A DNA stretch of 46,439 bases from Hyphomicrobiales bacterium (GTDB lineage: Bacteria; Pseudomonadota; Alphaproteobacteria; Rhizobiales; Rhizobiaceae). Positions 1 through 46,439 of this stretch are shown here, piece after piece (position 1 is the first letter of the stretch; each line of letters starts with the position of its first letter). A program made the translations under genes and the position numbers. The notes under the pieces were generated by a model. That model was given only the letters and a program-made list of their open reading frames with translations. It searched no databases and was not told the origin of the DNA. Location: positions 1-46,439 of the forward strand of contig UBMP01000012.1 of the NCBI GenBank assembly GCA_900466575.1, given 5' to 3'.

Positions 1-261
1 GGCTACAACTCCGGCTTCCTCGCCAAGGCTTCGCATTCGAGCAATGTCAGCATCCGCTACACGGCTGAGCTTTCGCGGGCTGAGAAGGCCTCCTTTCTCG
101 AACGCGCCAAGGCTGACCCGTCCGCAGTCGAAGCCCTCCAGGCCGAAATTGCACAGAATGCAGACGTCGTTCGTGGTCTTCAGGACCGAAACGTAAACGT
201 CAAGAACGTCATTGGTGCACAGCATGCCGCTGACGGTTCGACGACCTACATCATCCGTTAA
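1..261 (+). CDS. Small secreted protein, paralogue 1 (5' truncated by window edge)
   Basis: The last 86 codons of a gene that begins before the window; the TAA stop is at 259-261. The fragment aligns along its whole length with the two following genes: a GYNSGFLAKA block, a VSIRY block, an acidic/Ala-rich helical middle and a C-terminus ending DGSTTYIIR. Its first 35 bases are identical to 880-914 in the second copy, so the duplication is recent or the copies exchange sequence. I do not recognise the family. By comparison with the intact copies it should be a periplasmic or secreted, cysteine-free protein of about 140 residues. A GC-rich hairpin follows at 297-328. Confidence 0.8.
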   Translation, partial: GYNSGFLAKASHSSNVSIRYTAELSRAEKASFLERAKADPSAVEALQAEIAQNADVVRGLQDRNVNVKNVIGAQHAADGSTTYIIR

Positions 262-296
262 TCCGGCTCGCTTCAACTGAAGCCAGCCCTCCCGAA

Positions 297-328
297 CGCC
301 CCTCGCGGTTCCCCCGCCGCGAGGGGCG
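297..328 (+). terminator. GC-rich hairpin after paralogue 1
   Basis: A perfect 12-bp stem (297-308 with 317-328) around an 8-nt loop lies 36 bases after the stop of the first paralogue. The T-rich stretch after it is weak (TTCCGCGTTTTG), so it may be an intrinsic terminator or a 3'-end stabilising hairpin. Comparable hairpins follow the other two copies. Confidence 0.6.
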
Positions 329-409
329 TTCCGCGTTTTGAGCGTTGGTTGGAAATGCAGATCGGACGTTGCAGGGCGGTGCTGGCGATCTTCAACCATA
401 CGACAGGCG

Positions 410-541
410 AATCATTAACACGATGATTAGTTTCGATATTTCCTGCCACATTTCATGAAATCACGGAGAGCTCCACCCGCCGCTTCAAGACATGAATTGT
501 GCACAATACGTTTCCAATTTTGATATTGAACCGATCGGTTC
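410..541. promoter_or_regulatory. Cluster of operator-like palindromes upstream of paralogue 2
   Basis: Four inverted repeats lie in about 130 bases between paralogues 1 and 2. They are AATCAT/ATGATT with a 7-nt spacer (410-428), the perfect 12-mer ATTTCATGAAAT (450-461), the perfect 12-mer ATTGTGCACAAT (496-507) and the perfect 14-mer GAACCGATCGGTTC (528-541). Such density in non-coding DNA is typical of a promoter bound by several dimeric regulators. I cannot assign the regulators. Confidence 0.5.
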
Positions 542-612
542 GACGCCCCAAATAGGGTGTGTAAGACGGAGACATGAAACCGACCGGCTCGGAGTAGTCT
601 CCGGAAGGAAAC

Positions 613-698
613 CCCGCCATTCAGTCGCGCACTCAAGAGTGCACGATTGAATAGCGGGAAACCAAACACCCCTGCGGTTGATCCCTTTGTGGAACCGC
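613..698 (+). promoter_or_regulatory. Two-hairpin mRNA leader of paralogue 2
   Basis: A long near-continuous hairpin (613-634 paired with 637-658; one wobble, two mismatches, apex at 635-636) is followed by a second one (GCGGTT 674-679 with AACCGC 693-698). The second ends 12 bases before the GGAG ribosome site at 711-714. The position suggests a folded 5' UTR controlling stability or translation of the gene at 721. No known riboswitch motif was recognised, and the transcription start is not established. Confidence 0.45.
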
Positions 699-720
699 TA
701 TTTGAAAAATGGAGAATAAA

Positions 721-1140
721 ATGAACAAGTTTGCTGCTTTCGCCGCCGCTGGCGTCCTTTCTGTTTCGGCCCTGATCTCGGGTCAGGCATTTGCCGAGAA
801 CGAAAATTCTGCCTTCCGCCAGATGATGAACGCCAACATGTATGGCACTCCCGCTTCCGACCACGGCACTGTCGGCTACGGCTACAACTCCGGCTTCCTC
901 GCCAAGGCTTCGCACGAAAACACCGTCAGCATTCGTTATCTGAACGAACTGCCGCGTTCTGAACGCCAGTCGGTGATCACCCGCGCAAGTCTTGATCCGG
1001 AGGCCATTCAGGCTCTCCACGCCCAGATCAGCAAGAGCCCGGAACTGCTTCGTGGTCTTCAGGAGCAGAATGTCAACCTGAACAACGTGATCGGCGCCAA
1101 CAGCGCACTTGACGGCTCGACCACCTACATCGTCCGTTAA
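721..1140 (+). CDS. Small secreted protein, paralogue 2
   Basis: A 139-residue protein of unknown function. Residues 1-23 form a classic Sec signal peptide (lysine at 3, Ala/Leu-rich core, cleavage after AFA before ENEN). The mature part has no cysteine and contains ENSAFRQM, a Gly/Tyr-rich GYGYNSGFL block, VSIRYLNELP, a helical Gln/Leu-rich section and the terminal motif DGSTTYIVR shared with its neighbours. The start at 721 is preferred over an in-frame ATG at 709 because GGAG at 711-714 is 6 bases before 721 and the signal peptide then starts cleanly. It is the middle of three tandem paralogues, with its own folded leader and a terminator at 1167-1193. Export is inferred; no biochemical role is visible. 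Confidence 0.85.
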   Translation: MNKFAAFAAAGVLSVSALISGQAFAENENSAFRQMMNANMYGTPASDHGTVGYGYNSGFLAKASHENTVSIRYLNELPRSERQSVITRASLDPEAIQALHAQISKSPELLRGLQEQNVNLNNVIGANSALDGSTTYIVR

Positions 1141-1148
1141 GTAAAAGT

Positions 1149-1193
1149 TGACACGAAAGTGTCACAGGCCCTCGCGCTTTTGCCGCGAGGGCC
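1149..1193 (+). terminator. Double hairpin terminator after paralogue 2
   Basis: A small hairpin TGACAC/GTGTCA with a GAAA tetraloop (1149-1164) is followed by a perfect 10-bp GC-rich stem (1167-1176 with 1184-1193). No long T tract follows. The rest of the interval up to the next gene (1194-1461) is unusually AT-rich for this genome and carries a short GGCGG/CCGCC hairpin at 1430-1443 just before the next ribosome site; I see no gene in it. Confidence 0.6.
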
Positions 1194-1461
1194 AGGACCC
1201 CAAGTCGAAATAACCGTGATTCTGCATTTTATAGAAAGAAAGAAGTATAGTTTTTAAAAAGCTAGAACTTGTGAATCCGAAAATATGCGGTAATGTTTCT
1301 AATTTTTAATGATTACAGCAATAAATGACAGAAATTTAATGAAATTCGCCCGAAACTAATCAAAATGTGGTGCATTTATAGGTCATGCGTTTCTTGACGC
1401 TGTCAATTGATGAACCCCGATTTTGAACGGGCGGCTTTCCGCCAAACTGATGGAGATGACA

Positions 1462-1899
1462 ATGAACAAGTTTACCGCTTTTGCAGCTGCCGGCATTTTG
1501 GCAACCACGGCCCTCTTCGCTGTCCAGGCCTCGGCTGAGGACAATGAAAATTCGGCCTTCGCTCAGATGACGGCGCAAAATGCCTTTACCCCTGCGTCGG
1601 GGTCCGAAACCGGTAATCACGAGGCTTACGGCTACGGCTACAAGTCCGGCACGCTGACCCGTGTCGCCGCAAAGACCTCTGATGTCACGGTCTATCGTCT
1701 GGGCGAACTTCCGGATGCACAGCGTTCGTTCATCCGTGACCATGCAAAGGCAGAACCGGCTCGGGTCGCCGCTCTGCAGGAAAAGATCAAGGCCAATCCG
1801 GCGGTTCGCCACGCCCTTCTGGCCGAGAACGTACAGATCTCCAGCGTGATCGGTAAGATCAAGGGCGCTGACGGCTCGACCGCCTACGTGGTCCGTTGA
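1462..1899 (+). CDS. Small secreted protein, paralogue 3
   Basis: A 145-residue protein of the same unrecognised family as its two upstream neighbours, but more diverged. The signal peptide (about residues 1-23, cleavage after ASA) begins MNKFTAFAAAG, almost as in paralogue 2. The mature protein keeps ENSAF.QM, the GYGYKSG block, a YRLGELP segment and the terminus DGSTAYVVR. The start at 1462 follows GGAG (1452-1455) by 6 bases; an in-frame start at 1423 would only put a hydrophilic extension before the signal peptide. It is preceded by an AT-rich intergenic region, so it probably has its own promoter, and is closed by the hairpin at 1928-1951. Confidence 0.85.
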   Translation: MNKFTAFAAAGILATTALFAVQASAEDNENSAFAQMTAQNAFTPASGSETGNHEAYGYGYKSGTLTRVAAKTSDVTVYRLGELPDAQRSFIRDHAKAEPARVAALQEKIKANPAVRHALLAENVQISSVIGKIKGADGSTAYVVR

Positions 1900-1927
1900 T
1901 CATCCTGCATTGTGAATGACCCCAGAG

Positions 1928-1951
1928 GCCCTGCAGCTCGCGCTGCGGGGC
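1928..1951 (+). terminator. Intrinsic terminator after paralogue 3
   Basis: A 10-bp stem with one G-T wobble (1928-1937 with 1942-1951) and a TCGC loop, followed by TTCTTGATTTT. It lies 28 bases after the stop codon. Confidence 0.7.
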
Positions 1952-2081
1952 TTCTTGATTTTCTGCATCGGTTTCGGGCTAAGATGATGATGAATGCTGC
2001 GATGCGAATGTTTGCCGCATTGCATCATTAGGGATGAAAGGCGTATGTGAGAAGCATCATTTCATTTCGAAACGCGCCGCC

Positions 2082-2366
2082 ATGTCCCAGAAACCGAAAA
2101 TGACACCACAGGAAGCACACAAGGACCATCGCGAGATGCTGGGCTTTCTGGCTTTGAATGCCGCGTTCGGCATATTCATCGGCCTCGTGCTCACGGCGGC
2201 CCTTCTCTATTTCAACATCGGCGACTTCTGGACCCGCGTCCAGCATTCATCAATGCCTGCGATCGCCGTTCTGCTGGTCGCCGCACCACTGTCGCTCCTG
2301 CTGGGTGGTGCATCCATGTCGACAGCGATCATGCTGATGCCTTACGAGAAAAAATTCGAGGATTGA
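2082..2366 (+). CDS. Small inner-membrane protein, two predicted transmembrane helices
   Basis: A 94-residue protein of unknown function. It begins with a charged segment (MSQKPKMTPQEAHKDHRE), followed by a first hydrophobic helix (about residues 24-44, FLALNAAFGIFIGLVL), a short loop containing FNIGDFWTR and a second hydrophobic stretch (about 58-88). The tail EKKFED is charged. No ribosome site stands out; the reading frame is open from 2034, and ATGs at 2034 and 2100 are alternatives. The gene ends 1 base before the stop of the convergent sensor kinase, so the two transcripts probably overlap. I do not recognise the family. Confidence 0.7.
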   Translation: MSQKPKMTPQEAHKDHREMLGFLALNAAFGIFIGLVLTAALLYFNIGDFWTRVQHSSMPAIAVLLVAAPLSLLLGGASMSTAIMLMPYEKKFED

Positions 2367-2367
2367 T

Positions 2368-5300
2368 TCACTGCGTGGCCGAACGCGCCATCGCTGCGGT
2401 GCGCGCCAGATAGGCCCGAAGAGAGGCCGGCTTGACCGGCTTGTGCATGATCGTGATCGAATGCGTCTCGGCCTCGCCGCGCACCTCCGGCGTGCGGTCT
2501 GCCGTCACCAGCAGGGCGGGGATTGTCGCGCCAAGGCGCGATCTGACCCGGCTCACAGCCTCGATCCCCGTTCCGTCGTCCAGATGATAATCCGCAATGA
2601 TCACATCTGGACGTAAGCCTTCCGTTCGGCTGAGCGCTTCTTCTGGTGAAAGTGCGGTTGCCACCGTGCAGCCCCAGCCCTGCAGCAACAGCGCCATTCC
2701 GTCCAGGATCGTCCGCTCGTTGTCGATACAGAGGACCGAAAGCCCGGCCAGCGCCGTTTGCCTGACCTCGGGCGCCAGCGGTGCGGCGTCGGATTGTGCC
2801 TCCACAGGTTCGGCCAGCGGAATGACCACCCGGAAATCCGTTCCATGGCCCTCGCGACTCTTCAGCTCCACCGGATGTTCCAGAACGCGTGCGATACGGT
2901 CGACGATCGAAAGGCCGAGCCCCAGGCCGGAAGCGGCCCGCGCCCCTTCGTCCAGCCGCACGAACTCCTGAAACACGGTGGTGAATTTCGATTGTGGAAT
3001 GCCGATGCCTGAATCCACCACCTGGATCACGGCGGATTGTCCCGCTCGCCTTGCGCCCACTAGAACCTTGCCGGAAGGGGTGTATTTGATTGCGTTGGAA
3101 ACCAGATTTTGCACGAGCCGTCGCAACAGCGTCGGGTCGGAACGCACGGTGAGCTTCGTCGGCAGAACCCGAAGCTCCAACCCCTTTTCGCGCGCGATCG
3201 GCTGAAAGTCCGTCGCGATGCGTCCGAGGAACTCGCCGAGAGGCACGGCCGAGAAACGCGGCTTCATCGCGCCCGTATCGAGCCGCGAGATGTCGAGTAC
3301 AGCGCCGAGAATGGTTTCCACCGATTCCAGCGACGAATCGATGTTCCGCACGATATCGCGATCGGGCGTCCCCTCGAACCGCTCCACCAGCGTCGAGGAA
3401 TAGAGCCGCGCAGCGTTCAGCGGTTGAAGGATGTCGTGGCCGGCGGCTGCAAAGAAGCGCGTCTTGCCGATATTGGCCTCTTCGGCGGCGGCCCGCGCCA
3501 GGCCAAGTTCGCGATTCACACGGATCAGTTCGCCTGTGCGCGCAATGACCCGCTGCTCCAGCGTTTCGTTCGCCTGTTTCAGTGCCTTGTCAGCCTCCAC
3601 CTGCTGGGTGATATCCGTATAGGTCGTGACCATGCCTTTGCTGGGCATGGGGTTGGAGCGCACTTCGATGATCCGGCCGCTTTTCAGCGCCAGCGAGAAG
3701 GGTTTGTCGAGCGTCTTGAAATCCATGAGCATGTCGCCGCGCCCGGACGAGCTTACATCGCCGCGATTTTCCAGGATCGCCACGATATCGGAAAGCGGAA
3801 AGCCCACTTCGCCGACATGTTCGGGCAGGTCGAGCAGCTTGCGGAAGCGCCGGTTCCAGATGGTGAGCCCGTTCGATGTATCGAAGACGGCGATCCCCTG
3901 ATCCATTTGCGAGAGCGCGGTGTGCAGCATGTCCTGGTTATATTGCAGCGCCTCGGATGCCTGATCGAGAAGGCGTGCCGTCTCGGAAGAGGGCTCTTCC
4001 ATGCGCTGCAGGAGCAGCGAGAAGACCAGCCGCGCTGAGGACGAGCCGATCGCGCTGGCGAGTAATTGTTCGGAAAACTGAACGAGACCCATATCGGCTG
4101 GCTGCGCGTCAACCAGCGCAAAGCCGATCTGCCGCTCATGGGTCTTGAAGGAACGTTGCATGCGCTCCTCGCCCAGATAGCGCGCCAGCACCGACTTGAG
4201 GTCGCCCACCGATACCCGCGTCTTGCCGCCGCGCCATTGCGTGCTGCGGCCGTCGCCCGTCGACATGAAAACACCCGCCTGGATCCGTTCGAGCGGTTTC
4301 GAATTCCGTGTCAGCGACCCGACGATGAACAGGGCCGTGTTGACCATCAGCGAGAGCAAGGTGGCGTTGACCAGATTGTCGGCACCCGGCCCGTTAAAAA
4401 TGTCGGTGCCGGGGAACAGGAAAGCAAGGATGCGGCCGGCCAGAACATCGTTCTGCGAAAGCCCGAAGCTCGGAAGAAACAGGAAATAGAGCCACATGAA
4501 GAAGCCGCCGGACATGCCGGCGATCGCGCCCCGGGCGTTGGCCCGCGACCACACAAGCCCGCCGAACAGCGACGGCGCGATCTGCGCCACGGCGGCAAAG
4601 GAGAGAAGGCCGATCGAGGCGAGTGCGGCCGCACTGTCCGTGGAGATGTAGTAGGCATAGCTTGCCAAGAGCACGACGAAGATGGCGGTTCGGCGCACCC
4701 GCAGCAGGAATTGCGTATAGTCCGTCGTATGCAGGCTCGGTGTCACCAGCCGTCGCCGCAGGATGACCGGCATGACGATGTCGTTGGAGACCATGATCGC
4801 GAGCGCGACCGTTTCGACGATCACCATGGCTGTCGCGGCCGAAAAGCCGCCGATCAGCGTGATGAGCGACACGGCATGCGCGCCCGCCTGTAGCGGCAGG
4901 TTCAGGATGTAGAGGTCCGGATTGCCTGTCTTGCCGAACAGCAGCACGCCGGCAATGGCGATCGGGATCACGAAGATGTTGATGGCCACCAGGTAGACGG
5001 GGAAGAGCAGTCCCGCCATGCGCAATTCGCCCGCCGTGCGGTTCTCCACCACCGTGACGTGGAACTGGCGCGGCAGGAGAATGATGGCGAAGGCTGAAAG
5101 AAGGATGAGCAGCGCCCATCGCCCCATTGATGTCTCGTAATGAAGCGCCGCCATGGCCTGCACATTGGCCTCGGCTGCCTTGAATAGAGCGGTCGGACTC
5201 TCGAAGAGTATGAAGGTGATAAAGATGCCGGCCGTGCAGAAGGCGACCAGCTTGACAACCGACTCGGTGGCTATGGCGAGGATCAACCCGTCCTGATGTT

Positions 5301-5910
5301 CCGTCGCATCCGTGTGCCGCGTCCCGAAAATCACGGCAAAGAAGGCGAGGAAGACGGTGACCAGAAGCGGCAGCGAGGCAGAGGAGAAATCACCATTCGG
5401 CGGTGAAAATGCGCTCGTCTCGACCATGGCCGAGACGGAAATGGAAATCGCCTTCAGTTGCAATGCGATATAAGGGATCGCGCCGATGAGCGAGATGAGT
5501 GCCACAAAGGCCGCCACTGTCGGGTTCTTGCCATAGCGCGCCGCCACGAAGTCCGCCGGCGAGACGATCTTCTCCGATTTTGCCAGCGTAATGATCCGCC
5601 GCAGCAGCGGCAGCCCGAGCGTGAAGAGCAGGATCGGTCCGATATAAATCGCCGAGAACTCAAGCCCCCGCTGCGAGGCGAGGCCGACGCCGCCGAAATA
5701 GGTCCAGGACGTGCAGTAGATGGCCAGGCTGAGCGCATAGACGACGGGCCGGCCCTTTGCTGGACTGCGGCGTTTCGAGAGCCTGTCGCCAAAGCTAGCC
5801 ACGGCGAAGAGGAGCAGCAGGTAGCCGATGGCGGCGGCAAAAACCACCCAGCCCGGCAGCATGGCCTGCGTCCCCATGTCGATCATCCTCCGCATCCCCT
5901 GGCTGAGCAT
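2368..5910 (-). CDS. Hybrid sensor histidine kinase with N-terminal sodium/solute symporter domain (CrbS/MxtR type)
   Basis: A 1180-residue membrane protein with, in order: an SLC5/PutP-like symporter module (about 20-520, a dozen hydrophobic helices), a linker, a PAS domain (about 665-765, MDQGIAVFDTSNG), a dimerisation/phosphoacceptor helix with H825 in AAGHDILQPL, a HATPase domain (NLVSNAIKY, DSGIGIP, GLGLGLSIV) and a C-terminal receiver with phosphoacceptor D1107 in ADYHLDDG. This architecture matches the CrbS/MxtR family, which with the LuxR-type regulator CrbR controls acetate use in other proteobacteria; that role is inferred here. No separate response regulator is next to it. The start may be internal: GGAGG lies 9 bases before an in-frame ATG at 5877, whereas 5910 has no clear ribosome site. 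Confidence 0.92.
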   Translation of the reverse strand: MLSQGMRRMIDMGTQAMLPGWVVFAAAIGYLLLLFAVASFGDRLSKRRSPAKGRPVVYALSLAIYCTSWTYFGGVGLASQRGLEFSAIYIGPILLFTLGLPLLRRIITLAKSEKIVSPADFVAARYGKNPTVAAFVALISLIGAIPYIALQLKAISISVSAMVETSAFSPPNGDFSSASLPLLVTVFLAFFAVIFGTRHTDATEHQDGLILAIATESVVKLVAFCTAGIFITFILFESPTALFKAAEANVQAMAALHYETSMGRWALLILLSAFAIILLPRQFHVTVVENRTAGELRMAGLLFPVYLVAINIFVIPIAIAGVLLFGKTGNPDLYILNLPLQAGAHAVSLITLIGGFSAATAMVIVETVALAIMVSNDIVMPVILRRRLVTPSLHTTDYTQFLLRVRRTAIFVVLLASYAYYISTDSAAALASIGLLSFAAVAQIAPSLFGGLVWSRANARGAIAGMSGGFFMWLYFLFLPSFGLSQNDVLAGRILAFLFPGTDIFNGPGADNLVNATLLSLMVNTALFIVGSLTRNSKPLERIQAGVFMSTGDGRSTQWRGGKTRVSVGDLKSVLARYLGEERMQRSFKTHERQIGFALVDAQPADMGLVQFSEQLLASAIGSSSARLVFSLLLQRMEEPSSETARLLDQASEALQYNQDMLHTALSQMDQGIAVFDTSNGLTIWNRRFRKLLDLPEHVGEVGFPLSDIVAILENRGDVSSSGRGDMLMDFKTLDKPFSLALKSGRIIEVRSNPMPSKGMVTTYTDITQQVEADKALKQANETLEQRVIARTGELIRVNRELGLARAAAEEANIGKTRFFAAAGHDILQPLNAARLYSSTLVERFEGTPDRDIVRNIDSSLESVETILGAVLDISRLDTGAMKPRFSAVPLGEFLGRIATDFQPIAREKGLELRVLPTKLTVRSDPTLLRRLVQNLVSNAIKYTPSGKVLVGARRAGQSAVIQVVDSGIGIPQSKFTTVFQEFVRLDEGARAASGLGLGLSIVDRIARVLEHPVELKSREGHGTDFRVVIPLAEPVEAQSDAAPLAPEVRQTALAGLSVLCIDNERTILDGMALLLQGWGCTVATALSPEEALSRTEGLRPDVIIADYHLDDGTGIEAVSRVRSRLGATIPALLVTADRTPEVRGEAETHSITIMHKPVKPASLRAYLARTAAMARSATQ

Positions 5911-6083
5911 AGGTCAAAGGGATGCCCATGGAAAGTAAGGCGAAAGGCCAAGAAACGAAAGGCCCGGGAACTTGTGCCGCCGCGCATCGTTTCCGACTTT
6001 CAGAACGAAAAGAATGTGTTAAAGTCAACGAGCGGCAGGGTTAAGAAATGGTTTCACAACCGTCAGGGACATTTGGGGGAAAC

Positions 6084-6503
6084 ATGTTAGAAGAGTTCAA
6101 GGCGTTCATCGCGCGCGGCAACGTCATGGATCTGGCCGTCGGTGTCATCATCGGCGGCGCTTTTGGCAAGATCGTCTCGTCGCTGGTCGACGACGTCATC
6201 ATGCCGATCATCGGGGCCGTGACCGGCGGCATCGACTTCTCCAATTATTTCATTCGTCTGAGTTCTTCGGTAACCGCCACGTCGCTGGTGGAAGCCAAGA
6301 AGCAGGGCGCAGTGCTTGCCTATGGCAGCTTCATCACGGTGGTCATCCAGTTCCTCATTCTTGCCTGGATCATCTTCCTGATGGTCAAGGGCATCAACCG
6401 CCTGCGCGTCAAGGAAGAAGCCAAGCCCTCGGCCCCCGCAGCCCCGCCGGCTGATATCGCGCTGCTCACGGAAATCCGCGATTTGCTGAAGACTCGGGCT
6501 TGA
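6084..6503 (+). CDS. mscL: Large-conductance mechanosensitive channel MscL
   Basis: A 139-residue inner-membrane channel that opens under membrane tension to release solutes during hypo-osmotic shock; it forms a homopentamer. The N-terminal amphipathic helix ([20 protein letters not shown]) runs into TM1 with the glycine-rich pore segment ([26 protein letters not shown]). A short periplasmic loop, TM2 (about 75-98) and a charged C-terminal helix ([10 protein letters not shown]) follow. Length and motifs are normal for MscL. The start at 6084 follows GGGGGA at 6075-6080; the in-frame ATG at 6048 would add 12 residues not found in the family. A mosaic repeat begins about 17 bases after the stop. 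Confidence 0.97.
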
Positions 6504-6519
6504 ACGGTGCCGTTTTCCG

Positions 6520-6632
6520 TCTCTCCCTTGTGGGGGAGATTGCGGCAGCTGGAGGGGGACTTTCCTGAAGGCGCCAAGCAAGCGGAGAGAGAGAACCTTC
6601 CCCAACCCTCCCCACAAGGGGAAGGGAGAGCA
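6520..6632. repeat. Rhizobial palindromic intergenic mosaic element (copy 1)
   Basis: Imperfect inverted arms built on TCTCCCTTGTGGGGGAG (near 6520-6538) and CTCCCCACAAGGGGAAGGGAGA (near 6608-6630) surround an interior of about 70 bases. The same arm type occurs at 39779-39800, 39937-39961 and 46423-46439. Short GTGGGGAGA-type palindromes are a known class of intergenic mosaic elements in rhizobia; assignment to a named subfamily needs comparison with a repeat library. It lies directly downstream of mscL. Confidence 0.7.
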
Positions 6633-6740
6633 TGCGTTGTGCCCCACCCATCATCCCCGTTGATTGACCCGCATTATTTATCATTGGGAAATCAACCCCA
6701 ATTCCTTCTATTCTCCGCCTGACCAACGCCGGAGAACCGC

Positions 6741-7907
6741 ATGCGCCTGATCGAAACATTGAGCCCCCGTTCCGCCAACGCACCGGAAAGCGGCATCGTC
6801 GAGGTCTTCAATTACGGGCGAGGGCGCGAGGGACTGATCCCGCTCTGGGCGGGGGAGGGCGACAGTCCGACGCCGGATTTCATCAGCCGGGCGGCAGCCG
6901 ATGCACTCGTGGCCGGCGAGACCTTCTACACCTGGCAGCGTGGGATCCCGGACCTCCGCCAGGCGCTCGCCCGCTATTATGCCCGCCATTTCGGCACGTC
7001 GCTGACCTCCGAGAACTTTATCGTGACGGCATCCGGCATGCATGCCATCAAGGTCGCCGCCGAGATGATTGCCGCGCCCGGTGACGAGATGATCTATCTC
7101 ACGCCCTCCTGGCCCAATATTTCCGCGGCGCTGGAAGTCTCCGGCGCAATGGCAAAGCCGCTGGAACTGGACTTTGCCGGCGGCGGTTGGAGGCTCGATC
7201 TGAACCGGCTGGAAAGCACCATCGGACCGAAAACGCGCGGCATCTTCATCAATACACCCTCCAACCCGACCGGCTGGACGGCAACGCTTGATGATCTCCG
7301 CGCCATTCTCGATATCGCGCGTCGCAAGGGCCTCTGGATCATGGCCGACGAGATCTATGCGCATTTCCATTATACCGGCGGTCGCGCGGCCTCCTTCCTC
7401 GATGTGATGCAGGCCGATGACCGCATCATCTTCGTCAACTCCTTTTCCAAGAACTGGTCGATGACCGGCTGGCGCGTCGGCTGGGTGGTGGTCCCGGAAG
7501 AACTGGGGCAGGTGGTGGAAAATCTCATCCAGTATTCGACCTCCGGCGTAGCGCAATTCATGCAGCGCGGTGCGACCGTCGCGCTCAACGAGGGCGATCA
7601 CGTCATCCGGGAAAACTTCGCCAAGGCCGCGAAAAGCCGCGATATTCTCTGCGACGCACTGATCGCGACCAATCGTGTCGAGACCCTGAAGCCGGATGGC
7701 GCCTTCTACGCATTTCTCAAGATTGACGGCGTCAAGGATAGCCGTCTGACGGCGCTCGATATCGTCGACAAGGCGCTGGTCGGCCTCGCGCCGGGCAGCG
7801 CTTTCGGCCCCGGCGGCAGCGCCTTCATTCGAGCGTGCTTCCTGCGTGATCCGGCGCAGATGGAAATTGCGGCTGATCGGCTTGCAAAATATATCGCAAG
7901 TCTCTAA
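6741..7907 (+). CDS. Pyridoxal-phosphate-dependent aminotransferase, class I/II
   Basis: A 388-residue fold-type I aminotransferase. Visible family features are the GFxTW-like substrate loop (ETFYTWQRGIPDLRQALARYY), the cofactor-binding TASGMHAI segment, NTPSNPTGW with the conserved asparagine, the DEIYAHFHY aspartate and tyrosine, and the Schiff-base lysine K237 in SFSKNWSMTGWRVGW. The start at 6741 is supported by GGAG at 6730-6733. The substrate cannot be read from the sequence; the protein resembles aspartate/aromatic aminotransferases and stands alone between mscL and a transporter operon. A hairpin at 7923-7951 probably ends the transcript. Confidence 0.92.
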   Translation: MRLIETLSPRSANAPESGIVEVFNYGRGREGLIPLWAGEGDSPTPDFISRAAADALVAGETFYTWQRGIPDLRQALARYYARHFGTSLTSENFIVTASGMHAIKVAAEMIAAPGDEMIYLTPSWPNISAALEVSGAMAKPLELDFAGGGWRLDLNRLESTIGPKTRGIFINTPSNPTGWTATLDDLRAILDIARRKGLWIMADEIYAHFHYTGGRAASFLDVMQADDRIIFVNSFSKNWSMTGWRVGWVVVPEELGQVVENLIQYSTSGVAQFMQRGATVALNEGDHVIRENFAKAAKSRDILCDALIATNRVETLKPDGAFYAFLKIDGVKDSRLTALDIVDKALVGLAPGSAFGPGGSAFIRACFLRDPAQMEIAADRLAKYIASL

Positions 7908-7922
7908 TCCCGATTTGCTGCA

Positions 7923-7966
7923 GCGCACTGTATCAAGAGTGCGCCGCTTTTAAGACTTTTGTCTTA
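7923..7966 (+). terminator. Terminator hairpins after the aminotransferase
   Basis: GCGCACT (7923-7929) pairs with AGTGCGC (7938-7944) and is followed by CGCTTTT. A second perfect hairpin, TAAGAC-TTTT-GTCTTA, lies at 7951-7966. Together they fit an intrinsic terminator between this gene and the transporter operon. Confidence 0.55.
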
Positions 7967-7980
7967 TCACTTAAGGACAA

Positions 7981-8008
7981 TTGCGGATAATTGCCTCCCT
8001 GCTAGCAT
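7981..8008 (+). promoter_or_regulatory. Candidate promoter of the HAAT transporter operon
   Basis: TTGCGG (7981-7986), a 16-base spacer and TAGCAT (8003-8008) resemble a sigma-70-type promoter about 55 bases before the start of the binding-protein gene. This is pattern matching only. Confidence 0.35.
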
Positions 8009-8062
8009 TTGTTTCACGTTCCGGAGGAGGGACGTTGGGACAGATCGTCTGGGAGGATTCCG

Positions 8063-9412
8063 ATGTCGAAACTTATCATAAACCGCCGTGGTCTCTTGAA
8101 GGCCGGCGCGGTTGGCGGTGTGGCGCTGGCCACGCCGATGCATTTCATCCGCGGCGCTTATGCAGCCGATCAGTCGTGCAACATGCCGACCGGCGCAAAC
8201 GTCGTCTTCGGCTTCAACGTGCCGCTCTCGGGTCCCTATGCCGATGAAGGCGCCGACGAACTCAAGGCCTATCAGCTTGCCGTCAAGCATCTGAACGGCG
8301 AAGGCGATGGCGGCATGCTCTCCACCTTCTCGTCCAAGGCGCTGAAGGGCAAAGGCATTCTCGGCAAGAAGGTCACCTTCGTCAGTGGCGATACGCAGAC
8401 CAAGGCGGACGCGGCCCGCGACAGCGCCAAGCGCATGATCGAAAAGGAAAAGGCGATCATGATCACCGGCGGCTCGTCCTCGGCAGAAGCCGTGGCCGTG
8501 CAGAGCCTCTGCCAGGACATGGGCGTGATCTTCATGTCCTGCCTCACGCATTCCAACGACACGACCGGCAAGGATAAGAAACGCTACGGCTTCCGCCACT
8601 TCTTCAACGCCTATATGTCGGGTGTGGCCCTCGGCCCGGTTCTCGCCGAAGCCTATGGCAAGGACCGCAAGGCCTATCACCTGACCGCCGACTACACCTG
8701 GGGCTGGACCCAGGAAGAGTCCATGAAGAAGTCCACGGAAGCGCAAGGCTGGAAGACGGTCAACGCCGTTCGCACCCCGCTCGGCGCCGGCGACTTCTCG
8801 CAATATCTCACCCCGGTCCTGAGCTCCGGCGCCGACGTGCTGATCCTCAACCACTACGGCAAGGACATGGTCAACTCGCTGACCCAGGCCGTCCAGTTCG
8901 GCATGCGTCAGAAGCAGGTGGGCGGCAAGAACTTCGAAATCGTCGTTCCGCTCTTCTCCGAACTGATGGCGCAGGGCGCCGGCGATGCCATCAAGGGCAT
9001 CTACGGCACCGCCAACTGGGACTGGAAGCTGGACAACGACGGCACCAAGGCCTTCGTCAAATCCTTCGGCAAGGAATATGGCACGCCGCCTTCGCAGGCC
9101 GCCCAGACGGCTTACGTCCAGGCGATCCTCTATGCGGATGCCTGCGAACGCGCCGGAACCTTCTTCGCACCGGCCGTGATCAAGGCGCTGGAAGGCTTCG
9201 AATTCGATGGCCTCGGCAACGGCAAGACGCTCTACCGTGGCAGCGACCACCAGTGCTTCAAGGATGTGCTGGTCGTGCAGGGTAAGGAAAAGCCGAAGGA
9301 CAAGTTCGACCTTCTCGAAGTCAAGAAGATCGTTCCGACCAAGGACGTGACCTACGATCCGGCCATCTTTGGCGGCGATCTGGGTCCGGCCGACGCCAAG
9401 ACTTGCGGCTGA
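8063..9412 (+). CDS. Periplasmic substrate-binding protein of a HAAT-type ABC importer
   Basis: A 449-residue type I periplasmic binding protein (Leu/Ile/Val-binding-like fold) that would capture substrate for the permeases encoded just downstream. It has an apparent twin-arginine signal (NRRGLLKAGAVGG, then a hydrophobic stretch, cleavage near GAYA-AD). The mature part begins with a VVFGFNVPLSGPYADEG strand-loop typical of the family, followed by the ligand-loop region ITGGSSSAEA. The start at 8063 follows GGGAGG (8051-8056); an in-frame upstream start at 8009 has no such support. The family binds branched-chain and other amino acids, amides or urea; the true ligand is not readable. Two palindromic hairpins separate it from the permease genes and may set higher expression of the binding protein. 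Confidence 0.9.
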   Translation: MSKLIINRRGLLKAGAVGGVALATPMHFIRGAYAADQSCNMPTGANVVFGFNVPLSGPYADEGADELKAYQLAVKHLNGEGDGGMLSTFSSKALKGKGILGKKVTFVSGDTQTKADAARDSAKRMIEKEKAIMITGGSSSAEAVAVQSLCQDMGVIFMSCLTHSNDTTGKDKKRYGFRHFFNAYMSGVALGPVLAEAYGKDRKAYHLTADYTWGWTQEESMKKSTEAQGWKTVNAVRTPLGAGDFSQYLTPVLSSGADVLILNHYGKDMVNSLTQAVQFGMRQKQVGGKNFEIVVPLFSELMAQGAGDAIKGIYGTANWDWKLDNDGTKAFVKSFGKEYGTPPSQAAQTAYVQAILYADACERAGTFFAPAVIKALEGFEFDGLGNGKTLYRGSDHQCFKDVLVVQGKEKPKDKFDLLEVKKIVPTKDVTYDPAIFGGDLGPADAKTCG

Positions 9413-9430
9413 TCCCGTATGTGATCCGGG

Positions 9431-9500
9431 GCGGAAGCGAGAGCGTCCGCGCCGCTTGCAAATGATAAAAGGCCGCTGGCGGGTGCGGGGATGCATCCCC
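9431..9500 (+). promoter_or_regulatory. Intercistronic hairpins between binding protein and permease genes
   Basis: GCGGAAGC-GAGA-GCGTCCGC (9431-9450) forms an 8-bp stem with one mismatch and a GAGA tetraloop. GGGGATGCATCCCC (9487-9500) is a perfect 14-base palindrome. Neither is followed by a T tract. In ABC operons such structures often partly terminate transcription or protect the upstream mRNA; that role is inferred. Confidence 0.45.
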
Positions 9501-9595
9501 GGCGGCAACACTAGTCTCAGTCAATGCGCATCGTGTTCCTCGCCGGGTCAATTCCGGCCGTGAGCCCGTGCGCCTTGCAACAAGGGTGACGGCAG

Positions 9596-10621
9596 ATGGA
9601 TGCGATAATCCTGCAAATCCTGAACGGGCTGGACAAGGGCGGCGCCTATGCGCTGATTGCGCTTGGTCTCACGCTCGTCTTCGGCACGCTCGGCGTGGTG
9701 AACTTTGCGCATGGTGCGCTCTTCATGCTCGGCGCCTTCTGCGCCGTCACGTTCAACAAGATCCTCACCCTTGAAAAGGTGACGGTCGACCCGACGCAGC
9801 TGACCCCCTGGGGCACGCCAGCGGAGATCAAGACGTCGCTGGTCGAAGCCTGGCTCGGCGAGTTCGGCAAGGTGCTCGTCAACTATTCGGTGCCGGTATC
9901 GATCATCGCCGCCATCCCGGTCATGCTGATCATCGGCATCGTCATGGAACGCGGCCTGATCCGCCATTTCTACAAGCGCCCGCATGCCGACCAGATCCTC
10001 GTGACCTTCGGCCTCGCCATCGTCATCCAGGAAATCATCAAGCATTTCTATGGCGCAAATCCGATCCCGCAGGCCGCCCCGGCTGCGTTTTCCGGCACAG
10101 CGCAGGTCGGCATGCTGCTCGGCATGGGCGATGCGATCCCCTATCCGTGGTGGCGGCTCATCTATCTCTTCTTCTCGCTCGCCGTCATCGGCATCGTCTT
10201 CGCCTTCCTGCAATTCACCACCTACGGCATGGTGGTCCGCGCCGGCATGCGTGACCGCGAAACGGTCGGCCTGCTCGGCATCGATATCGAGCGCCGCTTC
10301 ACCGTGGTCTTCGGCATTGCCGCCGTCGTCGCTGGCCTTGCCGGTGTCATGTACACGCCAGTCCTGCCGCCCGACTATCACATGGGTATGGACTTCCTGG
10401 TCCTGTCCTTCGTCGTCGTGGTGGTTGGTGGCATGGGCTCGCTGGGCGGGGCAGTGGCCGCCGGCTTCCTGCTCGGCATCCTGCAATCCTTCGCATCCAT
10501 GAATGAAATCAAGAGCATCATCCCCGGCATCGACCAGATCATCATCTATCTCGTCGCCGTCGTCATCCTGCTGACGATGCCGCGCGGGCTGATGGGTCGC
10601 AAAGGCGTGATGGAGGACTGA
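9596..10621 (+). CDS. livH: HAAT ABC transporter permease, LivH type
   Basis: A 341-residue inner-membrane permease, one half of the translocation channel. The N-terminus (ILNGLDKGGAYALIALGLTLVFGTLGVVNFAHGALFMLGAF) is the standard LivH signature. About eight hydrophobic helices follow, with the conserved segment GMRDRETVGLLGIDIERRF (the cytoplasmic loop contacting the ATPase) and a VVGGMGSLGGAVAAGFLLGI block near the end. It stands between the binding protein and the second permease. The name is by family; the substrate need not be leucine. Confidence 0.92.
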   Translation: MDAIILQILNGLDKGGAYALIALGLTLVFGTLGVVNFAHGALFMLGAFCAVTFNKILTLEKVTVDPTQLTPWGTPAEIKTSLVEAWLGEFGKVLVNYSVPVSIIAAIPVMLIIGIVMERGLIRHFYKRPHADQILVTFGLAIVIQEIIKHFYGANPIPQAAPAAFSGTAQVGMLLGMGDAIPYPWWRLIYLFFSLAVIGIVFAFLQFTTYGMVVRAGMRDRETVGLLGIDIERRFTVVFGIAAVVAGLAGVMYTPVLPPDYHMGMDFLVLSFVVVVVGGMGSLGGAVAAGFLLGILQSFASMNEIKSIIPGIDQIIIYLVAVVILLTMPRGLMGRKGVMED

Positions 10622-10624
10622 TCA

Positions 10625-11776
10625 ATGTTCGGCAATCTTTCTAGACAAGACTGGGTCATGTTCCTCGGCTTCTCCGCCGTCGTGCTGCTGGCCCCCATCC
10701 TCTTCCAGCCGATTGGCGCGGCCTATCCGGCGATCCTCGAAAAGTTCTGCATTTTCGGGCTCTTCGCCATCGGCTTCAACATCCTCTTCGGGCTCACCGG
10801 CTATCTCTCCTTCGGCCATGCCGCCTTTCTCGGCATCGGCTCCTATGCAGCCGTCTGGTCGTTCAAGCTCTTCACGATGAACGTCATCCCGGCGATCATC
10901 TTGTCGATCATCTTCGCCGGCATCTTTGCCTTCGTCATCGGCTTCGTCAGCCTGCGCCGTTCGGGCATATATTTCTCGATCCTGACGCTCGCCTTCGCGC
11001 AGATGAGCTACAACATGGCCTATTCCGTGCTCACCCCGCTGACCAACGGCGAAACCGGCCTGCAGTTGACGCTGAAGGACCCGCGCATTGTGGACGCCAT
11101 GTTCATCACGCCCGGCACCGGCCTGCCGCGCTCCACGCTGTTCGGCCTGGAAATCAGCGGCGGCGGCCTTGGCGGCTTCTACTTCACCGCGGCGGCGCTG
11201 ATCGTCGGCTTCTACATCTCCATGCGCATCTTTCGCTCGCCTTTCGGCCTGATGCTGAAAGCCATCAAGTCGAACCAGAACCGCATGCGCTACACCGGCT
11301 TCAACACCCGGCCTTACCTGATGGCAGCCTTCGTCATCTCCGGCATCTATGCGGGTCTTGCCGGCTCGCTGATGGCGGCGGTCGACCCGCTCGCCGGTCC
11401 TGAGCGCATGCAATGGACCGCCTCGGGCGAAGTCGTGCTCATGACGATCCTCGGCGGTGTCGGCACGCTCATCGGCCCGGTCATCGGCGCTGCCATCATC
11501 AAGTATTTCGAGAACATCTTCTCGGGCTTCAACGAGAATGCGCTGAACAGCGTCTTCAGCTTCCTGCCAGACACGCTGCGCGACCCGATCGTCAAGCTGC
11601 TCTCGCTCTTCGTCGGCGAAGGCTGGAGCCTGACGCTCGGCCTCGTCTTCATGGCCATCGTCATCTTCCTGCCCGGCGGCATCATGGAAGGCGTACGCCT
11701 CCTCACCTCGCTCTTCAAAAAGGGCGGCAATGGCAACAAACCGGCCGTCAGCGGCCAGACGCAACCGGCGGAGTGA
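10625..11776 (+). CDS. livM: HAAT ABC transporter permease, LivM type
   Basis: A 383-residue second permease subunit. It has the LivM hallmarks: [22 protein letters not shown] after the first helices, [17 protein letters not shown], the cytoplasmic coupling segment [22 protein letters not shown], and [22 protein letters not shown]. The start lies 3 bases after the livH stop with GGAGG in the end of livH (10613-10617), so translation is probably coupled. The C-terminus is hydrophilic ([16 protein letters not shown]). The ATPase gene starts 5 bases downstream. Confidence 0.92.
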
Positions 11777-11781
11777 GGCTC

Positions 11782-12555
11782 ATGACTGCACCGACCAAGT
11801 CGAACATCGTTCTCGACGTCTCCGGCGTCAACAAGAGCTTCGGTGGGCTTCGCGCGCTGACCAATGTCAACCTCCAGGTGGAAGAGGGCAAGGTTCACGC
11901 CATCATCGGCCCGAACGGGGCGGGCAAGTCGACGCTGCTCAATGTCTGCATAGGACGCATCCGCCCCGATAACGGCCATGTCGTCTTCAATGGCCAGACG
12001 CTCGACAGCCACCAGCCGCACGAGATCAACCAGCTCGGCGTTTCCCGTGTCTTCCAGACACCGGAAATCTTCACCGACCTGAATCTGCTCGAAAACGTCA
12101 TGATCCCGGCCTTCGCCAAGCGCGACGGCGCCTTTACCTTCAATGCGATCCGCGCTGTGAGCGCCGAGAAGGAACTGCGCGAGGAAGCGGAAGAAATCCT
12201 GCACGATGTCGGCCTCTACGAGCGCCGCACCCATCTGGCGGGCTCGCTCTCGCGCGGCGACAAGCGTCGGCTGGAACTCGGCATGTGCCTCATCCAGAAG
12301 CCGAAGCTGCTTCTGCTCGACGAGCCGACCGCCGGCATGGCCCGCCACGACACCAATATGACCATCGAATTGCTCAAGCGCATCAAGGCGCGCGGCATGA
12401 CCAAGGTCATCATCGAGCATGACATGCACGTCGTCTTCTCGCTTGCCGACAAGATCAGCGTGCTTGCGCAAGGAACCGTGATCGCAGAAGGTCTTCCGGA
12501 GGAGGTTCGGGGCAATCCGCGCGTCAAGGAAGCCTATCTTGGGGAGGCTCATTGA
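11782..12555 (+). CDS. livG: HAAT ABC transporter ATP-binding protein, LivG type
   Basis: A 257-residue cytoplasmic ATPase. Walker A is GPNGAGKS (about residue 40), Walker B KLLLLDEPTAGM, and the switch histidine lies in VIIEHDMHVVFSLAD. The ABC signature reads LSRGDKRRLELGM, not the usual LSGGQ form; related variation is common in LivG proteins. The start at 11782 was chosen because it begins just after the livM stop with GGAG at 11770-11773 and gives a normal family length. The stop overlaps the livF start. Confidence 0.92.
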   Translation: MTAPTKSNIVLDVSGVNKSFGGLRALTNVNLQVEEGKVHAIIGPNGAGKSTLLNVCIGRIRPDNGHVVFNGQTLDSHQPHEINQLGVSRVFQTPEIFTDLNLLENVMIPAFAKRDGAFTFNAIRAVSAEKELREEAEEILHDVGLYERRTHLAGSLSRGDKRRLELGMCLIQKPKLLLLDEPTAGMARHDTNMTIELLKRIKARGMTKVIIEHDMHVVFSLADKISVLAQGTVIAEGLPEEVRGNPRVKEAYLGEAH

Positions 12556-13325
12556 TGAACGTCATGGCCACGAAAATGGAATTCAGGGGAGAGATCGATA
12601 CCGTGGTGAACCCGAGCGAAAAGGCGTTTTTCAGCGTCCGCGACATTCATGCCTGGTATGGCGAATCCTATATCGTCCAAGGCGTATCCTTTGACGTGAA
12701 CAAGGGCGAGGTTCTCTCCCTTCTCGGCCGCAACGGAGCCGGCAAGACCTCGACGCTGCGCACGCTGGCGCGGGCATCCAACCCGGTGCTTAAGAGCGGT
12801 GAAATCTGGCTCGACGGCCAGCCGGTCCACAAGATGAAGGCCTTTCAGGCCGCACAGGCCGGCATCCAGCTCGTGCCCGAAGACCGCCGCATCATCGGCG
12901 GCCTCACCGTCGAGGAAAATCTGGTTCTGGCCCAGGTCTCCGGCCAGAAGGGCTGGACGATCGAGAAGATCTACGATCACTTCCCGCGCCTTGCCGAACG
13001 CCGCAGCCAGGAAGCCGTCACCATGTCGGGCGGCGAGCAGCAGATGCTCGCCGTCGCCCGCGCGCTGGCGAGAGACCTCAAGATCCTCTTCCTCGACGAG
13101 CCCTATGAAGGCCTCGCCCCGGTCATCGTCCAGGAAATCGAAAAGATCGTCCACCAGATCCGCGACCTCGGCATCACGACGATCATCGTCGAGCAGAACG
13201 CCGTAGCAGCACTGCGCCTCTCCGACCGCGCGGTGATCATGGATACGGGCGAGGTGGTGTTCAGCGGAACGGCGAAGGAAGTGCTGGAGAACGAGCAGCT
13301 CAGGCACGATTATCTCGCGATTTGA
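12555..13325 (+). CDS. livF: HAAT ABC transporter ATP-binding protein, LivF type
   Basis: A 256-residue ATPase that pairs with LivG. Walker A is GRNGAGKT, the signature is TMSGGEQQMLAVARAL, Walker B is KILFLDEPYEGLAP, and the switch position reads VEQNAVAAL, with the Gln-Asn normally seen in LivF. It has an N-terminal extension of about 25 residues before the FFSVRDIHAWYG start of the ABC domain. The ATG at 12555 overlaps the livG stop (TGATG); an in-frame TTG at 12552 is less likely. It is the last gene of the operon; no strong terminator follows. Confidence 0.92.
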   Translation: MNVMATKMEFRGEIDTVVNPSEKAFFSVRDIHAWYGESYIVQGVSFDVNKGEVLSLLGRNGAGKTSTLRTLARASNPVLKSGEIWLDGQPVHKMKAFQAAQAGIQLVPEDRRIIGGLTVEENLVLAQVSGQKGWTIEKIYDHFPRLAERRSQEAVTMSGGEQQMLAVARALARDLKILFLDEPYEGLAPVIVQEIEKIVHQIRDLGITTIIVEQNAVAALRLSDRAVIMDTGEVVFSGTAKEVLENEQLRHDYLAI

Positions 13326-13820
13326 GGCGCGTTGAATAGGGCGCCCGGGAGTTACATCCGCATATTTACCAACGGCGGCGGTCTCGCTCGCCGTCTTGGT
13401 TTCGCCATCCCCATCGGTGGCAACAAGACCACGAGGGTGATCTGTAGCGAACAATCCCGCACGCGTGACCTCGCTGCCCGAAGCCACCGCAAGGAGGGCA
13501 CGCTGCCGGCTGAGAGCATGGACGAGGCGCTGGATGCCGAAATGTCGTGCCGGTTTTGGCTGGGTTGGGCCGGAGGCTGGTCGCAGCAGAACGCAAGCAG
13601 GCCTCGCCATGACAACAGCCGATGCAGTCAAAAAGCCGCGCGAAATGTGAGTTGACAAGGGAGCAGCGGTGCTCAAGTCTGCGATCATGGCTGCATCATA
13701 GCCGGCCTTTCGAACGTGCAGGTAAACTGGCTCTTGCTCATTCTACGGGTAGAGCCGTGATTTTCCGGCGGGGCAAAGACCTCATGGGCAGCAGGCTGGC
13801 CTTCTGATGGGAACCGCCGC
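13326..13820. other. 495-bp interval without a convincing gene
   Basis: Between livF and the fatty acid hydroxylase gene I find no tRNA, known RNA motif or recognisable protein. Reading frames exist on both strands: a minus-strand frame from a possible ATG near 13608 towards livF, and short plus-strand frames. None shows a domain or good ribosome site. The minus-strand frame has a fairly codon-like composition and could be a decayed gene, but this is not demonstrable by eye. Confidence 0.4.
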
Positions 13821-14396
13821 ATGCATTTAAGCAAGCTCAACTATTACAGCGATTTCGTCGTTTATCCTCTGTCTATAATGACATTTGCTCTATTGGGCCT
13901 ATTGCATGCCGGAGGTCGTGGCGCCGAGCTTTGGACACTCCTCTTCTTCGGTTCGATCGTGGCTTGGACGCTGCTCGAGTATCTCCTGCACCGTTTTCTG
14001 TTTCATCATTTTCCCTATGTCAAAGACATGCATGAGCGACACCATGATGCCGAACGGGAATTGCTCGGCACGCCAGTCTGGCTGAGCCTTCTGGCCCATC
14101 TGTTGATCGTCTTTGTCCCGGCTCTTCTCTTGTTCGACTTGAAAGTGGCTACATCCGTTTCGGGAGGAATCATGACCGGCTATCTCTGGTATGTCGTCAC
14201 CCATCACGTGATCCATCACTGGCATGTATCGCATCGCGGGTATCTTTACCGGCTGAAGCGCCGTCATGCGCTGCACCACCATGGCTCGGAAGGCTTCAAC
14301 TTTGGCGTTACGACCGGTATCTGGGATCGCATCTTCCACACGGCGGCAACCGAACATCGTCCAGACAGTCTAGTCTTGGCGTCGGGCAGTCGCTGA
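13821..14396 (+). CDS. Fatty acid hydroxylase/sterol desaturase superfamily membrane protein
   Basis: A 191-residue integral membrane protein of the di-iron oxygenase superfamily. Four hydrophobic stretches (about 12-30, 37-56, 88-108, 112-130) surround histidine clusters that would bind the two irons: HRFLFHH (57-63), HERHH (71-75), HHVIHHWHVSH (about 133-143) and HALHHH near 152-157. The spacing matches the FA_hydroxylase family, which hydroxylates or desaturates lipid chains, sterols or carotenoids with O2. The compact size and the GVTTGIWDRIFHT ending resemble bacterial lipid hydroxylases. The substrate is unknown. It precedes the sugar operon by about 210 bases; a link to lipid modification of the same glycoconjugate is speculative. 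Confidence 0.85.
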   Translation: MHLSKLNYYSDFVVYPLSIMTFALLGLLHAGGRGAELWTLLFFGSIVAWTLLEYLLHRFLFHHFPYVKDMHERHHDAERELLGTPVWLSLLAHLLIVFVPALLLFDLKVATSVSGGIMTGYLWYVVTHHVIHHWHVSHRGYLYRLKRRHALHHHGSEGFNFGVTTGIWDRIFHTAATEHRPDSLVLASGSR

Positions 14397-14607
14397 GTTT
14401 CTCCAGGCCGTAGCTTCAGGATCCGAGGCAGGAGACCTGAAAGCGCATCGCCTACTTGGATGGCCCTCAATCCGCCGATCGCTGAGGCCGCTGATTACCA
14501 GTGCAAAACCGAGCCTTAGCGGTTTCGCTTCGCCCCATTCGGCGCAAGATTGCGAATCAGGCTGCTGAGGCAGCCCGGATGTGCAGTGCCTTGGCGCGGG
14601 GGATCGG

Positions 14608-15378
14608 ATGAAAGCGGTGATTTTGGCTGGCGGCCTTGGCTCGCGCATTGCCGAGGAGACGCATCTGAAGCCGAAGCCTATGATCGAGATCGGCGGCAAG
14701 CCGATCCTCTGGCACATCATGAAGATCTATTACAGCCACGGCATCCGTGATTTCATTATCTGCTGCGGCTTCAAGGGCTATGTGATTAAGGAATATTTCG
14801 CCAATTACGGCCTGCACATGTCCGACATCACCTTCGACCTGTCGGAAAACCGCTTGTTCTTCCATCGCCAGAGCGCGGAAAACTGGCGCGTCACGCTGGT
14901 GGATACCGGCGAAAGCTCGATGACCGGCGGGCGTCTCAAGCGTGTCGCACCGTATCTCGAAGGGGAGGAGGATTTCTGCTTCACCTATGGCGACGGCGTT
15001 GCCGATGTCGATATCTCCGAGACGATCCGCTTCCATAAATCGCACGGCCGCGACGCGACCGTGACAGCTGTCCGCCCGCCCGCCCGCTTCGGCGCGCTGC
15101 GCTTCGAAGGCGATGACGTGAAGGGCTTTGTCGAGAAACCGGAGGGCGAGGGCGGCTTCATCAATGGCGGCTTCTTTGTCCTCTCGACGAAGGTTCTCTC
15201 CCGCATCGCCGGCGACCAGACATCCTGGGAGGCCGAGCCGTTGACGGGGCTTGCAGAGGATGGCCAGCTCAAGGCGTTCTTCCACAATGGCTTCTGGCAG
15301 CCGATGGACACCTTGCGCGACAAGATCCAGCTCGAAGCCATGTGGGAAGGCGGCACGCCTCCCTGGAAGAAGTGGTAG
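14608..15378 (+). CDS. rfbF: Glucose-1-phosphate cytidylyltransferase
   Basis: A 256-residue nucleotidyltransferase that makes CDP-glucose from CTP and glucose 1-phosphate, the entry point to CDP-linked deoxysugars. The N-terminal nucleotide loop LAGGLGSRIAEET (residues 6-18), KPKPMIEIGGKPILWHIM, the metal aspartate in YGDGVADVD, FINGGFF and the terminus PMDTLRDKIQLEAMWEGG are specific to the RfbF branch, not to UDP- or dTDP-glucose enzymes. The start at 14608 places the Rossmann strand at residue 2; a GTG at 14581 is not needed. It leads a seven-gene operon. The usual partner CDP-glucose 4,6-dehydratase (rfbG) is not seen in the window. Confidence 0.93.
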   Translation: MKAVILAGGLGSRIAEETHLKPKPMIEIGGKPILWHIMKIYYSHGIRDFIICCGFKGYVIKEYFANYGLHMSDITFDLSENRLFFHRQSAENWRVTLVDTGESSMTGGRLKRVAPYLEGEEDFCFTYGDGVADVDISETIRFHKSHGRDATVTAVRPPARFGALRFEGDDVKGFVEKPEGEGGFINGGFFVLSTKVLSRIAGDQTSWEAEPLTGLAEDGQLKAFFHNGFWQPMDTLRDKIQLEAMWEGGTPPWKKW

Positions 15379-15382
15379 CCGG

Positions 15383-15958
15383 ATGTCCTCTATCGCGGGG
15401 AAACGTTTCCTGATCGAGCCCGCCGCGATTGCCGGCGTCTATACCGTGACACGGCGGCGGCTCACCGATGAGCGTGGCTTCCTCTCGCGTCTCTTCGAGC
15501 CGGAAGAGCTGGCGTTGGCCGGCTGGCGCGGCCCTGTCGCCCAGATCAACGAGACAGGGACAGCCCGTATGGGCACCGTGCGCGGCCTGCATTACCAGAC
15601 CCCGCCCCACGCCGAGATGAAGCTCGTTTCCTGCATCGCAGGGCGCATATTTGATGTCGCCGTTGACTTACGTAAGTCATCGCCGACTTATTTGCGGTCG
15701 GTCGCGCTAGAGCTTTCTGCCGAGAACGGCCGGGCTTTGCTGATCCCCGAAGGCTGTGCCCATGGTTTTCAGGCGCTGACGGATGATGTCCGGATGATCT
15801 ATCTCCACTCCGCTCTCTATGCCGCAGCGCATGAGGGTGGCCTGGATGCGCTCGATCCGGCGCTGGAGATTGACTGGCCGCTGCCGGTCGTCAACCGCTC
15901 GCCGCGCGACGAGGCGCTGCCGCGGGTCGCATCAGGTTTCAAAGGAATTGGGCCATGA
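15383..15958 (+). CDS. dTDP-4-dehydrorhamnose 3,5-epimerase-like protein (RmlC family)
   Basis: A 191-residue cupin of the RmlC family, which epimerises C3 and/or C5 of nucleotide-linked 4-keto-6-deoxy sugars. Key features are DERGFLSRLF near residue 30, the catalytic histidine in RGLHYQTPPHAEMKLV, FDVAVDLRKSSPTY, IPEGCAHGFQAL and the tyrosine in YLHSALYAAAHE at the position of the catalytic acid. Next to rfbF, its substrate is more likely a CDP-4-keto-6-deoxy sugar than dTDP-rhamnose precursor; this is inference. It starts 4 bases after rfbF and its stop overlaps the next start. Confidence 0.9.
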   Translation: MSSIAGKRFLIEPAAIAGVYTVTRRRLTDERGFLSRLFEPEELALAGWRGPVAQINETGTARMGTVRGLHYQTPPHAEMKLVSCIAGRIFDVAVDLRKSSPTYLRSVALELSAENGRALLIPEGCAHGFQALTDDVRMIYLHSALYAAAHEGGLDALDPALEIDWPLPVVNRSPRDEALPRVASGFKGIGP

Positions 15959-17184
15959 AATGCCGGCATTGCGGGGGCATGCATTTCGCCCCCTTTCTCG
16001 ATCTCGGAACCGCTCCGCCATCCAACTCCTATCTGGGGGAGGCCGATCTCGCCAGGCCGGAGCTCTGGTATCCGCTGATTATCCGCGTCTGCCGCGTCTG
16101 CCTTCTCGTCCAGACCGAGGATTTTGCCGGCCGCGAGACTTTTTTCTCGGAAAGCTACGCCTATTTCTCCTCCTTCTCGCAGAGCTGGCTTTCCCATGCC
16201 GAGCGTTATGTCGGCGAGATGGTTGAGCGCTTCGATCTTGGGTCGCAATCCCATGTGGTGGAAATCGCCGCCAACGATGGCTATCTCCTGCAATATGTGA
16301 AGGCGCGCGGCATTGCCTGCCTCGGCGTGGAGCCGACGAAGAGCACTGCGACGGCGGCCCGCGCGAAGGGGATCGAGATCGTTGAGGATTTCTTTGGCGT
16401 GGAGCTTGCCGAGAAGCTGGTCGTGCAAGGCCGGCAGGCCGATCTGATCGCGGCCAATAATGTTCTCGCCCATGTGCCGGAGATCAACGATTTCGTCTCC
16501 GGCTTCGCCCGCCTTCTGAAGCCGGACGGCGTGGCGACCTTCGAGTTCCCGCATATCCTCAACATGATGGCCGAGAAGCAGTTCGACACGGCTTACCATG
16601 AGCATTTCTCCTATCTCTCCCTTCTCGCCGTTGCCCGCATCTTCGCGGCCAACGGTCTCCGGGTGTTCGATGTCGAGAAGACCCCTTGGCATGGCGGTTC
16701 GCTGCGTGTCTTTGCCTGTCGCGCCGCAAGCGCCGCGCATGCCTTGAGCGCTAATGTAAAGGCCGTGCTCGATGAGGAGAGGTCTGCAGGGCTCGATCGC
16801 GCGGAAACCTATGCGTCCATGCAGGACGCGGCGCTTCAGGTTCGCGACGCCTTCCTGGATTTCCTGATCGATGCGCGGCGCAAGGGGCTGCGCGTGGCGG
16901 CCTACGGCGCGGCGGCCAAGGGCAACACGCTGCTGAATTTTGCGGGTGTGAAGTCCGATCTCATTGCGGCCGTTGCAGACAGGAATCCGGCGAAGCAGGG
17001 CCATTACATGCCCGGAAGCCGTATTCGCATCGTGGACGAAGAGGCGCTGCTGGCGCTGCGTCCGGAAAGGGTTGTGATACTGCCATGGAATCTCAAGGAA
17101 GAGATCATGCGTCAGCTTTCCTCTATCAGAGACTGGGGTGGGAAATTCGTGACGGCAATCCCCACGTTGACGATCCACGAGTGA
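15955..17184 (+). CDS. SAM-dependent sugar C-methyltransferase (TylC3/NovU/EvaC type)
   Basis: A 409-residue methyltransferase of the family that adds a methyl branch to C3 (or C5) of nucleotide-bound keto-deoxysugars. Order: an N-terminal zinc-type domain with C3/C6 and C46/C49, a Rossmann SAM domain (VVEIAANDGYLLQY, about residue 100), the conserved HEHFSYLS catalytic region near 215-225, and a C-terminal Rossmann-like domain (VAAYGAAAKGNTLLNF, ILPWNLKEEIMRQL). These match Methyltransf_13/14-type C-methyltransferases. The ATG overlaps the upstream stop (ATGA). Together with rfbF and an epimerase it points to a branched-chain CDP-sugar. Confidence 0.92.
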   Translation: MKCRHCGGMHFAPFLDLGTAPPSNSYLGEADLARPELWYPLIIRVCRVCLLVQTEDFAGRETFFSESYAYFSSFSQSWLSHAERYVGEMVERFDLGSQSHVVEIAANDGYLLQYVKARGIACLGVEPTKSTATAARAKGIEIVEDFFGVELAEKLVVQGRQADLIAANNVLAHVPEINDFVSGFARLLKPDGVATFEFPHILNMMAEKQFDTAYHEHFSYLSLLAVARIFAANGLRVFDVEKTPWHGGSLRVFACRAASAAHALSANVKAVLDEERSAGLDRAETYASMQDAALQVRDAFLDFLIDARRKGLRVAAYGAAAKGNTLLNFAGVKSDLIAAVADRNPAKQGHYMPGSRIRIVDEEALLALRPERVVILPWNLKEEIMRQLSSIRDWGGKFVTAIPTLTIHE

Positions 17185-17269
17185 CCGAGGACGCGCCGGA
17201 CGCGAGGCCGGCGAAACTGCGCAAGAAGCGGACGATCGCTGCGCCCGACGTGGCACTGGAGCTTCCGGC

Positions 17270-18466
17270 CTGACATCCGCTCGCGCTCTTTCGATCTGCG
17301 TTCCTTCCCGCAATCGGCAATTCTATTTTCAGAAGACGGTCCGCGCGCTTCTCGCCTCGAAGCGTCGCGACATCGAGTTTGTCCTGACGGACAATTCCGA
17401 CGACCCGTCGATCATGGATGCCTTCATGGCGACGGTCGCCGATGACCTGCGCATCGGCTATCTCCGCTCGCTGGAAAAGCCTCTGTCGATGGTCGACAAC
17501 TGGGAGCGTACCATGGCAGCGGCGACCGGTCGCTGGGTCGCCTTCATCGGAGACGACGATTACATCGATCCTGACGTGGCCGACCTGATCGCGGCCGTGG
17601 AAGCGCGCATTCCCGATGTGGATGCGATCGCCTGGAACAGACTCACCTTTCATTGGCCGGGTGCGCGGGCGCAGGGGATGCAGACCGCAATTCCGACCGG
17701 GTGCCAGATCGTTGAAGTTGCCCGTGACGATCTCATGCGCAAGACTTTCGGCTGGGAGGGGGCGGGCCGTGTGCCGACCTTCATGTTCTCGGCCTATCAC
17801 GCTGCCGTTCGGCGCGATCTGGCTGAGGAAAACCGCACCCGCTTCGGCAATCGCTATTTCGAACATCCGATCGTCGATCAGGACAGCGCCTTCAAGATCA
17901 TCGCGACGGCGAGGCGCTTCGTCTTTTCCGAACGCCCCTTCTCGGTTCTCGGCACATGTCCGAAAAGCAATTCGGCCGCTATCGGCCGCGCTGAAGACAG
18001 CGCGCGCCGCCACGCCGAGTTCATGGTCGATCTCGGCCGCAACCTGGATGACGATCCGCAGATGGCGGATTTTCCGTTTCCCTCCGCCTATGGCGTCACG
18101 GCCTCGGTGGCTGTCAGTCAACATTGGTTCAGAAAGACTTACGGCTTGAGGCACGATGGCTGGGAGGAAAACTATGCCCGCTCCTGCGCCCTCGATTGCC
18201 AGTCGGCGGCAACGCGGGACGATTTCGAGATTATCCGCGCCCGTTACGAGGCGGGCTTCCGGGTCTGGCACGGCGGCCGCTACCTCCCGTTCTTCAACCC
18301 GATATTTTCCGAACCGGTCGAGGCGAGCGGACCCGCCTTCACCGGTGTGACGCCGCTTCTGGTCCATCTGGGCGAGGACTTCGCGGGCGCTGCAACGCCG
18401 CGCGAACTCTATGATGCCGCAGCCGGGATGATGACTCCGCCCGGTGAGATCCCGGTCTCGCTTTGA
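17270..18466 (+). CDS. GT2-like glycosyltransferase, start unresolved or frameshifted
   Basis: A glycosyltransferase-A fold protein of about 398 residues if read from 17270. The N-terminal domain has SICVPSRNRQFYFQKT, the strand end FVLTDNSDD and a DDD-type metal motif in WVAFIGDDDYIDPDV, as in family 2. The C-terminal half matches the minus-strand protein at 22271-23368. The first ATG in this frame (17414) lies inside the GT2 domain, and no ATG, GTG or TTG occurs between the upstream in-frame stop (17168-17170) and 17414. A GTG at 17181 overlapping the preceding stop (GTGA) opens another frame for 30 codons, ending at 17273. So either a one-base frameshift lies near 17230-17275 or translation begins at CTG 17270. 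The coordinate given is that CTG. Confidence 0.75.
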   Translation: MTSARALSICVPSRNRQFYFQKTVRALLASKRRDIEFVLTDNSDDPSIMDAFMATVADDLRIGYLRSLEKPLSMVDNWERTMAAATGRWVAFIGDDDYIDPDVADLIAAVEARIPDVDAIAWNRLTFHWPGARAQGMQTAIPTGCQIVEVARDDLMRKTFGWEGAGRVPTFMFSAYHAAVRRDLAEENRTRFGNRYFEHPIVDQDSAFKIIATARRFVFSERPFSVLGTCPKSNSAAIGRAEDSARRHAEFMVDLGRNLDDDPQMADFPFPSAYGVTASVAVSQHWFRKTYGLRHDGWEENYARSCALDCQSAATRDDFEIIRARYEAGFRVWHGGRYLPFFNPIFSEPVEASGPAFTGVTPLLVHLGEDFAGAATPRELYDAAAGMMTPPGEIPVSL

Positions 18467-18585
18467 GAACCCTCGAAGTATTGGTTGCCAGTCTCGGGCA
18501 AGACATGCCGTCTAATGTGAAAATATGCTAATTGTCATGTCGCCGGCGAATCGCAGATCCGGCGCGCTTTGGGAACCAAGGGGCC

Positions 18586-20259
18586 ATGGTCGAAAACGAT
18601 GTGAAGATCGCGGGACGCAAGCTGCTTCTGGTGGTGTTGCCCTATATTGTCGACAACAGCAAGAACACGAATACCAAGGTCAAGAGCGTCCGTTCGTTCC
18701 TCGCCTTTCCCTATGGTGTTCTGACAATTGCCTCCCATATCCGCAAAGCCTCCGGCGGACTGCATGACGCGGAAATTCTGGATCTGAATATTCCCAGTCC
18801 GCTGGGCGAGGCGGAGCGGCTGCGCCAGGCGCTCGCCCGTGGCGATGTCGATGTCGTGGGCTTCTCCATGTCCTACGACATTTCCTTCGGCTGGCTGAAG
18901 CGCCTGTCCGCGCTGGTCCGCGAGGGCTTTCCGAGCCTCGTTCAGGTTGTTGGTGGCCCCGCGGTGACCACAGGTTTCAAGGACATGATCGAAGAGGGCG
19001 TGAATGTCGATGCCTTCTGCTTTTCGGAAGGTGAGGCCGGGCTGCTGAAGCTTCTGAACGCGGCCGACATGACCAGCGCCTTCGACGGCAATCCATGGAT
19101 CCGCAACACATCCGAAAGCCTGACGAAGGCGCGCCCGCATGCCGTTACCGAGGACCTCGATCTGGTCATCGACGTCGATTACGAGCTGGTCGATGTCCCC
19201 GCCTATTCGATGCGCGAGGCCTTCTCGCCCTTCGTCAAATATACATCCGGGTCGAAGCAGTTCTTCCTGGTGACGTCGCGCGGCTGTCCGTTCAAGTGCA
19301 ATTTCTGCGCGGAGCCCTCCTTCCACGGCGCGTCCATGCGCTACGCCTCGGTCGATCTGATCATCGATCATGTCCGCAAGCTGGTCGACAATTACGGTCT
19401 CAACGTGCTGACCATCTATGATGATCAGCTGCTTCTCAATCGCGACCGCGCCAAGGATCTGTTCCGCAAGCTCGCCCAGTTCAACATCCGCGTCGAAATG
19501 CCGAATGGCGTCACCATGTCCTATATCGATGAGGAAATGGCCTATCTGATGCGGCGTGCCGGGGTGGACACGATTTTTCTCGCCATCGAATCCGGCTCGA
19601 AGCGTGTGCTGAAGGAGATCATCTTCAAGCCGATCTCCTTCTCCCGCATCAAGCCGACAGTGGAGCTCCTGCAGGCAAACGGCATCTTTACCTGTGCCTT
19701 CTTCGTCCTCGGTCTTCCCGGCGAGACGGATGCCGAGCGTGAGGAGACCCGTCAGTTCATCCTGGACACGGGCTTCGACTGGGCGTTCTTCAACTACGCC
19801 ACGCCGCTGCGGGGCAGTGCCCTGTTCGAACAGTGCAAGCGCGAAGGCTGGCTTGCGCCGGAGCATCAGCGTATCGGCACGATCGACATGACCGACTACG
19901 TCATCAATGCGCCGGGAATAGACAAGGTTGCGCTCAAGCGTTTCCTGTTCGACCTCAACCTCGAGGCCAATTTCGTCAAGAACCGCAATCTGCGCGAAGG
20001 CAATTTCGATCTCGCGGCGACGACCTTCAGGGAAGTCATCAACCGTCACGAATCGCAGCCGTTCGCCCACTACTTCCTGGCTGAAGCCTATACGGGCATG
20101 GGCCCCGAGCATCAGCGTCTTGCTTCTGCACATTATCGTCGCTTCCTTGAAATTACGGATGCCGATGCCGAATGGGCCGATCACGCCGCCCGCTACGGGC
20201 TCGACTTTTCGCGGACTATCCCGCTGCCAGCGATCGAGGGCGTCAACGCCGGCGCATGA
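18586..20259 (+). CDS. Radical SAM protein with B12-binding-like N-terminus and TPR-like tail
   Basis: A 557-residue protein. Residues about 10-150 look like the Rossmann-type cobalamin-binding domain common in this class (KLLLVVLPYI, FPYGVLTIASHIRK, DVVGFSMSYD, VQVVGGPAVTTGF). The classical DxHxxG cobalamin motif is not evident. The radical SAM core follows, with cluster cysteines C234, C238 and C241 in RGCPFKCNFC and the strand IFLAIESGSKRVL. The C-terminal 100 residues contain TPR-like helices (NFDLAATTFREVINRH, FAHYFLAEAYTGMG). Such enzymes perform methylations or rearrangements on unreactive carbons. The substrate is unknown; its place in a sugar operon suggests a sugar or lipid-linked glycan. 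The start at 18586 has AAGGGG just upstream. The stop overlaps the next start. Confidence 0.9.
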   Translation: MVENDVKIAGRKLLLVVLPYIVDNSKNTNTKVKSVRSFLAFPYGVLTIASHIRKASGGLHDAEILDLNIPSPLGEAERLRQALARGDVDVVGFSMSYDISFGWLKRLSALVREGFPSLVQVVGGPAVTTGFKDMIEEGVNVDAFCFSEGEAGLLKLLNAADMTSAFDGNPWIRNTSESLTKARPHAVTEDLDLVIDVDYELVDVPAYSMREAFSPFVKYTSGSKQFFLVTSRGCPFKCNFCAEPSFHGASMRYASVDLIIDHVRKLVDNYGLNVLTIYDDQLLLNRDRAKDLFRKLAQFNIRVEMPNGVTMSYIDEEMAYLMRRAGVDTIFLAIESGSKRVLKEIIFKPISFSRIKPTVELLQANGIFTCAFFVLGLPGETDAEREETRQFILDTGFDWAFFNYATPLRGSALFEQCKREGWLAPEHQRIGTIDMTDYVINAPGIDKVALKRFLFDLNLEANFVKNRNLREGNFDLAATTFREVINRHESQPFAHYFLAEAYTGMGPEHQRLASAHYRRFLEITDADAEWADHAARYGLDFSRTIPLPAIEGVNAGA

Positions 20260-21098
20260 GCAAGGTCTTCCTCACTGGCGCGAGTGGGTTTGTGGGTCGG
20301 CAGATCCTCAAGCAGCTGCTTGCCGCTGGCCATGAGGTGACGGTCGCGGCGCGCCCGGGCAGTTTGCTCCGCGCCGGCATCCCGACCAGTCATGTGAACG
20401 TCGTTCTCACGCGCGATCTGTTCGCCGAACGCGAAGACTGGTGGACGCGGGCACTCGTGGGTCACGATACGCTCATCCACGCCGCCTGGTATGTCGATCC
20501 GAAAACCTACCAGCGTTCGCGCTACAATTTCATCTGCACGGTCGGCAGTATCGTGATGGCGCGGGCGGCGGCGCGGGCCGGTGTCGGCCACGTCATCGGG
20601 CTCGGAACCTGCATGGAATATCGCCTGCCTTCGACGCGCATCCAGCCCGATGCGCCACTCGGCCCGTCGACCGTCTATTCCGCCGCCAAACTCGCCACCT
20701 ATTTCTCGCTCCGGCGGCATACCGCCCTGGCCGGCCAGCGCTTCACCTGGGCCCGGCTCTTCTATCTTCATGGCGAGGGGGAGCAGCAGGGGCGGCTTGC
20801 ACCCTATATCCGCGATTGTATCGCGCGCGGCGAACATGCCCGGCTCTCAGCCGGCACGCAACTGCGTGACTATCTCGACGTTGCGGAGGCGGGCCGCATG
20901 ATCGCGGCCCTTGCGGATACCCGGCAGACCGGCGTCGTCAACATCTGCTCAGGCCGCCCAACGACCATACGTCTGTTCGCGGAACGGATTGCCGATGCTT
21001 ATGGAAGGCGGGATCTCCTGATCTTCTCAGGTGATCCGATCCCGCCTCATGATCCCGCGGCCGTCGTCGGCGTCTGCAATTGGCAGGCGCCGCAATGA
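20256..21098 (+). CDS. NAD-dependent epimerase/dehydratase family protein (sugar reductase/epimerase)
   Basis: A 280-residue extended short-chain dehydrogenase. The cofactor loop is FLTGASGFVG (G8, G11, G14); the catalytic pair is Y141/K145 in YSAAK, with a GTCMEY segment upstream in place of the usual serine-threonine strand. LRDYLDVAEAG and VVNICSGRPTTIRLFAERI are typical of nucleotide-sugar reductases and epimerases. In this operon it could be the final 4-ketoreductase of the CDP-sugar pathway, or less likely the missing 4,6-dehydratase, although it is shorter than RfbG. It overlaps the genes on both sides (ATGA at 20256 and 21095). Confidence 0.88.
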   Translation: MSKVFLTGASGFVGRQILKQLLAAGHEVTVAARPGSLLRAGIPTSHVNVVLTRDLFAEREDWWTRALVGHDTLIHAAWYVDPKTYQRSRYNFICTVGSIVMARAAARAGVGHVIGLGTCMEYRLPSTRIQPDAPLGPSTVYSAAKLATYFSLRRHTALAGQRFTWARLFYLHGEGEQQGRLAPYIRDCIARGEHARLSAGTQLRDYLDVAEAGRMIAALADTRQTGVVNICSGRPTTIRLFAERIADAYGRRDLLIFSGDPIPPHDPAAVVGVCNWQAPQ

Positions 21099-22321
21099 CC
21101 CAGGCCATTCGCGTGGTGCATCTGGCCGCCCATCTCGGCGGCGGCGTCGGCAAGGCCCACGCGGCGATCCGCGCCGTTGATACTCACGCGGCCGATCATG
21201 TCTACATCTTGCTGGAGCCTGCGCGCGATCGCCGCTACGCGGAGGCGATCGCAGCGACGGGCGCCACAATCATCGAAAAGCCGGCCGAGGACCATTTGCT
21301 CGCGCTTCTGGAAGAGGCGGATGTCGTGCAGGTCGAATTCTGGAACCATCCGCGTCTCTACGAAGCGCTGTCGCGCTTGCCTCTGCCCGCCGGGCGCTAC
21401 CTGTTCTGGTCTCACATCTCAGGTCTCGCTCCGCCGTTGATAGCGGAAGGCTTGACCGAGGCGGCAGAGATTTTCGCCTACACCTCCGCTTGCTCGCTGG
21501 CCCGGTCGGCCACCGGCGATCTGCGCGTTATCGGCAGCGGCTTCGGGCTGAACGACCCGCCGAAGCGAAGGCCGCTGGGCGCGGAACCGCGGGGCGGTTA
21601 TCTCGGCACGGTGGATTTCGTGAAGATGAGCCCGGACTTTTTCTCGATCATTGATGCAGTCGAGGGGCCGCATTTCGAGATCGCCGTCTATGGCGCCTTC
21701 GATCCGGAAGGTGGTCCGGCACGCGCGCATGCTTCCATGCGGCATCCGGAACGTGTCAGAATGATGGGTCAGACGGACGACCCGGCGCACGCGCTCGCCG
21801 GTTTGGACTTCTTCTTTTATCCGCTCGCTCGCAACCATTTCGGCACCGCGGAAAATGCGCTTGTCGAGGCCATGTCGGCGGGTCTTGCGCCACTCGTTCT
21901 CAACAATCCTGCCGAGCGCGCCATCGTCACCGATGGTGCGACAGGACTCGTTGCAGAAGGCGCGGAGGACTGCGTGCGGGCGCTGACCCGGCTGCTAACC
22001 GAGCCTTCATTGCGGGAGAAGCTGGGCGACGCTGCAGCGGTGGAGGCCAGCCGCCTGTTCCGCCCGGAAGTATCGCGGGCGGATTTTTCAGCGGCCTACG
22101 CTGACCTGATGCTGCGCGCCAAAAAACTACCTGATTTTGCCGCCGCGCTTGGCCGCAATCCGCTCGACTGGTTTCTCGGCAGCTTCCCGCAGGGAGCCGT
22201 GGCTGCGGAAGGCAAGCCTTCCAAGGGCAGCCTCGCGCATTTCCTGGCCTGTTTTCCGGATGACGAAGACTTAAATCGCAGTGCCCGCGCCGCAGATGAG
22301 GCGAACGGGTGCGAGGAATGA
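21095..22321 (+). CDS. Glycosyltransferase, GT4-like (GT-B fold)
   Basis: A 408-residue cytoplasmic glycosyltransferase. The N-terminus has the glycine-rich VVHLAAHLGGGVGKAH loop. The C-terminal domain carries HFGTAENALVEAMSAGLAPLVLNN, the E-x7-E-type donor motif of family 4, followed by TDGATGLVAEGAEDCVRAL. It probably transfers a sugar, possibly the one made by the upstream genes, onto a surface glycan. The start overlaps the preceding stop (ATGA). The last 51 bases overlap the 3' end of the convergent gene on the other strand. The C-terminal tail beyond about residue 350 is Ala-rich and not obviously part of the fold. Confidence 0.88.
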   Translation: MTQAIRVVHLAAHLGGGVGKAHAAIRAVDTHAADHVYILLEPARDRRYAEAIAATGATIIEKPAEDHLLALLEEADVVQVEFWNHPRLYEALSRLPLPAGRYLFWSHISGLAPPLIAEGLTEAAEIFAYTSACSLARSATGDLRVIGSGFGLNDPPKRRPLGAEPRGGYLGTVDFVKMSPDFFSIIDAVEGPHFEIAVYGAFDPEGGPARAHASMRHPERVRMMGQTDDPAHALAGLDFFFYPLARNHFGTAENALVEAMSAGLAPLVLNNPAERAIVTDGATGLVAEGAEDCVRALTRLLTEPSLREKLGDAAAVEASRLFRPEVSRADFSAAYADLMLRAKKLPDFAAALGRNPLDWFLGSFPQGAVAAEGKPSKGSLAHFLACFPDDEDLNRSARAADEANGCEE

Positions 22322-23368
22322 GCGCATGACGCGGTAGAAATCCTGCGCTGTCCGTGCCTTGCCGATGAAGCGGTCGACCATCAGCATATTGCCATGCAGC
22401 CCGCGCCGGATATCCGGTTGTTGCGGTCCCGCATAATACGGCTGGAAGAGATGGGCATGTCGCCCGCCGTCCCAGGCGCGGAACGCCTTGTCATAGGCCT
22501 CGCATTTTGCCGCGAAGGTTTCTTCGTCGGTCTCCAGCAGGCAATCGATCGTGGCGGCGCGCACGAAGGCATCTTCGGCGCCCGGGCCCCAGGGCGCTCC
22601 CATTTCCATGAAGACGGCGTTCTGTACCTCTGCGATGCCGGCGGTCTCGCCAATCCCCGCATGGAAGGGAAAGCCGGGCGTTGGGATTCCGGCCGGGTCG
22701 GGGGAGAAGCGTTGCTTGGCGATGATCGACATCGGCCTCTCGCAAAAGGCAAGCTCATTCGCCATGAAGATCGTCCGCGCCTGCCACTCGGCAGCAGGGA
22801 GCGGCGAAACGCGACCGGACGCGCGGAGGCTTTCGACAATGGTCAGTGCCAGCTGACGCTTCAGCGCGCCGTGATGGAGCCCGAAGGGCATGCGGGGAAT
22901 GTTCAGACTGTTTTCCCACATGAAGAAGGCCTTCAGCATGACAGTCTTGTCGATGTTGACGATGGCATACTGGCTCGGAACGCCGACGGAGAAGCGCCGA
23001 TCCGGGGGATCATTCGCATCGATCTGCAGCGTGTGCCAGGAGAGCGCATCGGCGGCGGGATTGGCCTCGCCCACAAACCCGACCATGATGGCAAGCTCGG
23101 GCTCCAGCATGTCGTCGGGCTTGACGAGCGTGACCCAGTCGCCAGTGGAAGCCGATACCAGCGCCGACCAGATCGTCTGCTGCGGCGTGCTCGGCGGCAT
23201 GGTCGGCAGAAGCCTCAGGCGCGGATCGTCAGCGGCTGGACCATCGCCGTTCTCTAAAGTCACGATTTCGAGATCAAGCGAAGGATCGGCCAGAAGGGCA
23301 CCGAGAAGAGCCGCAAGGCCGCTCTCGGGTGCTTGGGCAGGCGGTATAAGGACCGACAGACGAGGCAT
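22271..23368 (-). CDS. GT2-like glycosyltransferase, homologue of the protein at 17270-18466
   Basis: A 365-residue protein with the layout of the plus-strand GT2-like protein: N-terminal strand LSVLIPP, a GDWVTLVKPDDMLEPE segment aligned with GRWVAFIGDDDYIDPD, FCERPMSIIAKQRFSPD aligned with FSERPFSVLGTCPKSN, and a shared C-terminal pattern (YDKAFRAWDGGRHAHLFQP versus YEAGFRVWHGGRYLPFFNP). Two of the three metal-motif acids remain, so activity is plausible but not certain. It converges on the operon and overlaps its last gene by 51 bases. It probably acts in the same glycan pathway. GGAG-like sequence precedes the ATG. Confidence 0.82.
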   Translation of the reverse strand: MPRLSVLIPPAQAPESGLAALLGALLADPSLDLEIVTLENGDGPAADDPRLRLLPTMPPSTPQQTIWSALVSASTGDWVTLVKPDDMLEPELAIMVGFVGEANPAADALSWHTLQIDANDPPDRRFSVGVPSQYAIVNIDKTVMLKAFFMWENSLNIPRMPFGLHHGALKRQLALTIVESLRASGRVSPLPAAEWQARTIFMANELAFCERPMSIIAKQRFSPDPAGIPTPGFPFHAGIGETAGIAEVQNAVFMEMGAPWGPGAEDAFVRAATIDCLLETDEETFAAKCEAYDKAFRAWDGGRHAHLFQPYYAGPQQPDIRRGLHGNMLMVDRFIGKARTAQDFYRVMRSFLAPVRLICGAGTAI

Positions 23369-23594
23369 GGGCGTCTCCGCGCCGGGCGTCGAAGGAATGA
23401 AGCGGCCCGGAACCGTTCAGGCGCGCGGCCAGGATGGCGGGGAGGGTGCGGTCCTGTCCCGTGCTCCGGCGCGCGCCTGAACATCTCCTGTCTATGACCG
23501 CTAGCTTGAGCGAAACTAACGATCGGCAGTTTCCTTTCCGTCGCCCCGACAGAGCATTCGCCGGCCGCTTTCGGGCTGCGCACCGGTGGCGAAA

Positions 23595-23999
23595 TTACTT
23601 GGCGAGCTGGTAAAGCATCGTCGCACGGTTGCCGGAGGCGCAATAGCCGAGGATCTTTCCCGTCTCTTCACGCAGGATTTGCTTGAGCTGCGAGGCCTGC
23701 TGCACGGGCATGGAGCCCGGGGAAACGGGCAGGTAATAGGCATGAAGACCGGCAGCCTTGGCCGCAGCTTCCACCTCGGCAAACGCGGGCTGTCCAAAAC
23801 CTTCGCCATCCGGGCGAAGGCAGCAGATGGCGGAAAAGCCTGCCTCTTTCAGTGCCGCAACATGATCCGCTGAGATCTGTCCGGTGACGAAATAGTTGCT
23901 GTCGATCTGGCGCATGGAGGTCTTTGAACCTTTCTTGAGGAGAGCGGAAAGAAGCCGGCTGAACAAGCCGGCCTGCAATGGCGAACTGTCGGATGTCAT
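23595..23999 (-). CDS. DUF442/TIGR01244-type phosphatase-like protein
   Basis: A 134-residue small protein of the dual-specificity phosphatase-like family that also forms the N-terminal part of the Blh persulfide dioxygenase fusions. The signature is YCASGNRATMLYQLAK: a nucleophilic cysteine followed five residues later by arginine. IDSNYFVTGQISADHVAALKEAGF and CLRPDGE are the other family blocks. The family normally starts near MRQIDSNYF, so a start at 23915 (106 residues) is possible; from 23999 there is an extra Leu/Lys-rich N-terminus. The strand and a 226-base gap separate it from the glycosyltransferase downstream. Family members act on sulfur species or phosphoesters; the substrate here is unknown. 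Confidence 0.85.
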   Translation of the reverse strand: MTSDSSPLQAGLFSRLLSALLKKGSKTSMRQIDSNYFVTGQISADHVAALKEAGFSAICCLRPDGEGFGQPAFAEVEAAAKAAGLHAYYLPVSPGSMPVQQASQLKQILREETGKILGYCASGNRATMLYQLAK

Positions 24000-24200
24000 G
24001 ATGCGGAACTTTCAAAGCGGGGCATGTCGTTCATGCAGAATAATATATATAATAATGAATATGTTTTCAAGCTTTGACGCCATTATTCCAGGACAGAGCT
24101 TGCGGCGGACAGGCCCATGCCCACCGCGCCAAAATTGCAGTTGCGCCGGGCCTTTCAAAAGCTATCGTGCGTCGCAATCGAATCGAACGCGGAGATTGTC

Positions 24201-25193
24201 ATGGCAGTTCTGGTCACGGGCGGCGCCGGCTACATCGGCAGCCACATGGTCTGGGCCCTGATCGATGCCGGTGAGGATGTCGTCGTGATCGACCGTCTCT
24301 CCACCGGAAACCGCTGGGCGATCGCGCCGGAAGCGAAATTCTACGAGGGCGACGTTGCCGATACCCTGCTTCTCGATCGCATTGCCACCGAGAACCGGAT
24401 CGACGCCATCATCCACTTCGCGGGCTCCATCGTTGTGCCGGAATCCGTCAGCGACCCGCTCGGCTACTATGAGAACAACACCGTCAAGTCGCGCGCGCTG
24501 ATCGCCTGGGCGGTGAAGGCGGGCGTGAAACATTTCGTCTTCTCCTCGACGGCGGCCGTCTATGGCACTCCGGAGGGCTCGGATCCTGTCTCCGAAACCG
24601 CGCGGCTCTCGCCGGAATCGCCCTATGGAAGTTCCAAGCTGATGACGGAGATCATGCTGCGCGATACCGCTGCCGCCCATGATTTCACCTATACGGCGCT
24701 GCGCTATTTCAACGTAGCGGGTGCCGATCCCAAGGGGCGGAGCGGCCAGTCGACGCCAGGCGCCACGCACCTGATCAAGGTTGCAAGCCAGGTCGTGACC
24801 GGCCAGCGGGAGAAGATCGACGTCTTCGGCACGGACTATCCCACGCCAGACGGCACCTGCGTGCGCGACTATATCCATGTGACCGATCTCGCAGATGCCC
24901 ATCTGAAGGCGCTGCTGCGCATGCGCGCCGGCGGTGGGTCGCTGGTCGCCAATTGCGGTTATGGCCGCGGCTTCTCGGTTCTGGAAGTTCTGGACACGAT
25001 GAAGAAGGTCGTCGGCCGCGATTTCAACATCGGCTTCGGCCCCCGCCGTGCCGGCGATGCCGTCCTCATCGTCGCCAATCCGGCGGTCGCCAAGCGCGAA
25101 CTCGGCTGGCAGCCGGTGCACGACAATCTCGAGGAGATCATCTCCTCCGCGCTGGCCTGGGAAGAGCATCTGCGGCGGAAGAATTCGTATTGA
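24201..25193 (+). CDS. galE: UDP-glucose 4-epimerase GalE
   Basis: A 330-residue NAD-dependent epimerase interconverting UDP-glucose and UDP-galactose, the source of galactose for surface polysaccharides. It has VTGGAGYIGSHMVWAL at the N-terminus, HFAGSIVVPESV, SSTAAVYG, the catalytic YGSSK, RYFNVAGADP, CVRDYIHVTDLADAH and a NCGYGRGFSVLEV block, all diagnostic of GalE. The start at 24201 follows GGAG (24191-24194) and places the Rossmann glycine loop normally; the frame is open upstream to 24117 without support. It lies close to the sugar operon but in a separate transcription unit, preceded by a very AT-rich stretch (24040-24065). Confidence 0.95.
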   Translation: MAVLVTGGAGYIGSHMVWALIDAGEDVVVIDRLSTGNRWAIAPEAKFYEGDVADTLLLDRIATENRIDAIIHFAGSIVVPESVSDPLGYYENNTVKSRALIAWAVKAGVKHFVFSSTAAVYGTPEGSDPVSETARLSPESPYGSSKLMTEIMLRDTAAAHDFTYTALRYFNVAGADPKGRSGQSTPGATHLIKVASQVVTGQREKIDVFGTDYPTPDGTCVRDYIHVTDLADAHLKALLRMRAGGGSLVANCGYGRGFSVLEVLDTMKKVVGRDFNIGFGPRRAGDAVLIVANPAVAKRELGWQPVHDNLEEIISSALAWEEHLRRKNSY

Positions 25194-25202
25194 TCGGAGG
25201 CA

Positions 25203-26165
25203 TTACGCCTCCGGCCAGTCCAGCCAGTCCCGCATCAGGCGATGCGCGATCGCGCCCTTCGGTGGCGCTGAACCGGGTTCGCCCAGCGTCCGCTGCAGCA
25301 TCGCCTCGGTCTCCTGGCGGGTGAACCAGCGGCAATCCGCCAGTTCCTTCTGATCAAACGTAATGTCTCGGCTCTCCGCCCGGCCGAAGCAGCCGATCAT
25401 CAGCGAATGCGGCACAGGCCAGGGCTGCGAGGCATAGATGCGAATCTGCCCAACACTGATGGCTGCCTCTTCGAAAGTCTCGCGCCGCACCGCATTCTCG
25501 ATCGTTTCGCCGGGTTCGACAAAACCGGCAAGGCAGGAATACATGCCGTCCGGAAACTGCACGTTGCGTCCGAGCAGGCAGCGATCCGTTTCCTCGTCGA
25601 TCACCAGCATGATCACGACCGGATCGGTGCGCGGAAACAGCATGTTGCCGCAGGCTTCGCAGGCGCGCTTGTAACCGCCGGACTTGGCAATCGTCGGGCC
25701 GCCGCATTTGCCGCAGAAGCGGTGCGTCATGTTCCAGTGCACAAGCGAGAAGGCCTGCGCCGCTTCGCCGAGCATCGCGCCTTCCAGAATGTTCTCACGA
25801 TAGATGCCGCGCGCGGTGGCCGCCTTGTAAAGCTCCGGCAGGTTCTCGGGATCGATCTTCACGGGCATGGCGATGCGCGGCTCGCCGTTTTCGCGATGGC
25901 CGAGCAGCACGGCATTGTCCGGATCTGGATCGAGCGCTGCCAGTTCGTAGGGTGCAAACAGCGGATCGAGGACCTGGCGGTCGTGCTTCAGGATCATGCG
26001 GCCATCGGCAATCGCATAGACATGCACGCCTTCTGTCGCAAAGGCCTTGTCGAGGCAGTCGTCGGTGCGGTTTTCGGTATCGCGGATCAGCGCGTTTTCC
26101 GCAAACGCGGTCAGGCTCGATGGCTCGGCGTGCGGAGCGGCGAGGTCAAAAATCGGACTTTTCAT
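25203..26165 (-). CDS. nudC: NAD(+) diphosphatase NudC (Nudix hydrolase)
   Basis: A 320-residue Nudix enzyme that cleaves NAD(H) to NMN(H) and AMP; NudC proteins can also remove NAD caps from RNA. The middle contains a four-cysteine zinc site (CGKCG and CEACG). The Nudix box is GFVEPGETIENAVRRETFEEAA with the REx2EE core, and the family-specific SQPWPVPHSLM motif follows. Length and domain order are normal. The ATG overlaps the stop of the upstream HIT gene (ATGA), so the two are co-translated. It converges with galE, the stops being about 10 bases apart. Confidence 0.95.
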   Translation of the reverse strand: MKSPIFDLAAPHAEPSSLTAFAENALIRDTENRTDDCLDKAFATEGVHVYAIADGRMILKHDRQVLDPLFAPYELAALDPDPDNAVLLGHRENGEPRIAMPVKIDPENLPELYKAATARGIYRENILEGAMLGEAAQAFSLVHWNMTHRFCGKCGGPTIAKSGGYKRACEACGNMLFPRTDPVVIMLVIDEETDRCLLGRNVQFPDGMYSCLAGFVEPGETIENAVRRETFEEAAISVGQIRIYASQPWPVPHSLMIGCFGRAESRDITFDQKELADCRWFTRQETEAMLQRTLGEPGSAPPKGAIAHRLMRDWLDWPEA

Positions 26166-26572
26166 GTGCTGAGCGCTTTCAAGATGGTATCGGCGAGGCG
26201 CTTGCGCACCACCTCCTCATAAGGGACTGCTTCGCCATAACCCCAGATGGGCCCCGGCCAGTTCGCGTCGCCCTCGTTGCGGGCCACGACGTGAACGTGA
26301 AGCTGTCGCACGATATTGCCAATCGCAGCAACATTGATCTTGGTGCATTGGGTCACGCTTTTGAGCGAGCTTGCAACAAGATTTGTCTCAAAGGTCAGCA
26401 TCGTCTGGTCGAGCGGCGTCAATTCGAAAATCTCCGAAATGTCCGGCCGTTGCGGGATCAGCGTCAGCCAGGTCCACCGGCTGTCATCCACCAGGCGCAG
26501 CTGGCAAAGACCGATATTGGCGATCAGCGTCGCGTTGCGCGTGAGCCGCGCATCGGGTTCGAATCTCTCCAA
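26162..26572 (-). CDS. HIT-domain nucleotide hydrolase family protein
   Basis: A 136-residue protein of the histidine triad superfamily. The catalytic strand is RQLHVHVVARNEGD, giving H-x-H followed by V-V where many members have a third histidine. An upstream NVAAIGN segment is the usual partner strand. HIT proteins hydrolyse nucleoside phosphoramidates or dinucleoside polyphosphates. The start at 26572 is the first ATG; the gene overlaps nudC by 4 bases, suggesting a shared role in nucleotide clean-up. It diverges from ffs-dnaX. Confidence 0.88.
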   Translation of the reverse strand: MERFEPDARLTRNATLIANIGLCQLRLVDDSRWTWLTLIPQRPDISEIFELTPLDQTMLTFETNLVASSLKSVTQCTKINVAAIGNIVRQLHVHVVARNEGDANWPGPIWGYGEAVPYEEVVRKRLADTILKALST

Positions 26573-26665
26573 GGCTGCACTCCCGTCGATTTTCTTTTGG
26601 GTGACTGTATGCGGCTTTTGCCACTGCCATCAAGCACGGTACGCGGGGAAATTTCGTCATTCTGC

Positions 26666-26694
26666 TTGCATTTCGGAAGAAGATTGCCGATATG
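26666..26694 (+). promoter_or_regulatory. Candidate promoter of the SRP RNA gene
   Basis: TTGCAT (26666-26671), a 17-base spacer and GATATG (26689-26694) would start transcription close to 26701, where the SRP RNA stem begins. The spacing is ideal; the hexamers match only partly. Confidence 0.45.
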
Positions 26695-26700
26695 GAGGTC

Positions 26701-26797
26701 GGGAGGCTGGTGGTGGACGGACCACTCGCCAACCGGGTCAGGTCCGGAAGGAAGCAGCCCTAACGAGTTCAGGCACGGGTCATCGTGCTGGCCTCCC
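26701..26797 (+). ncRNA. ffs: Signal recognition particle RNA (4.5S type)
   Basis: The closing stem GGGAGGC (26701-26707) pairs with GCCTCCC (26791-26797), and flanking GAGGT/ACCTC (26695-26699 and 26798-26802) could extend it. The loop region around 26735-26763 contains the highly conserved GGTCAGGTCCGGAAGGAAGC segment that binds Ffh, followed by AGCCCTAA. About 97 nt is normal for alphaproteobacterial small SRP RNA. It targets ribosomes making membrane proteins to FtsY. It lies just before dnaX, the usual rhizobial position. Confidence 0.95.
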
Positions 26798-26852
26798 ACC
26801 TCTCACTTTCTATGAAAGCCCGGTTGCCGGGCGAAATCAAAGGCAACGGGCC

Positions 26853-28745
26853 ATGAGCGGCAGCGACAAGGACATTGCGGAGCAAACTGGCTACCGGGTC
26901 CTCGCGCGCAAATATAGGCCTAAGGATTTCAATGACTTGATGGTCGGCCAGGAGCCGATGGTCAAGACCTTGACGAATGCGTTCGAAAGCGGCCGTATCG
27001 CGCAGGCCTATATGCTGACCGGCGTACGCGGGGTCGGCAAGACGACGACCGCCCGCATTCTCGCCCGCGCGCTCAACTACAAGACCGACACAATCGACAA
27101 GCCGACCATCGAGCTGAAGGAGCTAGGCATCCACTGCCAGGCCATCATGGAAGGCCGCCATCTCGACGTCGTCGAAATGGACGCCGCCTCCCATACCGGC
27201 ATCGATGACATCCGCGAGATCATCGAACAGGTGCGCTATCGCCCCGTTTCGGCGCGCTACAAGGTCTATATCATCGACGAAGTGCACATGCTCTCCACCC
27301 AGGCCTTCAATGGCCTGTTGAAGACGCTTGAAGAGCCGCCGGAGCATGTGAAATTCATCTTCGCCACGACGGAAATCCGTAAGGTTCCGGTGACGGTTCT
27401 GTCGCGCTGCCAGCGCTTCGACCTGCGCCGCATCTCGGCCGCCGATCTGGTGCATCTCTTCTCCACCATCGCGCAGAAGGAAAGCATCGAAGCCGAATCG
27501 GAGGCTCTGGCGATGATCGCGCGCGCGGCCGAAGGCTCGGCGCGTGACGGCCTGTCGCTGATGGATCAGGCGATTGCCCATGGCGGTGGCGCGGTGATTG
27601 CCGAACAGGTCCGCACCATGCTCGGCCTCGCCGACCGCGCCCGCGTGGTCGATCTCTTCGAGACATTGGCGCGCGGCGATGCCGCCGCAGCACTCACGGA
27701 ATTCGCCGGTCAGTATGAGGCGGGCGCCAACCCTGTCGCCGTGCTGAACGATCTCGCCGACTTCACCCATCTGGTCACGCGCTTCAAATTCGCCCCGGCC
27801 TCCGCCGAAGACCCGTCGCTGAGCGAGGCCGAGCGGACGCGTGGTGCCGAGTTCTCCAAGACGCTGGCCATCTCGACGCTGTCGCGCATCTGGCAGATGC
27901 TGCTCAAGGGCATCCCCGAAACCGAAAGCGCCGCGCGCCAGCAGGCGGCCGCCGAAATGGTGCTGATCCGCATCGCCCACGCCGCAAATCTTCCCTCGCC
28001 GGAAGAGGCCGCGCGGCGTCTGGCCGATTACGCCAATGGCAGCGCCATCGATGCGCCCTCCGCGCCGCGCCCCAATGGCGGCGGCGGTGTGTCTATGCAG
28101 GGCGGCGGCAATGTGAATGCGGTTGGTCAGTCGATGAGCCCGCGCGGGACCACGGGCGGCGCGACCGCCATGCTGCGCGCGGTGCCGAAATCCGATCCTG
28201 TCGCCACGCCGAAGGCGGCCGCCGAGACGCAAGCCGCCGAAGCGCCCCGTGTCGATCAACGCACTGAAGAACGCGCCGCGCCGGAAATGCTGGTCAAGGT
28301 CGGTTCGTTAAAGGATATCGTCGAACTCTGCTCGAAGAACCGCGAGCCGGTGCTGCGCACGCTGCTGCGCCAGCATGTGCATTTTGTGCGCCTGGAGCCC
28401 GGCAAGCTGGAAATCCGTCTGGGGTCCGATGCTCCGCGCTCGCTGGTCAACGATCTGCAGACCCGTCTCGAAAAGTGGACTGGCATCCGCTGGCTCGTGA
28501 TCCTCTCGCGCGACGAAGGCGAGCCGACGCTCGTTCAGCAGGAGGCGATGGAGAAGGAAACCAATCTCCTCGACGCGCGCTCCGATCCGGATATCGTCGC
28601 GATTCTGGAGCGCTTTCCCGGCGCAAAGATCATGGACGTCCGTGTCCGCAAGGAAGAGGCCGAGGACGAGGAAAACCAGCCTGCACCGGCAGCAGCCGTC
28701 ACCGAAGAGGGTGATGTGCTCCCCGGCGACGACGTGGAATTCTGA
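26853..28745 (+). CDS. dnaX: DNA polymerase III subunit gamma/tau
   Basis: A 630-residue clamp-loader ATPase. The AAA+ domain has Walker A GVRGVGKT (57-64), Walker B IIDEVHML (D142/E143) and the arginine-finger SRC motif in TVLSRCQRFDLRR. The zinc module of most DnaX proteins is degenerate: only C95 remains in the region between the ATPase motifs. A proline/glycine/alanine-rich linker (about 400-470) leads to the tau-type C-terminal domain that binds the polymerase. I saw no A-rich slippery site for a short gamma form. The start at 26853 is preceded by AAAGG; the long in-frame upstream extension runs through the SRP RNA and is not coding. ybaB follows by about 30 bases. Confidence 0.95.
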   Translation: MSGSDKDIAEQTGYRVLARKYRPKDFNDLMVGQEPMVKTLTNAFESGRIAQAYMLTGVRGVGKTTTARILARALNYKTDTIDKPTIELKELGIHCQAIMEGRHLDVVEMDAASHTGIDDIREIIEQVRYRPVSARYKVYIIDEVHMLSTQAFNGLLKTLEEPPEHVKFIFATTEIRKVPVTVLSRCQRFDLRRISAADLVHLFSTIAQKESIEAESEALAMIARAAEGSARDGLSLMDQAIAHGGGAVIAEQVRTMLGLADRARVVDLFETLARGDAAAALTEFAGQYEAGANPVAVLNDLADFTHLVTRFKFAPASAEDPSLSEAERTRGAEFSKTLAISTLSRIWQMLLKGIPETESAARQQAAAEMVLIRIAHAANLPSPEEAARRLADYANGSAIDAPSAPRPNGGGGVSMQGGGNVNAVGQSMSPRGTTGGATAMLRAVPKSDPVATPKAAAETQAAEAPRVDQRTEERAAPEMLVKVGSLKDIVELCSKNREPVLRTLLRQHVHFVRLEPGKLEIRLGSDAPRSLVNDLQTRLEKWTGIRWLVILSRDEGEPTLVQQEAMEKETNLLDARSDPDIVAILERFPGAKIMDVRVRKEEAEDEENQPAPAAAVTEEGDVLPGDDVEF

Positions 28746-28774
28746 TTTTAATTCAATGGCATGAGGAGATGACG

Positions 28775-29098
28775 ATGCGCGACATCATGGGCATGATGGG
28801 CAAGGTCAAGGAAATGCAGTCCAAGATGGAGAAGGTCCAGGCCGAGATCGCCGCCATGGACATCGAAGGCCAGGCCGGCGGCGGCATGGTGACCGTCCAT
28901 CTCGACGGCAAGGGCGTGATGACCTCGATCAAGATCGATCCGTCCATGTTCAAGGAAGACGATGTCGAGATCCTCGAGGATCTGATCGTCGCCGCCCACA
29001 AGGCCGCAAAAGACAAGGGCGAAGCACAGGCCCAGGCAAAGCTTGCCGAACTGACCGCCGGCATGCCGCTGCCGCCGGGGATGAAGTTCCCGTTCTGA
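28775..29098 (+). CDS. ybaB: YbaB/EbfC family nucleoid-associated protein
   Basis: A 107-residue DNA-binding protein of the YbaB/EbfC family, which binds DNA as a dimer. Visible features are the N-terminal coiled helix (MGKVKEMQSKMEKVQAEIAAM), the sheet VTVHLDGKGVMTSIKIDPSMF and the C-terminal helix with AAHKAAKDK. The terminal GMPLPPGMKFPF motif is characteristic. The start at 28775 is chosen because GGAG ends 6 bases before it; the ATG at 28769 touches the ribosome site. Genes of this family commonly sit between dnaX and recR; here recR is absent downstream. Confidence 0.95.
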   Translation: MRDIMGMMGKVKEMQSKMEKVQAEIAAMDIEGQAGGGMVTVHLDGKGVMTSIKIDPSMFKEDDVEILEDLIVAAHKAAKDKGEAQAQAKLAELTAGMPLPPGMKFPF

Positions 29099-29192
29099 CG
29101 CAATAGGGATGAGGAGAATGGCAGTGGGATATCAAGCCTTCCCCTGCTACCTCTTGCCATATAAGCTCTCCTGAAAATAAGTGGAGAGCGAC

Positions 29193-29780
29193 ATGAATCC
29201 GACAAATCTCAAGGTCGATGCTTATTTGAAGCGCAATGAGCGCTGGCAGGCGGAGATGACGGCGCTGCGGGCTCTGCTGCTTGAGTGCCCTCTCATCGAA
29301 GACCTCAAATGGGGCGTGCCCTGCTACACGCTGGACGAAAAGAATGTCGTCCTCATTCATGCGTTCAAGGAATACTGTGCGCTCCTCTTTCACAAGGGCG
29401 CGTTGATGAAGGACCCGGAGGGCATCCTGATCCAGCAGACCGACAATGTCCAATCCGCCCGTCAGATCCGGTTCACCAGCCTGGACGAAATCCAGCGCAT
29501 GCAGAACCTGCTGAAGAGCTACGTCCACGAGGCGATCGAGGTGGAAAAGTCAGGCCTGAAGGTCGTCCACAAGACGGTGGCGGAGTTCGCGGTGCCGGAG
29601 GAATTCAAGGCCGCGCTTTCAGAAGACGAGGCGTTGAAATCCGCCTTCGAGGCGCTGACGCCCGGTCGGCAACGCGCCTATCTGCTGCACTTTTCGTCGG
29701 CTAAGCAATCTGCAACGCGGCAGGCCCGCGTCGAGAAATGCAGGCCGAAAATCATGGATGGGAAAGGCCTGGATGATTGA
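29193..29780 (+). CDS. YdeI/DUF1801 family protein
   Basis: A 195-residue protein with a DUF1801-like domain (about 15-120: LLLECPLIEDLKWGVPCYTL, LIHAFKEYCALLFHKGALM) and a YdeI/OmdA-like C-terminal segment (VPEEFKAALSEDEALKSAFEALTPGRQRAYLLHFSSAKQSATRQARVEK). Members are widespread; some are linked to peptide resistance or metal handling, without a firm biochemical role. GGAG in GTGGAGAGCGAC sits just before the ATG at 29193, so the in-frame GTG at 29181 is less likely. It lies in an accessory stretch after ybaB. Confidence 0.88.
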   Translation: MNPTNLKVDAYLKRNERWQAEMTALRALLLECPLIEDLKWGVPCYTLDEKNVVLIHAFKEYCALLFHKGALMKDPEGILIQQTDNVQSARQIRFTSLDEIQRMQNLLKSYVHEAIEVEKSGLKVVHKTVAEFAVPEEFKAALSEDEALKSAFEALTPGRQRAYLLHFSSAKQSATRQARVEKCRPKIMDGKGLDD

Positions 29781-29794
29781 GGGGTAGCGCAACG

Positions 29795-30214
29795 ATGAAT
29801 AATGCAACTCCCACCATGTTCAAGCAGTCCTTCTTTCATGGAACGCGCGCCGACTTGAATCCCGGCGATCAAATCTCCGTCGGTTACTGCTCCAACTTCA
29901 GAAAGGAAAAGCCACTCTCCTGGGTCTATTTTGCAGCCACTCTCGATGCTGCGATTTGGGGTGCCGAGCTTTCGATGGGGGACGGACGGGAGCGAATTTA
30001 CGTGGTCGAGCCAACGGGTCCTTACGAGGATGATCCCAACGTGACCGACAAGCGGTTTCCAGGCAATCCGACCCTCTCCTACCGTTCGCGCGACCCGTTA
30101 AATGTCATTGCCGAAGTCACGAATTGGCAGGGCCATCCGCCGGAGCGGCTCGAGGAAATGAAGGCGGGTCTCGCCCGCCTTCAGGCAGAAGGTCGGAATC
30201 ATATTATCGACTGA
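29795..30214 (+). CDS. arr: NAD(+)-rifampin ADP-ribosyltransferase Arr
   Basis: A 139-residue enzyme of the Arr family, which transfers ADP-ribose from NAD+ to rifamycin antibiotics and inactivates them. The whole length matches the family: FFHGTRADLNPGD at the N-terminus, WVYFAATLDAAIWGAEL, IYVVEPTGPYEDDPNVTDKRFPGNPTLSYRSRDP and WQGHPPERLEEM. Conserved histidine and aspartate residues of the Arr active site are present. The start at 29795 is preceded by GAGGGG at 29780-29785; an in-frame TTG at 29777 is less likely. No mobile element flanks it, so it appears to be a native chromosomal copy. Its effect on resistance in this strain is inferred. Confidence 0.93.
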   Translation: MNNATPTMFKQSFFHGTRADLNPGDQISVGYCSNFRKEKPLSWVYFAATLDAAIWGAELSMGDGRERIYVVEPTGPYEDDPNVTDKRFPGNPTLSYRSRDPLNVIAEVTNWQGHPPERLEEMKAGLARLQAEGRNHIID

Positions 30215-30224
30215 CGGCCAGATC

Positions 30225-30641
30225 TCAGCCGAAGGTCAGCAGGCAGAGCGAGGCGGCTTGCCGCGTCGAATCGTCCTTTACGATATCGATATGCGCGATC
30301 GTGCCGTTGCTGGCGCTCACTTCAATGGTGCAACTCTTGCGCTCGGCTTTGGCCGCGACCTTGGTCTTCATCGGCTCGCCGATCATCACGCCGCTGACGC
30401 CGATACCGAAAGTCTGCTCGTGGGCTGGGGTCACGTCGTCCCGATTGACGCTCCAGACCAGTTTTCCCGCTGCACTGCCGGACGCGGGCTGGCCGAACCG
30501 CTTTTCGAATTCCGCGACAGGTTTGCCCTCCCAGCGCTGGCTCAAATGCGCTTCCGCTTTCGAGTTCTGCGTCGTTTGGCAGGCAGCCAACAGAAGGCCG
30601 CAAGCGATGAAGGTCGAGGTCTTGAACGTTTTCTTCAACAT
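30225..30641 (-). CDS. Small lipoprotein of unknown function
   Basis: A 138-residue predicted outer- or inner-membrane lipoprotein. The signal peptide (residues 1-21) ends in a lipobox LLLAAC, with C21 the lipidation site. The mature part starts QTTQNSK and contains RWEGKPVAEFEKRFGQP, a pattern resembling BamE/SmpA-like small lipoproteins, two further cysteines (SCTIEV and SLCLL) and predicted beta strands. It converges with arr. The family is not firmly recognised. Confidence 0.78.
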   Translation of the reverse strand: MLKKTFKTSTFIACGLLLAACQTTQNSKAEAHLSQRWEGKPVAEFEKRFGQPASGSAAGKLVWSVNRDDVTPAHEQTFGIGVSGVMIGEPMKTKVAAKAERKSCTIEVSASNGTIAHIDIVKDDSTRQAASLCLLTFG

Positions 30642-30746
30642 GTCTGGGTCCCGATGCGTCAGAAGGATCGACGGCGCGAATCGTCGGCTCCTAACCTGAA
30701 AAATAACCGTATGTTCGGTGGTGATTTCAAGGAAGTTCCGCCACCT

Positions 30747-31184
30747 TCATCGCTGGCCACCCAACGCCGGACGAGATTTGCCCTTGGCTTCCACATGGCG
30801 CTTGAAATTGGTGAGGATCGCCTGCCAGCCATCGCGCTGCATCTCTTCCGGATGCTCGCTCTCCGGGTCGAAGGCCACAGTAACCGTCACACCTTCCGGG
30901 TCTTCCACGAAATCGACGCGCGCATGCCGGTCTCCGAAATCATATTCGATGACGGCGTAAGGCACGATGCGCGTATAGGAGCCGGCGAAATCGAAACCCA
31001 TCGAGCCGTCCTTGGCCTCCATCCGCGAGGAAAAATGGCCGCCATTGGTCAGTTCGACGGTCGCATGGGTCGTGTGCCAGTCCTCGGACGCTGCGTTCCA
31101 CTGCATAATATCTTCTGGCGTCGTATAGGCGTTCCAGACGGTTGCGATATCCGCGACGATTTTAGTCTCCACTTTGATGGTCAT
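30747..31184 (-). CDS. SRPBCC/AHSA1 family protein
   Basis: A 145-residue START/Bet v1-like hydrophobic-pocket protein. The family pattern is visible: IVADIATVWNAYTTPEDIMQWN, GGHFSSRMEAKDGSMGFDFAGSY, YDFGDRHARVDF, then the terminal GWQAILTNFKRHVEA helix. Such proteins bind small hydrophobic ligands or resemble the Hsp90 activator Aha1; no function can be assigned. It is followed on the same strand by the lipoprotein gene and preceded by the deacetylase gene. Confidence 0.88.
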   Translation of the reverse strand: MTIKVETKIVADIATVWNAYTTPEDIMQWNAASEDWHTTHATVELTNGGHFSSRMEAKDGSMGFDFAGSYTRIVPYAVIEYDFGDRHARVDFVEDPEGVTVTVAFDPESEHPEEMQRDGWQAILTNFKRHVEAKGKSRPALGGQR

Positions 31185-31222
31185 GGCTCTCTCCCGTGAT
31201 GTTTCCTGGAGCGTAAAACGCC

Positions 31223-32257
31223 TCAGCCCCGCGATTCGATCCCTTTGAGGAAATTCGCGACGTTCAGTCCGATTTCCGGCACACCATAACCGCCCTCCAT
31301 CAGGGTCAGCACCGGCACGCCGCTCCCCGCTATCATCGTGCCCATGCTGATAAAATCGGAGCTGGTAAGCTTGAAGAAGCTGATCGGATCCTTCTCGAAC
31401 GTATCGACGCCGAGCGAGACGACGATCGCCTCGGCGCCATAGGCCTTGATGCGCGCCAGCGCATCGGCCAGCGCCTGCGACCAGGTGCTCCAGGGAGTGC
31501 CAGGGGGCATTGGATAATTGGCGTTAAGGCCTTCGCCCGGCCCTTCGCCTGTTTCGTCGGCATAGCCGAGGAAATAGGGAAATGCGTCAACCGGATCGCC
31601 ATGGAGCGAGGCGAAGAAGATATCGTCGCGGCGATAAGTAATGTCCTGCGTACCGTTTCCATGGTGGAAATCGACATCGAGGATCGCTACGCGCCTTGCA
31701 CCCTGATCGAGCAGCCGCTGTGCGGCCACGGCGGCGTTGTTGATAAAGCAATAGCCGCCATAGGTGTCGATACCGGCATGGTGTCCCGGCGGACGGCAAA
31801 GCGCAAAGCAACTCTTGTTGCCCTGGTTCAGCCAGTCCGCACCCGCGAGCGCCGAGGACTGCGAGGACAATGCGGCCTCATACGAGCCCTTAGTGATGGA
31901 GGTCTCGACCGAATTGGCATAATAGCCGAGTGCACCGTCGATATTTCGTGGCACGCGCGCCATCTGCGTGCGCCGCACCGGCAGCGTCACCGGAATGGCT
32001 TCACCCTCAAAGCCTTCTTCCGCCCACCGATCCCAGGCGGTTGACAGAAATTCCAGGTATCCGGCGTCATGCACCTTCATCGCTACATCGAGATCGTAAT
32101 CCGCCGGTGCCGAGACATCCCGGAACCCTGCCTCCTGAACGGCCTCCAGTATCCACTCCGCCCGAAACGGACCTTCGAATGGTTTTACCAACTCCCCGCC
32201 ATGCAACTCGGTCTTCGCGTCCCGCAGTTTGTGCTTTTCGGAATAGATGATTTTCAT
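31223..32257 (-). CDS. Histone deacetylase-superfamily protein, acetylpolyamine amidohydrolase-like
   Basis: A 344-residue zinc amidohydrolase. Motifs in order: RPPGHHAGIDTYGGYCFINNAAVAA, with the catalytic histidine pair; the zinc-binding DVDFHHGNGTQDI; SLGVDTFEKDP, with the third zinc ligand; and LMEGGYGVPEIG, with a glycine-rich loop where many family members have the catalytic tyrosine. The first half has the long KIIYSEKHKLRDAKTELHGGELV lead of the acetylpolyamine amidohydrolase branch. Substrates in this branch are acetylated polyamines or other small acetylamides; the exact one here is unknown. The start is the only good ATG. Confidence 0.9.
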   Translation of the reverse strand: MKIIYSEKHKLRDAKTELHGGELVKPFEGPFRAEWILEAVQEAGFRDVSAPADYDLDVAMKVHDAGYLEFLSTAWDRWAEEGFEGEAIPVTLPVRRTQMARVPRNIDGALGYYANSVETSITKGSYEAALSSQSSALAGADWLNQGNKSCFALCRPPGHHAGIDTYGGYCFINNAAVAAQRLLDQGARRVAILDVDFHHGNGTQDITYRRDDIFFASLHGDPVDAFPYFLGYADETGEGPGEGLNANYPMPPGTPWSTWSQALADALARIKAYGAEAIVVSLGVDTFEKDPISFFKLTSSDFISMGTMIAGSGVPVLTLMEGGYGVPEIGLNVANFLKGIESRG

Positions 32258-32328
32258 CGGGGCCTCGTATCGCCTGATTCTTCTGTTCTCGGTCCCCGAA
32301 AGGGCAACGCATCGAAGGTGAAGCGCAA

Positions 32329-33129
32329 CTATTCGATTACATACCAGGCCTGTTGCGGGCTCGCCGGGTCCATTTTCAGCCGGAGGTTGGAAAACCCGAG
32401 AACCTCTTGTACGGCCTTGGCTTCACCGCCGAAAAGCGGATGGTTCATTTCATCAAAGACGATGATGCCGCCTTTTGGCATGCGGGGAAGCAGCCGCTCC
32501 AGAACGAACTTCGTCGGCTCATAGATGTCGAAGTCCAGCACGGCCATGCCGATCAGCACGGCCGGATTCTCGTCGAGCCAGGCTTCGAACGTCTTCGTAA
32601 CATCGCCCTTCACCAGTTCGAACTTTCGCTTATGCGCGATGGGCGAGAAAGATTCCTGATTGTCCAGATGCGCGGTGAGCGTCTCGACATAGTTATCAGG
32701 CACCGAAAAGTCGCCTTCCGCCCAACCATTCTTGCGTTCCTCCTCGGTCAGGTGATCGGGAAAGCCTTCGAACGTGTCGAAACCGATCACCTTGCGGAGG
32801 AAGTTGTGCGGTTCATAAAGGCCCCGCAAATTCAGGAGGAGCGACATGGTGGCACCGTATTGCACGCCAAACTCGCAAATTACGCCCGGAACGCCAACGA
32901 GCATGCGATAAAGCCGGTCATAGTAGAGAATGCGCGAAAGCGAAATGCGGTCGGCGAACATGATGGTCTCATGCATGTTCCAGCTGGAAACCGGGAAATT
33001 CCTGGAAAGCAACGCTTTGGTGTCGCGCAGTTTCTGCTGCCGCTCGGTGTTGTGGCCACTGGCACCGGTATTCTGCGAGGCAAGAGCCAAGGCTTCAGCC
33101 TGTCCGGATTCGTTCTCCAACTTTGCCAT
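32329..33129 (-). CDS. TylF/MycF-type SAM-dependent O-methyltransferase
   Basis: A 266-residue class I methyltransferase of the macrocin/demethyl-macrocin O-methyltransferase family. Diagnostic parts are PGVICEFGVQYGATMSLLLNLRGLY (SAM loop), RKVIGFDTFEGFPDHL, FDIYEPTKFVLERLLPRMPKGGIIVFDEMNHPLFGGE, with the acidic metal-binding region in its C-terminal half. Family members methylate sugar hydroxyls on polyketide antibiotics, but many bacterial homologues act on surface glycans. The start is the ATG at 33129; the TTG before it is not needed. No sugar genes are adjacent, though the sugar operon is about 10 kb away. Confidence 0.87.
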   Translation of the reverse strand: MAKLENESGQAEALALASQNTGASGHNTERQQKLRDTKALLSRNFPVSSWNMHETIMFADRISLSRILYYDRLYRMLVGVPGVICEFGVQYGATMSLLLNLRGLYEPHNFLRKVIGFDTFEGFPDHLTEEERKNGWAEGDFSVPDNYVETLTAHLDNQESFSPIAHKRKFELVKGDVTKTFEAWLDENPAVLIGMAVLDFDIYEPTKFVLERLLPRMPKGGIIVFDEMNHPLFGGEAKAVQEVLGFSNLRLKMDPASPQQAWYVIE

Positions 33130-33299
33130 CAATCCCGCCCTGATATGCTTTGCGAAAGGCAGCAGGTTGGACGGGTAAACAGGGGCAAGTCAACACGTGA
33201 AAAGGCGTTGCGCACACCATTCCGTGCGCGTTTTTGGCGCTCGCCTTCATCGGCGGCTGGAAAGCCGCCGATGATTGAATATCGGACGCTTGATTTGGA

Positions 33300-35729
33300 T
33301 TACGCCCGCAACGTCCCGCCCGTGGTCTTCTCGACATTGGCGATGATGCGTTTCGTCAGTCCGTCGAAATCTTCGTCCGTCAGCGTGCGTTCCGCCGGCT
33401 GGATGGTGACTTCGATGGCAACCGACTTCTTGTCCGCGCCCAGCGATGCGCCCTCGAAGATGTCGAAGACATTGACCGCGCCGATCAGCTTGCGGTCCGC
33501 CGAGGCTGCTGCGCGGATGATCGCGCCAGCTTCCACCGACTTGTCGACCACGAAAGCGAAGTCGCGGCGCACGGCCTGGAAGGGCGAAAGCTCCAGAACC
33601 GGCTTGGTTTTGGTCGCCTTCTTCTTCGGCTCGGGGATCGCGTCGATATAGACCTCGAAGCCGCAGAGGGCGCCACCGACGTCCAGTGCATCGAGCGCCT
33701 TCGGGTGGAACTCGCCGAACGTGCCGAGGATCACCTTCGGGCCCATCTTGATCGTGCCGGAGCGGCCGGGGTGATACCAGTCCGGCCCGCCCTTTTCGAT
33801 CTGCACATTGCCCATCGGCATGCCGCAGGCCTCCAGAACCGCCAGCGCATCGGCCTTGGCATCATAGACATCGACCGGCTTGCCGCCGCCCGACTTGCCG
33901 TTGGACCACATACGGCCGGCACCGGCAATCGAAGCCGTGCCTCGGCGCACGCCGCCGGCGACACGCCGCTGCCCTTCCGGCCGATCGCTTTCATAGGTGC
34001 CCGAAACTTCGAACAGCGCGACATCGCCATAGCCTCGGGCCGCATTGCGCTGGGCAGCGGAAAGCAAGCCCGGCAGCAGCGAGGGCCTCATGTCCGACAT
34101 GTCGGCAGCAATCGGGTTCGAAAGCTTCAGCGCCGCACTGCCGCCGCCGAAGAGGGCGGCCTGTTCGGCGGAAATGAACGACCAGGTCACAGCCTCGCCC
34201 ATGCCCCGGGCAGCGAGCGCCCGCTTGGCCGCACGAGTGCGGATCTGCAGCGTGGTGAGAATCTTGCCGTTGACGGCACCATGGCTGTCGAGCGGCTGTG
34301 CCTTGACCTTGTCGACGCCATGGATGCGCAGCACCTCTTCCACGAGGTCGGCCTTGCCATCCACATCCGGACGCCAGGACGGAACCGAAACCTTCAGCGT
34401 ATCGCCCGAGCCTTCGACGCCGAAGCCCAGCTTGGTGAGAATGTCGCGGGACTCGGCTGCCGGCACGTCGATACCTGTCAGGCGCTTGACCTCGGAAACC
34501 GGGAAATCGATCGCCTTGGCCGTGTAGCCTTCGTAACCGACGACTTTCGCTTCAGCAGGCACGCCGCCGCAAAGCTCCAGCACCAGTTCGGTCGCGCGCT
34601 CAAGCCCGGTGACCATATATTCCGGATCGACACCGCGTTCGAAGCGGTAGCGCGCATCGGTGATGATCCCATGCTCGCGGCCCGACTTGGCGATGTTCAA
34701 CGGGTCCCACAGAGCGGATTCGATGAGAACATCGACCGTGTTCTCGTCGCAGCCCGAATGCTCGCCGCCCATGATGCCGGCGATGGATTCGACGCCGTTC
34801 TCATCGGCGATGACGACGTTAGCCGGATTCAGCTCATATTCACGCGTATCGAGCGCCAGCACCTTTTCGCCCGCCTTGGCGCGGCGAACAGCTAGATTGC
34901 CCGCGACTTTCGCCGCGTCGAAGACGTGCAGCGGACGGGCCTGATCGAAGGTGATGTAATTGGTGACATCGACCAGCGCGTTGATCGGACGCAGCCCGAT
35001 CGCTTTCAGCCGCTTCTGCATCCAGGCGGGCGAGGGGCCATTCTTGACCCCGCGCACGAGGCGGAGCGCAAAGCCGGGGCAGAGATTCTTGTCGTCAGCA
35101 GTGAAGTCTAGCTTCACCTCCACCGACGTCTTGCCCTCGACCTTGAAAGCCGGCGCCTTGGCAGCCTTCAGCGTGCCGAGACCGGCCGCCGCCAGATCGC
35201 GTGCGATGCCGTAAACGCCGGTGCAATCCGGCCGGTTCGGCGTCAGGTTGATTTCGATGACCGGATCGTCAAGGCCTGCATAGGCGGCGTAGGACGTGCC
35301 GAGCGGCGCGTCGGCCGGAAGGTCGATGATGCCGCTATGGTCCTCCGAGACCATCAGCTCCTTCTCGGAACACATCATGCCATGGCTTTCGACGCCCCGG
35401 ATCTTGCCGACGCCGAGCGTCACGTCGATGCCAGGAACGTAAGCGCCCGGTTCCGCAAGCGCGCCAATCAGTCCCGCCCGCGCATTCGGCGCACCGCAGA
35501 CAATCTGGATCAGCTTGCCATCGCCCTTGTCGACGCCGAGCACCTTCAGCCGATCAGCCTCCGGATGCTTCTCCGCCGTCACGATCTTGGCAATGGTGAA
35601 CGGCTTGAACACGGCCCGATCATCGACATCCTCGACCTCAAGGCCGATAGAAGTCAGCTTCTCGCAAATCTCATCAAGCGTCGCGTCGGTTTCAAGGTGA
35701 TCCTTGAGCCAGGAGAGTGTGAATTTCAT
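33300..35729 (-). CDS. pheT: Phenylalanine--tRNA ligase subunit beta
   Basis: An 809-residue beta subunit of the alpha2-beta2 phenylalanyl-tRNA synthetase. It has the N-terminal tRNA-binding/OB fold ([35 protein letters not shown]), the B3/B4 editing domain, B5 domains and a C-terminal anticodon-binding domain ([19 protein letters not shown] to the [13 protein letters not shown]-type end). Length is normal. The ATG is preceded by GGAGG, 16 bases after the pheS stop, so the two subunits are co-translated. Confidence 0.97.
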
Positions 35730-35745
35730 ATGTCCAATCCTCCGG

Positions 35746-36828
35746 TTACGCGCTCAGGCCGCCGAACAGCGTCGGCATGTCGAGCGGGCGGAAGCCGTAG
35801 TGGTTGATCCAGCGGATGTCGGCGTTGAAGAAGTCGCGCAGGTCCGGCATGCCGTATTTCAGCATGGCGATGCGGTCGAGACCCATGCCCCAGGCGAAGC
35901 CCTGGTACTCGTCCGGATCGATGCCGCCGAAGCGCAGGACGTTCGGATGCACCATGCCGCAGCCGAGGATTTCCATCCAGTCCTTGCCTTCGCCGAACTT
36001 CACCACCGGACCCGAGCGGTCGCACTGGATGTCGACCTCGAAGGACGGCTCCGTGAAGGGGAAGAAGGACGGGCGGAAACGCATCGTTACGCTATCGACC
36101 TCGAAGAAGCTCTTGCAGAACTCTTCAAGCACCCAGCGCAGGTTAGCCACGTTTGCCTTCTTGTCGACGACCAGGCCTTCGACCTGATGGAACATCGGCG
36201 AATGTGTCGCGTCGCTATCCTGGCGATAGGTCTTGCCGGGAATGATGATGCGGATCGGCGGCTTCTGCGCTTCCATCGTGCGTACCTGCACGGGGGACGT
36301 ATGGGTGCGAAGCACCTTGCGCTCGCCGTTCTCGTCCGCGGGGAAGAAGAACGTGTCGTGCATTTCGCGCGCCGGATGGCCGACGGGGAAGTTCAGCGCG
36401 GTGAAGTTATAATAGTCCGTCTCGACATCCGGGCCCTCGGCAATCGAGAAGCCCATGTCGCTGAAGACCGCGCTGATCTCATCGACGATCTGCGTGATCG
36501 GATGGATGCGGCCAAGTTCGGCGGGCGAGGTGCGCACCGGCAGCGACACGTCGACGCTTTCGGCGGCAAGGCGCGCGGCGATCGCAGCGTCCTTCAGCGC
36601 TGCCTTGCGCTCGGTGATCCGCTCGGTGATCTCGTTCTTCAGCAGGTTGATCGCAGCGCCCCGCGTCTGGCGCTCTTCCGGGCTCATCGCGCCCAGGGTC
36701 TTCAGGAGTTCGGAAACCGAGCCCTTCTTGCCCAGCGCATTGACGCGCACGGCCTCGATCGCCGCCTCGTCGGCCGCTGCCTCGATCTCTGCGAGCAGCG
36801 TGGATTTCAGACTTTCAAGATCGGACAT
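35746..36828 (-). CDS. pheS: Phenylalanine--tRNA ligase subunit alpha
   Basis: A 360-residue catalytic subunit. It has the N-terminal coiled coil that binds tRNA ([18 protein letters not shown]), the class II motifs [23 protein letters not shown], motif 2 in [21 protein letters not shown], and motif 3 [17 protein letters not shown]. The start at 36828 has GGTGAG 5 bases upstream; the in-frame GTG at 36837 lacks one. It precedes pheT in the same operon and follows the rplT terminator. Confidence 0.97.
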
Positions 36829-36903
36829 GCATCTCACCGTCTTCTGATAGGAGCATCATGACAAAGCTGGTTAGCCGTCCTTCATGACGCCTGAAACAAG
36901 AAA

Positions 36904-36934
36904 AAACCCGCGCTAGCCCTGCCAGCGCGGGTTT
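36904..36934 (-). terminator. Intrinsic terminator of rpmI-rplT
   Basis: An 11-bp stem (36904-36914 with 36924-36934) of AAACCCGCGCT type, with the T tract on the minus strand (the A run at 36901-36906). It lies 41 bases past the rplT stop and before pheS, so pheST should have its own promoter in 36830-36900. Confidence 0.8.
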
Positions 36935-36975
36935 CCCAATATTAAGTCTCAAATAAGCTTGGGAAGCGCTGGAAC

Positions 36976-37380
36976 TTAACGTACCGCGCCTTCAAACTCA
37001 CCGGCGGTGCCGGAAGTCTTGAGGTATTCGAGGGCCTTCTTGGATGCGGCGACGAGCGCAGCAAAGGCTTCCGTTTCATGGATTGCCATGTCGGACAGAA
37101 CCTTGCGGTCGATCTCGATGCCAGCCTTGTTGAGGCCGTCGATGAAGCGGCCATAGGTCAGGCCGTGTTCGCGGACAGCAGCGTTGATACGCTGGATCCA
37201 CAGAGCGCGGAAATTGCGCTTATTGATCTTGCGGTCCTTGTAGGCCCACTGCTTGGAACGATCGACGGCAGCCTTTGCGGTGCGGATCGTGTTCTTGCGG
37301 CGGCCGTAGAAACCCTTGGCCTGCTTGAGTACCTTCTTGTGCTTGGCGTGGGCGGTAACGCCTCTTTTTACACGTGCCAT
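36976..37380 (-). CDS. rplT: 50S ribosomal protein L20
   Basis: A 134-residue ribosomal protein that binds 23S rRNA during early large-subunit assembly. The basic N-terminal extension ([30 protein letters not shown]) and the globular part [20 protein letters not shown], followed by a C-terminal Ala-rich tail, are typical, and the tail is a little longer than in E. coli. In gammaproteobacteria L20 can repress its own operon through an mRNA structure; no such element was identified here. Confidence 0.98.
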
Positions 37381-37419
37381 GTCATGATCTCCTTAAAGCT
37401 TTGAAAACGCTGCTCAGTC

Positions 37420-37623
37420 TCAGAGACCGTTGGGCAGGTAATTCTTGACGACCTTCTTGCCATCCGGCTCCGCCAGCACCATCGTGCCGCGAGCGTCGCG
37501 GATGAACTTGTTGGTCCGCTTGATCATGCCATGGCGCTTGCCAGCGGCAGCTGCCTTGACTTTGCCGGTTGCGGTGATCTTGAACCGCTTCTTGGCAGAC
37601 GATTTCGTCTTCATCTTGGGCAT
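37420..37623 (-). CDS. rpmI: 50S ribosomal protein L35
   Basis: A 67-residue basic ribosomal protein: [21 protein letters not shown], then the [18 protein letters not shown] core, ending in [12 protein letters not shown]. It precedes rplT by about 40 bases on the same strand. The start at 37623 is the family start; the open frame continues upstream to 37683 without support. Unlike in many bacteria, infC is not directly upstream but about 8 kb away on the other strand. Confidence 0.98.
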
Positions 37624-37728
37624 TTTGCTACTCCGTTCTTGGTGTGTTTTTGGAAATGGCTGATGAGGCCTTTTCACAAGCATTTAGAACGGCCACGGCA
37701 TGCCCTGCCGGACCGTTCGGACGGGGGC

Positions 37729-37756
37729 TTATAACCGCGGTGTCGGAAATACGCAA
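37729..37756 (-). promoter_or_regulatory. Candidate promoter of rpmI-rplT
   Basis: Read on the minus strand, TTGCGT (37756-37751), a 16-base spacer and TTATAA (37734-37729) lie about 100 bases before the rpmI start. Good match to a housekeeping promoter by position and sequence. Confidence 0.45.
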
Positions 37757-37860
37757 CGGGGCGCGCAAGGAATCTTCTGTGCGGCACGGATTCTCTTTGT
37801 GACACGGTCTTTGCCTTGACGTTTGGCACCTGCTATCCGTCGCACCCATATCTAATAAGC

Positions 37861-39012
37861 ATGACAAAGATGCCTGAAAAGACCGCCATCCACCGTCTGG
37901 CCCTGACCGACTTTCGAAACTACGCCGCCGCCTCGCTGCGTTTCGATGGCCGTCATGTCGTGCTGACCGGCGATAACGGCTCGGGCAAGACCAATCTCAT
38001 GGAGGCGGTCTCCTTCCTCTCGCCCGGTCGCGGCTTCCGCCGCGCGGCTTACCCGGACATCGTGCGCAATGGCGCGGAGGCTGGCTTTACCGTCTTTGCC
38101 GCCGTCGAGGGCATGAATGGCGAGGCCGATATCGGCACGGGCACGGAAACGGGCCAAGAGGGCGGCGTCACGCGCCGCCTCCGCGTCAATGGCGTTGCCG
38201 CGCCGGCCATCGATGATCTGCTCGACCATCTGCGCATCCTCTGGTTGACCCCTTCCATGGATGGCCTCTTCACCGGCGGCTCCTCCGACCGCCGCCGCTT
38301 TCTCGACCGCCTCGTTCTTTCCATCGATCCCACCCATGGTCGCCGCGCCAGCGATTTTGAGCGCGCCATGAAGAGCCGCAACCGCTTGCTGTCGGAGAAC
38401 CGTTGGGACACGACATGGCTCGACGGGCTGGAAGAGCAGATGGCAGGCCTTGGCGTCGCCATCATGCTGGCGCGACGCGAAATGCTCGGTCTGCTGGCTC
38501 GTCTTGTGGAAGAGGGCGCGCCTGAGGTGGCCTTCCCCGTTCCGGCGCTGTCGCTGGCCGGCTTCATGGATGAGGACGGCGAAGGCCGCGTCGCCGCCGA
38601 TCTTGAAGACGATTATCGACTGGCGCTCGGCCGCGACCGCCCCCGCGATGCCGCCGCCGGTCGGACGCTCGAAGGTCCGCACAAGACCGATCTTCTCGTG
38701 CGCCACCGCGCCAAGGATATTGAGGCCGAGCGCTGCTCGACCGGCGAACAGAAGGCCCTGCTGGTCGGGCTCGTTCTGGCGCATGCCCGTCTTGCCGCCC
38801 GCATGACCGGTTTCGCGCCCATCCTGCTGCTCGATGAAATCGCAGCACACCTCGACGAAAACCGCCGCGCCACGCTCTTCGATCTCGTGCACGATATCGG
38901 CGGACAGGCTTTCATGACCGGCACGGATGCGGCAATGTTCAAAAGCCTCGGCGAACGCGCGGAATTCTTCCGCGTCAGCAACGGCACGGTCACGCGGGAG
39001 GAAGCGCCATGA
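37861..39012 (+). CDS. recF: DNA replication and repair protein RecF
   Basis: A 383-residue SMC-like ATPase that loads RecA at gaps with RecO and RecR. It has RLALTDFRNYAAASLRFDG, Walker A LTGDNGSGKTN, the FLSPGRGFRRAAYPDI segment, the conserved LEGPHKTDLLV, the ABC-type signature CSTGEQKALLVGLVLAHA and Walker B ILLLDEIAAHLD. Length is normal. The start may be 37861 or the ATG 9 bases later; neither has a strong ribosome site. Its stop overlaps the moeB start (ATGA). It faces away from rpmI. Confidence 0.96.
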   Translation: MTKMPEKTAIHRLALTDFRNYAAASLRFDGRHVVLTGDNGSGKTNLMEAVSFLSPGRGFRRAAYPDIVRNGAEAGFTVFAAVEGMNGEADIGTGTETGQEGGVTRRLRVNGVAAPAIDDLLDHLRILWLTPSMDGLFTGGSSDRRRFLDRLVLSIDPTHGRRASDFERAMKSRNRLLSENRWDTTWLDGLEEQMAGLGVAIMLARREMLGLLARLVEEGAPEVAFPVPALSLAGFMDEDGEGRVAADLEDDYRLALGRDRPRDAAAGRTLEGPHKTDLLVRHRAKDIEAERCSTGEQKALLVGLVLAHARLAARMTGFAPILLLDEIAAHLDENRRATLFDLVHDIGGQAFMTGTDAAMFKSLGERAEFFRVSNGTVTREEAP

Positions 39013-39818
39013 CGGACGGCGAGAGTGGAAATCCCCTTTCAAGGGACGAAATCGGCCGCTATGCGCGCCATATCGTGCTGTCCGAAATCGGCGGTCCGGG
39101 TCAGCAGAAGCTGAAAGCCGCGCGCGTGCTGGTCATCGGCGCCGGCGGTCTTGGTGCGCCGCTCATCCAATATCTCGCCGCGGCCGGGGTGGGGACGATC
39201 GGCATCTGCGATGACGACACCGTCTCGCTCTCCAATCTGCAGCGCCAGGTGATCCACACGACGGATCGCATCGGCGCGCCGAAGACCGAAAGCGCCGCCG
39301 CCGCCGTTGCCGCGCTGAACCCGCATGTCAACGTCATCCGCCACGACCTGCGCCTCAGCGCCGAGAACGCTCCTGACATTCTCAAGGGCTACGACCTCAT
39401 GGCCGACGGCTCCGACAATTTCGCGACGCGCTATCTTTCGGCCGACGTGGCCGAAGCCGCCCGCATCCCGCTCGTCACCGGCGCTGTCGGCCGCTTCGAC
39501 GGTTCCGTCACGGTCCTGAAGCCGTATGAACAGGCTGCGGATGGCCGCTTGTTACCCGGTTATCGCGACCTCTTCCCGGAACCGCCCCCGGAAGGCATGG
39601 TGCCGACCTGCGCCGAAGCCGGCGTCATCGGCGCCGTCACCGGCGTCATCGGCACGCTGATGGCCATGGAAATTATCAAGCTCATCACCGGCGCCGGCGA
39701 GCCGCTGGTTGGACGCTTGTTGCTTTATGATGGCCTCTCGGCGCGCTTCGATACCGTGCGCTACAAGCGGCCGGCGTCCTCTCCACTTGTGGGAGAGGAC
39801 GGAAAATCAGCATCTTAG
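39009..39818 (+). CDS. moeB: MoeB/ThiF-type adenylyltransferase
   Basis: A 269-residue E1-like ATPase that adenylates the C-terminus of a sulfur-carrier protein (MoaD or ThiS). It has the nucleotide loop VIGAGGLGAPLIQYLAAAGVG, the acidic IGICDDDTVSLSNLQRQVIH with the arginine finger region, DGSDNFATRYL and TGAVGRFDGSVTV. The CAEAG segment and GVIGTLMAMEIIK match MoeB. It lacks the paired zinc cysteines of many full-length homologues beyond this region. The last about 12 residues (SSPLVGEDGKSAS) are encoded by the mosaic repeat that starts within the gene, and the stop lies in its hairpin. It overlaps recF by 4 bases. MoeB or ThiF cannot be separated by sequence alone. Confidence 0.88.
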   Translation: MTDGESGNPLSRDEIGRYARHIVLSEIGGPGQQKLKAARVLVIGAGGLGAPLIQYLAAAGVGTIGICDDDTVSLSNLQRQVIHTTDRIGAPKTESAAAAVAALNPHVNVIRHDLRLSAENAPDILKGYDLMADGSDNFATRYLSADVAEAARIPLVTGAVGRFDGSVTVLKPYEQAADGRLLPGYRDLFPEPPPEGMVPTCAEAGVIGAVTGVIGTLMAMEIIKLITGAGEPLVGRLLLYDGLSARFDTVRYKRPASSPLVGEDGKSAS

Positions 39819-39961
39819 CTTTAGCTAAGTGCTAGATTTTCCAGGTGAGGGGGGCCGGGGTGTCCCCGGCATTCACCGCAACTCACCCCTCACCAAGCTC
39901 GCCAGACCAATCGGCTGCGCCTCTTGGGGCAGGCTATCCTCTCCCACAGGGGGAGAGGAGG
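39779..39961. repeat. Rhizobial palindromic intergenic mosaic element (copy 2)
   Basis: Outer arms CTCTCCACTTGTGGGAGAGG (39780-39799) and CCTCTCCCACAGGGGGAGAGG (about 39938-39959) enclose three nested palindromes. These are a 20-bp hairpin with two single-base bulges and a TT loop (39801-39842), a GCCGGGG-TGT-CCCCGGC hairpin (39854-39870), and GGTGAGGGG/CCCCTCACC arms (39844-39852 with 39886-39894). The element starts inside the moeB frame and fills the interval up to the mbfA promoter. Confidence 0.75.
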
Positions 39962-39970
39962 AGAACCCGG

Positions 39971-39999
39971 TTGACGGCGCATCTTTGGCCATCTAGATT
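39971..39999 (+). promoter_or_regulatory. Promoter of mbfA
   Basis: TTGACG (39971-39976), a 17-base spacer and TAGATT (39994-39999). The -10 overlaps an Irr-type element directly downstream, which fits repression by a bound regulator. Confidence 0.6.
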
Positions 40000-40012
40000 A
40001 GAATTATTCTAA
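39998..40012. promoter_or_regulatory. Iron control element (Irr box) of mbfA
   Basis: TTAGAA-TTA-TTCTAA, a perfect inverted repeat with a 3-base spacer, matches the ICE motif (TTTAGAA-N3-TTCTAAA) bound by Irr in rhizobia and Bradyrhizobium. It overlaps the -10 and the predicted transcription start. Irr represses mbfA when iron is low in related organisms, so iron-dependent derepression is expected. Confidence 0.8.
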
Positions 40013-40026
40013 AAAGGATGCCTCCC

Positions 40027-41010
40027 ATGATCCGACTCTTTGAGCGCTCGAAGAAGCGCGAATTTTCCAGCCTGAGCGAAGCCGAAATCCTGGCGCTTGC
40101 CATCTCCTCCGAAGAGGATGATGCGCGCATCTATCTCGCTTATGCCGACAAGCTCCGTGACCAGTATCCGCAATCGGCCAAGGTGTTTGACGACATGGCG
40201 GATGTGGAAAACACCCATCGCCGCATGCTGATCGACATGTTTGAAAGTCGCTTCGGCAAGCGCATTCCGCTCATCCGCCGCGAACATGTGCGCGGTTTCT
40301 ACGAGCGCTCTCCAGACTGGCTGATGGAGACGAAGTCGCTGGACGATATGCGCGACGAGGCGGAACGCATGGAGCAGGGCGCCTATCGCTTTTATCTCGA
40401 GGCGCAGAAGCAGGCGCAGGATACAGGCATCCGCAAGCTGCTGGGCGACCTGGCGATTGCCGAACAGGGGCATAGCGATGTCGCCGCAATGCTGGAAGAC
40501 AAGCATCTGCCGGAAGACGCGCGCGAAGAGGAAGACGAGACTGCCCGCCGCCAATTTGTGCTGACCTATGTGCAGCCGGGCCTTGCCGGCCTCATGGATG
40601 GTTCGGTCTCGACCCTCGCCCCGATCTTCGCAGCCGCGTTTGCGACGCAAGATACGACACAGACCTTCCTTGTCGGCCTCTCGGCTTCGGTCGGTGCCGG
40701 CATTTCCATGGGTTTCACGGAAGCAGCCCATGATGACGGCAAGCTGTCCGGGCGGGGTTCGCCGATCAAGCGAGGTCTCGCCTCCGGCATCATGACGGCG
40801 CTCGGTGGACTTGGCCACACGCTGCCCTATCTCATCCCGAACTTCCTGACGGCGACGATTACGGCCATTGCCATCGTGTTCTTCGAACTCTGGGCGATCG
40901 CCTTCATCCAGAACAAATATATGGACACGCCTTTCCTGCGTGCGGCCCTTCAGGTGGTCGTTGGCGGCGGCCTGGTTCTGGCGGCTGGTATCCTGATCGG
41001 TAATGCATGA
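40027..41010 (+). CDS. mbfA: Membrane-bound ferritin MbfA (ferritin-like/VIT1 fusion)
   Basis: A 327-residue protein that exports iron and protects against iron and peroxide stress in Agrobacterium and Bradyrhizobium. The N-terminal ferritin-like four-helix domain (about 1-165) carries Glu/His iron ligands in SSEEDDARIYLAYADKL, DVENTHRRMLIDMF, ERMEQGAYRFYLEA and AIAEQGHSDVAAML. The C-terminal half is a VIT1/CCC1-type membrane domain (QFVLTYVQPGLAGLMDGSVSTLAPIFAAAFA, GAGISMGFTEAAHDDG, GIMTALGGLGHTLPYLI, then hydrophobic helices to the end). The start at 40027 is preferred: AAGGA lies 8 bases before it, and 40018 sits directly on that site. Confidence 0.95.
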   Translation: MIRLFERSKKREFSSLSEAEILALAISSEEDDARIYLAYADKLRDQYPQSAKVFDDMADVENTHRRMLIDMFESRFGKRIPLIRREHVRGFYERSPDWLMETKSLDDMRDEAERMEQGAYRFYLEAQKQAQDTGIRKLLGDLAIAEQGHSDVAAMLEDKHLPEDAREEEDETARRQFVLTYVQPGLAGLMDGSVSTLAPIFAAAFATQDTTQTFLVGLSASVGAGISMGFTEAAHDDGKLSGRGSPIKRGLASGIMTALGGLGHTLPYLIPNFLTATITAIAIVFFELWAIAFIQNKYMDTPFLRAALQVVVGGGLVLAAGILIGNA

Positions 41011-41031
41011 ACGCTGGGAAGCGCAGCGCCG

Positions 41032-41922
41032 TCAGGCGCTGCGTCTCGCCGCGACCACGCAAGCCACCACGGCGACGGTGATCGCAATCATCGCACCGGA
41101 GATCGCCTCTCCGAGAAAAAGGAAGGCGATCACGAAGGAAAAGAAGGGCTGCGTCAACTGCAGTAGCCCGACCGAGGCCGTGCCGCCCAGCGCCAGCCCG
41201 CGATACCAGAAGACGAAGCCGACCAGCATGGCCATCAGCCCGGCATAGATGAGCCCAAGCCACGCACCGGCATGCACGGCATGAAAATCGGCCGGCGCAT
41301 AGGCAAATGAGAGCGCCGCCATCAGCGGCATACCGAGCACCAGCGCCCAGGAAATCGCCTGCCAGCCACCCAGCCGCCGTGTCAGTTGCGCGCCTTCCGC
41401 ATAGCCATAGCCGCAGACCGTCACGCCGATCAGCATGAAAAGATCGGGCAGGGACAGCGCCAGCCCGTTGGAGATAAAGGCATAGCCCACCACCAGCGCG
41501 CTGCCGGCAATGGCAAACAGCCAGAAGCGCGGCTTCGGGCGCTCCCCGCCGCGCAAGACGCCGAAAATGGCGGTCATCAACGGCAACAGGCCTATGAACA
41601 TCGTCCCATGCGCCGAGGGCACGAGCTGGAGCGAAAAGGCAATCATCAGCGGCCAGATCACCACGACTCCCAGCGTGACGCCGAGCAGCGGCAGCAGATC
41701 GCGCCTTTCCGGCCGCTTCGCCTTGAGCGCGAAAAGCAGTGCTGCCCCCAGAACGCCGGCAATCACCGCCCGCGCGCCGGTGACGAAGACCGGATCGAAA
41801 TCTGCGACGGCCGCGCGCGTCGCCGGCAGCGAGCCGGAAAACACGAGAACACCCAGAAACCCGTAGATCAGGCCCTTCGTTTTGTCGCTGACGGGCGGTG
41901 CTGTGAGGGCAATATCGGTCAT
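41032..41922 (-). CDS. EamA-family (DMT superfamily) transporter
   Basis: A 296-residue inner-membrane exporter with ten hydrophobic helices made of two EamA repeats (first about 18-145, second about 155-290). Family features include the GALLFALKAKRPERRDLL loop and the ALGGTASVGLLQLTQPFFSFVIAFLFLGE segment near the end. GGAGA is placed correctly before the ATG. It is divergent from a MocR-type regulator with which it shares a 113-base control region, so it is probably its target. The substrate, likely an amino acid or related metabolite, is unknown. Confidence 0.9.
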   Translation of the reverse strand: MTDIALTAPPVSDKTKGLIYGFLGVLVFSGSLPATRAAVADFDPVFVTGARAVIAGVLGAALLFALKAKRPERRDLLPLLGVTLGVVVIWPLMIAFSLQLVPSAHGTMFIGLLPLMTAIFGVLRGGERPKPRFWLFAIAGSALVVGYAFISNGLALSLPDLFMLIGVTVCGYGYAEGAQLTRRLGGWQAISWALVLGMPLMAALSFAYAPADFHAVHAGAWLGLIYAGLMAMLVGFVFWYRGLALGGTASVGLLQLTQPFFSFVIAFLFLGEAISGAMIAITVAVVACVVAARRSA

Positions 41923-41975
41923 GGAAAATCTCCTTCTCTGCCTGAAATGCCTGAGAACCCGCTATCCTCAAAGAC

Positions 41976-42004
41976 ACAGTTGAATACAGTTTTGAGAAAC
42001 TGTA
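41976..42004. promoter_or_regulatory. Operator-like repeats between EamA transporter and MocR genes
   Basis: Two direct copies of ACAGTT (41976-41981 and 41986-41991) are one helical turn apart. The second forms the perfect inverted repeat TACAGTTT-TGAG-AAACTGTA (41985-42004). MocR/PdxR regulators often bind such mixed direct and inverted half-sites. The repeats lie in the divergent region, 32-60 bases before the MocR start. Confidence 0.55.
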
Positions 42005-42035
42005 CTGATACGAAGTTCGGTACAGAGGGTGGGCC

Positions 42036-43424
42036 ATGGCGTCGGGACAATGCGAAAAGGTGATGACGCTCATCCGCGAGCGGATTTCCGCTCGTACGCT
42101 TTTGCCGGGCGAAAAGCTGCCCTCCGTCCGCAGCCTTGCCGCGACAACCGGCATTTCCAAATCCACTGTCGTCGAGGCCTATGATCGGCTGGCGGCGAGC
42201 GGCCTCATCGAGCCGCGACGCGGTGCCGGCTTCTATGTCGGAAGCCAGCCGGTTCCGCATTCCTTGAAGACGGCGGCCCGACCGGTGGAACGCGCTGTCG
42301 ATCCGCTCTGGATGTCGCGCCAGGCGCTGGAGCCGCGTCCCGGCGTGCTCTCGCCCGGCTGCGGCTGGCTCCCGGAAAGCTGGATGCCGGAGGAAATCAT
42401 CGCCCGTGCGATGCGCAATCTCGCCCGCAGCGGTGGCGCGCCACTTACCGACTATTCGGAGCCGAAAGGCTTTGCACCCTTGCGCCAACTCATCGCCCGG
42501 CGTCTGGCGATGCGCGAGATCAATGTCGGCGCGGACGACGTGCTGTTGGCCGATTCGGCTTCCTCGGCGCTCGATCTCGTGTTGCGCTTCCTCACCGAGC
42601 CAGGCGACACGATCCTCGTTGACGATCCTTGCTATTTCAACTTCCTTGCGGGGTTGCGGGCAAACCGTCTCCGCGTGGTCTCCGTCCCCTTCGGTCCGGG
42701 CGGCCCGGATGTGGAGGCCTTCGCGCATCTCGCCGAAACCGAGCATCCGCGGCTCTATCTCACCAATGCCGGCCTGCAGAACCCGACCGGCTGGAAGCTC
42801 TCGCCGGTCACCGCGCACAAGGTGCTGAAGCTTGCCGAGCGCCATGATCTCCTGATCATCGAGGATGACATTTTCGGCGATCTGGAGGGCGAACCCGCGC
42901 CGCGTTATGCCGCCATGGACGGTCTGGAGCGGGTGATCGTCATCGGGAGCTTTTCCAAGACGCTCTCCGCCGCCTTCCGGACCGGCTACGTGGCCCTGAG
43001 GCCGGACTGGGTCGAGGACTTCACAGATTTCCGCATCGCCAGTCGCTTCGGCGGTAACCAGATGGCCGAAGCGCTGGTTCATGCCGTTCTCTCCGACGGC
43101 GCCTATCGCCGGCATCTGGACGGCCTGCGCAACCGGCTGATGGCGAGCGGCGACGCCGTTGCGCGCGAACTTGAGGCGCTCGGTTTCGCGCTGCTCAATC
43201 CGGCGCTGGGTGGCTTTTTCCTCTGGTGTCGATTGCCAGGGGGGCTCGAGGCAACAGCGCTGTCAAGGACCGCACTGGCACATGGCCTCGTGCTCGCTCC
43301 CGGCAATGTTTTCAGCCATGCCGGTAGCGCCCCGGACCTCATGCGGTTCAATGTCGCGCAGTGCGATCATCCGGACGTCTTCAGGCTGCTGAGGTCCGCG
43401 CTAGAAGAGGCGCGCAAAAAGTGA
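42036..43424 (+). CDS. MocR-family transcriptional regulator (GntR HTH plus aminotransferase domain)
   Basis: A 462-residue regulator with an N-terminal GntR winged helix (about 5-72: LPGEKLPSVRSLAATTGISKSTVVEAYDRL, SGLIEPRRGAGFYV) and a fold-type I aminotransferase-like domain. The domain keeps LTNAGLQNPTGW, the DDIFGDLEG aspartate region and the PLP lysine K308 in GSFSKTLSAAFRTGY. Such proteins sense vitamin B6 or amino compounds and usually regulate a neighbouring, often divergent, gene, here the EamA transporter. A terminator hairpin follows directly after the stop. Confidence 0.93.
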   Translation: MASGQCEKVMTLIRERISARTLLPGEKLPSVRSLAATTGISKSTVVEAYDRLAASGLIEPRRGAGFYVGSQPVPHSLKTAARPVERAVDPLWMSRQALEPRPGVLSPGCGWLPESWMPEEIIARAMRNLARSGGAPLTDYSEPKGFAPLRQLIARRLAMREINVGADDVLLADSASSALDLVLRFLTEPGDTILVDDPCYFNFLAGLRANRLRVVSVPFGPGGPDVEAFAHLAETEHPRLYLTNAGLQNPTGWKLSPVTAHKVLKLAERHDLLIIEDDIFGDLEGEPAPRYAAMDGLERVIVIGSFSKTLSAAFRTGYVALRPDWVEDFTDFRIASRFGGNQMAEALVHAVLSDGAYRRHLDGLRNRLMASGDAVARELEALGFALLNPALGGFFLWCRLPGGLEATALSRTALAHGLVLAPGNVFSHAGSAPDLMRFNVAQCDHPDVFRLLRSALEEARKK

Positions 43425-43455
43425 GAGGGCCGCCATGTCCCCACAGGCGGCCCTC
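43425..43455. terminator. Terminator hairpin between convergent genes
   Basis: A perfect 10-bp stem GAGGGCCGCC (43425-43434) with GGCGGCCCTC (43446-43455) starts right after the MocR stop and ends about 45 bases before the stop of the convergent peptidase gene. T tracts are weak on both sides, so strength is uncertain. Confidence 0.55.
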
Positions 43456-43499
43456 CATCACGTCCTTCCCCCTCCAGAAAAGGACGCTACGATTTAAGT

Positions 43500-44105
43500 C
43501 TACTTCCGCAGCGAGCCCACGAGCACGTCGCTGCCATTCTCGATCGTCACCCACTGGCCGGAATTCGCCGTCGATTGACGCTTGAGATAGTGATAGGGCG
43601 TGTCGGTCCAGAGCTTCACTTCGTTGTCGAGATTGTCGAGGATGTAGTCGCCCTGCGCGGTGCGGACAGTCAGAACAGCATGGCCCTCGCCATCCGGCTT
43701 CCGTACGACCGTGATCAGCAGCGTGTTGACCGGGAAACCCTTCTCGATCAGCAGCTTGCGCTTCAGCAGAACGAAATCCTCGCAATCGCCGGCGTCGACC
43801 GGATACGCCCAGACCTCGTCGCGGCCGTAAAGCTCCATGTCCGTCATCGGCACGATGGTCGAGTTGACGTGGTAATTGATGTCGCGGATCGTCTGCCAGC
43901 CGAAGCTTGTGAGCTTCGGAGCTGTCTGGTCGGAAGACTTCACGCTGCACTCGTCCTGATGGCTCTGGCAGAATTCGTAATGGCCGATCGGCTGCGAGGT
44001 CACGGCACCCGTGCGCATGGAAACGGGCGCAACGCCGACCGCATTGGCAGCCGAAGCCAGCGTCACTGCCAGGGCGAAAAACGCAATACCGAGCCTGAAT
44101 GCCAT
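43500..44105 (-). CDS. Transglutaminase-like cysteine peptidase (BTLCP family)
   Basis: A 201-residue periplasmic protein. A Sec signal peptide covers about residues 1-22 (MAFRLGIAFFALAVTLASAANA). The catalytic triad is visible as cysteine in VDAGDCEDFVLLKR, histidine in DGEGHAVLTVR and aspartate in DYILDNLDN. This is the family that includes LapG, the periplasmic protease that releases biofilm adhesins; no LapD or adhesin gene lies nearby, so its substrate is unknown. Extra cysteines in the N-terminal half (FCQSHQDEC) may form a disulfide. The start is the ATG at 44105; the GTG before it is unnecessary. Confidence 0.88.
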   Translation of the reverse strand: MAFRLGIAFFALAVTLASAANAVGVAPVSMRTGAVTSQPIGHYEFCQSHQDECSVKSSDQTAPKLTSFGWQTIRDINYHVNSTIVPMTDMELYGRDEVWAYPVDAGDCEDFVLLKRKLLIEKGFPVNTLLITVVRKPDGEGHAVLTVRTAQGDYILDNLDNEVKLWTDTPYHYLKRQSTANSGQWVTIENGSDVLVGSLRK

Positions 44106-44221
44106 CACGGGGACCCTTCAATTCTTAACAAACAGTTAAGAACCTGGGCCCCAAAGAGTCAATTACAAGCCTTGGCCGCTCCCGCCATTCTTTGAGACAT
44201 GGTTAAAATTGCAACGAATTG

Positions 44222-45013
44222 TTAACCATGATCGCCCGGCAGCAGCGCCTCGAGCGCCCGGCGCATCAGTGCCAGGTCCTCCGGCCGCGACAGGCGGTGG
44301 TCGCCATCCTTGACGAGGCTGATCACGACATCGTCGGCCGGCAGATGCTCGACCAGCTTCATCGCATGCCGCCACGGCACGTCCGGGTCCTGCATGCCTT
44401 GAAGCATATGGACAGGGCAGCCGGTTTCGATGATGCCGGTCAGCACCTTGTTCGTCCTGCCATCGTCCATCAGCTTCGCCGTGAAGATGTTGGGCTCGGG
44501 AGAGTACTCGGAATACTCTTCGAAATAGCCTCTCTCGACGAGGCTTTTGCGCTCGGTTTCTCCGAGCGACGGTTCGATGAGATCGAGCGTGAAGTCGGGT
44601 GCAGGCGCGATCAGCACCATGCCCTCGACCGTGGCCGTCTTCGTCTTGCGCAGTTCCGCCACCGCGCGCAACGCAATCCAGCCACCCATGGAGGAGCCGA
44701 TAAGGATAAGGCGTGAAAAGCCCGCATGGGCAATCACGGCGAGCGCCTCGTCCAGCCAGCGCGAGATGGTGCCGTCGCGGAACTCCCCACCCGACTCGCC
44801 ATGGCCGGAATAGTCGAGCCGCAGGCAGGCAAGCCCCTTGGCGCGAGCGAAACTTTCCAGCTCCAGCGCCTTCGTTCCCTTCATGTCGGAGCGGTAGCCG
44901 CCGAGCCAGACGAGCAGTGGCCTGTCCTTTGGCCCGTCGCTCAGGCGCCAGGCGATGTCACGAGCGTCTTCACCTCTTCCAACGGTGAGAAAATGGGGTT
45001 TTTCGTCTGCCAT
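44222..45013 (-). CDS. Alpha/beta hydrolase
   Basis: A 263-residue serine hydrolase. The nucleophile elbow is GSSMGG; the oxyanion region is VWLGGYRSDMKG; LRLDYSGHGESGG is the canonical DxxGxGxS-like loop. The acid is likely in MQDPDVPW and the base in KDGDHRLSR. The overall pattern resembles ABHD10-type thioesterases, but the substrate cannot be read. It stands alone between the peptidase and infC. Confidence 0.9.
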   Translation of the reverse strand: MADEKPHFLTVGRGEDARDIAWRLSDGPKDRPLLVWLGGYRSDMKGTKALELESFARAKGLACLRLDYSGHGESGGEFRDGTISRWLDEALAVIAHAGFSRLILIGSSMGGWIALRAVAELRKTKTATVEGMVLIAPAPDFTLDLIEPSLGETERKSLVERGYFEEYSEYSPEPNIFTAKLMDDGRTNKVLTGIIETGCPVHMLQGMQDPDVPWRHAMKLVEHLPADDVVISLVKDGDHRLSRPEDLALMRRALEALLPGDHG

Positions 45014-45100
45014 CGCGCGTCTCCGATCAGAATTATGACGGACTTACAACAGATTCGACGAAATAAGCACAGATGGTGATTTTTACGGCGAACCATGCTA

Positions 45101-45129
45101 TTGACTCGCGCACGTGAAAGCACACATTG
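45101..45129 (+). promoter_or_regulatory. Candidate infC promoter
   Basis: TTGACT (45101-45106) is a good -35; the -10 at about 45124-45129 (ACATTG) is poor. Position fits a short leader before infC. Confidence 0.3.
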
Positions 45130-45186
45130 CAGCGGACACAAAATCCCCGCGCACGTTTTCTGGAAACAATTGAGGAGAATACGACC

Positions 45187-45723
45187 ATTCGCAGACCATT
45201 CAAAGCCGACGCCCCCGTAAAGGATGGGCCTCGCGCCAACCGGGAAATTCGCCTGCCCCGCATTCAGCTCATCAATGAAGAAGGCGAGAACCTGGGCATC
45301 GTGCCCACGGACGAGGCGTTGAAGATGGCGGAAGAGGCGGGACTGGATCTCGTCGAAATCTCGCCGAATTCTGAACCGCCGGTCTGCAAGATCCTCGACC
45401 TCGGCAAGCTGAAATACGCCAACCAGAAGAAGGCGGCCGAAGCGCGCAAGAAGCAGAAGATCGTCGAGATCAAAGAAATCAAGATGCGTCCCAACATCGA
45501 CACCCACGACTATGAGGTGAAGATGAAGGCCATGAACCGCTTCTTCGAAGAAGGCGACAAGGTCAAGGTGACGCTGCGTTTCCGCGGCCGCGAAATGGCG
45601 CATATGGAACTCGGAATGAAGCTTCTGATGCAGGTCAAGGAAGACACGGTCAACATCGCTAAGGTTGAAGCCGAGCCCAAGCTCGAAGGCCGCCAGATGA
45701 TGATGGTTCTCGCGCCCAAGTGA
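45187..45723 (+). CDS. infC: Translation initiation factor IF-3, AUU start
   Basis: A 178-residue initiation factor that keeps ribosomal subunits apart and checks the start codon. The N-domain begins [21 protein letters not shown] and continues [21 protein letters not shown] lysine-rich linker joins it to the C-domain ([38 protein letters not shown]). No ATG, GTG or TTG in frame gives the family start. ATT at 45187 does, with GAGGAG at 45172-45177 spaced 9 bases away. AUU starts let IF-3 repress its own translation by start-codon discrimination. This is known for infC of other bacteria; here it is read from the sequence. Confidence 0.95.
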
Positions 45724-45754
45724 GTGCGAGCGTTTCTGATCGCGAGATCAAAGG

Positions 45755-45779
45755 AGCCGTCCATTGGGCGGCTTTTTTG
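45755..45779 (+). terminator. Intrinsic terminator of infC
   Basis: AGCCGTCC (45755-45762) pairs with GGGCGGCT (45766-45773) around a 3-base loop and runs into TTTTTT. It starts 32 bases after the infC stop. Confidence 0.85.
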
Positions 45780-45854
45780 TTGTCTGCGGGCTGGCACGCC
45801 GGACGCAGATTGGTGTTATGTGCATGTGAATCATAAAGGATGGAAGGGAAAACC

Positions 45855-46412
45855 ATGACGAAACTGATCGGTATCTCGGGAAGCCTGCGCAAGGGTTCGC
45901 TCAACTCGGCGCTCTTGCGCGCCGCCGCCGGCCTCATGCCGGAGGGCTCCGAACTGGAGATCGGCACGATCCGCGGCATCCCGCTTTATGACGGCGATGT
46001 CGAGGAAGCGAGCGGCATTCCGGAAGCCGTCACCGTGCTGAAGGACAAGATCGTCGCCGCAGACGGCCTGCTGCTCGTCACGCCTGAATACAACAATTCC
46101 ATCCCCGGCGTCTTCAAGAACGCCATCGACTGGCTCTCCCGCGGTCCCGGCGGCGCCCGGATCGCCTTCTACAACAAGCCCATCGCCATCATCGGTGCCT
46201 CGCCGGGCGGCTTTGGCACCATCCTCTCGCAGAACGCCTGGCTCCCCACCATGCGCACCTTCGGCGCGGATCTGTGGACCGGCGGAAGGCTCATGGTGTC
46301 GCATGCGGACAAGGTGTTCGACAGAGAGGGGAGCCTTGCCGACGACAAGGTGAAGGAACAGCTTGCCGGCTTCCTGAAGGGATTTGCGGAGCATGTGGCC
46401 GGGCGGAAGTAG
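45855..46412 (+). CDS. NADPH-dependent FMN reductase
   Basis: A 185-residue flavodoxin-like reductase. The FMN phosphate loop is GISGSLRKGSLNSALL, and TPEYNNSIPGVFKNAIDWLSR is the second flavin-binding block, followed by GASPGGFGTILSQ. Homologues reduce quinones, chromate, azo dyes or FMN itself; no specific role can be given. The start at 45855 follows GAAGGG; the ATG at 45840 precedes that site. A repeat arm begins 10 bases after the stop. Confidence 0.92.
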   Translation: MTKLIGISGSLRKGSLNSALLRAAAGLMPEGSELEIGTIRGIPLYDGDVEEASGIPEAVTVLKDKIVAADGLLLVTPEYNNSIPGVFKNAIDWLSRGPGGARIAFYNKPIAIIGASPGGFGTILSQNAWLPTMRTFGADLWTGGRLMVSHADKVFDREGSLADDKVKEQLAGFLKGFAEHVAGRK

Positions 46413-46422
46413 CGGAGACTAG

Positions 46423-46439
46423 CCTCTCCCCTTGTGGGA
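46423..46439. repeat. Start of a third palindromic mosaic repeat, cut by window edge
   Basis: CCTCTCCCCTTGTGGGA matches the arms of the copies at 6520-6632 and 39779-39961. It begins just after the FMN reductase stop and continues past the window. Confidence 0.6.

Follow-up and report, generated by a model that had tools for sequence, protein, structure and literature searches.

The gene cluster and its recurrence in the genus

We looked at a sugar gene cluster within a window of 46,439 nucleotides, that is, the whole stretch of DNA that was analysed. ORF calls and profile searches located at 14608-23368 all eight genes that an earlier note had listed, in the order it gave: rfbF, an RmlC-like epimerase gene, a TylC3-type C-methyltransferase (CMT) gene, GT2a, a radical SAM (rSAM) gene, an SDR gene and GT4, with GT2b facing them. 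The features are the following:

14608..15378, plus strand: rfbF, glucose-1-phosphate cytidylyltransferase (TIGR02623, 439.8 bits for a cut-off of 300.25)
15383..15958, plus strand: RmlC-like NDP-4-keto-sugar epimerase (PF00908, 2.7e-54, 183.8 bits)
15955..17184, plus strand: TylC3-type sugar CMT (PF08421, PF13489 and PF08484, the Methyltransf_13/23/14 architecture)
17181..17273, plus strand: putatively coding 30-codon ORF joining CMT to GT2a, with NTGA overlaps on both sides
17270..18466, plus strand: GT2a, GT2-type glycosyltransferase with a probable CTG start (PDB glycosyltransferase 3bcv, 3.5e-7)
18487..18504, plus strand: conserved intergenic element GCCAGTCTCGGGCAAGAC (a single match in the window, 0.04 expected)
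18586..20259, plus strand: class B (B12-binding-type) rSAM protein (PF04055, 4.3e-25; PF02310, 2.2e-11)
20256..21098, plus strand: SDR, probable 4-ketoreductase (PF01370, 4.4e-25)
21095..22321, plus strand: GT4-type glycosyltransferase (PF00534, 3.6e-11)
22271..23368, minus strand: GT2b, convergent homologue of GT2a (24-26% to GT2a)

The genes had been described as an overlapping operon, and this was true in part: 4-base overlaps join rmlC to CMT, rSAM to SDR and SDR to GT4, whereas a 119-base gap separates GT2a from rSAM. The entire cluster, with its order kept, was found in two further genomes of the genus and is therefore not due to chance. Within the genus set of six genomes, the cluster is present in five and absent from one, and rfbF, rmlC, CMT and SDR are under purifying selection (cluster-gene dN/dS of 0.034-0.170, window versus other genus members).

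RfbF is the sole match over the TIGR02623 cut-off in the genome, as a glucose-1-phosphate cytidylyltransferase of the kind found in rfbF-rfbG-rmlC-CMT operons. The CMT, which is the genome's only PF08421 match, has the PDB matches 5t64 (3e-66) and the D-mycarose 3-C-methyltransferase 4rv9 (1.7e-63). Both it and the epimerase belong to the expected families, the epimerase staying under the NCBIfam rmlC equivalog cut-off (139.4 bits for 155.75) with NovW (2c0z) as its second-best PDB match. From these family assignments, a C-methylated CDP-deoxysugar and its transfer are the best reading, as had been claimed.

A 30-codon ORF similar to the bridging one is found in the other four genus members. 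GT2a has no ATG, GTG or TTG start compatible with its homology, and its best start is the CTG at 17270, which has GGAG upstream. The last 17 bases of the intergenic element are exact in G187, G014 and G293, and not in G117. GT2b alone matched no Pfam family, its PDB matches were not meaningful, a plasmid search with it returned no match, and its structure model (pLDDT 49) was not used; a joint GT2a/GT2b profile matches GT2 structures (SpsA, chondroitin synthase).

The missing rfbG and a candidate dehydratase outside the window

The absence of rfbG that the earlier note had reported extends well beyond the window, since no gene over the TIGR02622 cut-off was found in the whole 5.1-Mb genome or in any of the six genus members. 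In 34 Rhizobiaceae genomes, the CMT is closely related to that of the window (at least 61% identity): rfbG adjoins rfbF in 22 of them and lies elsewhere in two; ten have none over the cut-off, including all five cluster-bearing genus members. The pathway had been presented as undescribed. Its core is not new: the rfbG-containing version of the operon occurs widely, in these 22 genomes and on annotated plasmids, and rfbF-rfbG-rmlC-CMT operons are common in Rhizobiaceae. The unusual part is the missing rfbG. Genomes with rfbF-rmlC-CMT and without rfbG also occur outside the genus (G061, G106, G153 and G178), and G106 still contains a remnant of the rfbG deletion. Judged by the CMT tree, the deep branches of which are weakly supported, the otherwise kept operon appears to have lost rfbG on four or more occasions in Rhizobiaceae. 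A supply in trans has a precedent, as the true rfbG genes of G115 and G139 are located outside the operon.

The reductase-like gene had been suggested as a possible dehydratase. We rejected it because SDR, with its motif GTCMEY..YSAAK, lacks the Asp-Glu or Asp-Lys acid/base pair of dehydratases, and its homologues of 46-57% are found in other genera in clusters that have a true rfbG. The adjoining GalE (motif SSTAAVYG) was likewise rejected for having no acid/base pair. Replacement of rfbG by rSAM, suggested by an rSAM gene between rfbF and rfbC in Brachyspira, was rejected for the window's genus, G014 and G293 having neither gene.

That a dehydratase comes from elsewhere, the other origin proposed at first, is probable, and co-distribution and RfbG-like motifs designate one unlinked gene as the candidate:

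G000:C33:91815-92798, outside the window: divergent TDK-motif dehydratase candidate, between a flippase gene and secA (C33 gene)

The C33 gene is in all five cluster-bearing genus members and is not between flippase and secA in the cluster-less one, a co-distribution of five genomes versus one that represents one event in one genus (Fisher p 0.17). Its dN/dS is 0.084-0.118 between the window's genome and other genus members; given this range and that of the cluster genes, the route therefore looks still in use. The protein has the motifs TTDKVY...Yx3K and TGATGFLGGWL, close to those of RfbG, and both TTDKVY and YEVAK are found in the five genus copies (the RfbG motif display covered 26 of 28 sequences, with G224 and G139 left out). 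In an excerpt of a review, [ST]DKxnYx3K is given as the CDP-glucose dehydratase fingerprint, and [ST]DK is also attributed to UDP-GlcNAc dehydratases (PMC8987622). The C33 protein reached 145.2 of the 278.45 bits of the TIGR02622 cut-off, no different from the score of a dTDP-glucose dehydratase. In the tree it is placed outside the RfbG clade, intermediate between this clade and the other families, RfbG and C33 being separated from the remaining families with 99% ultrafast bootstrap. Its only other relative (42%, with SSDKAY) is in G226, which also has a true rfbG. We propose that the C33 protein could supply the 4-keto-6-deoxy step in trans. A trans-dehydratase is not general, since a search at E 1e-45 gave no C33 relative in G061, G106, G153 or G178, and TIGR02622 matches in these four genomes did not exceed 105.3 bits.

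RmlB belongs to the dTDP-glucose pathway and Gmd to that of GDP-mannose. The 4-keto sugar might come from a dehydratase that the genome has for a different nucleotide-sugar pathway (RmlB or LegB on C26, Gmd on C28); alternatively, CMT and RmlC might now use that nucleotide's sugar. In either case, C33 would serve another glycan. All three genes are over NCBIfam cut-offs in the genome, and among the rfbG-less genomes, two TDE-type genes are present in G061, a gene with a Gmd-type motif in G106 and, judged by score, a 503-bit PF16363 match in G153. In addition, an excerpt of PMC3539893 proposes that Coxiella makes virenose with the help of a TylC3 homologue, starting from GDP- or TDP-sugars. However, rfbF is retained with a dN/dS of 0.034-0.077 (window versus other genus members), which would be surprising if CDP-glucose had no use, and of the 12 PF16363 matches of G178, none of the six whose motifs were read is TDE or TDK. 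We consider this use of a resident dehydratase unlikely.

Very unlikely, in our view, is a broken route, with rfbG gone and the other genes kept although no sugar is made. It would agree with the rfbG remnant of G106, where CMT has 18 unique amino-acid changes versus 7 in the rfbG-keeping sister (binomial p 0.04), and with rfbF of G153, which has 16 versus 9 and 10 versus 4 in two comparisons. Yet CMT of this same rfbG-less G153 is not accelerated (16 versus 18; 15 versus 16), and the purifying selection on rfbF, rmlC, CMT and SDR in the window's genus also argues against decay. For these counts, the GT2b rows of G153 were dropped as non-orthologues, and galE and GT2b are missing for G139.

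The radical SAM protein

Cys 234, 238 and 241 of rSAM are invariant in 31 sequences. This CxxxCxxC motif together with the B12-binding domain predicts that rSAM may be a class B cobalamin-dependent methyltransferase, AprD4 being a dehydratase with the same fold; rSAM reached no NCBIfam equivalog cut-off. The best PDB fold for its structure model (pLDDT 81) was AprD4 (6fd2, E 1.9e-20, TM 0.74 on target), with matches to CysS, TsrM and MgmA scoring about equal. It could thus be asked whether rSAM and SDR, the genes of which overlap by 4 bases, form an AprD4/AprD3-like radical diol dehydratase/reductase pair that deoxygenates the sugar, instead of rSAM performing an unrelated decorating step; an excerpt of PMC5461906 gives the NADPH reductase AprD3 as the partner of AprD4. 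This appears quite unlikely, since rSAM obtained 54.7 bits with the AprD4 model NF033070 (cut-off 500), the three other folds match about as well, and SDR is kept in clusters without rSAM, so that its main role lies elsewhere.

The link first drawn between rSAM and the sugar genes was upheld at the level of genomes: the rSAM family is in 8 of 297 genomes, and all eight have rfbF over the cut-off. At the level of clusters it was looser, since rSAM is in three of the five cluster-bearing genus members (not in G014 and G293) and only four of the nine places of the family in these 297 genomes are inside such sugar clusters. An exact-peptide-pattern scan of the species collection missed the rSAM relatives at 33-37% that another search detected.

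A proposed route and its relation to known systems

We lean towards a locus that makes and transfers a CDP-activated C-methyl-branched 6-deoxyhexose, with the dehydratase encoded elsewhere and rSAM as an optional decorator. From the gene families, we infer the following chemistry and order of steps. RfbF would produce CDP-glucose, which the C33 protein, as a 4,6-dehydratase, would convert into CDP-4-keto-6-deoxyglucose. The CMT would put a methyl on C-3, or possibly on C-5, the RmlC-like enzyme would epimerise the 4-keto sugar, and SDR would reduce the 4-keto group. GT4, GT2a and GT2b would transfer the branched sugar or build its acceptor, and rSAM would act on the branched sugar or on the glycan carrying it. 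The destination would most likely be lipopolysaccharide or a related surface glycan. More tentatively, and as a possibility we do not expect to hold in full, this genus would have exchanged rfbG for a new non-orthologous CDP-glucose 4,6-dehydratase family acting in trans. In that case, rSAM enzymes of a new class B clade would also modify the CDP-derived branched sugar of a Gram-negative surface glycan at a carbon, either by a second C-methylation or by deoxygenation in the manner of AprD4.

Given the apparently repeated rfbG loss, annotating CDP-sugar routes from gene neighbourhoods can overlook a step encoded elsewhere, and C33 is one concrete, testable replacement gene. If rSAM acts on the sugar, antibiotic-type radical chemistry would extend to bacterial surface glycans, for which three strains with rSAM and two without offer a natural comparison within one genus.

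Several known systems resemble this locus. AprD4/AprD3 (apramycin) and the cobalamin radical SAM methylases TsrM, TokK, CysS and MgmA share the overall fold of the rSAM model, with 14-19% sequence identity to the window's rSAM. On the Brachyspira hyodysenteriae plasmid pBHWA1 (PMC4267127), rfbF, a radical SAM gene, rfbC, an SDR gene and a glycosyltransferase gene follow one another. Compared with the window, SDR is at 27% and the glycosyltransferase at 24%, the stretch read has no CMT, and five of its radical SAM proteins share 33-50% identity with a SPASM-type protein of G003 and are only weakly like the window's rSAM (best E 4e-5). The row of the second G117 copy (wrong ORF) was left out of the alignment with the Brachyspira and plasmid operons. 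At E 1e-40, CMT has matches in six plasmid records of Brachyspira, and rfbG is annotated at rfbF on the plasmid of another Brachyspira strain.

S. meliloti ddhA-ddhB-C-methyltransferase (SMb21416-21418) groups rfbF, rfbG and CMT homologues, according to an excerpt of PMC4053727, and an excerpt of PMC5539429 reports an LPS effect for mutations in ddhB. Unlike the window, S. meliloti has ddhB (rfbG); its CMT is 52% identical, and the 15 kb read contain no rSAM relative. Finally, the rfbF-rfbG-rmlC-CMT(-SDR) operons of Rhizobiaceae, of Peteryoungia desertarenae pPRADMK78_01 and of two Desulfolutivibrio plasmids have no window-type rSAM relative in the stretches read, except G003, where rfbG and rSAM are present without CMT. 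These operons contain the same families in the same order as the window (CMT 50-73% and rfbF 47-83% identical), and they differ from it in keeping rfbG between rfbF and rmlC.

Content of the cluster and its core order

The source genome (5.14 Mb, 99.99% completeness) is in 44 contigs, of which the window is number 32. The sugar cluster matches Rhizobium sp. C1 (locus L009) together with its flanks, which places the host in the Rhizobiaceae. All eight genes that the earlier note had placed at 14608-23368 were found. Clear Pfam matches were obtained for rfbF, the C-methyltransferase gene (CMT), the radical SAM gene (rSAM), SDR and GT4, and the epimerase is RmlC-like by profile matches. The structures nearest to CMT were those of two 3-C-methyltransferases, one for a sugar (5t64) and one for mycarose (4rv9). 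The epimerase aligned well to NovW, the partner of another C-methyltransferase. Searched singly, GT2a and GT2b gave weak matches or none; a profile built from 15 members of their family, six with a Pfam GT2 match, reached solved GT2 enzymes. GT2a probably starts at the CTG at 17270, behind a 30-codon ORF. The smaller features observed are:

13329-14494: stretch upstream of rfbF whose content varies among genus members; the window and G187 have a fatty acid hydroxylase gene there, and Rhizobium sp. C1 has one for nucleoside recognition (Gate)
17181-17273: 30-codon ORF overlapping the CMT stop and the GT2a CTG start, by NTGA on both sides; similar ORFs occur in 5/5 cluster-bearing genus members, four with an ELPA ending
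18487-18504: GCCAGTCTCGGGCAAGAC, conserved element in the intergenic space following GT2a, with inverted arms that are short; four of the five genus members, window counted, share the final 17 bases exactly

The view that this is an undescribed pathway was not supported, as the core of the cluster is of a known, ordinary kind. Among 297 Rhizobiaceae genomes, rfbF passed the cut-off in 72 and CMT was detected at E 1e-60 or better in 82. The positions of rfbF, CMT and rfbG (the CDP-glucose 4,6-dehydratase gene, TIGR02622) were compared in the 34 genomes with a CMT at least 61% identical. There, rfbG adjoins rfbF in 22, lies away from it in two (G115, G139) and is not found over the cut-off in ten, one of which (G215) is uninformative, with no rfbF match either and its operon at a contig end. 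The recurring order is rfbF-rfbG-rmlC-CMT, and the genes that often come next are GT2a, one for a CmcI-like methyltransferase, SDR and GT2b; Desulfolutivibrio and Peteryoungia plasmids have the same four-gene order by annotation. For S. meliloti, the portion of PMC4053727 available lists ddhA (rfbF), ddhB (rfbG) and a 3-C-methyltransferase together, and an excerpt of PMC5539429 says that ddhB mutations affect the LPS.

Loss of rfbG and a candidate in trans

As previously noted, rfbG is missing: of the six genomes of the window's genus, none has it over the cut-off, and five have rfbF over its own. In the CMT tree, whose deep branches are weakly supported, rfbG-less genomes are scattered over several places, namely the window's genus, G106, G153, and G061 and G178. 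The sister of G106 (G236) keeps rfbG, as do the congeners of G153 (G069, G269). In G106, a remnant of RfbG can be read in the gap between rfbF and rmlC (L162 8480-8840): its first 68 residues (62% identity, E 4e-20) run directly into the last 19, the middle being gone. Because the gap still encodes both RfbG ends, rfbG was deleted in this genome; the same gap in G153 gave no remnant match as clear. That rfbG was lost repeatedly, with one good trans candidate in the window's genus, is a real oddity.

Compared pairwise with the window, the cluster genes of the other genus members gave dN/dS values between 0.034 and 0.170, which would not be expected of a dead route. The CMT of G106 changed faster than its sister's (18 vs 7). 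In G153, CMT showed no faster change and rfbF did (16 vs 9, 10 vs 4).

The SDR-like gene had been proposed as a possible dehydratase. Its product carries the motifs GTCMEY and YSAAK without the dehydratase acid/base pair, and homologues (46-57%) stand in clusters with a true rfbG in nine genomes (G003, G069, G084, G107, G163, G224, G248, G269, G289). This argues against the proposal, and we read SDR as the probable 4-ketoreductase.

A gene on contig 33 (91815-92798) is a candidate for replacing rfbG in trans in the window's genus. It is the genome's best TIGR02622 match (145 bits, about half of the cut-off) and scores equally well as a dTDP-glucose dehydratase. Its product has TTDKVY, Yx3K and the TGxTGFxGxW of RfbG. 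[TS]DK is displayed in 26 of 28 RfbG sequences, and RmlB-type proteins have TDE; a review table, seen as an extract, gives [ST]DK for CDP-glucose dehydratase and also for some UDP-GlcNAc dehydratases (PMC8987622). In the dehydratase tree, the gene falls between RfbG and the remaining families. Relatives at E 1e-45 occur in 6/297 genomes. Five of these are the genus members that bear the cluster (88-100%); the other is G226 (42%), where a true rfbG is present as well. G245, the remaining genome of the genus, has neither rfbF nor CMT, and there the flippase gene adjoins secA with no such gene between. Co-distribution with the cluster within the genus (5 vs 1, p 0.17) amounts to one evolutionary event; over the 297 genomes p is 4e-8, uncorrected for kinship. 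No relative was detected at E 1e-45 in G061, G106, G153 or G178, and TIGR02622 at E 1e-20 found two TDE types in G061 and no match in the other three.

The radical SAM gene and known systems

rSAM has B12-binding and radical SAM domains, with C234, C238 and C241 invariant across 31 aligned sequences. No NCBIfam equivalog reached its cut-off, the best match scoring 145 bits where 575 are required. In a species-collection scan, Rhizobium sp. C1 alone held a close relative among the matches listed, the other 79 listed of 137 being at 29% or less. In the 297 Rhizobiaceae, rSAM occurs at nine places in eight genomes, three in the window's genus (87-100%) and six elsewhere (33-37%). The link of rSAM to the sugar genes, whose failure in other genomes the earlier note had named as a refutation, was partly supported. 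At genome level, rfbF is over the cut-off in 8/8 rSAM genomes against 72/297 overall (p 9e-6; by genus 5/5 vs 45/109, p 0.01), and CMT is present in six of the eight. At locus level, only four of the nine places (G000, G117, G187, G003) are within sugar clusters, and the clusters of G014 and G293 are without rSAM. Relatives at 36-37% in G113 (L105 6457-11009) and G009 (L106 8857-11352) lie between cobalamin adenosyltransferase and two ETF genes, identified by Pfam in G113 and as look-alike neighbours in G009; the remaining places belong to neither setting. A second copy in Rhizobium sp. C1 (G117; 33%, L110 8206-12495, contig 17) stands between DUF1402 and cytochrome P450 genes. An rSAM that is optional and yet linked to rfbF across the family is a real oddity.

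The AlphaFold model of rSAM (pLDDT 81) best matched AprD4, followed by CysS, TsrM and MgmA. AprD4 is described, in the section of PMC5461906 consulted, as a radical diol dehydratase with AprD3 as partner reductase. By itself, the modelled fold does not discriminate a methylase from a dehydratase.

Our literature search, with most subscription papers outside its reach, turned up no work that characterises the window's cluster. The G003 cluster also encodes a SPASM-type radical SAM protein (L108 3376-4596). Relatives of this protein are encoded in the G084, G115, G224 and G248 clusters, and it shares 33-50% identity with five radical SAMs of Brachyspira plasmid pBHWA1. According to the part of PMC4267127 available, a Brachyspira plasmid carries a block of radical SAM, SDR, rfbC and glycosyltransferase genes near rfbF, possibly for LOS or glycosylation. 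Five radical SAMs of this block resemble the SPASM-type protein of G003 rather than the window's rSAM, and the plasmid of another Brachyspira strain has rfbG annotated at rfbF.
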